Of a stretch of 52,581 bases of DNA, positions 1 to 52,581 are shown piece by piece (position 1 is the first letter of the stretch; every line of letters begins with the position of its first letter). A program made the translations under genes and the position numbers. The notes beneath the pieces are model-generated. The model was not told where the DNA came from and searched no databases. It saw only the letters and a program-made list of their open reading frames with translations. The stretch comes from an uncultured bacterium (lineage in GTDB: Bacteria; UBP6; UBA1177), in NCBI GenBank assembly GCA_905233945.1, contig CAJOFY010000011.1, positions 37,185 to 89,765 on the forward strand, given 5' to 3'.

Positions 1-94
1 TGCTCCAGTAGCCTGTCATTTCCCTGTATTCCACCGTCTTTTCGCCCCGCTCGATCTTCTCGAACCATTCTCTTTTCAGGATAAATGTGAGCAT
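1..94 (-). CDS. ASCH-like domain protein, N-terminal part (runs off left edge)
   Basis: An open frame starts at the ATG on the minus strand at 94-92 and stays open to the window edge, giving 31 residues. The start follows a GGAG-type ribosome site and lies 2 bases after the stop of the upstream small gene, so the two are probably co-translated. The visible N-terminus (MLTFILKREWFEKI followed by GEKTVEYRE) resembles the opening of ASCH/YqfB-type domains, where a W-x2-I-x2-G-x-K-x2-E-x-R pattern lies near the start. Family members bind RNA or modified nucleosides, and some are amidohydrolases. The rest of the domain lies outside the window, so function cannot be assigned. Confidence 0.6.
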   Translation of the reverse strand, partial: MLTFILKREWFEKIERGEKTVEYREMTGYWS

Positions 95-96
95 CC

Positions 97-360
97 TTAT
101 ATCTCCATCATCAGGTCAACGATTTTCATTGCACTCACTAATGAGCTGACCTTGCCGTAAGTCCAGAATTCGATTTTTCTTCCGTAAAGCCTGTAGGCCG
201 CAAAAAAATTCTCTTCATCTTTTGGTTTGCCGCCGTATCGATGCGTGAATGCTTTTTTACTATCCTCGCCAAAAAGGTTGTCATCTGGAACGAAATATTT
301 TTCTTTCAGTTCCTCAAATCTCTTTCGGGCATCTTTCGGCGTGTCAAAATCCACTTTCAT
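97..360 (-). CDS. Small hypothetical protein (87 aa)
   Basis: An 87-residue soluble protein rich in Lys, Glu, Asp and aromatic residues, without signal peptide or membrane segment. A ribosome site (GGGAG then AAAAGGA) precedes the ATG. The gene sits in a tight leftward run: 13 bases after the 116-residue gene upstream and 2 bases before the ASCH-like gene downstream, which suggests one transcript. I do not recognise the family. Small soluble proteins beside ASCH proteins are common in plasmid, phage or other accessory cargo, but nothing here proves mobility. Confidence 0.6.
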   Translation of the reverse strand: MKVDFDTPKDARKRFEELKEKYFVPDDNLFGEDSKKAFTHRYGGKPKDEENFFAAYRLYGRKIEFWTYGKVSSLVSAMKIVDLMMEI

Positions 361-373
361 TCCTTTTCTCCCT

Positions 374-724
374 TCAATACAGTTTCATTTGCTTCTGTGT
401 TTCCTCCGTTTCCTCTTTTTTCGGCATAAACACGATCCTCTGATACATGTCACCCATCCGCGATCCCCTGATTTTTCCCGGCGTATGAGCAACAACTATC
501 CTGAAATTCTCGAAAAACTTGCCGCAAAACTCATGGTTTTCAAAAAACATCTGAGCTCCGTTTCCCGTCTGCGTTCCGTTTTCATCTGTCGGTGCTATCA
601 TGAAAGCATCGCCGAAACGCCCGAAAGCAAACGGCAATCCCTTATTGATCCAGTATTCCGCGTTCTTTTTCGCACTCTCAGCCAGCTCTTCAGGAGAGTT
701 GAAAACCCTAATCCTCTTCGTCAT
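374..724 (-). CDS. Small hypothetical protein (116 aa)
   Basis: The start chosen is the ATG at 724-722 because AAGGAG lies 6 bases upstream. A longer frame extends to 802 but would read through the two-hairpin repeat at 744-784 and has no better ribosome site. The product is a 116-residue soluble protein beginning MTKRIRVFNSPEELAE, with an aromatic, Gly-rich middle and a charged C-terminus (KKEETEETQK). There is no membrane segment or lipobox. It is the first visible gene of the leftward run 724 to 1. I do not recognise the family. Confidence 0.6.
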   Translation of the reverse strand: MTKRIRVFNSPEELAESAKKNAEYWINKGLPFAFGRFGDAFMIAPTDENGTQTGNGAQMFFENHEFCGKFFENFRIVVAHTPGKIRGSRMGDMYQRIVFMPKKEETEETQKQMKLY

Positions 725-743
725 TGTTATCTCCTTTTTGCGG

Positions 744-784
744 CGCCCCTGTTGCAGGGGAGCTGTCACGCAGTGACTGAGGGG
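744..784. repeat. Two-hairpin intergenic repeat unit
   Basis: Two adjacent perfect stems are visible. CCCCTG at 746-751 pairs with CAGGGG at 755-760 across a 3-base loop. GTCAC at 765-769 pairs with GTGAC at 773-777 across GCA. GGGG at 781-784 can alternatively pair with CCCC at 746-749. From memory, the string GGGGAGCTGTCAC...GTGACTGAGGGG resembles an abundant intergenic repeat in gut Clostridia. No second copy was noticed in this window. It lies just upstream of the ribosome site of the gene starting at 724. Confidence 0.55.
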
Positions 785-796
785 TTTGTAAAATGC

Positions 797-824
797 TTGC
801 AATCAGCAAATTTTTCACTATCAT
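797..824 (+). promoter_or_regulatory. Possible sigma70-type promoter for the membrane-protein pair
   Basis: TTGCAA at 797-802 and TATCAT at 819-824 are separated by 16 bases, about 34 bases before the ATG at 858. The -10 element is weak, so this is only a candidate. Confidence 0.3.
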
Positions 825-857
825 ATTAGGATTATTGAACTTTATGCAGGTGCGGAA

Positions 858-1784
858 ATGAGTAAATTCTTGCGCATACTCACCAGCCATTACAGGTTGA
901 TAATTTTTATCCTGATGTGGATTTTTCTCACTTTTCTTTGGTTTATCGGACCTGAAAACGATCCCAAACTGACATATTTCGATGTGATACTCTTCTTCTC
1001 AATCTTGCTCGGACTATTTTTTGTGTTTATCGAAATTCTGAAGCAAATCCCGAAAACAATTAGAAAAGTTATTGAAAAATTCGGAAAAGATTCCGGCGAT
1101 GACCGCGGTTTTCTGGAAAAATTCAGCGAAATTATATTTCATTCCGTAACCTCTACTCTTTTGTTTTTTGTTCTGGCGACCGCTGTCATGACTGCAATAG
1201 CCGCTTGCATTGAACCGTATGTTTTTGCTGAAAATTCTTCAATAAAATTCGCAGGCCGACTCTTTCTCATTGTGGTTATGATGTGGGCGTCATCTCCGTT
1301 CTGGATCATATTGCTGAATGTTTTGGATAAAAATGGGGCTAAAATTTCCAAAACTCCTGCCAAAAACAAGACTGACAGCAAGACTCCGACAATACATTGG
1401 CCTAAATTGATTGCATCGGTTTGGATTGGATACTCAATTATAATGGCGCTTTCAGTTTTGATTGAGCCGCTTCTCGAGCCCCATTTTCCGTCATTATTCG
1501 GCAGCGATTTTATCGAAAACACCATGTTGGTTGGTCTTTTGATCTCTTTAGTAATCGGTGTCCTCTATCTTTTATTCAGATTTCCGGCTATTCCGATATA
1601 CTTGATTGCAATAGCAATAACTCTTATTTTCGGAACAGTCTTTCTCCTTGTCCTTGTTGGCACTACCGCGACTTTGTCTCTCGGCGCAGTTCTTTCATGG
1701 GCGGTTTTCTTTTCAATAATGCGACCAAAAACAGAAATAACGATAATAGAAAATAAAGAGGATCAAAATGATAGACAAAACTGA
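858..1784 (+). CDS. Hypothetical multi-pass membrane protein (308 aa)
   Basis: A 308-residue integral inner-membrane protein with about seven hydrophobic segments, at roughly residues 12-32, 40-60, 95-117, 130-152, 185-205, 222-240 and 245-285. No catalytic motif or transporter signature is evident. The N-terminal ~75 residues (HYRL, then a hydrophobic helix, an acidic Pro/Asn turn, a second helix and a basic KTIRK stretch) resemble those of the next gene, indicating tandem duplication. The 3' end overlaps that gene by 17 bases, so translation is probably coupled. The ribosome site is poor. Function unknown. Confidence 0.7.
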   Translation: MSKFLRILTSHYRLIIFILMWIFLTFLWFIGPENDPKLTYFDVILFFSILLGLFFVFIEILKQIPKTIRKVIEKFGKDSGDDRGFLEKFSEIIFHSVTSTLLFFVLATAVMTAIAACIEPYVFAENSSIKFAGRLFLIVVMMWASSPFWIILLNVLDKNGAKISKTPAKNKTDSKTPTIHWPKLIASVWIGYSIIMALSVLIEPLLEPHFPSLFGSDFIENTMLVGLLISLVIGVLYLLFRFPAIPIYLIAIAITLIFGTVFLLVLVGTTATLSLGAVLSWAVFFSIMRPKTEITIIENKEDQNDRQN

Positions 1785-2448
1785 ATACGAATACATTGAA
1801 AACATCAGTTTTTCTTCAAGGATTTTCCGCTTTTTGAAAAAGCACTACACTCCGATACTTCTTATTTTAGTCTGGCTTTTCTTCACTCTTCGCTGGTATT
1901 TTGACCCGAGAAATAACGACCCGAACTTGGCGTATCCTTATTCCGCAGTTATCCAGGTTGTAATTGGCTGCGACATAATTCTTTTGTTTGTTATCGCCAT
2001 AATCAGAGCTCTGGTAACAGTTATCAAAACAATCAGAAAACGCAAAAACAAATATTCGGAAAGCGAAGCCTCAATAACAGAGACCGTTGAACCTGAATCC
2101 GTAAGATTTAAGCGGGTAAGAAGAGACCCGATTGATCGTGAACCAAACAGAGCGAAGCGGATTATGCTTAGAACTTTACGCGGTCTGAAAAGCCACTATA
2201 AACTCAAACTATGGATTTTTGCATCTTTGATTCTTGATGCCGCAGGTTATTTTTATATGGGCGAATCTTTTGCCTCCGATGCTCCACGTATCCTGAGTTT
2301 CATTACATTTATGATGGTCGCGATTCTGCCTTGCATGTTTATAACCGCAATTCTGCTGGCTCCGGTTGTCTTTATAATCTTAGCATTCGATGTTCTGCCC
2401 ATTGCCGTAGAGAATGTTACGAATAAAATCTTGGATTTTATTAAATAA
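1768..2448 (+). CDS. Hypothetical membrane protein, partial paralogue of upstream gene (226 aa)
   Basis: The product has four predicted membrane helices: two near residues 28-45 and 60-85, then two more after a charged cytoplasmic linker, at about 152-170 and 180-210. The opening FLKKHYTP, WLFFTLRWYFDP and VIKTIRKRK segments match the upstream protein's layout. A further internal copy of the motif (LKSHYKLK then a helix) occurs near residue 145. The ATG lies inside the upstream coding region, so the two are probably translationally coupled. No known family is recognised. A paired membrane complex is possible but is inference. Confidence 0.7.
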   Translation: MIDKTEYEYIENISFSSRIFRFLKKHYTPILLILVWLFFTLRWYFDPRNNDPNLAYPYSAVIQVVIGCDIILLFVIAIIRALVTVIKTIRKRKNKYSESEASITETVEPESVRFKRVRRDPIDREPNRAKRIMLRTLRGLKSHYKLKLWIFASLILDAAGYFYMGESFASDAPRILSFITFMMVAILPCMFITAILLAPVVFIILAFDVLPIAVENVTNKILDFIK

Positions 2449-2464
2449 TATTATGTGCATTCTG

Positions 2465-2496
2465 AACCTGTAGTTGCTAACTTCGGTTTTTTATTT
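2465..2496. terminator. Possible terminator between convergent genes
   Basis: An imperfect hairpin (AACC...AGTT, loop GCT, AACT...GGTT) is followed by TTTTATTTT on the plus strand. It sits between the rightward gene ending at 2448 and the leftward esterase ending at 2491. The stem is interrupted and AT-rich, so confidence is low. Confidence 0.35.
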
Positions 2497-3162
2497 TAGC
2501 ACTCTTTTAATCCCTTTCGCCGTTCTCAAAATAGTTTCAGTGAAGTGGTTCCCGGGATTTAATTCAAAAATTGTCGGAATATTTTGTGATTTGTAGATTT
2601 CAGCGAGTTTTTCGGTGTTTCCCCGCACCGGAGCGAGGTTCTTGTCGCGTGTTTTCGATTCGGCTTCTCCCAGCGAAAGATAGATCAAATCAGGGGTTTT
2701 TGCGAACTTGTTTGTTTCGGCGAATCCGGTGAATCCGGGAAACCAGAGTGAGCCGGAAACGCTTGCGATGCGGCTGAAAATATCGGTTCTGTATGCCGCG
2801 TAAAGGGCAAAAAGTCCGGCAAGCGAATAGCCTGCAATAGCGGTAAATTCAGGCTCGAATCCGAGTTTTGCGCGGATTTCAGGTATAATTTCATTTGTCA
2901 GTTTTTTGATATATTCGTCTGCACCGCCGAAACCGTATTTGTTGTTTCCAATGTTCGGAGTTGGCCACGGTGAAAGATCGTGATTCCAGTCGAGATTTCC
3001 GATCGCGGCAAGGGTGAAATTTTCGCAGCCCAACTCAACACACTTCTCGAAAACTTCCTTTCCTTCACCTTGAAATGTGTGGAGAATCACTAACGGAATT
3101 TTTCTGTCAGAGTCGGTTTTTGTAAAAATCTCGACTGTTTTTCCTGAAATAGTGAGCGGCAT
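2491..3162 (-). CDS. Putative alpha/beta-hydrolase esterase (223 aa)
   Basis: A compact alpha/beta hydrolase of the esterase D / enterochelin-esterase type. The nucleophile elbow is GYSLAG (G-x-S-x-G) near residue 113. A C-terminal GNHF near residue 205 can supply the catalytic His. The acid residue cannot be placed by eye. The start at 3162 was chosen because GGAG lies about 6 bases upstream; a frame 14 codons longer lacks a good site. There is no signal peptide, so it should act in the cytoplasm on a carboxyl ester or thioester. It converges with the membrane-protein pair and diverges from the lipoprotein gene at 3318. Substrate unknown. Confidence 0.7.
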   Translation of the reverse strand: MPLTISGKTVEIFTKTDSDRKIPLVILHTFQGEGKEVFEKCVELGCENFTLAAIGNLDWNHDLSPWPTPNIGNNKYGFGGADEYIKKLTNEIIPEIRAKLGFEPEFTAIAGYSLAGLFALYAAYRTDIFSRIASVSGSLWFPGFTGFAETNKFAKTPDLIYLSLGEAESKTRDKNLAPVRGNTEKLAEIYKSQNIPTIFELNPGNHFTETILRTAKGIKRVLK

Positions 3163-3269
3163 TTCAACTCCGGTTTTTTTTATGCGAAAACCTTTGCAAA
3201 TCAAGCCGAGATTACATCAACGCGGTTGAAAATCCAACATTTAATTTCTTGAATTTCCTTTTTTTATCG

Positions 3270-3292
3270 ACACAATGATTGTGTTTTGTTTT
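3270..3292 (+). promoter_or_regulatory. Hairpin plus T-tract in the leader of the 3318 gene
   Basis: ACACAA (3270-3275) and TTGTGT (3279-3284) form a 6-bp stem with a TGA loop, followed by a T-rich run, about 25 bases before the lipoprotein ATG. The geometry fits a weak intrinsic terminator or attenuator, but the stem is AT-rich and no antiterminator could be defined. Confidence 0.25.
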
Positions 3293-3317
3293 TTGTGTAT
3301 CCTGCGGAGGGTTCTCC

Positions 3318-6158
3318 ATGAAAAAAATCTTTATGTTTTTCATGATTTTAGTGCTTTTTTCAGTTGTTTCGTGCGGCGGTTCAAAAAAAGAGGAAACTGC
3401 CGCCATTAGTGATTCTGACTCAGATACAAATGATGAAGAGATCGGTGAAATTGATGAAACAGATGAAACTGACGGTGATGAGAGCGATGCGGACGATAGT
3501 GATGAAACGGATGCAGATGCAGACGATACAGATCATGCGGCAGGAAGTCAGTGCAGCAAAAATCCATGCAAAAATATAGAAAACTCTACGGGAGAATGTA
3601 TCCCCGGAGAAAACGACTATTCATGCGAATGCAAAGAAAACTACACTTGGGAAGGATATGCCTGGGAAGGACCCCGCTGCAAAGCCGACGAGAGGAAGGA
3701 AAGCTGCACTGGACTTCCCGAAAATGCCCAGTGGACTAAAGTTTCAGAGGTAACGCAGACCTGGAACGGAGAAGATTGGGAGCCTTCCGCAACGGCTGTT
3801 TACAGCGAAGAGATATCTTACAACCGCTGCTATTTCAAATGTCTGCCTTCTTACGTATGGAACGGTGAAAAATGTGCCGAGCCGTGTGAAAACGAACCGT
3901 GCAAAAACATGCCGAATTCCACCGGGACCTGCTTTAATTCAACAGCCGGCAGACATATATGCGAATGCGACGAAAACTACTGGTGGTGGGGAGAAAGACG
4001 CGGCTGCATAGCGCAGAAACCTGCTCTGGCAAACATCTGCACAGGAATGTACTCATGCAGCAGCAACGGCGGCAAGATCGAGTGTCCTGCGGCGGAGGAT
4101 GAAGTTTTTTACGGGCAGGATGCCCAGTATGCGAAGCTTGGTTTCTGTTCCCCTAAGGATTTCTCAGTAAATTCCGACTTTCCGGATGAACCGACTATTG
4201 TAAGCAGAAACACAGGACTAGAATGGCACCATCTGTCTGAATACGCCTCATACTCATGGAATGAAGCCTCCGAGACATGCGGGAATCTGAGTTATGCCGG
4301 GAAAAACGACTGGAGGCTGCCGAGACTGCATGAGCTCATGTCGATTGCGGCTGTCACCGATGAAGACAAGGAACAGAACGAAATATATTTTCCGCTTCAG
4401 GTGAGCGCTCTCTGGGCTTCTGAAATCTTCCAGTACAACAACCAGCATTCGTGGACTTTTTCTTTCCCTTACGGCACCACACACAACAATTCATCTTCTG
4501 CCGGTACTGTGTGCGTCCGCGGCGAAGAATCGCAGGCTCCTGTGTTTGAAGAATCAACACTCAACGGAGATGAGGTTCTTACCGATTCCGCAAGCGGACT
4601 TATGTGGCAGAAAAATTACGCAGAGAAAGGAATGACAAAATGGAAAGAAGCACTTTTCTACTGCGAAAACCTGATTTATGCAGGATATTCCGACTGGAGA
4701 CTGCCGAACAGAAACGAACTTGCTTCAATTATAAACTACGAAAAATACAGACCGGCAGCTGATTTTCCGATCACGCCGATGCATGACATGTTGGTTTTTT
4801 TCTCAGCTACATCACAAGGCGCCATGGTAGACATAGTTGATTTTATCTACGGTGAACTGAAAATGATGTCCAAAGGAGAAGGTGATGTAATTCCTGAGTA
4901 CTTTGCGCGCTGTGTGAGATCTGATGTCTGCGATGAAGGCTATTTCCTGAAAGGTTCCGAATGCGTTAAAAATCCGTGCAAACCGGAATCGTGCGAACTG
5001 GCAGATTCAACAGGTGTATGTATCCCTAAAACCGAATCGGTATATGAGTGCGGATGCGCCGAAGGATACGGCTGGAACGGCTCAAAATGCGTCAATCCGT
5101 GCGACAGTGATCCCTGTTCCGAAGTTGCAAACTCGGACAAAGTCTGCACTCCGGTGAACGCAGCTGTTTATTACTGCGGATGCCTTGAAGGTTTCAGCTG
5201 GAATGACGGCGGATGCAAAGAAGTATCTAATGCTCCGACACTCGGCAACATCTGTTCCGGGCAGCAGAGCTGTTACAGCATGGAAGATGAAATTCAGTGC
5301 CCGGCAGCAGGAAAGGATTTCTACGGTCAGGATGCACAGTATGCGGCAAAAGGAAAATGCGAACAGCAGAGTCTGGTGCTGAAAACTGTTTCAGATGAGA
5401 CCGTCGTCATCGATAAAAATACCGGGTTGCAGTGGCAGCAGGCAATTTCTAAAAAGGCTTACACCTGGAACGATGCTTTTGCTTACTGCGAAAATCTTGA
5501 ATATGCAGGATTTTCCGACTGGAGGATGCCTGCACCCCAGGAAATAATGACAATAGGTCTCTATTCCGGTGCCGGTACGCCGGTCAACACGGGATATTTT
5601 ACGGATATTCCGGTATCCGGCAGCGGCAACTATTTGTGGACATCAGCATTTTACAAAAACGATCCTGAGAGAGTGTGGATATTCCATCCGAACAAAGGTT
5701 TCACCTACTACCTTGCTACAAAATCAAGCATTTACAATGTGATGTGTGTCCGCGGCAAAGGGCTTCCGACAGCGGAATTTATAATATCGGACGTAAGCGG
5801 GGAAAGCATTGCAAAAGACACTTCCAGCGGTCTGGTATGGCAGAAGACCTACACAGAAATAAAAACATGGCAGGAAGCCCTCGCCTACTGCGAAAACCTT
5901 GAATATGCAGGATTTTCCGACTGGAGACTACCGAACAAGAACGAGCTCGCTTCGATCATAAACTACGATTCCGACAACGATTCATGGCCTCTCGACATGC
6001 CGTCAGACTACGGTTTCTGGACATCGACAACATTCTTTTCGAGCTCTATGACAAACGAACTGGCAATAGTGATAGAAATCGACGGCAAACAGGGCTATAT
6101 GCCGAAACACAACAAATTCTATCACTACCCCTACCATGTCCGCTGCGTAAGGAACTAA
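3318..6158 (+). CDS. Surface lipoprotein: acidic stalk, EGF-like modules, four DUF1566 domains (946 aa)
   Basis: The start at 3318 follows GGAGG. A lipoprotein signal peptide ends in VVSC with the lipidated Cys at residue 19. An acidic Asp/Glu/Thr stalk spans about residues 24-68. Cys-rich EGF-like segments of the pattern C-x-P-C-x-N...C-x-C follow near 72-105, 190-225, 550-585 and 590-625. Four DUF1566 (Lcl C-terminal) domains show the cores [ST]GLxW, then W-x-A-x3-C-x-N-L-x-Y-A-G, then DWR[LM]P. They lie at about residues 300-400, 420-530, 690-800 and 815-945. The two halves repeat the same order, so the gene grew by internal duplication. It is probably displayed on the cell surface. The ligand is unknown. 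Confidence 0.85.
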   Translation: MKKIFMFFMILVLFSVVSCGGSKKEETAAISDSDSDTNDEEIGEIDETDETDGDESDADDSDETDADADDTDHAAGSQCSKNPCKNIENSTGECIPGENDYSCECKENYTWEGYAWEGPRCKADERKESCTGLPENAQWTKVSEVTQTWNGEDWEPSATAVYSEEISYNRCYFKCLPSYVWNGEKCAEPCENEPCKNMPNSTGTCFNSTAGRHICECDENYWWWGERRGCIAQKPALANICTGMYSCSSNGGKIECPAAEDEVFYGQDAQYAKLGFCSPKDFSVNSDFPDEPTIVSRNTGLEWHHLSEYASYSWNEASETCGNLSYAGKNDWRLPRLHELMSIAAVTDEDKEQNEIYFPLQVSALWASEIFQYNNQHSWTFSFPYGTTHNNSSSAGTVCVRGEESQAPVFEESTLNGDEVLTDSASGLMWQKNYAEKGMTKWKEALFYCENLIYAGYSDWRLPNRNELASIINYEKYRPAADFPITPMHDMLVFFSATSQGAMVDIVDFIYGELKMMSKGEGDVIPEYFARCVRSDVCDEGYFLKGSECVKNPCKPESCELADSTGVCIPKTESVYECGCAEGYGWNGSKCVNPCDSDPCSEVANSDKVCTPVNAAVYYCGCLEGFSWNDGGCKEVSNAPTLGNICSGQQSCYSMEDEIQCPAAGKDFYGQDAQYAAKGKCEQQSLVLKTVSDETVVIDKNTGLQWQQAISKKAYTWNDAFAYCENLEYAGFSDWRMPAPQEIMTIGLYSGAGTPVNTGYFTDIPVSGSGNYLWTSAFYKNDPERVWIFHPNKGFTYYLATKSSIYNVMCVRGKGLPTAEFIISDVSGESIAKDTSSGLVWQKTYTEIKTWQEALAYCENLEYAGFSDWRLPNKNELASIINYDSDNDSWPLDMPSDYGFWTSTTFFSSSMTNELAIVIEIDGKQGYMPKHNKFYHYPYHVRCVRN

Positions 6159-6169
6159 GTTGCTTTCCG

Positions 6170-7813
6170 TTATTTATTTTTCTTCTTTGCGAGTGCCGCT
6201 TTGACAAGGCCGTTGAAAAGCGGATGCGGGTCGGTCGGTCTGCTTTTGAATTCAGGATGGAACTGGCACGCTTCGAAATATGGATGATTGTCAAGTTCGA
6301 TCATTTCGACAAGTTTGCCGTCGGGCGAAGTTCCGACAACTTTGAGCCCCGCTTTTTCAAGTTCTTCGCGGAATTTGCTGTCATAGTTGAATTCGTAGCG
6401 GTGGCGGTGGCGTTCGCTGATGGATTCGCTTTTGTAAAGTTTTGCCGCCTTCGAGCCTTTGACAAGGTTGCACGGATATGCGCCGAGACGCATTGTGCCG
6501 CCTTTTTTGGTAACTTTTCTCTGCTCGTCCATGAGGTCGATGACGGGATGTTTCGTCTTGGTGTCGAATTCAGTCGAGTTCGCGTCTTTCCAGCCGAGAA
6601 CGTTTCTTGCGTATTCGATTACGCAGCACTGCATTCCGAGGCATATTCCCAGAAGCGGAACTTTGTTTTCACGGGCATATTTTATCGCGATGCACTTTCC
6701 GTTGACTCCGCGTGTGCCGAAGCCGCCGGGAATCAGGATTCCGTCAGCCTTTTTGAGAAGTTTTGGATTTTTCTCAAGATCTTCGGCTTCAATGCATTCG
6801 ACATGAACTTTCGCGTTGTTCGCCATTCCTGCGTGCTGAAGTGCCTCGTGAACCGATTTGTAGGCGTCTCTGATCGCGATGTATTTGCCGACAAGGGCTA
6901 TCGTGCATTCGTATTTCGGCTTTGTCGCCTTGCGGACAAGCGTGTCCCACTCGGTGTGGATGACAGGTTTTATCGGAAGTTTGAGCTGCTCAAGGATCCT
7001 GAGGTCAAGTTCCTGTTTCAGAAGTTCGCGCGGAACTGCATAAACTGAATCGGTAACGTCTTTTTCCTCGATTACACATTCGGGGCGGACGTTGCAGAAA
7101 AGGGCAAGTTTATTGAGATGATCCTGCGGGATCGTCATTTCGGTGCGGCAGACAAGGATGTCCGGGATGATACCGATGTTCCTGAGCTCGGCGACTGAAT
7201 GCTGCGAAGGTTTGGTTTTGAGCTCTCCCGCCGCTTTCAGATAAGGAACAAGCGTGAGGTGGACGAAGCAGCTGTTTTCAGGGCCTACTTCAAAGCGGAA
7301 CTGTCTCGCCGCTTCGAGGAAAGGAAGCGATTCGATGTCGCCCGCGACTCCGCCGATTTCGCAAAGAACGATGTCGGCGCCGCTTTCTGCCGCGCTGCGG
7401 AATGCGTCCTTGATCTCGTTTGTGATGTGGGGAACGACCTGGACTGTGCCGCCGAGATACGCTCCTGCGCGCTCTTTTGCGATGACAGAGGAATAAATTC
7501 TTCCCGAAGTATAGCTTGAAGCCCTTGTGCAGTGGACACCTGCGAAACGCTCGTAGTGGCCGAGGTCGAGGTCAGTTTCGTAGCCGTCGTCCGTGACGAA
7601 AACTTCGCCGTGCTGATAAGGGCTCATCGTGCCGGGATCGACATTGAGATAAGGGTCGAGTTTCTGCATAAAAACCTGATATCCGCGGCTTTTAAGAATG
7701 AGTGCGAGCGATGCCGAAGTGATCCCTTTTCCTAAGGAACTCACGACTCCGCCGGTGATAAAAATGTACTTTGTCTGCTTTTTGCCTTTCGGTGATACGG
7801 TTTTTTTCTGCAT
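6170..7813 (-). CDS. pyrG: CTP synthase
   Basis: PyrG makes CTP from UTP, ATP and glutamine. The 547-residue length matches the family. The N-terminal synthetase domain shows [12 protein letters not shown] (ATP-binding P-loop), [27 protein letters not shown] and [10 protein letters not shown]. The C-terminal class I glutamine amidotransferase domain shows GGFGTRG, the nucleophile elbow GICLGMQ with its Cys, and FHPEF supplying the catalytic His-Glu. The start at 7813 was chosen because GGGAG lies 6 bases upstream; ten further upstream codons are open but lack a site. A promoter-like pair lies at 7865-7892. The gene converges with the 3318 lipoprotein, leaving 11 bases between their stops. Confidence 0.97.
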
Positions 7814-7864
7814 AACTTTCTCCCTTGAAAAAAATGTTGCCAAAAATGTTTAAAGAGCCTGCAT

Positions 7865-7892
7865 AGTTTAGGGATTTTTTGTTGAAAGACAA
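7865..7892 (-). promoter_or_regulatory. Probable sigma70-type promoter of pyrG
   Basis: On the minus strand TTGTCT (7892-7887) and TAAACT (7870-7865) are separated by 16 bases, about 50 bases before the pyrG start. The same TAAACT -10 and 16-base spacing appear upstream of the gene at 51531. Confidence 0.4.
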
Positions 7893-7911
7893 TGATTTTA
7901 GAGTGATTTTT

Positions 7912-8859
7912 TTACTTTTTTATGCAGCGGGCCGCATATTTATCGCTCACATTTGATGCATAGCTGAAGTTGGCAGAATGGAAATTGATTGTCCATACAA
8001 AGTAAAAGTTGTCAGCCAAACCGGATGACGACCATAACGTTTCGGTGTCACCGAGTTTGCTGTATTTGCCGCTGGAATCGGAAGCACATGAAGAACATCC
8101 CGCTGTGCATTCATCCGTGTTCGCAAGGCAATCATCCGAAATCAGACATGAACCATACTGCTGTGTAGAAGCACAATTTTTGATTAAAGTTCTGAGTTCA
8201 CCGATTGTCGGGAGACGCCAGCCGCTGAGTCCACCTTCTGTGAGGCTTTGGCAGTTACTCTCCGCCTTGCTCAGGGTTACGTTAGATGATTTTTTCGACC
8301 AGATGTAGCCGCTAGAAGAATCTTTGCAGGGGGTGATATCTGCATCGCTGCATTCAGGAATACCGGTTGAAGGTTCAGAGTCGTTATCTGTTGTTGATTC
8401 GTTGTCATTGTCTGTTGTTGGTTCAACATCGTCGTCTGTCAAATCAGAGTCGTCTGACAGGTCTGTGTCGTTATCTGCTGCCGGCACGGTATCGTCGTCA
8501 GAGATCGGTTCGTCAGCATCGTTATCAGTCTCAACAACTTCGGTATCACCGTCATTTGCGGGTTCAGAATCGGTTTTACCAGTGTCGCCGGTATCGCTAT
8601 CGGAAACATCTGAGTCTGCAGGATCCTGTGTCGAGTCCGAATTGTCAGGAATCGTGTCCGAAGAATCGGTGCCGCTATCCTGCTCACCGTCAGGGAGAGT
8701 GTCAGCCGCAGAATCAGTGTCGACACCCGAATTTCCGTCAGGGATCGTGTCAGTCTGCTCATCATTCAGGAATTCTTCCTCTTCTTCATCTTCCGGAACG
8801 CATGAAAACATCAGGAAAAGTGATAAAATCAAAAGGGTTATCATTTGTAATTTTTTCAT
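7912..8859 (-). CDS. Surface lipoprotein: long Asp/Ser/Thr stalk and one DUF1566 domain (315 aa)
   Basis: A lipoprotein signal peptide has its lipobox Cys at residue 20 (MFSC), followed immediately by VPEDEEEEE. Residues ~30-170 are an almost pure Asp/Ser/Thr/Asn/Glu stalk with DND and DSD repeats. A C-terminal DUF1566-type domain (~172-315) contains GYIWS, LSGWRLPTIGELR, CLISDDC, a Cys-rich insert, LWSSS and ARCIKK. The start at 8859 follows GAGG. It is the single-domain counterpart of the four-domain lipoprotein at 3318. It may be co-transcribed with pyrG downstream, although a promoter lies between. The likely location is the outer membrane, surface exposed. Ligand unknown. Confidence 0.8.
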   Translation of the reverse strand: MKKLQMITLLILSLFLMFSCVPEDEEEEEFLNDEQTDTIPDGNSGVDTDSAADTLPDGEQDSGTDSSDTIPDNSDSTQDPADSDVSDSDTGDTGKTDSEPANDGDTEVVETDNDADEPISDDDTVPAADNDTDLSDDSDLTDDDVEPTTDNDNESTTDNDSEPSTGIPECSDADITPCKDSSSGYIWSKKSSNVTLSKAESNCQSLTEGGLSGWRLPTIGELRTLIKNCASTQQYGSCLISDDCLANTDECTAGCSSCASDSSGKYSKLGDTETLWSSSGLADNFYFVWTINFHSANFSYASNVSDKYAARCIKK

Positions 8860-8931
8860 CGTCAACCTCTGCAAACAAATAAAAACGAATGATTATAAGG
8901 GAAAAGTCGAAAAAATAAATATTATCTCATC

Positions 8932-8959
8932 TTGACATCATGCGGATTCAAATTAACTT
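8932..8959 (+). promoter_or_regulatory. Possible sigma70-type promoter for the deaminase gene
   Basis: TTGACA at 8932-8937 is followed after 16 bases by TAACTT (8954-8959), ending about 28 bases before the ATG at 8987. The -35 is consensus and the -10 is weak. Confidence 0.4.
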
Positions 8960-8986
8960 GTCTCAACGGCAGATAGTGAGGCTGAA

Positions 8987-9337
8987 ATGAACAAATATAT
9001 GGAAATTGCTCTTCAGGAAGCGAAAAACGGCATCAATGCAGGTCACGGCGAAGTCATGGCGATACGCGACGCATGCAGAAATCTGAACTCGTTCGATCTT
9101 TCAGGATGCGAACTTTACACGACGGCAGAACCGTGTCCGATGTGTTTCGGCGCGATCCTCTGGGCAAACATCAGAAAAGTCTACTACGGCTGCACAATTT
9201 CCGATACCGACAAACTCGGTTTCCGTGACGAAATTTTCTGCACATCCTCTTTCGACATAAAAACGGAAATGGACAGAAAGGAATGCCTCGGTCTTTTTGA
9301 GGAATACAAAGCAATTAAGGACAGGAAAAGTTACTGA
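8987..9337 (+). pseudogene. Guanine-deaminase-like nucleoside deaminase with internal deletion (116 aa)
   Basis: This is a cytidine-deaminase-fold protein of the GuaD type, which deaminates guanine to xanthine. The zinc and catalytic residues are present: His20 and Glu22 in HGEVMAIRDACR, and Cys50 and Cys53 in EPCPMC. The ending also fits the family (CTISDTDKLGFRD). However, GINAG (residue 19) is joined directly to HGEV. Family members have about 35 residues between them, including a GGPFGAV-type strand and the purine-contacting Asn. The length is 116 against about 150-156 usual. The reading frame stays open across the junction at 9043/9044. The protein is probably misfolded or inactive, unless this is an assembly gap. 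A GAGG ribosome site supports the start. Confidence 0.75.
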
Positions 9338-9381
9338 CAGCAGAATTTTAGCTGGTTTTTAGTACAATTTACCAATCTTCA

Positions 9382-9658
9382 TTATCTGTCATTTTGTTCC
9401 TTGCGTTTCTTTATCGTTTCGTCAAGGTCCATCTTGAATCGCATCCATGTTTCTTTATCGCACTCATCACCCCAAGAATTTCCGTATTCTACGCTCAAGT
9501 GTTATAAGCGATAAATCCGTCATAATTGATTTCACATAATCGCAAAAAGTGCCGACAATATAGGTTCTTCGCCCCATGACGTATCTCATGGCACAATTCA
9601 ATATTAACTCTAAATTGTCGCTAAGTTCTATGGTTTTGTTAATAACTTCTGTTTTCAT
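9382..9658 (-). pseudogene. Small hypothetical gene broken by a frameshift
   Basis: The ATG at 9658 follows GGAGG and opens a frame of 63 codons that stops at 9467. From about 9501 the next frame is open to a TAA at 9382-9384. It encodes EYGNSWGDECDKETWMRF followed by a charged helix ending EQNDR. This tail looks like the natural continuation after ITLERR. I recall small phage- or plasmid-type proteins with RYVxGRxTYIV followed by YGN...DECDKxTWM. A one-base change between 9467 and 9501 would rejoin them into about 91 residues. Function unknown. Either a real frameshift or a sequencing error. Confidence 0.55.
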
Positions 9659-9777
9659 TGTGGCCTCCAAAGATAAAATTCGTAAAACTGCAAAAGTATT
9701 GTAGAATAATTATCTAAAAAAGTCAAATCATTTTTTCAAATATAACAAAATGAATTTATTAAAAGATCTCTAAATAT

Positions 9778-9805
9778 TTGCAAAGTTAAAATTTATAAAT
9801 AAAAT
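9778..9805 (+). promoter_or_regulatory. Probable sigma70-type promoter of the AlbA_2 regulator
   Basis: TTGCAA at 9778-9783 and TAAAAT at 9800-9805 are separated by 16 bases, in an AT-rich intergenic region. Because the -10 abuts the ATG at 9806, the true start codon is more likely the ATG at 9842. Confidence 0.5.
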
Positions 9806-9841
9806 ATGTGGTGGTTTTTGTTTGGAGAGAGTTGGTTAATT

Positions 9842-11185
9842 ATGATTTTCGCAGAAACTGAAAAAACAGAATTAAAACAGAAGTTGACTGACGGGCTACC
9901 TAAGGCAATCGTAGCTTTTCTGAACACGGACGGAGGAACAATTTATATCGGAGTGAACGACGACGGAAGTGTCTGCGGTGTAACGAATCTTGACGAGATC
10001 CTAAAAAAAATAGCTGACATTTTGGGAGATCATATCCTGCCAGACCCTCGTTCTTATGTGGAACTCGGAACAAAATTTGTTGAGCAGAAACACATCATCG
10101 AAATAAAAGTTCTGAAAGGCGAAGGACTTTATTACATTAAAAAATACGGCAGGAGTGCACAAGGATGCTTTATCCGCATCGGTTCAACAACTCGTTCGAT
10201 GTCGGAAGAGCAAATTAACATTTTGCACAACAAATATTTGGATTCAAAAGTCAGAATAACGGAAATTCCTGGCAGAATAAAAAATCCCACTTTTCAGTAT
10301 TTGAAGTTGCTGCTTACGGAAAAAGGATTCACCATAAACGAAGCGACTTTTGCGGAGAATTTTTATCTGCTCACAAAAGACGGTGAATACAATAGAATGG
10401 CTGAACTTTTGTCTGATAAAAATGATGTTTCGATTAAAGTCGTCAGATTTAAAGGAAAAAGCAAGGCTGACGGTATCGCACTCCGCAACGAATACGGTGA
10501 AAAATGCCTTGTAGTCGCGATGAAACAGGCGTTTGATTACTGTGCCGATGTAATCAACGAGACGCACATCAGCTTTACAAAAGGTATTCGCAACGACCAG
10601 CCGCTTTTTGACAGAAACTCTTTCCGCGAAGTGTGGTTCAATGCCTGTCTCCACAACAACTGGGCGGACGGAACGCCTCCGGCGGTCTATATTTACTCCG
10701 ACAGAATGGAGATAATTTCAACAGGCGGGATTCCCTTGAATCTCTCGAAAGAGGATTTTTTCAGAGGTGTTTCCAAGCCTGTGAACGAGGAACTGGCACA
10801 GATTTTTATCCGCCTTGACCTGATGGAGCAGACAGGCTCAGGCATTCCGCTTGTAATAGAGCATTACGGCAAAAATGTATTCGAGTTTCTGGATTTCTTT
10901 TTGCGCGTAACGATTCCGTTCGCGTTTGAGATTGAAAATGAAGACTTCCCAAAGACTTCCCAAAGACTTCCTAAAGAAATTCCTGAAGTGGCACAAAAAA
11001 CATTTGAGGCAATATGTTCTGATCCGTACGCAACCATTGCAGAACTCAGTTTGAAAGTCGGACTTTCCGATCGTTCTATAAAAACACATATCGCACTACT
11101 CAAAGAAGGTAAAATTATAAGACGTATCGGCGGAAAGACTCATGGTCACTGGGAAATAATTTTTCAAGACGAGGATTCAAAATAA
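9842..11185 (+). CDS. AlbA_2/Schlafen-type DNA-binding protein with ATPase-like and HTH domains (447 aa)
   Basis: N-terminal AlbA_2 (divergent AAA_4) domain: ETEKTELKQ, IVAFLNTDGGTIYIGVNDDG and a following RIGSTTRSMS. The middle has the GHKL-like region typical of RecG-annotated regulators: FREVWFNACLHNNW, YSDRMEIISTGGIP and MEQTGSGIP. The C-terminus is a winged-HTH (IAELSLKVGLSDRSIKTHIALL). Such proteins are usually called ATP-dependent DNA helicase-related transcriptional regulators. Helicase activity is not expected because no helicase motifs are visible. The ATG at 9842 is preferred because the earlier ATG at 9806 overlaps the promoter. Its stop codon directly abuts the ATG of the YgjP-like gene. 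A short direct repeat (KTSQRLPKE region, near 10941-10975) precedes the HTH. Confidence 0.8.
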   Translation: MIFAETEKTELKQKLTDGLPKAIVAFLNTDGGTIYIGVNDDGSVCGVTNLDEILKKIADILGDHILPDPRSYVELGTKFVEQKHIIEIKVLKGEGLYYIKKYGRSAQGCFIRIGSTTRSMSEEQINILHNKYLDSKVRITEIPGRIKNPTFQYLKLLLTEKGFTINEATFAENFYLLTKDGEYNRMAELLSDKNDVSIKVVRFKGKSKADGIALRNEYGEKCLVVAMKQAFDYCADVINETHISFTKGIRNDQPLFDRNSFREVWFNACLHNNWADGTPPAVYIYSDRMEIISTGGIPLNLSKEDFFRGVSKPVNEELAQIFIRLDLMEQTGSGIPLVIEHYGKNVFEFLDFFLRVTIPFAFEIENEDFPKTSQRLPKEIPEVAQKTFEAICSDPYATIAELSLKVGLSDRSIKTHIALLKEGKIIRRIGGKTHGHWEIIFQDEDSK

Positions 11186-11905
11186 ATGCAGCACCAGCTT
11201 GAAATAAACGGCAGGATCCTGGAATACACTCTTGAACGGAAGAAGGTGAGGAACCTGAATCTGAGGATAAGGCGTGACGGAAGCGTCTATGTTTCGGCAA
11301 ACAAGTCTGTTCCGCTGGATTACATCGAGAATTTTTTGAGGTCGAAGTCTGACTTTATTTCCAAGGCTGTTGAGCATTATTCAGAAGTTGTTTCTCAGAA
11401 AGAATCACCGAAAAAATATGTCGACGGGGAATCGTTCCGCGTTCTCGGCCATGATCTGAGGCTGAAAGTGCTGCGCGGAGCAAGAAACGAGGTCAAAAAC
11501 GACGGAGTTTTCATAACTTTGCGGGTGAAAGATCCTTTTGACACCGCTATGAAAGAGCGTGTTTTCCGCAAGTGGCTGCATGATCTCTGCCGCGAAACTG
11601 TGACAAAATTATGCGAAGCGCTTTATCCGAAATTCAGGAAATACGGGATAGATTTCCCTGAAATAAAGTTCAGAAACATGGTTTCTCGCTGGGGAAGCTG
11701 CATGCCTGGCAGAAAAACTCTCACTTTCAGTTACGCGCTTGCCACGGTTCCTGTTGCATGCATCGAATATGTTGTCATGCACGAATTCACTCATTTTCTG
11801 CATCTTAACCATTCGCCTGATTTTTACCGTCAGCTTGCGGTTTTTATGCCTGACTGGAGAGAGCGGAAAAAACTTCTTGAAAAAAGCGGAGTTGTCGTTT
11901 TTTAG
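11186..11905 (+). CDS. YgjP-like M48-family metallopeptidase (239 aa)
   Basis: A predicted zinc metallopeptidase of the YgjP/DUF45 (WLM-like) family. The metal site is HEFTHFLHLNHSPDF (H-E-x2-H plus a downstream His). The family marker VSRWGSCMPGRKTL precedes it, and the N-terminal RNLNLRIRRDGSVYVSA strand is typical. No signal peptide, so probably cytoplasmic. The ATG begins on the base after the upstream TAA and no separate ribosome site is seen, so translation depends on the regulator gene. The partners may act together, but the substrate is unknown. Confidence 0.85.
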   Translation: MQHQLEINGRILEYTLERKKVRNLNLRIRRDGSVYVSANKSVPLDYIENFLRSKSDFISKAVEHYSEVVSQKESPKKYVDGESFRVLGHDLRLKVLRGARNEVKNDGVFITLRVKDPFDTAMKERVFRKWLHDLCRETVTKLCEALYPKFRKYGIDFPEIKFRNMVSRWGSCMPGRKTLTFSYALATVPVACIEYVVMHEFTHFLHLNHSPDFYRQLAVFMPDWRERKKLLEKSGVVVF

Positions 11906-11970
11906 TCTCTTTTTTATCGAAATCTTTTATTTTTGGCTATATTGAGCTGTTTTTTTGTTTGGGGTGCTTT

Positions 11971-13299
11971 GTGGAGATCAAACTTTCTGACCATTTTTCA
12001 TACGGCAGGCTGCTCAAGTTTTCTCTGCCGACGATAATGATGATAATTTTTACATCAATTTACGGCATGGTGGACGGATTTTTCATCTCGAACTATGTCG
12101 GAAAGACGCCGTTTGCCGCGATAAATCTGATTTATCCGTTTCTTATGATTCTCGGTGTCGGAGGTTTTATTTTTGGAACTGGAGGCAGTGCGCTCATAGG
12201 TAAACTGTTGGGCGAGGGGAGACGTGAAAAGGCAAATTCTGTTTTTTCGCTGATCGTCTATGTAACGCTTGCTCTCGGAATCGTGATTGCCGCTGCAGGA
12301 ATCGCTTCGATGCGGAGTGTCGCGACTCTTCTCGGTGCTGAAGGGCAGATGCTCGAAGACTGCGTTCTTTACGGAAATCTTGTTATGCTCGGGCTTCCTG
12401 TCGTCATGCTCCAGTTCGAATTTCACAGCCTTTTCGTAACAGCGGAAAAGCCGAAACTCGGATTTTATGTGACTCTGGCAGCAGGTTTCACAAACATGAT
12501 TTTCGACTTTCTTTTAGTCGCAGTTTTTCCTTTCGGCATTGTCGGAGCGGCTCTTGCGACCGTTGCAAGCCAGATTGCAGGCGGGATCATCCCGCTCATC
12601 TATTTTTCGCGGAAAAACACAAGCCTTCTCAAGCTCGGCAAAGCAGAATTCGATGTTAAAGCCCTGCTTAAAACCTGCACGAACGGCTCTTCTGAATTTG
12701 TTTCGGGCGTTTCGATGTCGCTTGTGAGCATGCTCTACAACATGCAGCTTCTGAAATACAGCGGGGAAGACGGCGTCGCGGCTTACGGCGTGCTGATGTA
12801 TGTAAACTTCCTCTTTCTTGCCGTTTTTATCGGATATTCGGTGGGAACTGCCCCGATAGTGAGTTTCAATTTCGGCGCGAAAAATGTCACGGAGTTAAAG
12901 AATGTTTTTTATAAGAGTCTGAAAATACTTGCTCTTGTTGCTGTCGTGATGTTTTGCGCGAGTGAAATCCTCGCAAGACCTTTAGCCGCAGTTTTTGTCG
13001 GCTACGATGCAGGACTAACCGAACTCACTGTCAGCGGATTCAGGATTTTTTCCTTCAGTTTCCTTCTTGCCGGAATCCCGATTTACGGCTCATCTTTTTT
13101 CACAGCACTCAACGACGGTTTTGTGTCGGCGGCGATTTCGTTTCTCAGGACAGTAGTCTTTGAAACGGTTTCAGTCCTCATTCTGCCGCTATTTTTCGGT
13201 ATAAACGGAGTGTGGTTTTCCCTTGTGGCAGCCGAATTTGTGGCGGCCCTTGTGACAGTTTCCTTCTATGCGGCAAAACGTAAAAAATACGGATACTGA
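11971..13299 (+). CDS. MATE family efflux transporter (442 aa)
   Basis: A multidrug and toxic compound extrusion carrier of about 440 residues with twelve predicted membrane helices. It should export organic cations or other solutes in exchange for Na+ or H+. Typical features are LPTIMMIIFTSIYGMVDGFFI in helix 1, AAINLIYPFLMILGVGGFIFGTGG, and the second-half repeat AYGVLMYVNFLFLAVFIGYSVGTAPIVSFN. The GTG at 11971 is preferred because GGGG lies 6 bases upstream; a TTG 12 bases earlier is also in frame. It may be co-transcribed with the upstream metallopeptidase (65-base gap). The substrate cannot be predicted. Confidence 0.88.
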   Translation: MEIKLSDHFSYGRLLKFSLPTIMMIIFTSIYGMVDGFFISNYVGKTPFAAINLIYPFLMILGVGGFIFGTGGSALIGKLLGEGRREKANSVFSLIVYVTLALGIVIAAAGIASMRSVATLLGAEGQMLEDCVLYGNLVMLGLPVVMLQFEFHSLFVTAEKPKLGFYVTLAAGFTNMIFDFLLVAVFPFGIVGAALATVASQIAGGIIPLIYFSRKNTSLLKLGKAEFDVKALLKTCTNGSSEFVSGVSMSLVSMLYNMQLLKYSGEDGVAAYGVLMYVNFLFLAVFIGYSVGTAPIVSFNFGAKNVTELKNVFYKSLKILALVAVVMFCASEILARPLAAVFVGYDAGLTELTVSGFRIFSFSFLLAGIPIYGSSFFTALNDGFVSAAISFLRTVVFETVSVLILPLFFGINGVWFSLVAAEFVAALVTVSFYAAKRKKYGY

Positions 13300-13324
13300 C
13301 TTTTTGTTTTACCGGTAACTAAAA

Positions 13325-13352
13325 TTGAAATAAATTTAATTTTATGTAAAAT
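13325..13352 (+). promoter_or_regulatory. Sigma70-type promoter of the giant lipoprotein gene
   Basis: TTGAAA (13325-13330) and TAAAAT (13347-13352) are separated by 16 bases, ending 32 bases before the ATG at 13385. Spacing and both elements are good. Confidence 0.6.
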
Positions 13353-13384
13353 ATCTGCCGTTTTATCGGTGCTTGGAGGAAAAT

Positions 13385-16300
13385 ATGAAAAAATTCATTC
13401 TTTTTATGGTCGTTTTTGTATTGCTTGCAGCCATTGTCGCTTGCGGCGGAAAAAAATCGAAAACCTTGGAGGAAAACGATGCCGATGCTGTCGGAAGCGG
13501 TGATTCCGATCTCGATGACGGTGAATCGGTCGTGACTGACACCGATGGAAATTCAAACGATAGCGAAAACGGCGATGATTCCGACCAGCAGCCTGGCGGA
13601 GACAATGATACCCCGGTTGTGCCTGACAATGATTCCGACAATCCGCCAGATGAGCAGAATCCGTGTAATCCGAATCCATGCACTGAAAAGAACAAGACTG
13701 TCTGCACGGTTACGGGTGCTTCTTATATTTGTTCATGCGACAGGCTTACCTGCGAAATAAACGGTGCCTGTATTGCGGACGGCGATAGAAATCCGGCAAA
13801 TTCATGCGAGGAGTGCAACCGCGACAATTCCAAGACGGCATGGTCGACTGTCGCCGACGGAAGGGACTGCGAGGCTAAAGAGGGACTTATGGGAAGCGGT
13901 ATCTGCCGCAGCGGCGTCTGCGGAGGTTTCGGAACCTGCGACAACAGGGCTTACGGGCTCAAAGCCGGTTCTCCTTGCAATAAGGATGTCGAGTGCGAAA
14001 CAGGTTACTGCTATACCTGGTACGACTGGTCGGGAAGCGGAAGTTACGGCTACGCCAGAGCTTCAGTATGTACCGGAACCTGTAAAGAGGACGAGGATTG
14101 TCCGAACAACATGACCTGCCAGTATTTTGAAGCGAAAGGATATCAGTGTATGCCTCTTTTTGTCGCAGGTGTGGAGAGACCGAGTCCAAAAATGAAGACT
14201 TTCGGGCCGTGCAACGTAAACGAGGACTGCGAAGGCGGGCTCTGCCTTTCCTACGGTGAAGGCGAAAGTTTCTGCTCCAAAGAGTGCTCAAGCGATTCTT
14301 CGTGCGGTTCGTGCGGAAGATGCAAGGATGACGGCGCGAAGCTCGGGTTCATTTACGACAACTACTGCGTTCCAAAAGGAAGCGGCGAACTCGGCGACCA
14401 CTGCCAGTCAGGAATGGACTGCTCGAGCGGCGGCTGTTATGACGGATACTGCACAGTTTCGTGCAGCGGTTTTCTCGGAAGCCTGAAATGCAGCGGAAAC
14501 TATGACTGCATGGAGGATGTTTACTCTGAAGGAAGCAAAACCTGCATCGATAAGACGCGGTTCGATATGCCTGACGGCTCATACTGCAACTACGATGACC
14601 AGTGCGCAAGCGGAAAGTGCATCGAATTCGAGGGTGACAAAATCTGCGGCTCGTACTGTGTCGACAAAGAGGTTACAGATCCCGAAACAGGAAATACGAC
14701 AACTACAAAAACCTGTGCAAACGGCAGTCAGTGCCTTGCCGTAAAGAAATCCGGCAGCATGGGAAGTTATGCGGAATATATCTGCGCTCAGGACAAGATG
14801 CTGAAACGGCTGGAATTCGGCCAGGAGTGCTATTCCGACTGGCAGTGCGAGGACGGATATACCTGTTTTGAAGGGCTTTTCTGCAGCAAAGCCTGCACGA
14901 AAAACGAGGAGTGCGAAATCGACAAAACCTGCTACATATACGGTCAGCAGGAATCGGAAGACGGTGGCGATCCGCAGATTTTCGGCGTTTGCATTTCGAA
15001 AGAGCAGCAGAGCGTCAAAGTCGGCGACTACTGTCCTTACAAATGGTCGTGTGACATGTGCTACACTGACTACACCATTCAGCAGTACTACTGCACGAAA
15101 ACCTGCACAAGCGACTCCGACTGTTTCGATATCGGCGGCTGCTACAACGGAATCTGCCAGAAAGCAATCCCGTACAGAAGCGATATTTACGCTTCCTGCC
15201 GTTTTGATGACGACTGCGAAAAATACACGAACTGCGAACACGGAATGTGCACGAGTAGCTGCTCTGCTGATTCAAACTGCGACGGCTACAACACCGTAAC
15301 TCCGGTCGGAACGCAGAAAACATGCAAACCTTGTGAAACTGACACAGACTGCAAGAAAGTTTTTTATGACTACGGAATGTGTCTTACAGACTACAACGGC
15401 AATAAATACTGCGTTGAAGACTGTCAGGATAACTACACTCTATGCCCGGAGGGAACAAGGTGCAACGGCCAGTACTGCTATCCGATTTCGGGTTCCTGCA
15501 CAGGCGGTAAAGCGTTCTGCAACAGCGAAAGCAACTGCGCGGTTCCGACTCTTCTCGACGACTGGATCTGTGGCACAGACAAAGAGTGTCTCAGCGGAAA
15601 ATGCGGAGAGAGTTACTGTCAGAAGGAGACATGCAGCACTGATGCTGACTGCGGATGCGGATTCAAGGAATGTAAGAGCGGCAGCTGTGTTCCGAAATCT
15701 TCTCTGGGAACACTTGAAATCGAGCCGAATGACACTTTTGCGACGGCTCAGGAAGTGTCTGATGGTTTTGTTTTTGCAGGTTTCGGCCATGTAAGCAACA
15801 ACGAGGATTTCGATTACTTCAAATTTAAGGCGAAAGCTGGTGACTATCTCAAAGTTAGGACACATGCCTACTGCGGCGAGACCAGAAACGATACCTATAT
15901 CGCCCTTCTCAATGCTGACGGTGCGCAGCTCGCAGAGAACGAGGATATGGATTACAGCTATTTCGTGCAGCAGTATTACTATTCCGAAATAATGAACTAT
16001 CAGGCACCTTACGACGGTTACTACTACGTTGTTGTAAGGCAGTCGCCGACTTATCGCCAGGCTCTGTACAATATGCCTTACATCCTTGAAGTCGACGCTT
16101 TCACTCCGGATGCAAACAATACATGCGAAGGTGCAAAAAAACTTGAGCCCGGAACCTATGATGAAAGCTTCAGCAATGCAGTAGATTCGCTTGATACGGC
16201 CGGATGTTCCAATTATTACGGCTACGGCCCCGACCTGTTCTACAAAGTCAGCATTCCTGCGGGAAAAGTCATGACATTGCGTGTAACTCCGAAATCTGCC

Positions 16301-17281
16301 GCTTTAAATCCGACAATATCTGTTCTTTCCGGCTGCGGAGAAATTGCGGATGTCTGCCTTGCAGGCAGCTCTTTCGGCACTTTCGGAAGTCCTGAGGAGA
16401 TAGTTTACTACAACGATTCGGAAGCCGACAAGAACTACATTGTTGTTGTCGATACCGTTGTTGCTCCGCTTGAATATGACTTTACAATCCAGCTCGATAT
16501 CGGCGATACGCCGCCTGTTCCCGAAAACGACAAAGCTGATGGCGCAATACCGCTCGAAGGGAGAGGAAATATCCAGGGATTCACGATTTCTGCTGAGGAT
16601 GATTTTGCTCCGGCAGAGGGAATCTGCAACGGAGTTACGCTTGCCGGCAAAGATGTAGTTTATTCTATGGCTATGGCCGACGGTGACTATTTCCATGCCG
16701 AAATAACATCGTCATTCTCGGCTTCGGTTTATGTCGTAAAAGCTGATGAACCCGAAAACTGCCTCTACGGCGGCAATCTCATCAACTTTGAAACCAATTC
16801 CGAAACTGCCGGAACATACTATCTCGTAATTGATTCATCCGATGCAAACACTTACGGAACATTCTCGTTCACATACATCAAAGAGGCGACCGATAAGGAT
16901 TCATGCAAAGGAATCTGTTCGTCATCGTACAGAATGTGTCTTCCCGACAAGACTGATATCTGCATGTGCGATTCGTCGCTCGGGCTGCTCTATACATCCA
17001 ACTGCGACACCTACTGCCGCTCGGATGAAGTCGGCGGTCTCAGCGGCTCGTGCGAAACAAGCTACACGGACAGCGGTTCAATCGAAAGAAACGGCTGTGT
17101 CTGCACCTATGACTGTTCCGACACCGCAAAAGTCGAGGCCCTTTGCAACGAGAAGGAACCTTCAAACTGCACTTGCGGACCTGCCGATGCCTGCTCGTGG
17201 AAAAACAACGGAACCTGCGATGAAATGTGCAACGACTTTTTCCCGCTTGATCATTTTGATGATTCGGCTGATTGCCAGTAA
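13385..17281 (+). CDS. Giant cysteine-rich surface lipoprotein with PPC-like domains (1298 aa)
   Basis: A lipoprotein signal has its lipobox Cys at residue 20 (AIVACGG), then an acidic Asp/Ser/Asn/Glu stalk to about residue 95. Residues ~100-770 consist of repeated Cys modules of the loose form C-x-x-D-x-D-C-x2-G-x-C. A hand count gives roughly 115 Cys in the protein, so it must be disulfide-bonded outside the cytoplasm. EIEPNDTFATAQEV near residue 778 opens the first of two or three bacterial pre-peptidase C-terminal-like beta domains, with DxDYFKFKAKAGD and YYVVV strands. A Cys-rich tail closes the protein. GGAGG precedes the ATG. It probably acts in adhesion or recognition, but no ligand or enzymatic motif is seen. 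Confidence 0.82.
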   Translation: MKKFILFMVVFVLLAAIVACGGKKSKTLEENDADAVGSGDSDLDDGESVVTDTDGNSNDSENGDDSDQQPGGDNDTPVVPDNDSDNPPDEQNPCNPNPCTEKNKTVCTVTGASYICSCDRLTCEINGACIADGDRNPANSCEECNRDNSKTAWSTVADGRDCEAKEGLMGSGICRSGVCGGFGTCDNRAYGLKAGSPCNKDVECETGYCYTWYDWSGSGSYGYARASVCTGTCKEDEDCPNNMTCQYFEAKGYQCMPLFVAGVERPSPKMKTFGPCNVNEDCEGGLCLSYGEGESFCSKECSSDSSCGSCGRCKDDGAKLGFIYDNYCVPKGSGELGDHCQSGMDCSSGGCYDGYCTVSCSGFLGSLKCSGNYDCMEDVYSEGSKTCIDKTRFDMPDGSYCNYDDQCASGKCIEFEGDKICGSYCVDKEVTDPETGNTTTTKTCANGSQCLAVKKSGSMGSYAEYICAQDKMLKRLEFGQECYSDWQCEDGYTCFEGLFCSKACTKNEECEIDKTCYIYGQQESEDGGDPQIFGVCISKEQQSVKVGDYCPYKWSCDMCYTDYTIQQYYCTKTCTSDSDCFDIGGCYNGICQKAIPYRSDIYASCRFDDDCEKYTNCEHGMCTSSCSADSNCDGYNTVTPVGTQKTCKPCETDTDCKKVFYDYGMCLTDYNGNKYCVEDCQDNYTLCPEGTRCNGQYCYPISGSCTGGKAFCNSESNCAVPTLLDDWICGTDKECLSGKCGESYCQKETCSTDADCGCGFKECKSGSCVPKSSLGTLEIEPNDTFATAQEVSDGFVFAGFGHVSNNEDFDYFKFKAKAGDYLKVRTHAYCGETRNDTYIALLNADGAQLAENEDMDYSYFVQQYYYSEIMNYQAPYDGYYYVVVRQSPTYRQALYNMPYILEVDAFTPDANNTCEGAKKLEPGTYDESFSNAVDSLDTAGCSNYYGYGPDLFYKVSIPAGKVMTLRVTPKSAALNPTISVLSGCGEIADVCLAGSSFGTFGSPEEIVYYNDSEADKNYIVVVDTVVAPLEYDFTIQLDIGDTPPVPENDKADGAIPLEGRGNIQGFTISAEDDFAPAEGICNGVTLAGKDVVYSMAMADGDYFHAEITSSFSASVYVVKADEPENCLYGGNLINFETNSETAGTYYLVIDSSDANTYGTFSFTYIKEATDKDSCKGICSSSYRMCLPDKTDICMCDSSLGLLYTSNCDTYCRSDEVGGLSGSCETSYTDSGSIERNGCVCTYDCSDTAKVEALCNEKEPSNCTCGPADACSWKNNGTCDEMCNDFFPLDHFDDSADCQ

Positions 17282-17304
17282 TTTGATTTTTAAGGAGATT
17301 GCAA

Positions 17305-18684
17305 ATGAACAGTCTGGACGCTATTTCGGTTGTTGACGGCAGATACGCCGGAAAAACCGACGAACTCAGGGATATTTTTTCGGAATACGGCCTTATCAAA
17401 CACCGTGTTTTTGTCGAAGTCGAGTGGCTCAAATTCATTCTCGGACGCCTCGGTTTTGACGATGCTCCGCAGGGCGTGATTGATGCGATCGATGCGATTT
17501 ACAAAGGTTTCAACACCGAAAGCGGCCTTATGGTCAAAAAGTTCGAGTCGGTCACGAACCACGATGTCAAATCGGTCGAATACTATGTCAAGGATCAGCT
17601 CGAAAACCGCGGTCTGGGACATTTGAAGGAGTGGGTCCACTTCTGCTGCACTTCGGAAGACATCAACAACACTTCCTACGCGCTGATGATCAAGAAGGGA
17701 AAGGAGATCGTCGGAAAACTTCTGGGCGAACTTCTTGAAAAAATCGAGTCTTTGGCAAAGGCGAACAAGGCAGTTCCGATGATGGCGAGAACGCACGGTC
17801 AGCCCGCGACTCCGACGACTGTCGGAAAAGAGTTCATAAATTTCGCCGCACGTTTCAGACGCGAGCTTGATATTCTCGATAAAATCGAGGTCGAGTGCAA
17901 ATTCAGCGGTGCTACGGGCAACTGGAACGCTCATGTCGCGGCAAAACCCGATGTAGACTGGCTTAGCGCTGCCGAAGAATTCATTTCGGAGCGTCTCGGC
18001 GCGAAACCTCTCATCTGGACAACGCAGATCAACAACTATCACTACATTTCGGAGATTTTTCACACGCTTATCCGCATCAGTTCGACGCTTATCGATATGG
18101 ACCGCGACATCTGGACATATATTTCGCTCGCTTATTTCAAGCAGAAACCGAAAGAGGGCGAAGTCGGTTCTTCCACAATGCCGCATAAAATCAACCCGAT
18201 CGATTTCGAAAACAGCGAAGGAAATGCCGGAGTCGCGATTTCACTCATGGAGCATCTGAGCACGAAACTTCTCAATTCGAGAATGCAGCGCGACCTTACC
18301 GATTCTACGGTTCTCAGGAATGTCGGTCTTGTTTTCGGCTACATTCTGATAAGCATCAAAAACTGCATGAAAGGGCTTTCCAAAATCGAAGTCAACTATC
18401 CGAAACTTGCGGAAGATCTGGAAAACAATCTCGAACTTCTGGCCGAGCCGGTTCAGACAGTCATGAGAGTTTACGGCGAGGAAAATCCCTACGAAAAGCT
18501 GAAAATGCTTACCCGCGGCAAAAGGATCGAGAGAAAAGGACTTGACGAATTTATTGATTCTCTTGAAAAAGTTCCTGCCGATGTCAAAGAAAAACTCAAA
18601 AAACTCGAGCCTTCGACTTATCTCGGAATTGCCGAAAAACTGGTTGACGAATACTTTGCAAGAAATGGTGAAAAAAGTGAATAA
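17305..18684 (+). CDS. purB: Adenylosuccinate lyase
   Basis: PurB cleaves SAICAR and adenylosuccinate in purine synthesis, releasing fumarate. The 459-residue length matches the E. coli-type branch. The N-terminus (LDAISVVDGRYAGKTDELRDIFSEYGLIKHR), TSEDINNTSYAL and ARTHGQPATPTTVGKE are all conserved. The fumarase/lyase signature GSSTMPHKINPIDFENSEGN is intact with its catalytic-loop Ser. The ATG at 17305 follows AAGGAG; a TTG 6 bases earlier is less likely. It lies 23 bases after the giant lipoprotein gene and overlaps the next gene by 20 bases, so it is probably co-transcribed with both neighbours. Confidence 0.97.
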   Translation: MNSLDAISVVDGRYAGKTDELRDIFSEYGLIKHRVFVEVEWLKFILGRLGFDDAPQGVIDAIDAIYKGFNTESGLMVKKFESVTNHDVKSVEYYVKDQLENRGLGHLKEWVHFCCTSEDINNTSYALMIKKGKEIVGKLLGELLEKIESLAKANKAVPMMARTHGQPATPTTVGKEFINFAARFRRELDILDKIEVECKFSGATGNWNAHVAAKPDVDWLSAAEEFISERLGAKPLIWTTQINNYHYISEIFHTLIRISSTLIDMDRDIWTYISLAYFKQKPKEGEVGSSTMPHKINPIDFENSEGNAGVAISLMEHLSTKLLNSRMQRDLTDSTVLRNVGLVFGYILISIKNCMKGLSKIEVNYPKLAEDLENNLELLAEPVQTVMRVYGEENPYEKLKMLTRGKRIERKGLDEFIDSLEKVPADVKEKLKKLEPSTYLGIAEKLVDEYFARNGEKSE

Positions 18685-19774
18685 GTTTTTGATTTTACTG
18701 ATAAAAGTTTTAGTTGTTGCAACTGTTTCCATACTGTTTTCATGTTCTTCTGACAGCGGGCAGCAGGATGAAGAAAACGTAATTCCGGACAAAGATACGG
18801 TTGTAACTCCGGACGAAAGTCAGGACGATGTTACCGATAGTCACTCTTCTGATGATGCGGCGCCATCCGAAGAAGAACCTGATGAAGAACAGGAAGAAAA
18901 ACTGGATGAAGAACAGGAAGAAGAACCAGAGGAAGAATCTTGTTCGGATGCGATAAACTCAGTGGTTATAGGCACTTACAACACACATCTCTTCTTTGAC
19001 AAAGTGTGCGACTCAGATTCATGCTCAAGTTCCGATTTCGAAAGTGTGCCGAGTAATTCGGAATACAACGCCAAAGTCAGCGATCTTGCCGAATCTATTA
19101 AGGAAATAGGAGCCGACATTATTCTTCTGCAGGAAGTCGAAAAGGAAAGCTGTCTTAAAGATTTATTTGAAAAATCAGGCAGTTATGATGAGTTTTTCTT
19201 GGGTGAAAAAGGATACAGCGCTTCGGTTGACACCGGTGTTATGACAAAAGGGAAAATAACCTATAAACACCTGCATCCAGAACAGATTGAATGTCCTGAC
19301 TGCGAAGGGGGAAAAACCACTTTTACCCGCGCTTTTCTTGAAACACACATCGAACTCGGTTGCCGGAAAATCATAGTTTTTTCGGCTCATTTCAGATCGA
19401 AAAACGACGATGACCCGTCCCGCAGGCTTGCAGAGGCGGCTGCAGCGGCAAAAATACTCAAAAAAAGAGCTGGAGAAAATCCGGATGCGCTGATCGTTAT
19501 GGGTGGTGATCTCAACGACGAACCAGGAAGTGACACTCTCGGATATTTTGAAAATGATTCTGCTTTTCTGAGAGTCGCAAACGAACTTTCGACAAAAAAT
19601 CAGGCAACTTACTATTACCGCGGCGATGCAATTGCGCTTGACCACATTTTCTGGGTGAAAACTGACGGCGGAACTTACAAAAAAGGTTCAGCTGAAGTCG
19701 TAAAGGACGCTCCAAGTTACTATTCGCTCGGTTCTTCAGACCATGCTGCTTTAAAAGCAACTTTTGAATTTTAA
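18665..19774 (+). CDS. Lipoprotein with endonuclease/exonuclease/phosphatase fold (369 aa)
   Basis: The signal peptide ends at lipobox ILFSC (Cys27). A Glu/Asp-rich stalk covers residues ~32-95. The EEP (DNase I-like) domain shows IGTYNTHLFF, the metal-binding LLQEVE, VFSAHFRSK, the catalytic GGDLNDEPGS, ALDHIFWV and the terminal SDHAA. This is a complete set of Mg-dependent phosphoesterase motifs. Possible substrates are extracellular DNA, nucleotides, phosphoinositides or sphingomyelin, which cannot be separated by eye. The ATG at 18665 lies inside purB; a GTG three bases later is an alternative. No good ribosome site is present, so coupling to purB is likely. The stop is one base before the next ATG. 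Confidence 0.85.
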   Translation: MVKKVNKFLILLIKVLVVATVSILFSCSSDSGQQDEENVIPDKDTVVTPDESQDDVTDSHSSDDAAPSEEEPDEEQEEKLDEEQEEEPEEESCSDAINSVVIGTYNTHLFFDKVCDSDSCSSSDFESVPSNSEYNAKVSDLAESIKEIGADIILLQEVEKESCLKDLFEKSGSYDEFFLGEKGYSASVDTGVMTKGKITYKHLHPEQIECPDCEGGKTTFTRAFLETHIELGCRKIIVFSAHFRSKNDDDPSRRLAEAAAAAKILKKRAGENPDALIVMGGDLNDEPGSDTLGYFENDSAFLRVANELSTKNQATYYYRGDAIALDHIFWVKTDGGTYKKGSAEVVKDAPSYYSLGSSDHAALKATFEF

Positions 19775-19775
19775 G

Positions 19776-20687
19776 ATGTTCACTTTTGTTTCTGCTGAAC
19801 AAAAACCTCTGATAATTCCGGTATTTATTCCTCATCTGGGTTGTAAAAGAGTATGCGCTTTCTGTAACCAGCGCGATGTTACCGGTGTCACCGAGCCTAC
19901 TCTGGAAGATGTAGAAAACGCTGTGAAGAACTATCTTTCGTGGTCAAAACCGCGCGAAAGGAGAGAGATTTCGTTCTACGGCGGCACTTTCACTGCACTT
20001 TCCCGCGAAAAAATGATGAATTATATCATAAAAGGTGTTGAATTTGTCGAAAACGGTACAGTGAATGCGCTTCGATGCTCTACAAGACCCGATGAAATCG
20101 ATGCCGAGCGGGTTTCAATCCTGAAAAACAATCATTTCGAGACGGTCGAACTCGGCGTTCAGAGCATATCGGAAACTCTGCTTGAAAAAATGAGGCGAGG
20201 ACATTCGGCAGAATGTGTCGAAAAGGCGGCAAAACTGCTTAAAAATGCCGGAATTTCGCTTGGTTTGCAGTTTATGACGGGTTTCCCGGGCGAAACTGAC
20301 AACGATGTTGAGATTTCGTGTACTTCGCTTTCAATTCTCAAGCCTGACTTTATAAGGATTTATCCGTTCGTTCCGCTCAAAAACACATCTGTTTTCAATG
20401 ACTTGGAAGCAGGAATCGTGAAAATGGAAAGCGTCGAAACCATTATCGGGAGAACATCGGCACTGTTTCTTGCCGCAATGAAGCTGAAAATTCCGGTAAT
20501 CAGAATAGGTTTGCCGCAAAGTGACGAGGTTCCTGCGCTTTATCCGGAAAATTTGTTTCAGGTCGTGGTTGCAAAAGCTATTGAAAATCTTGCCGAAAAC
20601 GGAGAAACGGAATTTTGTATTCCTGAAAATTTTGATACAAGTTTTAATGTGGCAAGAAAAAAGTTTCGTTTTATCAAAAAAATATAA
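19776..20687 (+). CDS. Radical SAM protein, Elp3/YhcC-like (303 aa)
   Basis: A radical SAM enzyme with the C-x3-C-x2-C cluster motif CKRVCAFC near residue 25, preceded by IIPVFIPHLG and followed by NQRDVTG. Further family features are FYGGTFTAL (the GGE-like SAM-binding strand), STRPDEID, TVELGVQSI, GHSAECVEKAAKLL and GLQFMTGFPGETDND. The layout matches bacterial Elp3-like or YhcC-like radical SAM proteins. No acetyltransferase domain is present, so it is not a full Elp3. Its substrate, perhaps tRNA, is unknown. The ATG at 19776 is one base after the upstream stop. It is the last gene of the purB transcript. Confidence 0.85.
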   Translation: MFTFVSAEQKPLIIPVFIPHLGCKRVCAFCNQRDVTGVTEPTLEDVENAVKNYLSWSKPRERREISFYGGTFTALSREKMMNYIIKGVEFVENGTVNALRCSTRPDEIDAERVSILKNNHFETVELGVQSISETLLEKMRRGHSAECVEKAAKLLKNAGISLGLQFMTGFPGETDNDVEISCTSLSILKPDFIRIYPFVPLKNTSVFNDLEAGIVKMESVETIIGRTSALFLAAMKLKIPVIRIGLPQSDEVPALYPENLFQVVVAKAIENLAENGETEFCIPENFDTSFNVARKKFRFIKKI

Positions 20688-20711
20688 AAACGAATATCTG
20701 TTAAAATTTTA

Positions 20712-20740
20712 TTGACAATTTTCTAACAATATTTTAAAAT
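20712..20740 (+). promoter_or_regulatory. Strong sigma70-type promoter
   Basis: Consensus TTGACA (20712-20717), a 17-base spacer and TAAAAT (20735-20740). It lies 28 bases before the ATG at 20769 and should drive the secreted protein and lytic transglycosylase pair. Confidence 0.7.
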
Positions 20741-20768
20741 AAAGGTGGAAAAGTTGTCGGAGTGTCTA

Positions 20769-21635
20769 ATGAAGTTTTTTGTTTTTGCTGCTTTTTTGTT
20801 CGGAACTTTTTTTCTTTCGGCGCAGGTTGTGGTCGAAAGCCCGGAAACGGATGCGCTTCTTGCAACGCAGATGCTGCTTATAAACGAGCTGGCGATTGAC
20901 AGCCGGACTGCCGAAACGGAACGGTTTCTTGAGTATCTGACACAGTTCGCCAACGTTATTTCGACGATTAAAAAAGGGCAGGAGGCGGCATCGAAAGTGC
21001 TGCAGATCGGCAGTGTTCTGAAAAACAAAAGCAGTGCGGAGTGGCTGTCAGAAGTCGAAAAAGGGCTTAACGGCGTTTTTCCTGAGATTGATGAAATTTC
21101 TGAGCTTGCCGGAGAGTTATCTGAAAACGTAAACGGTGCAGGTCGCGGAAAATATGCCGCTTATGTCGCAGGATGGAATAAAAAATTAAGTGATTACCAC
21201 GACAAACTGCTTGAAAATTACGGCAGACAGATGATGTTTCCGGAACTTTTTCCTGCCGCGGCGGAATCTGGAAAAGATTTTATCCGTTCGGAAAGTGCAC
21301 AGAAAATTGTGCACAAGGCGTGGCTTGAATCAGGAATGGAATATGAAATGAAAAACGACGCCGTACGCGGAGAAATGTTCAGGCATTACTACGAAGAATA
21401 TATGAAAAGCGCGAAGGAAAACGACAATATCGAGGCTCTTGGGCTCGCAAATCTGATGCAGGCAGGCTATGTTTCGGCTGAAACGCTGGAGCATATCCGC
21501 AAAAATATTGATCTGAAGGTTATGAGAGAGCAGTACAACCGTGATTCGGCAGAGTCTTACCTGCAGTTTCTGAAAGATGAAAAGAAGGAAAATAACGTTG
21601 TGAAAGAACCGAAAAAGAGCATTTTCGGGCTTTGA
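20769..21635 (+). CDS. Secreted helical protein of unknown function (288 aa)
   Basis: A Sec signal peptide (MKFFVFAAFLFGTFFLSA, cleaved near AQV) is followed by a mostly alpha-helical, charged protein with no Cys in the mature part. The C-terminus is Lys-rich and ends KKSIFGL. The ATG at 20769 follows GGAG; an upstream in-frame start would sit on the transcription start of the promoter. The next gene is a lytic transglycosylase. A signal peptide, long helices and adjacency to a small transglycosylase recall VirB5/TrbJ-type type IV secretion components next to VirB1, but no other secretion gene is nearby. This link is only a hypothesis. Confidence 0.65.
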   Translation: MKFFVFAAFLFGTFFLSAQVVVESPETDALLATQMLLINELAIDSRTAETERFLEYLTQFANVISTIKKGQEAASKVLQIGSVLKNKSSAEWLSEVEKGLNGVFPEIDEISELAGELSENVNGAGRGKYAAYVAGWNKKLSDYHDKLLENYGRQMMFPELFPAAAESGKDFIRSESAQKIVHKAWLESGMEYEMKNDAVRGEMFRHYYEEYMKSAKENDNIEALGLANLMQAGYVSAETLEHIRKNIDLKVMREQYNRDSAESYLQFLKDEKKENNVVKEPKKSIFGL

Positions 21636-21646
21636 AGGAGGTTGAT

Positions 21647-22192
21647 TTGTTTGCAGCGCTCCTCTTTTTTATGTTTTTTTCTTCCGTTGACGCGGCTTCG
21701 GCGGAACTAATAGACATAGACAATGAATATTCGTGTATTGTCGAAAATGCTGTGAGAAAATATCCTTACATCTCGTCAGACGGCGGCAGAAAAATCATGG
21801 ATCCTTCGCTGATAAAAGCCGTGATATATGTCGAATCGCGCGGAAAGCCGGAAGCGAAGAGTGCAGCCGGGGCTTACGGACTCACGCAGATAATGCCGCA
21901 GACTGCGCGGCTTCTCGGGTGTAACTACGAAACGCTGAATGTTCCGCAGAATGCAGTCGAATGCTCAGTGAAGTTCCTTGCGGCGCTTTTAACCTATAAC
22001 AAAGGGGATCTGGTGAAGAGTTTGTCCGGTTACAACGGCGGAACTTATTCAACTGAGACGAAACCGACAGAAAAGAGCGGAAAACTTGCCGGAAAAATTT
22101 ACGAAAATCCTGAAACAAAACGCTATGTTGTGTCGGTTTTGCAAATGTTTGAGTTTTTTAAAAACAGAAAAACTGCGCCAAAATGTCAATGA
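21647..22192 (+). CDS. Lytic transglycosylase, SLT/VirB1-like (181 aa)
   Basis: A periplasmic enzyme that cleaves peptidoglycan glycan strands. The catalytic Glu lies in IYVESRGKPEAKS, followed by the SLT hallmarks GAYGLTQIMPQTA, an LNVPQNA-type stretch, and LSGYNGG near residue 130. The start is inferred as TTG at 21647 because a full AAGGAGG lies 5 bases upstream and gives a signal peptide (FAALLFFMFFSSVDAASA). An in-frame ATG at 21671 is the alternative. The signal is short and lacks the usual Lys/Arg. The small, single-domain size resembles VirB1-type enzymes. It follows the secreted helical gene by 11 bases. Confidence 0.85.
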   Translation: MFAALLFFMFFSSVDAASAELIDIDNEYSCIVENAVRKYPYISSDGGRKIMDPSLIKAVIYVESRGKPEAKSAAGAYGLTQIMPQTARLLGCNYETLNVPQNAVECSVKFLAALLTYNKGDLVKSLSGYNGGTYSTETKPTEKSGKLAGKIYENPETKRYVVSVLQMFEFFKNRKTAPKCQ

Positions 22193-22226
22193 AATCAAAT
22201 ATTTGTTTCTGCTGTGCGAAAAAATG

Positions 22227-22255
22227 TTGACATCATTGGAAGATTTGATTATAAA
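22227..22255 (+). promoter_or_regulatory. Strong promoter of the tRNA-Val-thrS operon
   Basis: TTGACA (22227-22232), a 17-base spacer and TATAAA (22250-22255) lie 26 bases upstream of tRNA-Val. A GC-rich stretch (GCGCGGC) follows the -10 directly, as in stringently controlled stable-RNA promoters. Confidence 0.75.
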
Positions 22256-22281
22256 GCGCGGCAATTTTCTTGTTCATGTGT

Positions 22282-22356
22282 GGGCTCGTAGCTCAGCGGG
22301 AGAGCACTGCTTTGACGTAGCAGGGGTCAGTGGTTCGATCCCACTCGGGCCTACCA
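22282..22356 (+). tRNA. tRNA-Val (anticodon GAC)
   Basis: A 75-base cloverleaf with encoded CCA. The 7-bp acceptor contains G-T wobbles at positions 1-72 and 5-68. The D arm is GCTC/GAGC, the anticodon stem CTGCT/AGCAG encloses loop TTGACGT (anticodon GAC), and the T arm is AGTGG-TTCGATC-CCACT. It reads GUC/GUU valine codons. The CCA ends 19 bases before the thrS start codon. Confidence 0.95.
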
Positions 22357-22375
22357 TGTTTCTTTTGAGGTTGAT

Positions 22376-24289
22376 ATGTTTGAGGTAATACTTCCTGACG
22401 GAAATAAAATCGAATCCGAAATTTCTGAAAACTGGCTTTCATTCATCAAACGCGAAATCGGCGAAAGTCTGGCAAGAGCGGCTGTCGCTGTTTCGATAAA
22501 CGACAGACTTGTTGATGTTACGGCTGAAGTCGAGTCGGGCAATATGTCTGTAATCACTATGAAAAATCCGGAAGGTGTCGCAATTATGCGCCACTCAGCT
22601 TCCCACATCATGGCTGATGCAGTCCAGAAACTTTTCCCGGGAACGAAAGTCACGATCGGTCCTTCGATAGAGAACGGTTTTTATTACGATTTTGATTCTC
22701 CTCACCGTTTTTCGGTCGATGATTTCGAGGCTATCGAAAAGAAAATGTCCGAAATCGTGAAAGGGAGATACCCTTTTATGAGAAAAGTCGTAACAAAAGA
22801 AGCCGCAATAGAGCTTTTCACCAAAATGGGTGAAAATTATAAAGTTGAAATCATCGAAGATCTGGGCGAACCGTTTGTTTCGCTTTACTATCACGGTGAT
22901 TTTGTCGATCTCTGCCGCGGTCCTCACGTTCCGAACACCGGTTTTGTAAAGGCTTTCAAACTGATGTCGGTAGCGGGCGCTTACTGGAGAGGCGACGAAA
23001 ACAAAAGTATGCTCCAGAGAATTTATGCAACTGCGTTCCCGAACAAGGAATCGTTGGACGAATATCTCAAGATGCTTGAAGAAGCGAAAGAGAGAGACCA
23101 CAGAAAGATTGGTGCGGATCTTGATCTTTTCGCATTTTCCGAAAATGTCGGCGGCGGACTCGTTCTCTGGACTCCGAACGGCGGTATAGTCAGAACGGTC
23201 ATCGAGAATTTCTGGAGAAAACAGCACGTAAGAAACGGATATAATCTTGTTTTCACTCCTCACATCGGAAGAAGCCTTCTTTGGGAAACGAGCGGGCACC
23301 TCGGTTTCTACAAAGACGGAATGTACAATCCGATGGACATAGACGGCGAAGATTATTACGTAAAACCGATGAACTGCCCGTTCCACGTAATGCTTTATAA
23401 GAGAAAAAAATGGAGTTACCGTGAATTTCCGTTCAGATGGGCGGAACTCGGCACGGTTTACAGATATGAAAAATCGGGAACTCTCAACGGTTTGAAGCGC
23501 GTCCGCGGGTTCACTCAGGACGATGCCCACCTTTTCTGCAGGCTTGACCAGCTTGAAGATGAGATCAAACGCGTTCTCGATTTCTCGCTTTTTATGCTGA
23601 AGAGTTTTGAGTTTGAGAGTTTCAAACTTTTCCTCAGCACCCGTCCGAAAGAATATGTCGGTGAAATCGAAGTCTGGAACAGAGCTGAAAGCGCATTGAA
23701 GGATGTTCTTGAAGCATCCGGGCTTCCGTGGGAGATTCAGGAAGGCGACGGTGCTTTCTACGGCCCGAAAATCGACATCAACATCACCGATTCAATCGGA
23801 AGACTCTGGCAGCTTTCGACAGTTCAGGTCGACTTTAACCTGCCGGAAAGATTCGATATTTCATACACCGGCGAAGACGGTCAGGAACACCGCCCGATAA
23901 TGCTTCACAGAGCTCTGCTCGGCTCTATCGAGCGTTTCTTCGGTGTTCTTATCGAGCACTTCAAAGGTGCTTTCCCGATGTGGCTCGCACCAGTTCAGGT
24001 CGCAGTTCTTCCGGTTTCGGAAAAACATATCGAAACAGCCGACAAGCTGCTTCAGAAACTTGTTGCAACCGGAATCAGGGTAAAACTTGACGACAGAAAC
24101 GAGAAGGTCGGCTACAAAATCCGTGAATGGTCTGTCCAGAAGGTTCCATACATCGTTGTCATCGGCGACAACGAAGCGGATCTCAAGACCATAACGGTCA
24201 GAAAGAGAGGCGGCGAGCAGGAAACTTTTGCAACGGAAGATTTCCTCTCGAAGCTCAACTCTGAGAATTTCAATGGAGTTTACTATTGA
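22376..24289 (+). CDS. thrS: Threonyl-tRNA synthetase
   Basis: The class II synthetase that charges tRNA-Thr; 637 residues, the normal length. An N-terminal TGS domain (FEVILPDGNKI) is followed by the editing domain with HSASHIMADAVQKL and HGDFVDLCRGPHV, including the zinc/editing His and Cys residues. The catalytic core shows MNCPFHVMLY (zinc-ligand Cys), the class II motif 2 region VYRYEKSGTLNGLKRVRGFTQDD, and motif 3 HRALLGSIERFFGVLIEH. A C-terminal anticodon-binding domain closes it. GAGG precedes the ATG. It is transcribed with the tRNA-Val just upstream, and its TGA overlaps the infC start by one base. Confidence 0.98.
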   Translation: MFEVILPDGNKIESEISENWLSFIKREIGESLARAAVAVSINDRLVDVTAEVESGNMSVITMKNPEGVAIMRHSASHIMADAVQKLFPGTKVTIGPSIENGFYYDFDSPHRFSVDDFEAIEKKMSEIVKGRYPFMRKVVTKEAAIELFTKMGENYKVEIIEDLGEPFVSLYYHGDFVDLCRGPHVPNTGFVKAFKLMSVAGAYWRGDENKSMLQRIYATAFPNKESLDEYLKMLEEAKERDHRKIGADLDLFAFSENVGGGLVLWTPNGGIVRTVIENFWRKQHVRNGYNLVFTPHIGRSLLWETSGHLGFYKDGMYNPMDIDGEDYYVKPMNCPFHVMLYKRKKWSYREFPFRWAELGTVYRYEKSGTLNGLKRVRGFTQDDAHLFCRLDQLEDEIKRVLDFSLFMLKSFEFESFKLFLSTRPKEYVGEIEVWNRAESALKDVLEASGLPWEIQEGDGAFYGPKIDINITDSIGRLWQLSTVQVDFNLPERFDISYTGEDGQEHRPIMLHRALLGSIERFFGVLIEHFKGAFPMWLAPVQVAVLPVSEKHIETADKLLQKLVATGIRVKLDDRNEKVGYKIREWSVQKVPYIVVIGDNEADLKTITVRKRGGEQETFATEDFLSKLNSENFNGVYY

Positions 24290-24843
24290 TGAAGCCTGCT
24301 AAGCCGGAAACAGGCAACTCGGCACAGCCTGCACCTGCTGGTCTTGTAAATGAGACTATAAAAGCCTCATCGATGCGGGTGATTGCCCCGACAGGCGAAG
24401 TGCTGGGCGTTCTTTCAAAACGGGATGCTTTGGAAAAAGCAAGGGAATTTGGGCTGGATCTCGTCTGTGTTTCCCCAAACACGGATCCTGTTGTCTGCAA
24501 GATAATGGATTTCGGCAAGCATCTTTACAAGTTAAAGAAAAAGGCGAAAAAAGCTAAGGCGAATCAAGTTGTTGTCGAGATCAAGGAACTCAAGATCCGT
24601 CCGAACACCGACACGCATGACCTTATGACAAAAATCCGTCAGGCCAAGAAATTCCTCGATGACGGAAACAAGGTCAAATTTACTGTTTTTTTCAGAGGCA
24701 GAGAGATAATGTTTGCTGAAAAAGCGCTGGAAAACCTTAATATTATCGTTAAGGAGCTCGGCGGAGAGGAACAACTTGCAATCGAATTGGACAGTGTTGT
24801 AAAAAATAAAAAAATGACAATGTTGGTAGCGCAGAAAAATTAA
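24289..24843 (+). CDS. infC: Translation initiation factor IF-3
   Basis: IF-3 binds the 30S subunit, prevents premature 50S joining and proofreads initiator tRNA and start codons. The N-domain shows RVIAPTGEVLGVLSKRDAL and DPVVCKIMDFGKHLY. The linker is Lys-rich (KLKKKAKKAKA). The C-domain shows KELKIRPNTDTHDL and VKFTVFFRGREI. The ATG at 24289 overlaps the thrS stop (TGATG). A TTG at 24286, directly in front and in frame, has better spacing (7 bases) from the GGAG at 24275-24278, so the true start may be that non-AUG codon. A short Pro/Ala-rich N-terminal extension precedes the first domain. Confidence 0.96.
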   Translation: MKPAKPETGNSAQPAPAGLVNETIKASSMRVIAPTGEVLGVLSKRDALEKAREFGLDLVCVSPNTDPVVCKIMDFGKHLYKLKKKAKKAKANQVVVEIKELKIRPNTDTHDLMTKIRQAKKFLDDGNKVKFTVFFRGREIMFAEKALENLNIIVKELGGEEQLAIELDSVVKNKKMTMLVAQKN

Positions 24844-24855
24844 GGAGAATTTGTT

Positions 24856-25053
24856 ATGCCTAAAATGAAAACTAATAGAGCTGCAGCGAAAAGAGTTAAA
24901 TCAAACGGCAGCGGTAAAATGAAAAGATGGCATCCTTTCAAAAGCCACATCCTTACGAAGAAAACACGCAAGAGAAAAAGAGATCTGAGAAAGGGCGCTT
25001 ACATTGAGACCTGCGATATTCCGCAGATGAAGAAACTTCTTCCGTATCTTTAA
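24856..25053 (+). CDS. rpmI: 50S ribosomal protein L35
   Basis: A 65-residue, very basic large-subunit protein with the family opening [14 protein letters not shown], the core [19 protein letters not shown] and a hydrophobic C-terminus. AAGGAG precedes the ATG and the gap to infC is 12 bases. The infC-rpmI-rplT block is one of the most conserved bacterial gene orders. L20-dependent translational control of this block is known in other bacteria; no leader structure was identified here. Confidence 0.97.
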
Positions 25054-25065
25054 TAGGAGACTGAG

Positions 25066-25416
25066 ATGAGAGTAAAAAGAGGATTTAAAGCCAATAGGAG
25101 AAGAGCGACGATACTCAAAGCCGCAAAAGGCAACTATATGGCAAGATCGAGAAGATACAGAGTTGCCAAGGAAACAGTTGAAAGAGGATGGGCTTACGCG
25201 TTCGCTCACAGAAAACAGAAAAAGAGAGATTTCAGAAAACTTTGGATCACCAGAATTAATTCAGCTGTAAGAGAAAGAGGACTTTCATATTCGAAGTTCA
25301 TGGATATGATTCACAAAGCAAATATCGACATCGACAGAAAAGTTCTTGCTTATCTCGCAGTCGATGATCCGAAAGCTTTCGACAGAATCATAGAAGAAGC
25401 CAAAGGCGCAAACTAA
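25066..25416 (+). CDS. rplT: 50S ribosomal protein L20
   Basis: A 116-residue basic protein with family motifs RVKRGFKANRRRATILKAAKG, YRVAKETVERGWAYAFAHRKQKKRDFRKLWI, ARINS-type TRINSAVRERGLSYS and a KVLAYLAVDDPKAF ending. L20 binds 23S rRNA early in 50S assembly and represses its own operon in several bacteria. A 12-base gap from rpmI contains the ribosome site. It is followed by an IHF-like gene instead of pheST. Confidence 0.97.
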   Translation: MRVKRGFKANRRRATILKAAKGNYMARSRRYRVAKETVERGWAYAFAHRKQKKRDFRKLWITRINSAVRERGLSYSKFMDMIHKANIDIDRKVLAYLAVDDPKAFDRIIEEAKGAN

Positions 25417-25431
25417 TTATTGGGGGAAAAT

Positions 25432-25716
25432 ATGAGTGTAACAAAAGTTGAACTTGCAGACCTTGTTTACGAGCAGATGAAACTTGACAAGAAATACGCT
25501 TCAGAACTTGTCGATATGTTCTTTGAAGAACTTAAAGATGCTCTTGTAAAAGAGGGTGATATTCAACTCAGCGGTTTCGGCAAATTCTCGGTTAAAGAAA
25601 AGAAAGAAAGAAAAGGCCGTAACCCTAAAACTAAAAAACCCTTGACTATCAGCGAAAGAAAAGTTGCAACTTTTCATCACAGCCAGGTACTGAAAGAGAG
25701 GCTCAACAGCAAATAA
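25432..25716 (+). CDS. ihfA: Integration host factor alpha-like / HU-family DNA-binding protein
   Basis: A 94-residue DNA-bending protein of the HU/IHF family. The helical N-terminus (TKVELADLVYEQM) and the LVDMFFEELKDAL helix resemble IHF-alpha. The LSGFGKFSVKEKKERKGRNPKTKKPL segment carries the saddle strand and the RNP arm tip with its intercalating Pro. FHHSQVLKERL forms the C-terminal helix. The start at 25432 follows a GGGGG-rich site. Its place after rplT matches the E. coli order thrS-infC-rpmI-rplT-pheST-ihfA with pheST removed, which supports ihfA over plain HU. Confidence 0.85.
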   Translation: MSVTKVELADLVYEQMKLDKKYASELVDMFFEELKDALVKEGDIQLSGFGKFSVKEKKERKGRNPKTKKPLTISERKVATFHHSQVLKERLNSK

Positions 25717-25733
25717 GCTGTTCCTTATAAGGT

Positions 25734-25811
25734 CGGGATGTAGCGCAGTCTGGGTAGCGTACCTGAATGGGGTTCAGGTGGTCGCTGGTTCAAATCCAGT
25801 CATCCCGACCA
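25734..25811 (+). tRNA. tRNA-Pro (anticodon GGG)
   Basis: A 78-base cloverleaf including encoded CCA. The acceptor CGGGATG pairs with CATCCCG and starts with C1, as usual for bacterial tRNA-Pro. The anticodon stem CCTGA/TCAGG encloses ATGGGGT (anticodon GGG). The T arm is CTGG-TTCAAAT-CCAG. It reads CCC/CCU. It lies 17 bases after ihfA and 12 bases before surE, so it seems to be inside the operon transcript. Confidence 0.95.
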
Positions 25812-25823
25812 TTTTTTTGAAAA

Positions 25824-26600
25824 ATGACTAAAAAGTTTTTTCTTACCAACGATGACGGAATTTATGCCGCAGGTTTGTCGGCTTTGGAAAACGCCGCTGT
25901 GAAACGCGGTTTTTTTCCTTTTGTTTCCGCTCCGCTGACTGAGCAGAGCGGGGCCGGTCATTCAATTACTCTGGGTGCTCCGCTCAGAGTTTCAAAATTC
26001 GCTGAAAATCGTTTTGCAGTAAACGGAACACCGACAGATGCGGTTTATATCGGAATAAACGCTTTGGAGGGGGAAAAACCGCTTTTCGCTGTTTCTGGCA
26101 TCAACAAAGGCGGAAATCTTGGCGACGATATAACTTATTCAGGTACGGTTTCGGCGGCGATGGAAACTTTTTACAACGGAATTACTTCGTTTGCAGTTTC
26201 GCTTTATATTACTGATTTTGCCGCATTCAAAAACGATACTTTTGCTATTTGTGCCGATTTCTTTTTTGACGAAATTCTTCCTGAAATTGAAAAAGTTGTA
26301 GGAAAATCGGAGCTTTATGAGGTGCCAAGGCTTTTCAATATCAATATTCCGGAAACAATCGCGATTTCGAAAAAAGTACCGATAAAATGGACTCGTTTCG
26401 GTAAAAGGCTTTACGGCAGCGAGGTCGTAAAAAGGGTCGATCCGCGCGGAAAGGAGTATGTCTGGATCGGCGGAAACCAGCTTTCCTTTGCTGAAATCGA
26501 TGGGAGCGACTGCTGCGAAATCCAGCGCGGCTGCGCGACGCTAACTCCTGTATCGCTCGAATTTAGCGATTACGAAATTCTTAATAAAATCAAGGTGTAA
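25824..26600 (+). CDS. surE: 5'/3'-nucleotidase SurE
   Basis: A metal-dependent survival-protein nucleotidase of 258 residues that hydrolyses nucleoside monophosphates. The active-site motif LTNDDG with its paired Asp is at residues 7-12. EQSGAGHSIT supplies the metal-binding Ser, and VNGTPTDAVYIGI and SGINKGGNLGDDITYSGTVSAAME complete the family signature. The ATG lies 12 bases after the tRNA-Pro CCA and has no convincing ribosome site. After tRNA 3' processing the mRNA would have almost no leader. Its stop overlaps the ribosome site (AAGGTG) of the next gene. Confidence 0.95.
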   Translation: MTKKFFLTNDDGIYAAGLSALENAAVKRGFFPFVSAPLTEQSGAGHSITLGAPLRVSKFAENRFAVNGTPTDAVYIGINALEGEKPLFAVSGINKGGNLGDDITYSGTVSAAMETFYNGITSFAVSLYITDFAAFKNDTFAICADFFFDEILPEIEKVVGKSELYEVPRLFNINIPETIAISKKVPIKWTRFGKRLYGSEVVKRVDPRGKEYVWIGGNQLSFAEIDGSDCCEIQRGCATLTPVSLEFSDYEILNKIKV

Positions 26601-26601
26601 A

Positions 26602-27561
26602 ATGGAAAAAACAACTTTTAAACAGGCGGTTATGGCTACTCCGGGACCGAATTCCTGGAAAGAGGCGGTGCTTCTCGCTGTAACAGGGCTCTGCATGGGT
26701 GCCGCGAATGTCATTCCCGGTGTTTCTGGCGGAACTATCGCGCTTATTGCCGGAATTTACGAAAAACTTCTTGCCGCAATCAAGTCTCTTGATGCTGTCT
26801 TTGTGAAAAAACTGCTTTCTTTTGATTTGAAAGGGGCGGTCGCTCATCTTCACACACGCTTTCTGGCGGTTCTTTTCTTTGGTGTTGCCGTTGCAATAGT
26901 TTCTCTTGCGCACATTATGAAATTTTTGCTCAACGAGTGCCCGGAACCGACATACAGCCTTTTTTATGGACTTATCGCGGCTTCTATTTATGTTGTCGGC
27001 AAAACGATAAAATGGAGGATTCCAGAAGTAATTTCGATACTTGCCGGCACTGTCGCCGCATATTTTCTGGTCGGACTTATTCCGGTAGAGACTCCGAACG
27101 GGCTCTGGTTCATTTTTCTCTGCGGTGTTTTCAGCATCTGCGCGATGATCCTGCCGGGTATAAGCGGCGCATTCATCCTGCTTGTTCTCAAAAAATATGA
27201 ATATATCATTGAAGCGCTTAAAAATCCGTTTAATCTTGACAGTATACTTATAATCATCGTTTTCTGCCTCGGATGTGGTGCCGGACTCATTGGTTTTTCG
27301 CGCTTTTTCAACTGGTTACTCAATAAATGGCACTCTGTGACGCTTGCGTTTCTCACAGGTCTTATGGCGGGTTCTCTGCGCAGCATATGGCCGTGGAAAG
27401 GGGAAGCGATCGTCGAAATGGTCGGCGGAAAGGAAAAAATCGTTTCTCAGGCAAACGTTTTCCCGACAGAATTCGGCGGATATTTCGCCCTCTGTATCGC
27501 GCTTATGATTGTCGGCGTCGTGTTAATTGTAGTTCTTGACAGAATTTCTGAAAAACATTAA
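26602..27561 (+). CDS. DUF368 membrane protein, PopT-like polyprenyl-phosphate carrier (319 aa)
   Basis: A polytopic inner-membrane protein with the DUF368 hallmark GAANVIPGVSGGTIALI near residue 35, repeated in inverted form as ICAMILPGISGAFILL near 190, and about eight to ten helices. DUF368 proteins (PopT) have been identified as transporters that flip undecaprenyl phosphate back to the cytoplasmic face, recycling the lipid carrier for peptidoglycan and other envelope polymers. Assignment here rests on motif recognition. One base separates it from surE and it shares that transcript. Confidence 0.85.
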   Translation: MEKTTFKQAVMATPGPNSWKEAVLLAVTGLCMGAANVIPGVSGGTIALIAGIYEKLLAAIKSLDAVFVKKLLSFDLKGAVAHLHTRFLAVLFFGVAVAIVSLAHIMKFLLNECPEPTYSLFYGLIAASIYVVGKTIKWRIPEVISILAGTVAAYFLVGLIPVETPNGLWFIFLCGVFSICAMILPGISGAFILLVLKKYEYIIEALKNPFNLDSILIIIVFCLGCGAGLIGFSRFFNWLLNKWHSVTLAFLTGLMAGSLRSIWPWKGEAIVEMVGGKEKIVSQANVFPTEFGGYFALCIALMIVGVVLIVVLDRISEKH

Positions 27562-27583
27562 CAATTTTTATATTCGGAGAGCC

Positions 27584-28264
27584 ATGAGAGAACATTCTTT
27601 CACAACAAATTACCTTAAAAATCCTTATTCGTCGGTTCTCTCGGTTTCGGGAAACACGAAGGTCATAACGGCGCTTTCGCTTGATATGAAAGTTCCTCCG
27701 CACGTAAAAAGCGGCGGCTGGCTTACTGCAGAATATTCGCTTCTTCCGGGTTCAACCAATGTCAGAAGTGCACGCGAGAGAAGCAAAATTTCGGGAAGAA
27801 CCGCGGAAATCCAGCGCCTGATCGGGCGTTCGCTCAGAATGGCCGTCAATTTGGAGAAAATCCCCGGAATCACGATGCTTATCGACTGCGATGTTCTTGA
27901 GGCTGACGGCGGAACGCGCACTGCTTCGGTAAACGGCGGGATGCTCGCTGTCGCGCTTGCCTGCAGAAAACTTGTTGAAGAAGGAGTTGTTCCCGAAAAT
28001 CCGCTTAAAAACTGGATCGGAGCTATAAGCGGAGGTGTTATCGACGGTGAAGTCGTGATTGATCTTGATTATGCAAAAGATTCGCGTGCTGATACCGATT
28101 TTAATTTTGTCTTTTCTGAAAACGGCAATATAATCGAACTTCAGGGAACTGCCGAGAGAGTTCCTCTTGATGATGACAAGTTCTTTGAATTGCTGAAAGA
28201 ATCGCGCGTTTGCGTGAAAGAGATTATAGCTGAAATGAAATCAATCGCAGGATTTGCAAAATGA
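27584..28264 (+). CDS. rph: Ribonuclease PH, short N-terminus (226 aa)
   Basis: A phosphorolytic 3'-exoribonuclease that trims tRNA 3' ends. Conserved elements are SVLSVSGNTKVITA, GGWLTAEYSLLPGST, SGRTAEIQRLIGRSLR (phosphate-binding Arg region), DCDVLEADGGTRTASVNGG and the C-terminal IELQGTAE. The ATG at 27584 follows GGAG. Compared with E. coli Rph (238 residues) the first ~10 residues (the MRPxGR region) are absent, and the upstream in-frame sequence does not supply them. It overlaps the DAHP synthase start in an ATGA arrangement. Confidence 0.93.
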   Translation: MREHSFTTNYLKNPYSSVLSVSGNTKVITALSLDMKVPPHVKSGGWLTAEYSLLPGSTNVRSARERSKISGRTAEIQRLIGRSLRMAVNLEKIPGITMLIDCDVLEADGGTRTASVNGGMLAVALACRKLVEEGVVPENPLKNWIGAISGGVIDGEVVIDLDYAKDSRADTDFNFVFSENGNIIELQGTAERVPLDDDKFFELLKESRVCVKEIIAEMKSIAGFAK

Positions 28265-29271
28265 TTATCGTTGTTAAAAAAGGAATAAGTGAGGAGTTTC
28301 TTGACAATATAAAGGAGACTCTGCTTGCCAACGGAATGTCGTTCGATGTTCTGCAAGGATCAAGTTATGTCGTCCTTCCAGTCATGGGGGATCTTACGAC
28401 TTCAGATATAGGCCGCTTCAAGTCACTGCCCGGAGTAGAGCGGATAATCAATATTTCGAAACCATACTATATGGCTTCGAAAAACTATCGCGAAAAAAGT
28501 GTGGTCGATTTTGGTGACGGAGTTGAAATCGGCAAGGATTTTACAATGATTTCAGGTCCATGCAGCGTCGAAAATGCTGATTCGCTGGACAAAATTGCTT
28601 CTTTTCTTTCGGGTCTTGGCGTTAAAATCCTGCGCGGAGGCACTTTTAAAATGAGGACTTCGCCTTATTCTTTCCAGGGGTTGGGCGAAAACGGCGTGAA
28701 AATTCTGAACGAAACTGCGAAGAGATACAGTATGAAGTCGGTTTCGGAAATTGTTGATGTCCGCCACATCGATCTTTTTGAGCAGTACATTGACATTATT
28801 CAGGTCGGCGCGAGAAACATGATGAATTTTGCGCTTCTCAAGGAGCTTGGAAAGAGCAGCAAGCCGATTCTGCTCAAACGTTCGGCGAATGCGACGATCG
28901 ACGAATTTCTGTCGAGTGCCGAATACATCATGGCGGAAGGCAACGAAAATGTCATTCTCTGCGAGCGCGGAATCACTTCTTTCGACGATTCGACGCGTAG
29001 TCTTGTGAATATCGCTGCGATTCCGATAATAAAAAGTCTGACACATCTGCCGCTGATTCTTGATCCGTCGCACAGTGTCGGTAATTTCAAGTATGTTCCG
29101 CAGGTTTCTGAAGCGGCTGTCGTTTTAGGCGCGGACGGTCTTATCGTCGAGACGCATTTCAATCCCACGAATGCTCTTTCGGACGGCTATCAGTCGCTGA
29201 ATTTCGATCATTTTGCGTCGATGTATAAAAAAATTCTCAAACTCTGCGAATTTAAAAAGGAAAATCTGTAA
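28261..29271 (+). CDS. aroF: 3-deoxy-7-phosphoheptulonate (DAHP) synthase, class I beta type
   Basis: The first enzyme of the shikimate pathway, condensing PEP with erythrose 4-phosphate. 336 residues, with an N-terminal ferredoxin-like regulatory domain (MIIVVKKGISEEF to about residue 70), as in Thermotoga-type enzymes where it binds aromatic amino acids. The catalytic barrel shows MISGPCSVEN, LRGGTFKMRTSPYSFQGLG, QVGARNMMNFALLKELG, ILLKRSANATIDEFL, LDPSHSVG and GLIVETHFNPTNALSDGYQSL. Odd points are Met instead of the usual Pro in RGGTFKxRTSPY and Ser after KR. It overlaps rph by four bases (ATGA). Confidence 0.93.
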   Translation: MIIVVKKGISEEFLDNIKETLLANGMSFDVLQGSSYVVLPVMGDLTTSDIGRFKSLPGVERIINISKPYYMASKNYREKSVVDFGDGVEIGKDFTMISGPCSVENADSLDKIASFLSGLGVKILRGGTFKMRTSPYSFQGLGENGVKILNETAKRYSMKSVSEIVDVRHIDLFEQYIDIIQVGARNMMNFALLKELGKSSKPILLKRSANATIDEFLSSAEYIMAEGNENVILCERGITSFDDSTRSLVNIAAIPIIKSLTHLPLILDPSHSVGNFKYVPQVSEAAVVLGADGLIVETHFNPTNALSDGYQSLNFDHFASMYKKILKLCEFKKENL

Positions 29272-29278
29272 AGAATAT

Positions 29279-29308
29279 TTGAAATTTTCCGTTTTTGGTG
29301 TTTAATAA
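29279..29308 (+). promoter_or_regulatory. Possible promoter for the GAF-domain gene
   Basis: TTGAAA (29279-29284) and TAATAA (29303-29308) are separated by 18 bases, about 40 bases before the ATG at 29349. Spacing is slightly long. Confidence 0.35.
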
Positions 29309-29348
29309 CGTGTTTTTTTTGTAGGAGTTATTCTGTAAGGAGAAAATT

Positions 29349-30161
29349 ATGGCAAAATTTGAAGTCTTTATTCCGATGCCGGGCAATCCGAAAGGCGTTG
29401 TTATTATGTCGGAAGCTCAGGATTACATGGAGGCCCTGAAAGAGGCGCTCACGAGCAAAGGTCTTGCTGACTGCATGAAACACATTCTTTGCGACGTCAA
29501 GGAAAACGGTCTGATTGTCGTCACCGACACCGATTCCAGAAGAAAATTTTATCTCAGAGAATCCGATCCGGCGAACACTACTGATATCAGAGAACTTGTC
29601 GAAGAAAAAAAATCTGTCTGGGTCTCCGACAAAATCACTCCGAAAGATGAACTTCTCGCCGATCTTTTTATCGAAGTTATGGACGGATGGGATTTCCCGC
29701 AGCAGAAAGGAATCGATTTCTTCCTTGACCTGGCGCTTAAATACATACCGTGCGAAAGCGGTTCGTTTGCAAGATCAGATCTCAGCACGACTGATATGGA
29801 ATTCGTTTCGTGCCGCGGTCCTAAAGGTGATTCCGTTCTCGGCATCAAAGTCCGCGTAGGTCAGGGTCTCGTCGGTTTTGCCGCAAAACACAGCTGCTAC
29901 ATCGCTGTCGGCGACGTTCAGAAAGATCCGAGATTCTTCAAGGATATAAGCGAAAAAATCGGTTATGAAACCAATTCGATCGTATGCGTTCCCATAAAAT
30001 CGCTCGAAACAAACATTACTTTCGGTGTTCTCGAACTTATCAACAAGAAGGGAAGCAGCCGTTTCGACGCGGACGATATGGAAGCGATGCGCTTCATCGG
30101 TGAAAAGATGGGCGAATACTTCCACAAAATCTGGACCGGAACGAACAACACCTTTGATTAG
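29349..30161 (+). CDS. GAF-domain protein of unknown function (270 aa)
   Basis: A soluble protein with AAGGAG before the ATG. Residues 1-110 form an unrecognised alpha/beta region (KFEVFIPMPGNPKGVV ... LIVVTDTDSRRKFYLRE). Residues ~120-262 fit a GAF domain: IDFFLDLALKYIPCESGSF, VRVGQGLVGFAAKH, VGDVQKDPRFF, SIVCVPIKS, FGVLELINKKGSSRFDADDMEAMRFIGEKM. GAF domains bind small ligands such as cyclic nucleotides. With no output domain it may act through protein contact. The tandem cyclase at 39905 is in the same window, but no direct link is shown. Monocistronic or co-transcribed with pckA. Confidence 0.8.
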   Translation: MAKFEVFIPMPGNPKGVVIMSEAQDYMEALKEALTSKGLADCMKHILCDVKENGLIVVTDTDSRRKFYLRESDPANTTDIRELVEEKKSVWVSDKITPKDELLADLFIEVMDGWDFPQQKGIDFFLDLALKYIPCESGSFARSDLSTTDMEFVSCRGPKGDSVLGIKVRVGQGLVGFAAKHSCYIAVGDVQKDPRFFKDISEKIGYETNSIVCVPIKSLETNITFGVLELINKKGSSRFDADDMEAMRFIGEKMGEYFHKIWTGTNNTFD

Positions 30162-30257
30162 TTCGCAAACCTGTTGTCAGGCGGACACTTCAGACCTTTC
30201 AATGTGCAAAGTTTCTGAAAATTCACATTTTTATCAATATTTTTAAGGAGTTATGAA

Positions 30258-31904
30258 ATGAATTTCAAAGCAGGTATTGAACAGCTTCTCAGTTCTCACA
30301 AAAAAGTTTTCGTAAACCCGTCAAGGGAAATGCTCATCCACAAATCGGTAACGAAAGAAAAAGTTTTTGTAACAAAAACCGGCGCTCTGGCAGTATGGAC
30401 TCCGGCAGAATCGACCGGCAGAAGCCCTAAGGACACATTCATCGTAAAAAATTCCAAGACTGAAAAAACGGTCGACTGGACTTCTCCGAACAATCTTCCC
30501 GTAACACAGGAAACTTTTGATATGCTTTTCGAAGACGCGCTTGCCGCTCTTTCCAAAAAAGACAACCTTTTTGTCACCGACAGAGTCATCGGCGCTGACG
30601 CTTCATACGCTCTTCCGATAAGAACCGTCACAGACAGAGCATACACTTCGCTTTTTGCTGACAATATGTTCAGGGCAGTGCCGGAGAACATCGAGAAAAG
30701 CGTTCTCTTCGACAAGAAATTCACACTTCTCGTCGTTCCTTACGACAAACTTGACGAGAAAAAATACAGAAACCGCATCAGAATGCTTCCGAACGGCAAA
30801 TCGAGCGACATGGCGATCGTCATGGATTTCGAGAACTCACTCGGCGTAGTTTTCGGCTCGGCATACCTCGGCAGCTGCAAAAAACTTATGTTCACCGTTA
30901 TGAACTACTATCTGCCGGAATGCGGCATCCTTCCGCTCCACTGCAGCGCGAACGAAGGTGCGGACGGTGTCAGCGCCCTCATGCTCGGACTCAGCGGAAC
31001 AGGCAAAACGACACTTTCGGCTGACCCGGCAAGAAAGCTCATCGGCGACGACGAGCACGGCTGGAACGACAGCGGCATCGCAAATTTCGAAAACGGCTGC
31101 TACGCGAAACTCATCAACCTCAACAAAGAGAAAGAGCCCGAGATCTACAACGCGGTTTTCCACGAAGCTGATTACATGGAACACGGCGCGATGATCGAAA
31201 ACTGCATGATCTATCCCGACGGAACGATCGATTTCGACGACGAGAGATACACTGCGAACTCGCGTGCAAGCTATCCTTTGAAGTTCCTCTCGAACATCAA
31301 GGAAAGCTCGGTAAGCTCGCATCCTTCGACGATAATTTTCCTCACCGCAGACGCAAACGGCGTTCTTCCGCCTGTCGCCAAACTCACGAAAGAACAGGCT
31401 ATGCTCTGGTTCCTCATGGGCTACACGAGCAAACTTGCAGGCACGGAAACCGGGATCGTAGAGCCGGTAAGCACGTTCTCGAGATTCTTCGGCGCACCTT
31501 TCATGCCGAGAAATCCTGACGACTACAGCTCGCTTCTCGGCAAAAAGATGGAAAAGCACGGCGTCAACGTTTACCTTGTCAACACTGGCTGGAGCGGCGG
31601 CGCATACGGCACGGGCAAGAGAATGGACATCAACATCACGAGAGCGATAGTTTCGGCTGCTATCAGCGGCGAACTCGAAAAATCGGAATACGCGGAAGAC
31701 AAACTTTTCCACGTCATGATCCCGAAGAGCTGCCCCGGTGTCGAGAGTTCGATCCTCGATCCGATTAACACATGGAGCGACAAAGAGGCGTTCAAGGCAA
31801 GAGCTGAAAAACTCGCTTCTGAATTCTCAAAACAGTTCGACAAGGCTTACGGCCACAACACCAATCTTTCGGAGTCGCTTAAAAGTCAATGTCCCGGGAA
31901 ATAA
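30258..31904 (+). CDS. pckA: Phosphoenolpyruvate carboxykinase (ATP)
   Basis: ATP-dependent PEPCK interconverts oxaloacetate and PEP with ATP/ADP. The 548-residue length and motifs fit: STGRSPKDTFIV, NYYLPECGILPLHCSAN, the kinase-1a P-loop GLSGTGKTTLS, the kinase-2 region LIGDDEHGWND with metal-binding Asp, and NTGWSGGAYGTGKRMDI. AAGGAG precedes the ATG at 30258. In anaerobes it often runs toward oxaloacetate, feeding succinate formation, but direction cannot be read from sequence. The ABC ATPase gene begins at or inside its 3' end. Confidence 0.97.
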   Translation: MNFKAGIEQLLSSHKKVFVNPSREMLIHKSVTKEKVFVTKTGALAVWTPAESTGRSPKDTFIVKNSKTEKTVDWTSPNNLPVTQETFDMLFEDALAALSKKDNLFVTDRVIGADASYALPIRTVTDRAYTSLFADNMFRAVPENIEKSVLFDKKFTLLVVPYDKLDEKKYRNRIRMLPNGKSSDMAIVMDFENSLGVVFGSAYLGSCKKLMFTVMNYYLPECGILPLHCSANEGADGVSALMLGLSGTGKTTLSADPARKLIGDDEHGWNDSGIANFENGCYAKLINLNKEKEPEIYNAVFHEADYMEHGAMIENCMIYPDGTIDFDDERYTANSRASYPLKFLSNIKESSVSSHPSTIIFLTADANGVLPPVAKLTKEQAMLWFLMGYTSKLAGTETGIVEPVSTFSRFFGAPFMPRNPDDYSSLLGKKMEKHGVNVYLVNTGWSGGAYGTGKRMDINITRAIVSAAISGELEKSEYAEDKLFHVMIPKSCPGVESSILDPINTWSDKEAFKARAEKLASEFSKQFDKAYGHNTNLSESLKSQCPGK

Positions 31905-32647
31905 TGCTCAGAACCGAGAATCTTACCGCCGGATACGGAGCTGGAACGATTCTCGAGGACATAACCTTCCAGATCGAAAAAGGGGAGCGTTTCATCGTTT
32001 TAGGCGAGTCAGGCTGCGGAAAATCGACTTTGATGAAGGCGATCGTCGGCTTGAACCCGCCAACAAGCGGAAAAATTTTTTTCCACGAGGAAGAAATAAT
32101 TCACCCGATGCCTGAAAATTCTGATTTCTATAAGAAAATCGGCATATTATACCAGAATTCCGCGCTTCTCAACTCGCTCACGCTGGAAGAAAACATAATG
32201 CTTCCGATAACGATGCACTATCCCGATTTTTCAAAGAAAACTGCGAAAGACATTGCTGATGAAAAACTTGCGATGGTCAATCTCTACAAAGACCGCGACA
32301 AGTTCCCCCAGGAGCTTTCAGGCGGTATGAAAAAGAGAGGAGCTCTGGCGAGAGCGCTCGTTCTTGACCCCGACATCATCTTTTTCGACGAGCCTCAGGC
32401 AGGTCTCGATCCTGTCACGGCACGTGATCTCGATATGCTTTTCATCAAGCTCAACGAGCAGCTGGGAACGACATATTTCATTGTAACCCACGAACTTCTT
32501 TCGATAAAAAGAACTGCCCAGAAAGTCCTCATGCTTGCCGACAAGCACGTTCTCTTCTCAGGCACATTCGACGGCGCAATGGCTTCGGAAATATTCAAAG
32601 TACAGCGCTTCTTCAATGTTGATAAATACAGCAAGAATCAGGCGTAA
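31904..32647 (+). CDS. ABC transporter ATP-binding protein, MlaF-like (247 aa)
   Basis: An ABC ATPase with Walker A GESGCGKST, Q-loop YQNSALLNSLT, signature LSGGMKKRGALARAL, Walker B IIFFDEPQAGLDPVT and H-loop VTHEL. The Q-loop and MKKR signature match the MlaF/Ttg2A group, which powers phospholipid transport between the two membranes. The start ATG at 31904 overlaps the pckA TAA (TAATG); an in-frame ATG at 31889 inside pckA would add five residues. No MlaE permease or MCE protein is adjacent, so this is an orphan ATPase here. Its partner must be elsewhere, or it serves another exporter. Confidence 0.87.
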   Translation: MLRTENLTAGYGAGTILEDITFQIEKGERFIVLGESGCGKSTLMKAIVGLNPPTSGKIFFHEEEIIHPMPENSDFYKKIGILYQNSALLNSLTLEENIMLPITMHYPDFSKKTAKDIADEKLAMVNLYKDRDKFPQELSGGMKKRGALARALVLDPDIIFFDEPQAGLDPVTARDLDMLFIKLNEQLGTTYFIVTHELLSIKRTAQKVLMLADKHVLFSGTFDGAMASEIFKVQRFFNVDKYSKNQA

Positions 32648-32655
32648 ATTAGAAA

Positions 32656-34233
32656 CTAAAATAGCAGAGCAGAACATCCGCTGAATTTTATTTCTTTTTT
32701 GCAGATATTGTGTGAATTACATACAAGTCCGGCGTTACATGTTCTATCAGAGTAACATTCACCGTGAAGTTCTCCCTGTTCAGGATTGGTATTTTCTGAA
32801 TCCTCTTTTTTGCTTGACTGGTCATCGCTGTCGGAGCTGTCTACCGTATCAGATTGATCGTCTGTATCGGCGCTGTCAGTGTCTGCGGTGTCGCTGCTAT
32901 CCGAAGAATCTGCAGTATCTGCCGGATCTGAGTCGGATGTGTCACCGGTATCGGGATTTTCCGGATCGGTATCTGCATCAGACCAGTTCTTTGCGGTGTC
33001 AACGCTGACGGCGAGAAAGTTGGTGTATATTTGATCCTGATTTACGCTGATTTTAAGGTTAAACATAGAGTCGCCTTTGTTGAATTCGCCGTAGAAAGGA
33101 CTGGCAGGACCTGTGTCAAACATAAGAATGTCGGCATCGATCGCGTATTCGAGCGGGTTTGTCGGATCTGTCGGGTTGCTTGGGTTTCCGACGCACCAGT
33201 AGTAGTAATTATAGTTATCATCCCAGCCGTAAACTGAAGAAATCGAGTTGAAAATTTCGGTATAATAAAAATGGTTAGAGTCCTCGTTCATATAATGGGA
33301 AGGGTTGCAGTCATTGTAAAGAGAGATGAAATTGTCAGGATTACTCTGACTGCTGATGTAGAGACCTTCAGGTTCATAGGTTGTAGTTGCAAGCCCGGGG
33401 TCACCTTCAAAAACGACGAGACCGAGCTTGATGATTGCTTCAGCAGGAAGTTCGAAGCCGCTGACATTGATTGTATTCGTCTGATTGTGGTATGCAGCAA
33501 GACCGTTGTAGAAGTAGATTTTCTTCGGGTTGATGTGTGCCGAAGTGTAGACGAAAGGCATAAACCAGCCGCCGACCAAGCCGCTTGTTGTGAGGTAGTT
33601 CTGGTGATTCGAGCACTCCATATTTCTTACATTGTAGTTACCGTAAAGAGCTTCACCGGGTTTCATACCTGCTGCTTCACCCATTGCGATGATTTCTTTC
33701 ATGAAGTCGGAAACTTCGACACGGTATGTGTAAACTCCCATGTCTCCGGTTTGTGAGCCCTGCATATTGAGAGCTTCGTATTCAAAGTTGCCTGTTGTAG
33801 TTGCCGCAAAGTTGCCCTGAAATGAAGCGGAGATTACCCTTGACAATGTTATTTCAGGATGTGATGCATTCTTGAAGTTAAGGGTTACTGAATTGTCAGT
33901 CAGACCGTTGAGATTGGCGGGGTCCTGAGTCGAAAGCCAAACAAGGAAAGCACGGTCAATTTCTGCGTCTTCGGGAATGTGCTTGGATGTCAAAGTGTAA
34001 GTCGAACCGAAATCCTGGTCAATGCATGTGTCAGCCTGCGGGTTTGATTCGCTGGTTGTAGCTTCTCCTGTGATACGGGCGACTAACGTCTTGTGCATGA
34101 TGAAGAAGTCCCAGTTTCCTTCCTCCCATTTGAGCAGTGTTCCGTCGGGAGCAATTGAAATGCCGTTTTGACCGATTACCGCGAACATGAAAAATGGAAG
34201 AAAAACTATAAAAATTACCAATAACTTTTTCAT
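32656..34233 (-). CDS. Large secreted protein with acidic C-terminal stalk (525 aa)
   Basis: A Sec signal peptide (MKKLLVIFIVFLPFFMFA) is not followed by a lipobox. Residues ~25-400 form a beta-rich, aromatic, Asn/Thr-rich secreted domain with few Cys and motifs such as DRAFLVWLSTQDPAN and YYYWCVGNPSN. I do not recognise it. Residues ~410-480 are an Asp/Ser/Thr stalk like those of the lipoproteins, but placed near the C-terminus. It is followed by a small Cys module (CYSDRTCNAGLVCNSHNIC) and a short SGCSALLF end. GGAGG precedes the ATG, 10 bases after the CsgG-like gene. It is the last gene of the HTH-led operon and the probable surface product. Confidence 0.7.
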   Translation of the reverse strand: MKKLLVIFIVFLPFFMFAVIGQNGISIAPDGTLLKWEEGNWDFFIMHKTLVARITGEATTSESNPQADTCIDQDFGSTYTLTSKHIPEDAEIDRAFLVWLSTQDPANLNGLTDNSVTLNFKNASHPEITLSRVISASFQGNFAATTTGNFEYEALNMQGSQTGDMGVYTYRVEVSDFMKEIIAMGEAAGMKPGEALYGNYNVRNMECSNHQNYLTTSGLVGGWFMPFVYTSAHINPKKIYFYNGLAAYHNQTNTINVSGFELPAEAIIKLGLVVFEGDPGLATTTYEPEGLYISSQSNPDNFISLYNDCNPSHYMNEDSNHFYYTEIFNSISSVYGWDDNYNYYYWCVGNPSNPTDPTNPLEYAIDADILMFDTGPASPFYGEFNKGDSMFNLKISVNQDQIYTNFLAVSVDTAKNWSDADTDPENPDTGDTSDSDPADTADSSDSSDTADTDSADTDDQSDTVDSSDSDDQSSKKEDSENTNPEQGELHGECYSDRTCNAGLVCNSHNICKKEIKFSGCSALLF

Positions 34234-34243
34234 CAGAAACCTC

Positions 34244-35272
34244 CTACCAGTTCAACGCGAATTGAAGTGTTCCGGCAGCAGGATTTGCACCGAATGAGAG
34301 GTTGTATTTTTGCTGCACCTCTTTTTCGCCTTTTAACTTGATGCTGTAAAGGACAACGCCTGTCGCAATCAGTGCGGCACCGACACCTGCAGTGACTCCG
34401 CCCACAATCATAAAGGTTTTCCGTTTATTGTCCGCGCGGTTCACTTGTTTGCGAAAATCGTCTTCGTGGTTTATGTCGCTTTCCAGATATTGTTGATAAT
34501 AATTAGCGCGTTTCTTTTTCCACTCGTTCATGGAGTAAAACGAAATTCCGCTGACAACTCCAGCAGCGACTCCCGCGACAAGAGTTGTTGTGGCGACTGC
34601 GATTCTCGTTTTTCTGCCCGCCTGGTTGAGTTCGTCTTTGAATTTCTGTTTTTCTTCCGCAGCTTTCTGCTGCTCTTCGGCTCTTTTTCTCTGTTCTTCT
34701 TCCGCTTTTATCTTTTCATTTTCTTCAGTTTTTTCTTCAAGATTTTCAGATTTGACAGGTTCCGGAGTACTTTCTGCTTCATCATTGTGTCTGATCTGCG
34801 TTTCCGCAATCAGTTCCGCTATTTTGTCGAGAGCCGAAACAAGTGATGTCTCCGATCCGTCAAAATTCTGCTTTGCTCCGATGACTGTCGCTTCTTTTGC
34901 AAGATCGATGAGTTCCGAAGTAATAACGTAAACGCCGCCTAAAGAGTTAATGGTCGTCCTTAGAATCGTGTCGGCTGAAAGTGCCTGCCCAAGCGGAATC
35001 TGGCAGTTTTTGTCGTTGCAGAGTTTGTATGATTCTTTTTTCATTTCGGCAATCATTACTTTTTCCTGACGCTCTTTCGCAATGACGATGAACTTGTTCG
35101 AGGCTACAAAAGCACTGCGGATGTATTCTGTTGCATCTGACAATGTTTTTTCGGACAAAGTTCCGCTTCTGTCTTCAAATTCCATGACGGCAAGTTTTAA
35201 TTTCTCGTCATTGTCGGCAAACAGATTCGCTGCCAAGATAAAAAAAAGAAAAAGCAGGCAGATTTTTTTCAT
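34244..35272 (-). CDS. CsgG/FlgO-like envelope protein with coiled coil and paired membrane segments (342 aa)
   Basis: A signal peptide ends near ANLFA. Residues ~25-160 look like the CsgG/FlgO N-terminal fold: KLAVMEFEDRSGTLSEKT, SDATEYIRSAFVASNKF, VIAKERQEKVM and ADTILRTTINSLGGVYVITSELID. Residues ~165-225 are a Glu/Lys/Gln coiled coil. Two hydrophobic segments (AVATTTLVAGVAAGVVSGI and FMIVGGVTAGVGAALIATGV) flank a charged spacer, then a beta-like tail ends LQFALNW. Such tails are familiar in deltaproteobacterial envelope proteins. It lacks the CsgG pore region, so a curli-type pore is not proven. GGAG precedes the ATG. Fourth gene of the operon. Confidence 0.72.
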   Translation of the reverse strand: MKKICLLFLFFILAANLFADNDEKLKLAVMEFEDRSGTLSEKTLSDATEYIRSAFVASNKFIVIAKERQEKVMIAEMKKESYKLCNDKNCQIPLGQALSADTILRTTINSLGGVYVITSELIDLAKEATVIGAKQNFDGSETSLVSALDKIAELIAETQIRHNDEAESTPEPVKSENLEEKTEENEKIKAEEEQRKRAEEQQKAAEEKQKFKDELNQAGRKTRIAVATTTLVAGVAAGVVSGISFYSMNEWKKKRANYYQQYLESDINHEDDFRKQVNRADNKRKTFMIVGGVTAGVGAALIATGVVLYSIKLKGEKEVQQKYNLSFGANPAAGTLQFALNW

Positions 35273-35296
35273 TTTTATCTCCGAAAAGGTTGCTGA

Positions 35297-35866
35297 TTAC
35301 CTTCTTACCGGCTTGATTTTGACTTTTCCGTCTTCGTAGTAGACATCAAACGAGAAGTTGTTTCCGAATTTTTCGCGGACATCGCCGATTTTTTTTGTCA
35401 GCATTTCGGTTACAGCGTCAAAACTGTATGAGCGGTTTGTGTATTTTTTGCTCAACTCTATGAATTTATTTGCAGTCTGGTCGATCATCGCGCTCATCGC
35501 GAATGCTTCGGCATCTTTTCTTTCAATCGAATTTGCAGCCGATTTCAGATCACTCAGATCGCTGCTTCCGGCACAGCCGAAGAATTTACAGCCCGGTTTT
35601 GCGCGTCCTTCTTCGATGTCGCGGACGCATCTTTCCCACTTCTGCCGGTAGGTGGTGAAGCGGTTGACCAGCTGCGTCGCCAGATTCTGCTCGACTAAAT
35701 TCTGTGAAGTTGCGGCGTTTCTCATCAGTAAGTTGACCTCTTTTTTCATGTTTTCAAGCGCCTGAAGCGGCGGGCGCTTTTCCTGCGCCGTGAAATACAT
35801 ATTGAAATCGTGGTCTAATTTTTCTATTTTTGTGATAAGTGTCGAAACGAATTCGCCGATCTGCAT
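35297..35866 (-). CDS. Hypothetical cytoplasmic helical protein (189 aa)
   Basis: No signal peptide or membrane segment. The protein is mostly helical (EKLDHDFNMYF, ALENMKKEVNLLM, LATQLVNRFTTYRQKWERCV) with three Cys in a short CVRD...GCKFFGC region near residues 80-100. A basic C-terminal strand ends KVKIKPVRR. I do not recognise the family. Its ATG overlaps the stop of the upstream lipoprotein gene (TAATG), so it is translationally coupled to it. Being cytoplasmic between two envelope proteins, it could be a chaperone or regulator, which is inference. Confidence 0.65.
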   Translation of the reverse strand: MQIGEFVSTLITKIEKLDHDFNMYFTAQEKRPPLQALENMKKEVNLLMRNAATSQNLVEQNLATQLVNRFTTYRQKWERCVRDIEEGRAKPGCKFFGCAGSSDLSDLKSAANSIERKDAEAFAMSAMIDQTANKFIELSKKYTNRSYSFDAVTEMLTKKIGDVREKFGNNFSFDVYYEDGKVKIKPVRR

Positions 35867-36726
35867 TATTTCTTTTTAGGAAGATTGAGATCTTCGATTT
35901 TGATGAGTTCAGCCTGAGTCGCAACTTTGACAGCGTTGACTTCCCACTGAAGTTTTCCTGTCCAGTTGCCGTCGATATCGCCTGCATCGTAGCCGGGGAT
36001 GATGATGTTTCTTTCTTCACCGGGCTGGATCGGGTAGATCTCTTCGATCTGGCGGGTGTAGATTACGAAGAAAGTCTTCTCGAAAAGGACTTTCTGTTCT
36101 GCATCATCCATGAATTTTACGAGAACGCCGACATAGCTGAGAGGTTTGTCGGTATTGTTTTTAACCGTTGCATCCATCATATACTGAGCCGTAGGACCGT
36201 CGCCGACTTCACCGTTGCGGAGGTTTTTGACTTCGATTTTATCTTTGTAAAGTTTAGCGGTCTCGATAAGTTCCGGATCAATAGGAATCTCGATGGAGTC
36301 GCGTTTCCGCTCTTCGAGAATCTGGTCGATTCTTTCCTGAAGTCTTACCTGCCACTTTCCGTTGTTTTTGCTTGCATAGTAAGTAATTTTTGCTTCGGGA
36401 AGTTTGTTGAAAGCGACTTTCTGACCGGTATATTCGGTTTCCATGATCGCTTTGTCGCCGGCTTCGTTGATTTTTATAGGTTTGTTCTTGAGGAACATCG
36501 CGTTGCCGGAAATGTTCTGTGCATCTTCGATGAATTTTTTCTGGCCGACAACTTCCTGTGATTCCTGATCAAGCATTTCCCAAGCTCTCGCGAAATTTTT
36601 TGCTTTGAGAAGTTCGACATAGGAGTCTATCGTTTTTTCCGCTTCGCCTTTTGCTCCGGCGCATGAAACTGCGAAAAAAGCAACGAAAAGAGAGAAAATC
36701 AAACCTGTGAACTGAAATTTTTTCAT
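35866..36726 (-). CDS. Lipoprotein with NTF2-like and FxLYD-like regions (286 aa)
   Basis: A lipoprotein signal ends in FFAVSC with Cys22. Residues ~30-150 resemble a DUF4878/NTF2-like domain (EKTIDSYVELLKAKNFARAWEML, VVGQKKFIEDA, YYASKNNGKWQVRL). Residues ~195-275 look like an FxLYD-type beta domain (YMMDATVKNNTDKPLSYVGV, KVLFEKTFFVIY, IQPGEERNIIIPG, WEVNAVKVA). There is no acidic stalk, unlike other lipoproteins here, so periplasmic anchoring is likely. GAGG precedes the ATG. Second gene of the HTH-led operon. Confidence 0.75.
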   Translation of the reverse strand: MKKFQFTGLIFSLFVAFFAVSCAGAKGEAEKTIDSYVELLKAKNFARAWEMLDQESQEVVGQKKFIEDAQNISGNAMFLKNKPIKINEAGDKAIMETEYTGQKVAFNKLPEAKITYYASKNNGKWQVRLQERIDQILEERKRDSIEIPIDPELIETAKLYKDKIEVKNLRNGEVGDGPTAQYMMDATVKNNTDKPLSYVGVLVKFMDDAEQKVLFEKTFFVIYTRQIEEIYPIQPGEERNIIIPGYDAGDIDGNWTGKLQWEVNAVKVATQAELIKIEDLNLPKKK

Positions 36727-36742
36727 TTTTTACCTCATTATT

Positions 36743-36955
36743 CTAGTTATTTTCAGGAAAAACTTCGTCTTTTTCGTCGAAGCTGAGACCTAAAGCCTCG
36801 ATAATTTTTCTTTTTGTCGAAAGGCGGCAGTCGTAGCCTTTTTCGATTCTGTCGAGAGTCACAAGTGAAATTTCGGCATCGCGGGCAAGCTCGGTTTTGC
36901 TTATGAGCTTTGCTTCCCTGAAAGTTTTTAAATTATTTATTTTTTCTTTTTCCAT
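36743..36955 (-). CDS. Small HTH (Xre/Cro-type) regulator (70 aa)
   Basis: A 70-residue helix-turn-helix protein with the pattern FREAKLISKTELARDAEISLVTLDRIEKG, the classic Cro/C1 recognition fold, followed by a third helix (TKRKIIEALGLSFDE). AGGAG precedes the ATG. It is the first gene behind a strong promoter at 36979-37006 and lies 16 bases before the lipoprotein gene, so it probably autoregulates the operon 36955 to 32656. Its short length leaves no ligand domain. Confidence 0.85.
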   Translation of the reverse strand: MEKEKINNLKTFREAKLISKTELARDAEISLVTLDRIEKGYDCRLSTKRKIIEALGLSFDEKDEVFPENN

Positions 36956-36978
36956 AATCTACTCCTAAAAAACGCAAA

Positions 36979-37006
36979 ATTTTAGTCCGAAAGCGATTCA
37001 AGTCAA
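36979..37006 (-). promoter_or_regulatory. Strong promoter of the HTH-led envelope operon
   Basis: On the minus strand TTGACT (37006-37001) and TAAAAT (36984-36979) are separated by 16 bases, ending 24 bases before the HTH start codon. This defines the operon's 5' end. Confidence 0.65.
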
Positions 37007-37041
37007 GTGTTTTTTGGGTTGTAAATCGTTTTTCGGGAACA

Positions 37042-38070
37042 TCAGTAGTATATTTTTCCTCTTTTTCCGTAAATAACTCTCGTCCCGTCTGCACCGGGAA
37101 GGTAAACGGCGTCCGCGAGGTCGTGGTCTGACGTGAGACGTGCGCCGTCGCCTGCAATTAAGTTCGGTCCGAGAACTATTTCGCTGCTATTCTCTATTTC
37201 ACAGTTGTTGCCGATTACTATCGGCGGTTCCTGCTTGATAGGGGGAAAGTTCAGCTTTTTGCCGAGTGCGACAAAAAAATCGTTGTTTTTCTCTTTTAAG
37301 TCTTCGTATTTTGTATGGTAATAATCGTTCAGAATGTCGGTTTCGTCGAAAAATTTCAGCGGAAGAGTCCGTAGAAGGTCAAACGAGCAGTCAAGATAAC
37401 CGTCGGGTGTTCCCATGTCCCACCAGTTTCCTTTGATATAAAAAGCGTTGAGGTTCCTTCTCGATTTTATTGCCCGTTTATAGACATAGCTTGTGATCGA
37501 AACGAAACAGCCTTTAGGAATAAATTCAAGGAGCTGCGGATTTATGACATGGATTCCGGTAAACATCGCGTTTCCTTCCGGAATTGTGTCGTATAATGAC
37601 TCGTTGAGCATTCTCACGATTTTGTTCCCGTCAACGCGGATAACCGAGCGCGGATCGTCCTGCGGTGCCGGAAGGATTCCCAAAGTCGCCAGCGCGTCCG
37701 AGTGATTGTGGCTTTCAATCATTTTGTCGAGGTCAAAATTGAAAATCGTATCGGAGTTGATGACGATGAAAGGCTCTTTTTTGACGAAAGGTTCCATTGA
37801 GGCGATCGCGCCGCCGGTTCCAAGAATCTCCTTTTCAGGCAGATACTCGATACTGACGCCGTATTTGCTTCCGTTTCCAAGCGCTTTTGCGATTTTTTCG
37901 CCGTGCGAGTGGAGGTTGATGTAAATTTCCTTGATTCCGTAATGTTTCAGAAAATAAATGTTGTATTCTATTGTCGGGCGGTTGAGAACCGGAATCAGCG
38001 GTTTGGGGATGTTGTCGGTAATAGGCGCTATTCTTGTGCCGAAACCGGCTGCTAAAATCAGTGCTTTCAC
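37042..38070 (-). CDS. Sugar-phosphate nucleotidyltransferase, MurU-like (342 aa)
   Basis: An NTP_transferase with ALILAAGFGTRIAPITDNIPKPL (nucleotide-binding signature), LGTGGAIAS, VINSDTIF (metal Asp) and NWWDMGTPDGYL. A C-terminal hexapeptide-like region follows (PIVIGNNCEIENSSEIVLGPNLIAG). Because it overlaps an AmgK-like kinase gene by four bases (GTGA), it is probably MurU: uridylylation of MurNAc-alpha-1-phosphate to UDP-MurNAc in the cell-wall recycling bypass. A mannose-1-phosphate guanylyltransferase is the main alternative. At 342 residues it is longer than Pseudomonas MurU because of the C-terminal extension. The GTG start follows GGAG. Confidence 0.8.
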   Translation of the reverse strand: MKALILAAGFGTRIAPITDNIPKPLIPVLNRPTIEYNIYFLKHYGIKEIYINLHSHGEKIAKALGNGSKYGVSIEYLPEKEILGTGGAIASMEPFVKKEPFIVINSDTIFNFDLDKMIESHNHSDALATLGILPAPQDDPRSVIRVDGNKIVRMLNESLYDTIPEGNAMFTGIHVINPQLLEFIPKGCFVSITSYVYKRAIKSRRNLNAFYIKGNWWDMGTPDGYLDCSFDLLRTLPLKFFDETDILNDYYHTKYEDLKEKNNDFFVALGKKLNFPPIKQEPPIVIGNNCEIENSSEIVLGPNLIAGDGARLTSDHDLADAVYLPGADGTRVIYGKRGKIYY

Positions 38071-39110
38071 TTTGCTCTCCCGTTGTCGAATTCAGGAATA
38101 TAGGGGGCCAGGAGCTCCAGAATTTTGTCAAGCTCAAGTTTCAGAAGTGCGTCCTTCACATAGCCGAGTGTCGGCAGAATGTACGGGACGAACCACTCTT
38201 TCCCTTTGACCTGATTGAGGTATACGAATCTGCCTGCGTCCTTCATTTTGCGCTGCAGAGTCTGGATGTAGAATGCGTGCTCGAACGATTCGTAGTCGTT
38301 GAAAAAGTATCTTGCGACATCGTTTGTATCCCAGAAATGATGAAGAAGAGAGTCGAGTTCTTCAGGCGAAAGTGTGATATATGAGTCGCGCAGCAGCGAA
38401 ACAAGGTCGTAGACAACCGGCGCCATCAGCGCATCCTGAAAGTCGATCAGATAGAGCGAGCCATCTTTTGACATGATGTTTTTTGACTGGAAATCCCTGT
38501 GCGAAAAAAAGTAGGGGAGATTTGCGAGCTCTTTTGCGATTTTCAGGCAGTGCTTTTCAAGTTTCGGCCACAGATTTTTGTAGGGAATGTGGTAAACCCT
38601 TTTTGCAATCATGTATTCGTAAAAATGGTAAAACTCGTCCATGAAAAGTTTTGTGGTGAAGCGTCTCTTGTCTGCCGGAGTGTTGAATGAAGTGCGGGTG
38701 TAAAGGCGTTTCTGAACGTCGGTCAGGAGGTCTTCGGCATCTTTGATGTATTTGAATTTGTGGCTGTTGTCGTTTTCGATAAGTTTGAAAAGGGTCGAAT
38801 CGCCGAGATCTTCGAGAAGCATCACTTTTTGTTCTGGAATAACTGCAAGGATTCCTGGCACTTTGATTCCTAAACCGGAAAGAAAATCCCTGATTGCCAT
38901 GAAGTCCGTGAACGAATCGCCGCGCCCGAATTCGCCGGGTTTGACGTTTGCGACCCTCATCATCAGAACGCTCTCTTTTTCAAAGGTGATTCTTACATAC
39001 GATCTTCCGGAAGCGTCACCGAAAAGCGGTTCCGCAAAGAAATCCAGAATCTTTCTTCCTTTGTAAATGTTGAGAAGCTGGTAAGCCAAAAAATTGGTTT
39101 CGTAGTTCAT
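38067..39110 (-). CDS. AmgK-like anomeric sugar kinase (347 aa)
   Basis: An aminoglycoside-phosphotransferase-fold kinase of the COG3178 group. The N-lobe shows FGDASGRSYVRI and LLEDLGDSTLF. The catalytic loop is SHRDFQSKNIM (Asp, Asn), and the metal motif IDFQDALMAPVVYDLVSLLRDSY is the strongest AmgK hallmark. AmgK phosphorylates MurNAc and GlcNAc at the anomeric carbon. It overlaps the gene on each side by four bases (ATGA from the membrane protein, GTGA into the MurU-like gene), so the three are one operon. Confidence 0.85.
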   Translation of the reverse strand: MNYETNFLAYQLLNIYKGRKILDFFAEPLFGDASGRSYVRITFEKESVLMMRVANVKPGEFGRGDSFTDFMAIRDFLSGLGIKVPGILAVIPEQKVMLLEDLGDSTLFKLIENDNSHKFKYIKDAEDLLTDVQKRLYTRTSFNTPADKRRFTTKLFMDEFYHFYEYMIAKRVYHIPYKNLWPKLEKHCLKIAKELANLPYFFSHRDFQSKNIMSKDGSLYLIDFQDALMAPVVYDLVSLLRDSYITLSPEELDSLLHHFWDTNDVARYFFNDYESFEHAFYIQTLQRKMKDAGRFVYLNQVKGKEWFVPYILPTLGYVKDALLKLELDKILELLAPYIPEFDNGRAK

Positions 39111-39721
39111 TGCTGTATCCCCAACTGATCATAAAATTCATAAATTACCGTGAAAAAATAAGGTGTTATCAACGCGCCTGCGATGAATCCTATCGGCATG
39201 AGAAGCTGTGCCAGAAAAAGTGCGAAAAACGCAGCTGCGTAAAAAACGAGCGAAAAAAGAAAGAGCGGAAACCGGTATCCGTTTCCTCTGCGCAGACTTT
39301 CAAACATCGCATCGGTCGCGAACTTTCCACCGTCTGCCGTTATGAAAAAAGTGAACATGAAGACGCTGAAAACTGCGATGGAAGGGATTATTGCGGCAAC
39401 AGCGCCAATCAGAAGAAGCGGAAAAAGGATGATTGAAACCATAAAACCGTTTTTCGCATAGTTCAGCAGAAGTTTGGGCGAAGAAAAAATCTCGTTTTTG
39501 AGCCCTTTTTCGGCGCATAGGACAGAATTTGCCAGGAGAATCATCAGAAAACCTTCGAGAAGGAGTGTCAGAATCACTCCTGCCGAAATGCTGAAATGGA
39601 AGAAAACCGGAGGAACGGCGATGGCCGCGCCCCATCCCGCAAGTTTCGTGAAATTTGATTTGTACTGAATCCACGCGTGTTCGAAAGCTCCAATAAAATC
39701 GAGCTTTTCTGTTTTCTGCAT
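39107..39721 (-). CDS. Hypothetical membrane protein preceding the AmgK-like gene (204 aa)
   Basis: A polytopic membrane protein with about five hydrophobic stretches (near residues 35-75, 100-130 and 155-200) and a charged cytoplasmic N-terminus. It shows the loose pattern of DUF975/GlpM-like hypothetical membrane proteins, but I cannot name a family. The ATG at 39721 is chosen because GGAGG lies just upstream. Its stop overlaps the kinase ATG. As first gene of the AmgK/MurU-like operon it might move cell-wall sugars or a lipid carrier, which is inference only. Confidence 0.65.
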   Translation of the reverse strand: MQKTEKLDFIGAFEHAWIQYKSNFTKLAGWGAAIAVPPVFFHFSISAGVILTLLLEGFLMILLANSVLCAEKGLKNEIFSSPKLLLNYAKNGFMVSIILFPLLLIGAVAAIIPSIAVFSVFMFTFFITADGGKFATDAMFESLRRGNGYRFPLFLFSLVFYAAAFFALFLAQLLMPIGFIAGALITPYFFTVIYEFYDQLGIQQ

Positions 39722-39832
39722 CTTATCCTCCGCAAAAATGCCGAACAGAAGCGACAAACAAAACAGAATATTTTAGTGATTTTTTTTCAGAATGAAAGTT
39801 TAACCTGATAATGCCTGCGGCGGCAACAAAAC

Positions 39833-39860
39833 TTGTTTTATTATAATATATATTTATAAT
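39833..39860 (+). promoter_or_regulatory. Sigma70-type promoter of the cyclase gene
   Basis: TTGTTT (39833-39838), a 16-base spacer and consensus TATAAT (39855-39860) lie 44 bases before the ATG at 39905. The 183-base intergenic region is otherwise empty of recognisable features. Confidence 0.55.
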
Positions 39861-39904
39861 CCGGCGGTAAAAATTTTTGTTCTATTTTTGTGCGGCAGGT
39901 AAAC

Positions 39905-42900
39905 ATGAGAAATTTAATTCCAGATCTCAACCAGTTGGGTTATTTTGAAATCAATTCGGACAAAAAATCCGGTTCAGTCGAAGCATCGGTGATGTTTGTT
40001 GATATATCCGGTTTTACAAATATGACAAGAAAGCTCATGTCGCGCGGAAGCGACGGCGCCGAAACGCTTTCAGTCTTTATGAACACGATATTCAATCCGC
40101 TTATCGAGGCGGTTTACAATCAGAACGGATTCATCCTCAACTTCGCCGGTGACGCGTTTACAGCTGTTTTCAAAGGTGACAACGGCAGACGGGCGATAAC
40201 CGCGGCGTTTACGATTCACCGCTTTTTCACCGAAAATCCTTCGCTTTACCATCGCGGCGAGGCTTTCAAAATTTCGGCAAAAGCCGGGATTTCAATAGGA
40301 AAATTCAACTGGATCGCGGCAAAAGGCGAGGAAAACCTGAGACATTTCCTTTTCTTCGGAGATGTTGTTGACGAGGCTGCCGAAGCGGAACATCACTGCC
40401 AGGCGAACGACATCTGTATCAACGACAAGGTTTTCTCGATTCTTAAAACTGACTGCTGCACGCACATCAAGGACGGGGCTTACTTTGTTGACGAGCTTCT
40501 TGTTCCGGCTGAAGAGACTCCGGCTGTCGCAGCGCCGAAACTCGAAGATCTCGAAATTTTCATTCCGCGCACGGTTATTGAGCAGGAAATAGCAGGAGAG
40601 TTCCGCGAAGTCGTTTCGCTTTTCATCTCGTACCAAATCTCGAAAGATATGGCTGAAATCGAAAAAATGCTTGAGTATCTGGCAAGCTACGTTCAGAAAT
40701 ACGGCGGCTACATCAGCGGTTTTGACTTCGGTGACAAGGGAGCAACGCTTTTGGCCCTCTTCGGTGCGCCGGTAAGCTACGAGGACAATCTGGAACGCGC
40801 GATAGACTGCGTCGCCGAAATCAGGAAAAATTGTGACACAGAGCTCAGAAGCGGCATAACACAGGGTGTTGTCTATGCCGGATTCGTAGGAAGTCCGAAA
40901 CGTGCGGCATATACGGCTCTCGGCGACAACGTAAACCTTTCGGCGAGAATTATGATGAAAACTCCGTTCGGCGCAGACTGGATTGCCGGAAAGGCTGCCG
41001 AAAAGGCAAAAAGTGTTTTTGCTCTCGAAAGCAAGGGCGAATTTGCATTCAAGGGAATCGATGTTCCTATTGAAGTCTTTGAAATAAAAGGACACCTCAA
41101 AGTCGAGGAGGATGATACATTCTCGACCACTTTCACCGGAAGAACCGAGGAACTTAAAATTCTCTGCGGAACCCGTGACAAATGCCGCGAAGAAAAACGG
41201 CTTTACTGCACGGCAATATACGGCGAAGCAGGCATCGGAAAATCGCGTCTCATCTACGAGGTCCGCAAAAATTCAGGACAGGATTTCAAAGTTTTTACCC
41301 TTAAAACTGATACGATTCTCCGCCAGTCCATGAATATGTTCACGAGCTTTTTCCAGACACTTTTCAACCAGAACGAAAATGCGTCGTCAAGCGAAAATCA
41401 GGCTGCTTTTGAGAAGGTGTGGAACGCGTTCGCGGCTGAAGTCGCCAATAAAAAAGAGGCTTTTCTTGCTGCAAGACCATATATCGAAGCCCTTGCCGGA
41501 ATTATCCGCGAAGGTTCGGTCGTTGACATTCTTGATGCAAAAAGCCGTTACGAAAACACGATGTATGCAGTCTGCGAGTTCTTTGTCGCAATGGCCGAAA
41601 CCAAACCGCTTATGATTGTTATGGACGATATGCACGCTGTTGACAGCGATTCTCTTGCCATTGTGAATGCGCTTCTCAAGGCTCTTGATGAATATCCGGT
41701 CGCGCTTTACATCATGTCAAGGCTTAACGACGACGGTTCGAAACCCGAGATCGTCACAGCGTTTGACAGATACAGCGACTTCGTCATCGATAAAATGCAG
41801 AAAAGCGATATGCCGATGCTCATTAAAAATATCATCGGTGAAAGGGGAAACAGCGAACTCAATAACTTCGTATTTTCGAGAACCGACGGAAATCCGTTCT
41901 TTATCGAACAGCTCCTGTTTTTTATGAAAGAGAAGAAATATATTCAGAAAACGGGGAGATATTACGCCTTGACAAGCAACAAAACAGAAGTGCCGAGCGG
42001 CGTCAACTCGCTTTTGGTAAGCCGTCTCGACAGGCTTTCGCAGCATTTGAAAGACCTTGTTTTCAGGGCGTCGGTCCTCGGAAACAACATTGACCTTCTT
42101 GTTCTGAACGAAATCGCGCAGGAGCAGGACAAGAAAAACATTCCGAATCTTCTCAAGGAGGGAGTCGACAAACTCGTCTGGAACGAGGCTTCGTCTCTTC
42201 TCTATTCTTTCAGGCACGCACTGCTCCGTGATGCGGCTTACTCGATGCAGCTCAAGGCGCGTCTGAAGGAAATCCACAGGAAAGTGGCGAAAGCTATTGA
42301 GAACAACTACAAGGATGAAGAGAAATTCTTCTCGACCCTCGCTTTCCACTACGAAAAGGCCGAAGAGACCGAAAACGAGATTTTCTACCTCAAAAAAGCG
42401 GCGGATTACGCGAAATCGCAGTATCACAACCAGGAAGCTGAAAAAATGTACGAAAAGCTGCTCGGTCTTCTCAAGGATGACGTCGAAATCATCAAAGTCG
42501 ACCACAGTCTTGCGAATGTCTATAAAATCGAAGGAAAATGGGATCTTACAGAAAAGATTTTCAGAGAGAGTCTTGAGCGTTCGCAGAAAATCGGAGACAA
42601 GCTGCTCATTGCGACAAGCAAGAAAGAACTTGCCAACATGATGCTTCAGAAGGGGCGTTATGATGAGGCCAGTCCGCTTCTTGACGATGCCGATACTCTC
42701 TACGGGGAACTCGACAATATTCAGGGAAAATGCGATATCGAAGGTTACCGCGGGCTTATCCACTACTATAAAGGAGAGCTTGACGATGCAGTCGAGCACT
42801 TCACCGAAAAGCTCAGACTTGCGGAAATCATCGACGACAAGTCGGCAAAAGCCCTTTCTTACCGCTACATGGGCGGCGTTGCATACTACCGCGGCGACCA

Positions 42901-43699
42901 CCAGAAAGCGCTTCAGCACTACAAAAACCAGCTCAAAATTTCAAAGGATAACGAGAATCTGCTTGATGTCGCGGTTGCTGAAAACAACCTAGGACTTGTC
43001 TATTCGCACCTCAACGACTTCAAAAACGCCGCGAAATTCTACCGGCGTGCTCTTGAAACCTACAAAAAAGTGGGTATCAGGCAGTATATATGCTACACGG
43101 CAAACAACCTCGGCGAACTTAAATTCTGGCTTGGCGAATACGACGAGGCGAGATCTCTTGTCGAAGAACAGCTTGAAATTGCTACGGAACTCGGAATTCA
43201 GCGCCACGTTGCCATTGCATACATGATGTTGGCCAACCTCAGCAAAAAGCAGGGTGATTTTGCGAAAGCTGAGGAATTTTACAACAAGGCGATTGCCATC
43301 GGAAAAGAGCTCAACGTGAACAACATTCTCTGTGAATTTTTGTATGAGTACGCTGACCTTCTCTATCTCACCGGCAGATACGACGAGGCTTATACGCTTA
43401 ATGAAGAGGCCGGCAAAATGATTATCGAGGTCAACCGCGTTGATTTCCTTTTCAACAGCCTGCTTCTGAAGTGGAAAATAGTCGCAGTAAAAGATCCTGA
43501 AACCGCAGTCAGGGAAACCAAAAATCTTTTCAAAGATGATCTGAGCGACGAAAAGAAGGCTGAGATAAACTTCGTTCTTTTCCGTCTCACACACGAAGAA
43601 TCTTACCGTAAAGAGGCAGAAAAACTCTTCACTTCGTTATATGAAACAGTTCCGAAAATAACCTATAAAGACAAACTCGAAATTCTCAGGGCAAAATAA
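39905..43699 (+). CDS. Tandem class III nucleotide cyclase with AAA ATPase and TPR domains (1264 aa)
   Basis: Two class III cyclase domains, residues ~27-190 and ~230-395. The first has both metal-binding Asps (Asp33 in FVDISGF, Asp83 in FAGDAF), but its later motif reads GDVVDEAAEAE, where the usual Asn and Arg are replaced. The second keeps those residues (ALGDNVNLSARIM) but lacks the first Asp (SLFISYQ). Together they should form one complete active site, like the C1/C2 pair of soluble adenylyl cyclase. An ATPase follows at ~400-750 (Walker A YGEAGIGKSR, Walker B LMIVMDDMHAVD). Residues ~820-1240 are TPR repeats. No membrane segment. It probably makes cAMP under control of an unknown input. 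Confidence 0.88.
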   Translation: MRNLIPDLNQLGYFEINSDKKSGSVEASVMFVDISGFTNMTRKLMSRGSDGAETLSVFMNTIFNPLIEAVYNQNGFILNFAGDAFTAVFKGDNGRRAITAAFTIHRFFTENPSLYHRGEAFKISAKAGISIGKFNWIAAKGEENLRHFLFFGDVVDEAAEAEHHCQANDICINDKVFSILKTDCCTHIKDGAYFVDELLVPAEETPAVAAPKLEDLEIFIPRTVIEQEIAGEFREVVSLFISYQISKDMAEIEKMLEYLASYVQKYGGYISGFDFGDKGATLLALFGAPVSYEDNLERAIDCVAEIRKNCDTELRSGITQGVVYAGFVGSPKRAAYTALGDNVNLSARIMMKTPFGADWIAGKAAEKAKSVFALESKGEFAFKGIDVPIEVFEIKGHLKVEEDDTFSTTFTGRTEELKILCGTRDKCREEKRLYCTAIYGEAGIGKSRLIYEVRKNSGQDFKVFTLKTDTILRQSMNMFTSFFQTLFNQNENASSSENQAAFEKVWNAFAAEVANKKEAFLAARPYIEALAGIIREGSVVDILDAKSRYENTMYAVCEFFVAMAETKPLMIVMDDMHAVDSDSLAIVNALLKALDEYPVALYIMSRLNDDGSKPEIVTAFDRYSDFVIDKMQKSDMPMLIKNIIGERGNSELNNFVFSRTDGNPFFIEQLLFFMKEKKYIQKTGRYYALTSNKTEVPSGVNSLLVSRLDRLSQHLKDLVFRASVLGNNIDLLVLNEIAQEQDKKNIPNLLKEGVDKLVWNEASSLLYSFRHALLRDAAYSMQLKARLKEIHRKVAKAIENNYKDEEKFFSTLAFHYEKAEETENEIFYLKKAADYAKSQYHNQEAEKMYEKLLGLLKDDVEIIKVDHSLANVYKIEGKWDLTEKIFRESLERSQKIGDKLLIATSKKELANMMLQKGRYDEASPLLDDADTLYGELDNIQGKCDIEGYRGLIHYYKGELDDAVEHFTEKLRLAEIIDDKSAKALSYRYMGGVAYYRGDHQKALQHYKNQLKISKDNENLLDVAVAENNLGLVYSHLNDFKNAAKFYRRALETYKKVGIRQYICYTANNLGELKFWLGEYDEARSLVEEQLEIATELGIQRHVAIAYMMLANLSKKQGDFAKAEEFYNKAIAIGKELNVNNILCEFLYEYADLLYLTGRYDEAYTLNEEAGKMIIEVNRVDFLFNSLLLKWKIVAVKDPETAVRETKNLFKDDLSDEKKAEINFVLFRLTHEESYRKEAEKLFTSLYETVPKITYKDKLEILRAK

Positions 43700-43760
43700 A
43701 TTCTTAAATCGATAACTTATTTATTTTATTAAATTTTTTGTGTTAAAGAGGGGCGTTTTG

Positions 43761-44858
43761 TTAGAAAAAGAAATGCCTGATTTTGTCTGCGACATAAATG
43801 ATTTCTTCAACGCTCAGATGTTCGCCGATAGGAAGTGAAAGTAGTGTTTTTGATTCCTTGACTGCACGGTAGTCGGAGCAATAACTCAAATGATCGGCAA
43901 AAGCGGGCTGTTCGGGCAGAGAAAGAGGGTAGTGGATTCCGGTTTCAATCCCACAGTTTTTCAAAAATTCCCGTAAGTTATCGCGTTTTTCAGTTTTTAT
44001 GACAAACAAATGCCATGCGTCAGTTGTTTCAGGATAAAATTTCGGAAGGACGATTTCTTTAACGCCGGAAAGTTCTTCGATATATTTTTCTGCGACGCGG
44101 TTTCTTGCCGCAACCCAGCTGTCAAGATATTTCATTTTGACATTTAGAACTGCCGCCTGAAGGGTATCCATTCGAGAGTTTATACCGGCAAACTCGTGAA
44201 AATACTTCAATGATCTTCCGTGATTGCAGAACATTTTCGCTTTTTGTGCAAGTTCGTTGTCGTTGAGAAGTATCGCACCGGCATCACCGGCTGAACCCAG
44301 AACTTTGCCGGGATAAAAACTGAAACCCGCTCCGTCAGCCAAATTTCCTGCTTTTTTCCCGCGGTAAACCGCACCGTGAGCCTGGGCTGCGTCTTCAAAA
44401 AGTTTCAGATTGTGCTTCAGGGCGATTTTTTTAAGCTGCTCCATATCGGCAGGATGACCGTAAAGATGAACGGCAATGATTGCTGAAGTATTCGGATTTA
44501 TTAAAGATTCAACGCTTTCTGGCGAAATTGTGAAATCTTCTTTTATGTCGGCGAGAACCGGTTTCAAGTCGTTCGAGACAACCGCTTCGGCAGTCGCGAT
44601 AAAAGTGTTTGCCGGTAAAATCACCTCGCTCCCTTTCGGAAAATCGTGGATTTTGATGAGCGCTGTCAGCGCATCTGTTCCGTTTCCGCACGAAATGCAG
44701 TGTTTTACACCGCAATAGTTCGCAAAATTTTCTTCAAATTTCCCGACTTCATTTCCTTTTATGAAAGAGGCTTCGGCAAAAACTGCCTGAACTGCACTGT
44801 CGATTTCGTTTTTAAGCTTTGAATACTGCTTTTTGAGGTCTAAAAATTTTACTTCCAT
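43761..44858 (-). CDS. DegT/DnrJ/EryC1/StrS-family aminotransferase (365 aa)
   Basis: A PLP-dependent sugar aminotransferase of normal length. Motifs: FLDLKKQYSKLKNEI, the anchor FIKGNEVGKFEENFANYCG, SCGNGTDALTALI, VHLYGHPADM, EDAAQAHGA, and GFSFYPGKVLGSAGDAGAIL with the PLP Lys. It ends NxRxDxLQAAVL-type (INSRMDTLQAAVL) and HLFVIKT. It transfers an amino group to a keto-sugar nucleotide for surface polysaccharide. It starts 6 bases after the DUF1846 stop with no strong ribosome site. The exact sugar is not predictable. Confidence 0.9.
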   Translation of the reverse strand: MEVKFLDLKKQYSKLKNEIDSAVQAVFAEASFIKGNEVGKFEENFANYCGVKHCISCGNGTDALTALIKIHDFPKGSEVILPANTFIATAEAVVSNDLKPVLADIKEDFTISPESVESLINPNTSAIIAVHLYGHPADMEQLKKIALKHNLKLFEDAAQAHGAVYRGKKAGNLADGAGFSFYPGKVLGSAGDAGAILLNDNELAQKAKMFCNHGRSLKYFHEFAGINSRMDTLQAAVLNVKMKYLDSWVAARNRVAEKYIEELSGVKEIVLPKFYPETTDAWHLFVIKTEKRDNLREFLKNCGIETGIHYPLSLPEQPAFADHLSYCSDYRAVKESKTLLSLPIGEHLSVEEIIYVADKIRHFFF

Positions 44859-44864
44859 GGCACA

Positions 44865-46385
44865 CTACGCGTTTACAAGGTGAGTTGTCGCAAATTCCGG
44901 CTCGCTCGTGACGTTAAGTCCGAGTTTCCTGAGTCCCATTTCGTCGCCAGGAGTAGGAATGTGGGTGAGATGGACTTCGCAGCCGCGCAGATCTTTCAGT
45001 TTTTCCATGGCGAATGCTGCAGACGGGTTGAATGCCGCGCTTATCGCGATTGCCGTCAATGTCTCCTCAAGGTCAAGGCTGACGTTCCCGCGCATGAAAA
45101 TATTCTGCTTCAAGTGGGCTATCATCTCCATTATGTGGTCGGGAATAAGCGGGATTTCCTTGGGAATTCCGGCAAGTTTCTTTATTGCGTTGAGTATCAT
45201 CGCCGAAGCTGCATGGAGGAACGGGGAGTTGCTTCCCATAACAAATTCGCCGTTTTTGAGCTCTATTGCCGCACCGGAAAAAACGCCGTCGTTTCCTTTG
45301 CCTTCTTTGCTTTTTGCATCGAACGCAGCCTTTTTAGCGTATTCAGAAACGAGTCTGTCAGACGGTTTTGCACCGATATTTTTCATAATCATTTCAGCAC
45401 GTTGAGCTGTTTCTTCGCTTGCTATGCCCATTGCGTATTCACAGGCGTAGCGGTAGTATCTCCGGATGATTTCCTGCTTTGAGGCTTCCTGAACTGCCTC
45501 GTCGTCGATTATGCCGAATCCCGCGCGGTTTACACCCATGTCGGTCGGCGATTTATATACTGAAGGCTGTCCGGTGATTTTCTCGATTATCCGTTTTACA
45601 AGCGGAAAAGCCTCAAGGTCGCGGTTATAGTTGACTGCAATTTTATTGTAAGCCTCAAAGTGGAAGTTGTCCATCATGTTGACATCCTTGAGGTCGCATG
45701 TCGCCGATTCATACGCGACATTGACAAGGTGTTTGAGCGGCAGACTCCAGATCGGGAAAGTCTCGAACTTTGCATAACCTGCTTTCACACCGCGCTGGTT
45801 CTCATGGTAAAGCTGGCTCAGGCATGTTGCGAATTTGCCGCTTCCAGGGCCGGGGCCGGTGACAACGACTATCGGTTTTTCAGTCTCGATAAAGGCGTTT
45901 TTGCCGTAACCTTCGGGACTTACAATAGTATCGACATCGGTCGGATAACCTTTTGTGAAGCTGTGGGTATAAACTTTCATGCCGCGTCTTTCGAGCTTGT
46001 TTTTGAAAGCTTCCGCCGCCGGCTGACCGTTGAAACGGGTGATGACAACAGCTCTCACCGTAATTCCGCGGTCGGTGAAATCATCGATTGTCCGCATTGT
46101 GTCGGCATCGTAGGAAACACCGAAATCGGCGCGTATTTTCCTTTTCTCGATATCGCCGGCATAAATGCACATGATGACTTCCGCATCGTCCTTGATCATC
46201 TGCAGAAGGCGCATTTTGACGTTCGGATCAAAGCCCGGCAGAACGCGCGCGGCATGGTAGTCGAACATGATTTTGCCGCCGAATTCGAGGTATAATTTGT
46301 TGTTGAACATCTTCACGCGCTCAAGAATTTCGCGAGACTGCTCCTGAAGATACTTTTCGTTGTCAAACCCGATTTTAAAGACCAT
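44865..46385 (-). CDS. DUF1846 family protein (506 aa)
   Basis: A full-length DUF1846 protein beginning MVFKIGFDNEKYLQEQS. Conserved segments are LYLEFGGKIMFDYHAARVLPGFDPN, ADFGVSYDADT, VVVTGPGPGSGKFATCLSQLYHE (a nucleotide-binding-like loop near residue 190), FHFEAYNKIAVNYNRD and TDMGVNRAGFGI. Structures are known for the family, but the biochemical role remains unclear to me. The start at 46385 follows a GGGGG site; 14 further upstream codons are open. A promoter lies at 46444-46471. It is transcribed with the DegT aminotransferase. Confidence 0.9.
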   Translation of the reverse strand: MVFKIGFDNEKYLQEQSREILERVKMFNNKLYLEFGGKIMFDYHAARVLPGFDPNVKMRLLQMIKDDAEVIMCIYAGDIEKRKIRADFGVSYDADTMRTIDDFTDRGITVRAVVITRFNGQPAAEAFKNKLERRGMKVYTHSFTKGYPTDVDTIVSPEGYGKNAFIETEKPIVVVTGPGPGSGKFATCLSQLYHENQRGVKAGYAKFETFPIWSLPLKHLVNVAYESATCDLKDVNMMDNFHFEAYNKIAVNYNRDLEAFPLVKRIIEKITGQPSVYKSPTDMGVNRAGFGIIDDEAVQEASKQEIIRRYYRYACEYAMGIASEETAQRAEMIMKNIGAKPSDRLVSEYAKKAAFDAKSKEGKGNDGVFSGAAIELKNGEFVMGSNSPFLHAASAMILNAIKKLAGIPKEIPLIPDHIMEMIAHLKQNIFMRGNVSLDLEETLTAIAISAAFNPSAAFAMEKLKDLRGCEVHLTHIPTPGDEMGLRKLGLNVTSEPEFATTHLVNA

Positions 46386-46443
46386 TTTTTCCCCCATTTT
46401 GGACAAGCGTTGCAACTCAAAACACACTCAAAACGGGATTCAG

Positions 46444-46471
46444 TATATAGAAAAAATTTTTTTCAAGGCAA
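46444..46471 (-). promoter_or_regulatory. Probable promoter of the DUF1846-aminotransferase operon
   Basis: On the minus strand TTGCCT (46471-46466) and TATATA (46449-46444) are separated by 16 bases, about 58 bases before the DUF1846 start. Confidence 0.45.
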
Positions 46472-46492
46472 GGAAATTTTGAGATTTTTGTG

Positions 46493-47578
46493 TCAATCCA
46501 GATCGTACTTTTCAAAAACAAACGCGAAGTCTTTTCTGACCTGTTCTTCGGTAAGGCCGAACTGCTCGAGCGAATAGATGTGCTCGGTTTTGAAAGTTTT
46601 CTGCTTTTCGGACTGCGCTTTGAGTGCCGCGGCGAACTTTTCGTCTTTTTTAAGGTCGCAGAAAGAGATTATCCGCTCGAAAGTATTGTCGAAATCGGTC
46701 ATAAGCTGCTTGTGGGTAAGAAGCAGGAAATTCGGCGAGGTTTTCTTTTTTTCCGCGATCTCGTCGAACATTTTGTAGTAGAAAAGCGACGTGCGGTACA
46801 TGTTTTTGAGGAAACGCTGCTGCAGTTCGACAGGCTGGGAACTGTAGTTGTTTAGCGATTCCTGAACACGTTTTTCGAGCGACATCATCGAAGGAACTGC
46901 CTCAAGCGGGTTTCTGATTATCAGCATGATGCGCGGATTTTCATAAATTTCCTCGATTTTATCTACCGCAAAAAGCTGCGCGAACGACTTCGAGAACATT
47001 CTTCTTCCCGTTTTCCATATGTTTTTGCGGTGGATATCCTGAAGATACTCCGCAAATTTTTCCTGTCCGGCGACTTCGACGAGCTCTTTCTCAAATGTAT
47101 CGCTTTCGTCAAAATTCTGCCAGCAGTAGAAGTAGATCCACGAGAGAAGTCCGTCGAAATAGCGCATCGAAAGGGCAATATCGTCGGTTTCCATCGAAAA
47201 AAGGTCGGTTTTGTGGATTTTCGGATCCCAGACGCCGTCGAAAGAGAGGTTTTTCACGAGCGGAAGGAAAGGTTTTATGATTTTCCGCATGAAAATCGAG
47301 GGGAAAACCATCTCCCACATCGCAAAACCGCGAAGCTCGTCGCAGTTTTCGGTGAGAAAGCGGTGCAGGAAAGTCGTTCCGCTGCGCAGATGCCCGATGA
47401 GAAAAACAGGCTTTTCGATTTTCTGCTTCGCCGCGCCGGGAAATAAAATTTTATCCAGAAACAGCGTAACTTTCATCAGTGCGCCGATGAAAGTCCTGAA
47501 AATCAGGATCCCGATGTATTTGAAGCGGAAACCGAAAGCTGAATACAAAATTTTAAGGATTTTGAGTGTCTGTGACAT
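46493..47578 (-). CDS. PAPS-dependent sulfotransferase family protein (361 aa)
   Basis: A Sulfotransfer_3-like enzyme. The 5'-phosphosulfate loop PVFLIGHLRSGTTFLHRFL lies near residue 58. IMLIIRNPLEAVPSMMSLE near residue 225 fits the 3'-phosphate-binding Arg/Ser region. FLLLTHKQLMTDF is also typical. An N-terminal hydrophobic stretch (residues ~10-40) may anchor it to the membrane, suggesting a lipid or lipid-linked glycan acceptor. AAGG precedes the ATG. It is the last gene of a leftward group with mscL and the threonine dehydrogenase. The donor would be PAPS; no PAPS-synthesis genes are in the window. Confidence 0.85.
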   Translation of the reverse strand: MSQTLKILKILYSAFGFRFKYIGILIFRTFIGALMKVTLFLDKILFPGAAKQKIEKPVFLIGHLRSGTTFLHRFLTENCDELRGFAMWEMVFPSIFMRKIIKPFLPLVKNLSFDGVWDPKIHKTDLFSMETDDIALSMRYFDGLLSWIYFYCWQNFDESDTFEKELVEVAGQEKFAEYLQDIHRKNIWKTGRRMFSKSFAQLFAVDKIEEIYENPRIMLIIRNPLEAVPSMMSLEKRVQESLNNYSSQPVELQQRFLKNMYRTSLFYYKMFDEIAEKKKTSPNFLLLTHKQLMTDFDNTFERIISFCDLKKDEKFAAALKAQSEKQKTFKTEHIYSLEQFGLTEEQVRKDFAFVFEKYDLD

Positions 47579-47633
47579 TTTTTACCTTTTAATTAAAGAA
47601 TCCGTCAAACGGAGATGGAAAGAACAAATATGC

Positions 47634-48086
47634 TTACTTTTTGAGAAGGTCCCTGATCTCGGTAAGAAGAACGATCTGAGGATCGGGAGCCGGTGCCGGA
47701 GCAGCAGCTGCAGCAGCTTCTTCAGCAGCCTTCGCAGCCTTTTCAAGTTTTTCTTTAGCGGTATTGATAAGTTTTATGAAAATGAAGATCGAAAATGCGA
47801 CTACGATGAAGTCGAACGTGGTCTGAAGGAAATTTCCGTATTTCAGCACAGCTGCTCCTGCATCAGTTGCCTCTTTCAACGTTTTATATTCACCTTCACC
47901 CAGGGTAATAAAGAGATCGGAGAAATTGACACCGCCGACAAGAAGACCGATGAGCGGCATGATGATGTCGTTTACAACCGAAGTTACGATTTTGCCGAAC
48001 GCACCGCCGATGATGATACCGACAGCCATGTCCATAACGTTTCCTTTCATTGCGAAATCTTTGAATTCTTTCAACAGATTTTTCAT
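47634..48086 (-). CDS. mscL: Large-conductance mechanosensitive channel
   Basis: A homopentameric tension-gated pore that releases solutes on osmotic downshock. The amphipathic N-helix ([44 protein letters not shown]) is the family signature, cited here as its parts [10 protein letters not shown] and [12 protein letters not shown]2 is [17 protein letters not shown]. The C-terminal helix is preceded by an unusual Ala/Pro-rich linker (about residues 118-135), making it 150 residues against about 136 in E. coli. GGGAG precedes the ATG. Confidence 0.96.
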
Positions 48087-48101
48087 TTTTCTCTCCCTTG
48101 G

Positions 48102-49061
48102 TTATTTGTTCAACAATCTTTTGCTGAGAACTTTTATCATATCCTCAGTCATACTGTCCAAATCGTATGAAGGCGCCCAGCCCCACTCAGCTCTCGCGCA
48201 GGAGTCGTCCATTTTGTTGGGCCAGCTTTCCGCGATACCCTGGCGGACCGGGTCGATGTCGTAATCCATCGTGAAATCGGGAATGACTTTTTTGATTGCA
48301 GCCGCAATCTGCTCCGGCTCGAAACTCATCGAAGCGACGTTGAAGCAGTTTCTGTGGATGAATCTCGAAGAATCGGCTTCCATAACGCCTATTGCAGCCT
48401 TGAGGCAGTCGGGCATATACATCATGTCCATGTATGTTCCCGCCTTGATGTAGCAGGTGTAGTGATGTTTTTTGATTGCTTCGTAGTAAATATCGACTGC
48501 GTAGTCGGTCGTGCCGCCGCCGGGAAGCGTGACATTCGAAATGATGCCGGGGAATCTTACGCCTCTCGTATCGACGCCGTACTTCTTATAATAATAGTCG
48601 CAGAGAAGTTCGCCTGCGACTTTGGTAACGCCGTACATCGAAGTCGGACGCTGGATCGTGTCCTGCGGAGTGTTGTCTTTCGGAGTCGCAGGGCCGAAAG
48701 AACCGATCGAACTCGGAGTGAAAAGCTGGAAATGAAGCTCTCTTGCGATTTCGAGAAGGTTCATCAGACCGCCGAGGTTGATTTTCCACGAAAGCTGCGG
48801 CTTCTGTTCGCCGACGCTCGAAAGAAGCGCGACAAGGTTGTAAACCGCATCAACATTGTATTTTCTGATAATCTCGGAAACACGCGCAGTGTCGAGAATA
48901 TCAGCCTGCTCGTAAATTCCGTCGACAAGGGTCGGAGCAAGCTGCGACGGGTCTTTCAAATCAGCCGCAACGACATTGTTTTCACCGTAAATTCTTCTGA
49001 GTTCGGGAACAAGCTCGCTTCCGATCTGACCGCTGGCACCCACAACAAGAATTTTTTTCAT
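48102..49061 (-). CDS. L-threonine 3-dehydrogenase, SDR type (NAD-dependent epimerase-like)
   Basis: An extended short-chain dehydrogenase of 319 residues. The Rossmann motif GASGQIGSEL is at the N-terminus, the catalytic Y-x3-K is YGVTK, and FTPSSIGSFG supplies the Ser/Thr. RFPGIIS, GGGTTDYAVDIYYEAIK and YMDMMYMPDCL closely fit SDR-type threonine dehydrogenases, which oxidise threonine to 2-amino-3-ketobutyrate. The start at 49061 follows GGAG. It has its own promoter at 49124-49151 and a hairpin in its leader. mscL follows after 15 bases. Confidence 0.87.
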   Translation of the reverse strand: MKKILVVGASGQIGSELVPELRRIYGENNVVAADLKDPSQLAPTLVDGIYEQADILDTARVSEIIRKYNVDAVYNLVALLSSVGEQKPQLSWKINLGGLMNLLEIARELHFQLFTPSSIGSFGPATPKDNTPQDTIQRPTSMYGVTKVAGELLCDYYYKKYGVDTRGVRFPGIISNVTLPGGGTTDYAVDIYYEAIKKHHYTCYIKAGTYMDMMYMPDCLKAAIGVMEADSSRFIHRNCFNVASMSFEPEQIAAAIKKVIPDFTMDYDIDPVRQGIAESWPNKMDDSCARAEWGWAPSYDLDSMTEDMIKVLSKRLLNK

Positions 49062-49090
49062 TTTTTTCTCCACTAAAAAACCATAATCGC

Positions 49091-49108
49091 GTCCGCAGAA
49101 CCGCGGAC
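49091..49108. other. Perfect GC-rich hairpin in intergenic region
   Basis: GTCCGC (49091-49096) pairs with GCGGAC (49103-49108) around a 6-base loop. It lies in the transcribed leader of the threonine dehydrogenase gene, between its promoter and start. On the plus strand it is followed by TTTTAC, too short for a firm terminator call. Confidence 0.4.
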
Positions 49109-49123
49109 TTTTACAAAAACGGC

Positions 49124-49151
49124 AATATAGTCATATTTGTTTTCAGTACAA
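49124..49151 (-). promoter_or_regulatory. Probable promoter of the threonine dehydrogenase-mscL group
   Basis: On the minus strand TTGTAC (49151-49146) and TATATT (49129-49124) are separated by 16 bases, about 62 bases before the start at 49061. Confidence 0.45.
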
Positions 49152-49252
49152 AAAAATTTTGATTTTTCATCATGAAAATTCTTCAGCGCGTACTTCTCTC
49201 CCCGGCAACACGCAGAAATCACTAAAAAATTTCAAAAAATCAAACTTTTTTC

Positions 49253-49281
49253 TTGACTTTGATTTTTACTTGCGTAGCATA
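49253..49281 (+). promoter_or_regulatory. Probable promoter of rplM-rpsI
   Basis: TTGACT (49253-49258) is followed after 16-17 bases by TAGCAT/AGCATA (49275-49281), about 40 bases before rplM. The rest of the 258-base divergent region holds the hairpin at 49091 and the opposing promoter. Confidence 0.5.
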
Positions 49282-49319
49282 TCCCCGCTTTTTTGGTAAC
49301 TGACATGAGGAAGAGTGTC

Positions 49320-49778
49320 ATGGAATTGACAAAATACAAAAGAAAAGAAGACGTTAAAAGAGAATGGTTCGAGATCGACGCAACGGGCGTCAGACTCGGA
49401 AGACTTGCGACGGCTGTTGCAAACATCCTTCGCGGAAAAACAAAAGCTGACTACACGCCGAGCGTTGACTGCGGCGACTACGTTGTCATCACGAATGCCG
49501 AGAAGATCGATCTTACCGGCAGCAAACTGACTGAAAAGAATTATTACCATTATTCAGGTTATCAGAGCGGTATGAAATCGCTTACGGCAGCTGAAATGAT
49601 TCAGAAACATCCTGATTACCTCATTCTTCACGCTGTAAAAGGAATGATGCCGAAGAACAAACTTGCGAACCAGATTATGACCAAACTCAAAATTTTCGCA
49701 GGAAACGAACATGCCCACGCAGCTCAGCAGCCCACAAAGCTCAGAGTTGACGTAACCGGCAAAGTTGAAAAAATTTAA
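49320..49778 (+). CDS. rplM: 50S ribosomal protein L13
   Basis: A 152-residue large-subunit protein with WFEIDATGVRLGRLATAVANILRGK, GDYVVITNAEKIDLTG, KNYYHYSGYQSGMKSLTAAEM and VKGMMPKNKLANQIMTKLKIFAG, all typical of L13. The start at 49320 is favoured by homology and a GAGG site; ATG at 49305 is also in frame. It forms the usual two-gene operon with rpsI (17-base gap). Confidence 0.97.
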   Translation: MELTKYKRKEDVKREWFEIDATGVRLGRLATAVANILRGKTKADYTPSVDCGDYVVITNAEKIDLTGSKLTEKNYYHYSGYQSGMKSLTAAEMIQKHPDYLILHAVKGMMPKNKLANQIMTKLKIFAGNEHAHAAQQPTKLRVDVTGKVEKI

Positions 49779-49795
49779 CTATTTGGAGATAAAGA

Positions 49796-50182
49796 ATGGA
49801 ACAGTGGTACGCTACCGGCAAAAGAAAAACAGCAGTCGCAAGAGTTTTTTTGAGACCGGGAAAAGGTGAAATCGTTGTCAACGGCAAAAACACCAAAGAT
49901 TATTTCTACACTGACAGCAACATTATGAAAATCGACGCTCCGCTCGCAATCACGAAGACTCAGGGCAAGTTCGACATCCTCGTCACGGTTTGCGGCGGCG
50001 GAATCTGCGCTCAGGCTGAAGCAGTCCGTCACGGCATTTCAAAAGCTCTCGTTGAATACGATCCCGAAATGAGACACGCTCTCAAGAAGGAAGGTTTCCT
50101 GAGAAGAGACGCAAGAATGAAAGAGAGAAAGAAATACGGTCTTCGTTCCGCAAGAGCAAGATACCAGTTCTCGAAGAGATAA
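49796..50182 (+). CDS. rpsI: 30S ribosomal protein S9
   Basis: A 128-residue small-subunit protein with YATGKRKTAVARVFLRPGKGEIVVNGK, QAEAVRHGISKALVEYDPE, LRRDARMKERKKYGLRSARARYQFSKR (cited in part) and the conserved Lys-Arg C-terminus that contacts P-site tRNA. GGAG precedes the ATG. A strong terminator follows 30 bases after the stop. Confidence 0.97.
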   Translation: MEQWYATGKRKTAVARVFLRPGKGEIVVNGKNTKDYFYTDSNIMKIDAPLAITKTQGKFDILVTVCGGGICAQAEAVRHGISKALVEYDPEMRHALKKEGFLRRDARMKERKKYGLRSARARYQFSKR

Positions 50183-50212
50183 TTTTTATACTCAGTTTCT
50201 CGGATTTTTATG

Positions 50213-50243
50213 CCCCCTCTCCTCAAAAAGAGGGGGTTTTTTT
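50213..50243 (+). terminator. Strong intrinsic terminator after rpsI
   Basis: CCCCCTCT (50213-50220) pairs perfectly with AGAGGGGG (50229-50236) around an 8-base loop, followed by seven T (50237-50243). It ends 17 bases before metK and separates the ribosomal operon from metK. Confidence 0.9.
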
Positions 50244-50260
50244 GTTTTTTGGAGGTATTT

Positions 50261-51398
50261 ATGTTCAGACCTTACCTTTTCACTTCGGAATCAGTCACCG
50301 AAGGGCATCCCGATAAAGTCGCAGATCAGGTTTCAGATGCTATTCTTGACGCCATTTTAGAGCGAGACAGACTTGCCAGAGTTGCATGCGAGACATTTGT
50401 CACGACAGGACTCGTCGTTGTCGGCGGCGAAATTACTACTGATACTTATGTTGATATTCCGGAAATAGTCCGCAACACCATCATGGAAATCGGTTATAAC
50501 GACACGAGGACCTGCGGTTTCGACGGCCACACCTGCGGCGTTCTTTCAACTATCGACAAGCAGTCTCCCGACATCGCTCAGGGTGTAAACGCCGGTGAAG
50601 GTCTTTTTAAGGAACAGGGTGCAGGCGACCAGGGAATGATGTTCGGCTACGCGACCGACGAAAACGACGATTTTATGCCGACTCCGATAAACCTTGCGCA
50701 CCAGCTTGCGTTCAAACTTGCCGAAATCAGAAAAACCGGCGCAGCTCCTTTCATTCTTCCCGACGGCAAAACTCAGGTTACAGTGCGCTATGAAGACGAT
50801 AAACCTGTTGCGGTAGATAAAATCGTCGTCAGCACCCAGCACAAAGAAGAGGCTGATTACGACAAAATCAGACAGACGGTTATTGACAGCGTTATCAAAC
50901 CGGTTATTCCAGCGCATCTTATGCACGATAAAACCGAGATTTTCATAAATCCTACAGGCAAATTCGTTGTCGGCGGCCCAGTTGCAGATACAGGTCTCAC
51001 CGGCAGAAAGATAATCGTTGACACATACGGCGGAATGGGGCGTCACGGCGGCGGCGCGTTCTCCGGCAAAGATCCGTCGAAAGTTGACAGATCGGCATGC
51101 TACATGGCGCGCTACATCGCTAAAAACGTAGTTGCGGCAGGGCTTGCAAAAAGATGCGAAGTCCAGCTTGCATACGCAATCGGAGTCGCGGAACCCGTTT
51201 CCGTTTCTGTTTATGTCAACACTTTCGGAACCGCTGCGACAAAAGAAAGCGACATCGAAAGAGCTGTCAAAAAGTGCTTCGACATGCGTCCGGCGGCGGC
51301 CGATTTACAAAAAGACCGCTTCCTACGGCCATTTCGGCAGAGACTGCTTCAGCTGGGAAAAGACCGACAGAACCGAAGAGCTCAAGTCGCTGATATAG
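50261..51398 (+). pseudogene. metK: S-adenosylmethionine synthetase, frameshifted near the C-terminus
   Basis: MetK makes SAM from methionine and [83 protein letters not shown]-type ([16 protein letters not shown]) and [12 protein letters not shown] are all intact. After CFDMRPAA (about 51298) the frame runs into unrelated sequence and stops at 51428-51430. The conserved ending [19 protein letters not shown] to KSLI is present in the frame ending at 51398. About eight conserved residues between RPAA and RRPIY are also missing. A net deletion not divisible by three, near a CGG triplet run at 51291-51299, explains both. GGAGG precedes the ATG. This could be a real lesion or a consensus error. 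Confidence 0.9.
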
Positions 51399-51470
51399 CA
51401 GCAAGTCTTGAAAATCTGCTTTCATATTGATTTTCCTGCCGAAAAAAACGGAAAAAATCACAAAGAGTTA

Positions 51471-51498
51471 TTGAGAAAAAATAGAAAATGACTAAACT
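51471..51498 (+). promoter_or_regulatory. Probable promoter of the 51531 gene
   Basis: TTGAGA (51471-51476) and TAAACT (51493-51498) are separated by 16 bases, 32 bases before the ATG at 51531. Confidence 0.5.
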
Positions 51499-51530
51499 TC
51501 ATCGTTTTTGATTTTTTTATGAGGTGAAAT

Positions 51531-52265
51531 ATGAGAAAAATTTTGTTTGTTTTGGCAACATTGTTTGTTTTTTTGTCGCTTTCGGCGGCTGAAATCTGGG
51601 AAACACGCGAAGAGATTGACGTGAACGGTGTGACTGCAGAAAAAAGTGTCTTGATTTCGGACAATGTAATGAAAGTCGTAAACACTTCCCAGAGCGGCGA
51701 GACGGAGACTTATGTGGATCTCAATGCCGACAAAATCATAATAATAACCCATAAATACAAGACTTTTCAGGCATTCAGGCTCAGCAAGTATATCGAATTT
51801 GCAAAGCAGCTTTTTAATGAACTCAAGGAAAAAACGGGAAATATAGACCCGGAAAAAGTTCTTCCGAAAGTCGCGTTCGAAAAACTGGCAAACGAAACCA
51901 TCGAAAAGTGGAACTGTGAAGTCTGGAATGTTTTGGTTGACGGAAAACCTTACTCGAAAGTCTGGGTCGCTCCGGAACTGAAAAATAAACAACTGATTGA
52001 ATTTAAAAAGAAATTTGTTTCGGCTATTCCGGAAAACCTTATTAAATACCGCTCTGTCGACGCTCAGGTCGAAGATAAATTCGTTGAAATCGGCACAGTT
52101 GTGAAATCGATTAAATTTTCCCAGAATCCGAAAATGCCCGAGGTGAAAACAACTGTTAAAAAGATGGCTAAGTCAAATCTCAAAAAGATTGATCTGGTTA
52201 TTCCTGCTGGTTACGCAGACAAATCGGCTCCCGACATGGTTAAACCTCAAACTCAAGCTAAGTAA
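51531..52265 (+). CDS. Secreted DUF4412-like protein (244 aa)
   Basis: A Sec signal peptide (MRKILFVLATLFVFLSLSA, cleaved near AAE). The mature N-terminal half reads as a beta-rich outer-membrane-associated domain like DUF4412/LolA-like proteins: ISDNVMKVVNTSQSGETETYVDLNADKIIIITHKYKTF is cited as its core DLNADKIIIITH. EVWNVLVDGKPYSKVWVAPE follows. The C-terminal part is Lys-rich and ends in a short unstructured tail. No lipobox. GAGG precedes the ATG. Function unknown. The stalked lipoprotein gene follows after 23 bases and is probably co-transcribed. Confidence 0.7.
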   Translation: MRKILFVLATLFVFLSLSAAEIWETREEIDVNGVTAEKSVLISDNVMKVVNTSQSGETETYVDLNADKIIIITHKYKTFQAFRLSKYIEFAKQLFNELKEKTGNIDPEKVLPKVAFEKLANETIEKWNCEVWNVLVDGKPYSKVWVAPELKNKQLIEFKKKFVSAIPENLIKYRSVDAQVEDKFVEIGTVVKSIKFSQNPKMPEVKTTVKKMAKSNLKKIDLVIPAGYADKSAPDMVKPQTQAK

Positions 52266-52288
52266 CTGTTTTTTTAGGAGAAATTGTT

Positions 52289-52581
52289 ATGAAAAAACTT
52301 TCTTTGATTGCACTTTTCGCTTTGTTCTCAATGTTTTTCCTTGTTTCTTGCGTCAGCGATGACGATGAAGAAGAAGCTGTCGATACAGGAACCGGTGACA
52401 CTCAGTCGGATACCGGAGCAGACACGACCGATTCAGGTACAGACACGACTGATACCGGAGCAGATACGACCGATTCCGGAGCAGATACGACTGATACCGG
52501 AGCAGATACGACCGATACCGGAGCAGATACGACCGATACCGGAGCAGATACGACCGATACCGGAGCAGATACGACCGATTC
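52289..52581 (+). CDS. Stalked lipoprotein, N-terminal part (runs off right edge)
   Basis: AGGAG lies 8 bases before the ATG. The signal peptide MKKLSLIALFALFSMFFLVSC ends at lipobox Cys21 (FLVSC) and is followed by VSDDDEEEA. From residue 41 the protein is an Asp/Thr/Gly/Ala stalk coded by a 21-base tandem repeat to the window edge. The globular domain lies beyond the window. It is the same architecture as the lipoproteins at 3318, 7912, 13385 and 18665. Confidence 0.8.
   Translation, partial: MKKLSLIALFALFSMFFLVSCVSDDDEEEAVDTGTGDTQSDTGADTTDSGTDTTDTGADTTDSGADTTDTGADTTDTGADTTDTGADTTDTGADTTD
52409..52576 (+). repeat. Tandem 21-bp coding repeat (eight units)
   Basis: Eight head-to-tail 21-base units encode D-T/S-G-A/T-D-T-T. 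The last four are identical (GATACCGGAGCAGATACGAC plus C), the earlier ones differ by a few bases, and a ninth begins at 52577 and leaves the window. Copy number may change by slippage without breaking the frame. Confidence 0.9.

Follow-up and report, generated by a model that had tools for sequence, protein, structure and literature searches.

Human soluble adenylyl cyclase (sAC, ADCY10) holds its C1 and C2 cyclase domains in one chain, where they form a single composite active site with the metals bound by C1 and an Asn/Arg pair contributed by C2. The splitting of one active site over two domains is an already known design of this family. Lys95 and Arg176 bind bicarbonate in the human enzyme (PMC12250328, PMC12867704), and sAC is often called an ancient bicarbonate sensor (PMC11006738). 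Metazoan sACs that have lost either residue are pH-regulated and lack HCO3− or Ca2+ activation; the salmon (Lys95Asn) and sea urchin (Arg176Asn) enzymes are regulated by pH and not activated by HCO3− (PMC12867704).

We analyzed a stretch of DNA of 52,581 nucleotides (hereafter the window) from an uncultured rumen bacterium, whose closest named records are metagenome genomes from rumen and gut labeled UBP6 or Spirochaetales. One of its genes most probably encodes a class III nucleotidyl cyclase of the bacterial sAC-like tandem type, with a C1/C2 pair and one active site in a single chain, a signal relayed through TPR and STAND modules and no human-type bicarbonate switching expected. What is new in this protein is that both the bicarbonate switch and the base-contacting Lys are missing.

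Domain organization, predicted fold and relatives

The gene spans positions 39905..43699 (+) and encodes a 1264-residue tandem class III cyclase–STAND-type ATPase–TPR protein, as delineated by its intact ORF, Pfam matches and full-length orthologues. The reading frame opens with an ATG at 39905, contains no internal stop and closes with a stop codon ending at 43699; the program-made ORF starts at a GTG at 39890, ahead of this ATG. Pfam detected two Guanylate_cyc stretches (PF00211, the class III nucleotidyl cyclase homology domain; 48.6 bits against a cut-off of 21.9), followed by AAA_16 and many TPRs. C1 covers approximately residues 26–184 (39980..40456, +) and C2, defined by the second PF00211 stretch, approximately residues 230–397 (40592..41095, +), each aligning with its human sAC counterpart. 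The STAND-type P-loop ATPase with its helical/winged-helix part comprises approximately residues 410–860 (41132..42484, +) and the TPR array, identified from Pfam TPR families and matches to TPR structures, approximately residues 862–1170 (42488..43414, +). The first-pass annotation had anticipated this succession of an ATPase and a TPR array behind the cyclase domains.

Among solved structures, human sAC is the best match in sequence (E about 1e-27): its C1 aligns with domain 1 and its C2 with domain 2, both in register. With 17 window and locus sequences as input, AlphaFold modeled residues 1–410 (pLDDT 84.2, pTM 0.81) with the two cyclase domains as an intramolecular pair, and the first 24 Foldseek matches in the PDB are human sAC crystal structures that cover both domains in one chain, with a TMq of up to 0.82. 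Membrane adenylyl cyclases (TMq 0.69) and single-domain bacterial cyclases rank below sAC. The superposition of this model as one chain, structure prediction having been proposed as a check, thus supports an intramolecular C1/C2 pair and agrees with the earlier parallel with the C1-C2-NTPase layout of mammalian sAC, the NTPase being predicted to fold as a STAND ATPase. A large C-terminal part with a P-loop NTPase, here followed by helical repeats, is a further shared feature, the matches including no solved structure of the human C-terminal part. The two proteins are about 22% identical in the fold alignment, and the window protein differs from human sAC by a shorter C1-C2 linker as well as by the substitutions at Lys95, Arg176 and Lys334 described below.

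In a search of 61 genomes, full-length or partial orthologues were recovered through the genus, family and order, at identities from 83% down to 34%; full-length orthologues are 82–83% identical within the genus and about 40% identical in a sister family of the order. The protein resembles the sAC-like tandem cyclase-ATPase-TPR proteins of Chloroflexota and other bacteria in domain order, approximate length and split half sites. It is distinguished from these proteins, including the Chloroflexus enzymes (Kobayashi et al. 2004), by Gly272 in place of Lys/Arg, by Asn79/Ala159 at the bicarbonate positions and by its phylogenetic placement: the window's order forms its own well-supported clade in a tree of 115 tandem proteins, and human sAC lies on a long branch in the opposite half of the tree.

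The cyclase gene stands alone and is conserved across its order. A comparison of neighborhoods across relatives revealed no conserved upstream neighbor that could be an operon partner; convergent DegT aminotransferase and DUF1846 genes adjoin the cyclase gene within the genus only. In one congener (G013, 97% complete; L161 4176-6975), the gene is cleanly absent at the syntenic site, DegT being directly followed by another gene, and in a second (G007; L162 1405-3903), the orthologue, located beside DegT, stops after 832 residues, immediately ahead of the TPR array; a natural form without TPRs, decay or an assembly fault may account for it. The gene is therefore not essential. Elsewhere in the window, overlapping nucleotidyltransferase and APH-type kinase genes (37042-39110, −) form an arrangement that we take to resemble MurU/AmgK of cell-wall sugar recycling. 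A 1302-residue ORF (13373-17281, +) has no Pfam match at E <= 1e-5, and a 959-residue protein (3279-6158, +) contains four Lcl_C domain stretches.

Complementary half sites in C1 and C2

The alignment pairs sAC Asp47, Asp99, Lys144, Thr405, Asn412 and Arg416 with Asp33, Asp83, Lys126, Thr337, Asn344 and Arg348 of the window protein. C1 contains both metal-binding residues, Asp33 (codon 40001..40003, +; motif MFVDISGFT), which is invariant in 114/114 bacterial proteins, and Asp83 (codon 40151..40153, +; motif FAGD), along with the pyrophosphate-contacting Lys126 (codon 40280..40282, +). Asp156 and Glu160 occupy its Asn/Arg positions. The segment from Thr337 through Asn344 to Arg348 (40913..40948, +; motif GDNVNLSAR) provides the transition-state half in C2, where both metal Asp positions are replaced, by Ser242 and Ala280. 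All catalytic positions are kept except the base-contacting Lys.

The metal Asps are hence confined to C1 and the Asn/Arg pair to C2, as the first-pass annotation had read them, with one correction: it had C2 losing just the first Asp, and both are gone. Since C1 keeps Asp33/Asp83 and C2 keeps Asn344/Arg348 without metal Asps, one composite active site within one chain is well supported at the level of sequence, in line with that annotation and with the predicted single-chain superposition on human sAC.

Asp33, Asp83, Lys278, Thr337, Asn344 and Arg348 are invariant in the window's clade (17/17 proteins), and Lys126 is Lys in 16/17 and Arg in 1/17. Among 97 other bacterial tandem proteins, from Chloroflexota, Myxococcota, Cloacimonadota, WOR-3 and others, the equivalents of Asp33, Asp83, Asn344 and Arg348 are kept in 97/97, 97/97, 94/97 and 89/97, respectively, whereas the dead-site positions are degraded: C1 retains no fixed Asn/Arg, and C2 never has Asp at its first metal position. 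This invariance in the clade and near-invariance outside it indicate that the complementarity of the half sites is real, maintained and family-wide. The split-site design is therefore typical of a known, widespread bacterial family and not special to the window gene.

Such conservation also bears on a pseudo-cyclase reading, in which the tandem would bind ATP as a sensor or scaffold, make no cAMP and leave the output to the STAND/TPR part. Loss of the base Lys (Gly272) would suit it, as would the presence, at rank 33 of the fold matches, of a tandem cyclase-like ATP-binding protein of Pseudomonas aeruginosa (PDB 6yii), for which a literature search returned nothing useful. However, the 6yii match is much weaker than that of sAC (TMq 0.56 vs 0.82), and a dead site would not need the clade-wide retention of the metal Asps, the pyrophosphate Lys (apart from the one Lys-to-Arg change), Thr, Asn and Arg. 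We regard this reading as quite unlikely.

Bicarbonate positions and the STAND/TPR module

At the bicarbonate positions, the alignment places Asn79 (codon 40139..40141, +) opposite Lys95 and Ala159 (codon 40379..40381, +) opposite Arg176. The Lys95/Arg176 pair of mammalian-type sAC is thus absent from the window protein, and Asn79 and Ala159 are constant across its clade (n = 17). None of the 114 sampled bacterial tandem proteins has Lys95 and Arg176 together, and only the human sequence has both. In the 97 other bacterial proteins, Arg occurs at the 176 position in 0/97 and Lys at the 95 position in 8/97, the latter count being biased because some of these proteins were retrieved by a peptide pattern in which the Lys95 position must be Asn or Gly. 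The Chloroflexaceae sample, whose members belong to the same family as a Chloroflexaceae record, was found by profile without this bias, and its tandem proteins lack the Arg176 equivalent too.

The rumen is rich in bicarbonate, and a Thr at the Thr405 position, as in Thr337 here, has in the past been put forward as a hallmark of cyclases that respond to bicarbonate; a literature search for such a bicarbonate marker returned nothing useful. These points, together with the overall likeness to sAC, speak for a bicarbonate-activated adenylyl cyclase like the mammalian enzyme, and so does a Chloroflexus sAC-like enzyme reported to be bicarbonate-stimulated, according to the citation of Kobayashi et al. 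in PMC11006738. The sampled Chloroflexaceae tandem proteins nevertheless lack the Lys95/Arg176 pair as well, so these residues are not an absolute criterion in bacteria, which could use another bicarbonate site. We consider mammalian-like activation very improbable for the window protein given the invariant Asn79 and Ala159 and the behavior of the salmon and sea urchin enzymes. The first-pass suggestion of bicarbonate as a likely activator is consequently not retained: since both human residues are replaced across the clade and metazoan sACs with a single such loss respond to neither HCO3− nor Ca2+ (PMC12867704), bicarbonate is not expected to activate this protein via the human switch.

The C-terminal modules suggest a different input. 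An AlphaFold model of residues 395–880 (pLDDT 83.1) has Apaf-1 and MalT, both STAND proteins, as its best fold matches. The Walker A motif GEAGIGKS (residues 440–447; 41222..41245, +), the Walker B-like motif MDDMHAVDSDS (residues 573–583; 41621..41653, +), in which Asp575, Asp580 and Asp582 are invariant, and a GxP-like GNPFF motif are conserved in 18 aligned proteins. On the basis of these motifs and of the predicted fold, we assign the ATPase to the STAND type, with which it shares the P-loop, Walker B, GNPFF, a helical/winged-helix arm and a superhelical repeat sensor. Unlike Apaf-1 and MalT, which carry a CARD or a DNA-binding domain, the window protein would have its N-terminal cyclase pair as effector. 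The Apaf-1/MalT-like fold makes a TPR/STAND-gated cyclase likelier than a bicarbonate sensor. The segment comprising the second cyclase domain and the ATPase (residues 254–846) is shared with the TOMM system kinase/cyclase fusion (TIGR03903, NCBIfam); assignment to that model was rejected at 147.7 bits, far under its cut-off of 705.75 bits.

We propose that C1 and C2 pair face to face within the chain to create a single active site, in which C1 (Asp33, Asp83) would hold the two metals while the ribose/phosphate and a portion of the base would be held by C2 (Thr337, Asn344, Arg348); the other, pseudo-symmetric site would be dead. The TPR array is likely to bind a protein or another ligand, and the STAND ATPase would act as an ATP/ADP-dependent switch relaying this signal to the cyclase pair, which may then alter its rate of cyclic nucleotide formation. 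The cell's cNMP-binding proteins would then sense the cyclic nucleotide.

Several observations weigh against this proposal. In human sAC, neutralizing Lys95 or Arg176 is reported also to reduce catalytic activity (ref. 21, as cited in PMC12867704), the gene is missing from one congener and TPR-less in another, and no operon partner is conserved that would point to a pathway. With Gly replacing the adenine-contacting Lys throughout the clade, the protein could also differ in activity or base choice.

The base pocket and the predicted cyclic nucleotide product

An intact base pocket, with Lys334 of sAC matched to Lys278 in a DKG loop, was considered and dropped. The gapless alignment, with Lys334 and FDKG 338-341 numbered as in PMC12867704 Table 1, pairs Lys334 with Gly272 (codon 40718..40720, +) and identifies Lys278 as the Lys of the FDKG loop (GDKG in the window protein). 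Of the mammalian-type Lys334/Thr405 base contacts, the window protein therefore keeps Thr, as Thr337, and has Gly in place of Lys, and both states are found in 17/17 clade members. The position equivalent to Lys334 in the 97 other bacterial tandem proteins is Lys in 28, Arg in 24, Glu in 13 and Gly in 11, with other residues in the remainder. With Lys in just 28/97 of these relatives, Lys334 is a hallmark of mammalian-type sAC but does not define the bacterial family.

Nucleotide specificity is uncertain because Gly272 replaces the base-contacting Lys throughout the lineage; judged by its residues, the likeliest product chemistry is cAMP from ATP. A cyclase with another or relaxed base specificity (GTP or mixed), its sAC Lys/Thr base pair having become Gly/Thr, would accord with the invariance of Gly272 in the clade and the variability of this position across the bacterial relatives. 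Weak evidence in the same direction comes from two of the genome's cNMP-binding cassettes, which carry RTA, a sequence found in cGMP-binding kinases. However, the Glu/Cys pair of guanylyl cyclases is absent, Thr337, the equivalent of a base contact in sAC, is retained, and cAMP can still be produced by class III enzymes that lack the Lys, such as Rv1900c. Moreover, Lys334 of sAC reaches the ATP base only via water (PMC12867704 Table 1). We judge altered or relaxed specificity to be unlikely. In Chloroflexaceae and related genomes (L122-L158), many tandem sAC-like paralogues occur per genome with diverging base-pocket pairs (Lys/Thr, Glu/Thr with Arg416 changed to His, Gln/Gly), which suggests, from these residues, that nucleotide specificity may have varied or been lost among them.

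Besides the tandem protein, the 2.65-Mb genome (99.7% complete) encodes a single further class III cyclase (L001), which has one domain and transmembrane-like stretches. Of the five cyclic-nucleotide-binding domains in the genome, three have canonical phosphate cassettes (FGETALIEKIARTAS, FGEMALVRNIPRTAT and FGEMALIDNQPRSAD). Possible cyclic nucleotide effectors are L034, a membrane-like protein with two cNMP-binding domains, and L037, in which a PP2C-like phosphatase is joined to one such domain.

We advance tentatively, and regard as somewhat unlikely in its entirety, the broader view that bacterial tandem sAC-like cyclases, those of the window's order included, are gated by STAND/TPR modules and are not human-type bicarbonate sensors, that the Lys95/Arg176 switch was a later eukaryotic addition, and that the Gly-for-Lys lineage has an unusual nucleotide preference. 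Together with the work on fish and sea urchin sACs (PMC12867704), the lack of the human switch pair in the 114 sampled bacterial relatives makes the age of bicarbonate sensing testable, and the compact bacterial clade of the window protein is one place to test it.
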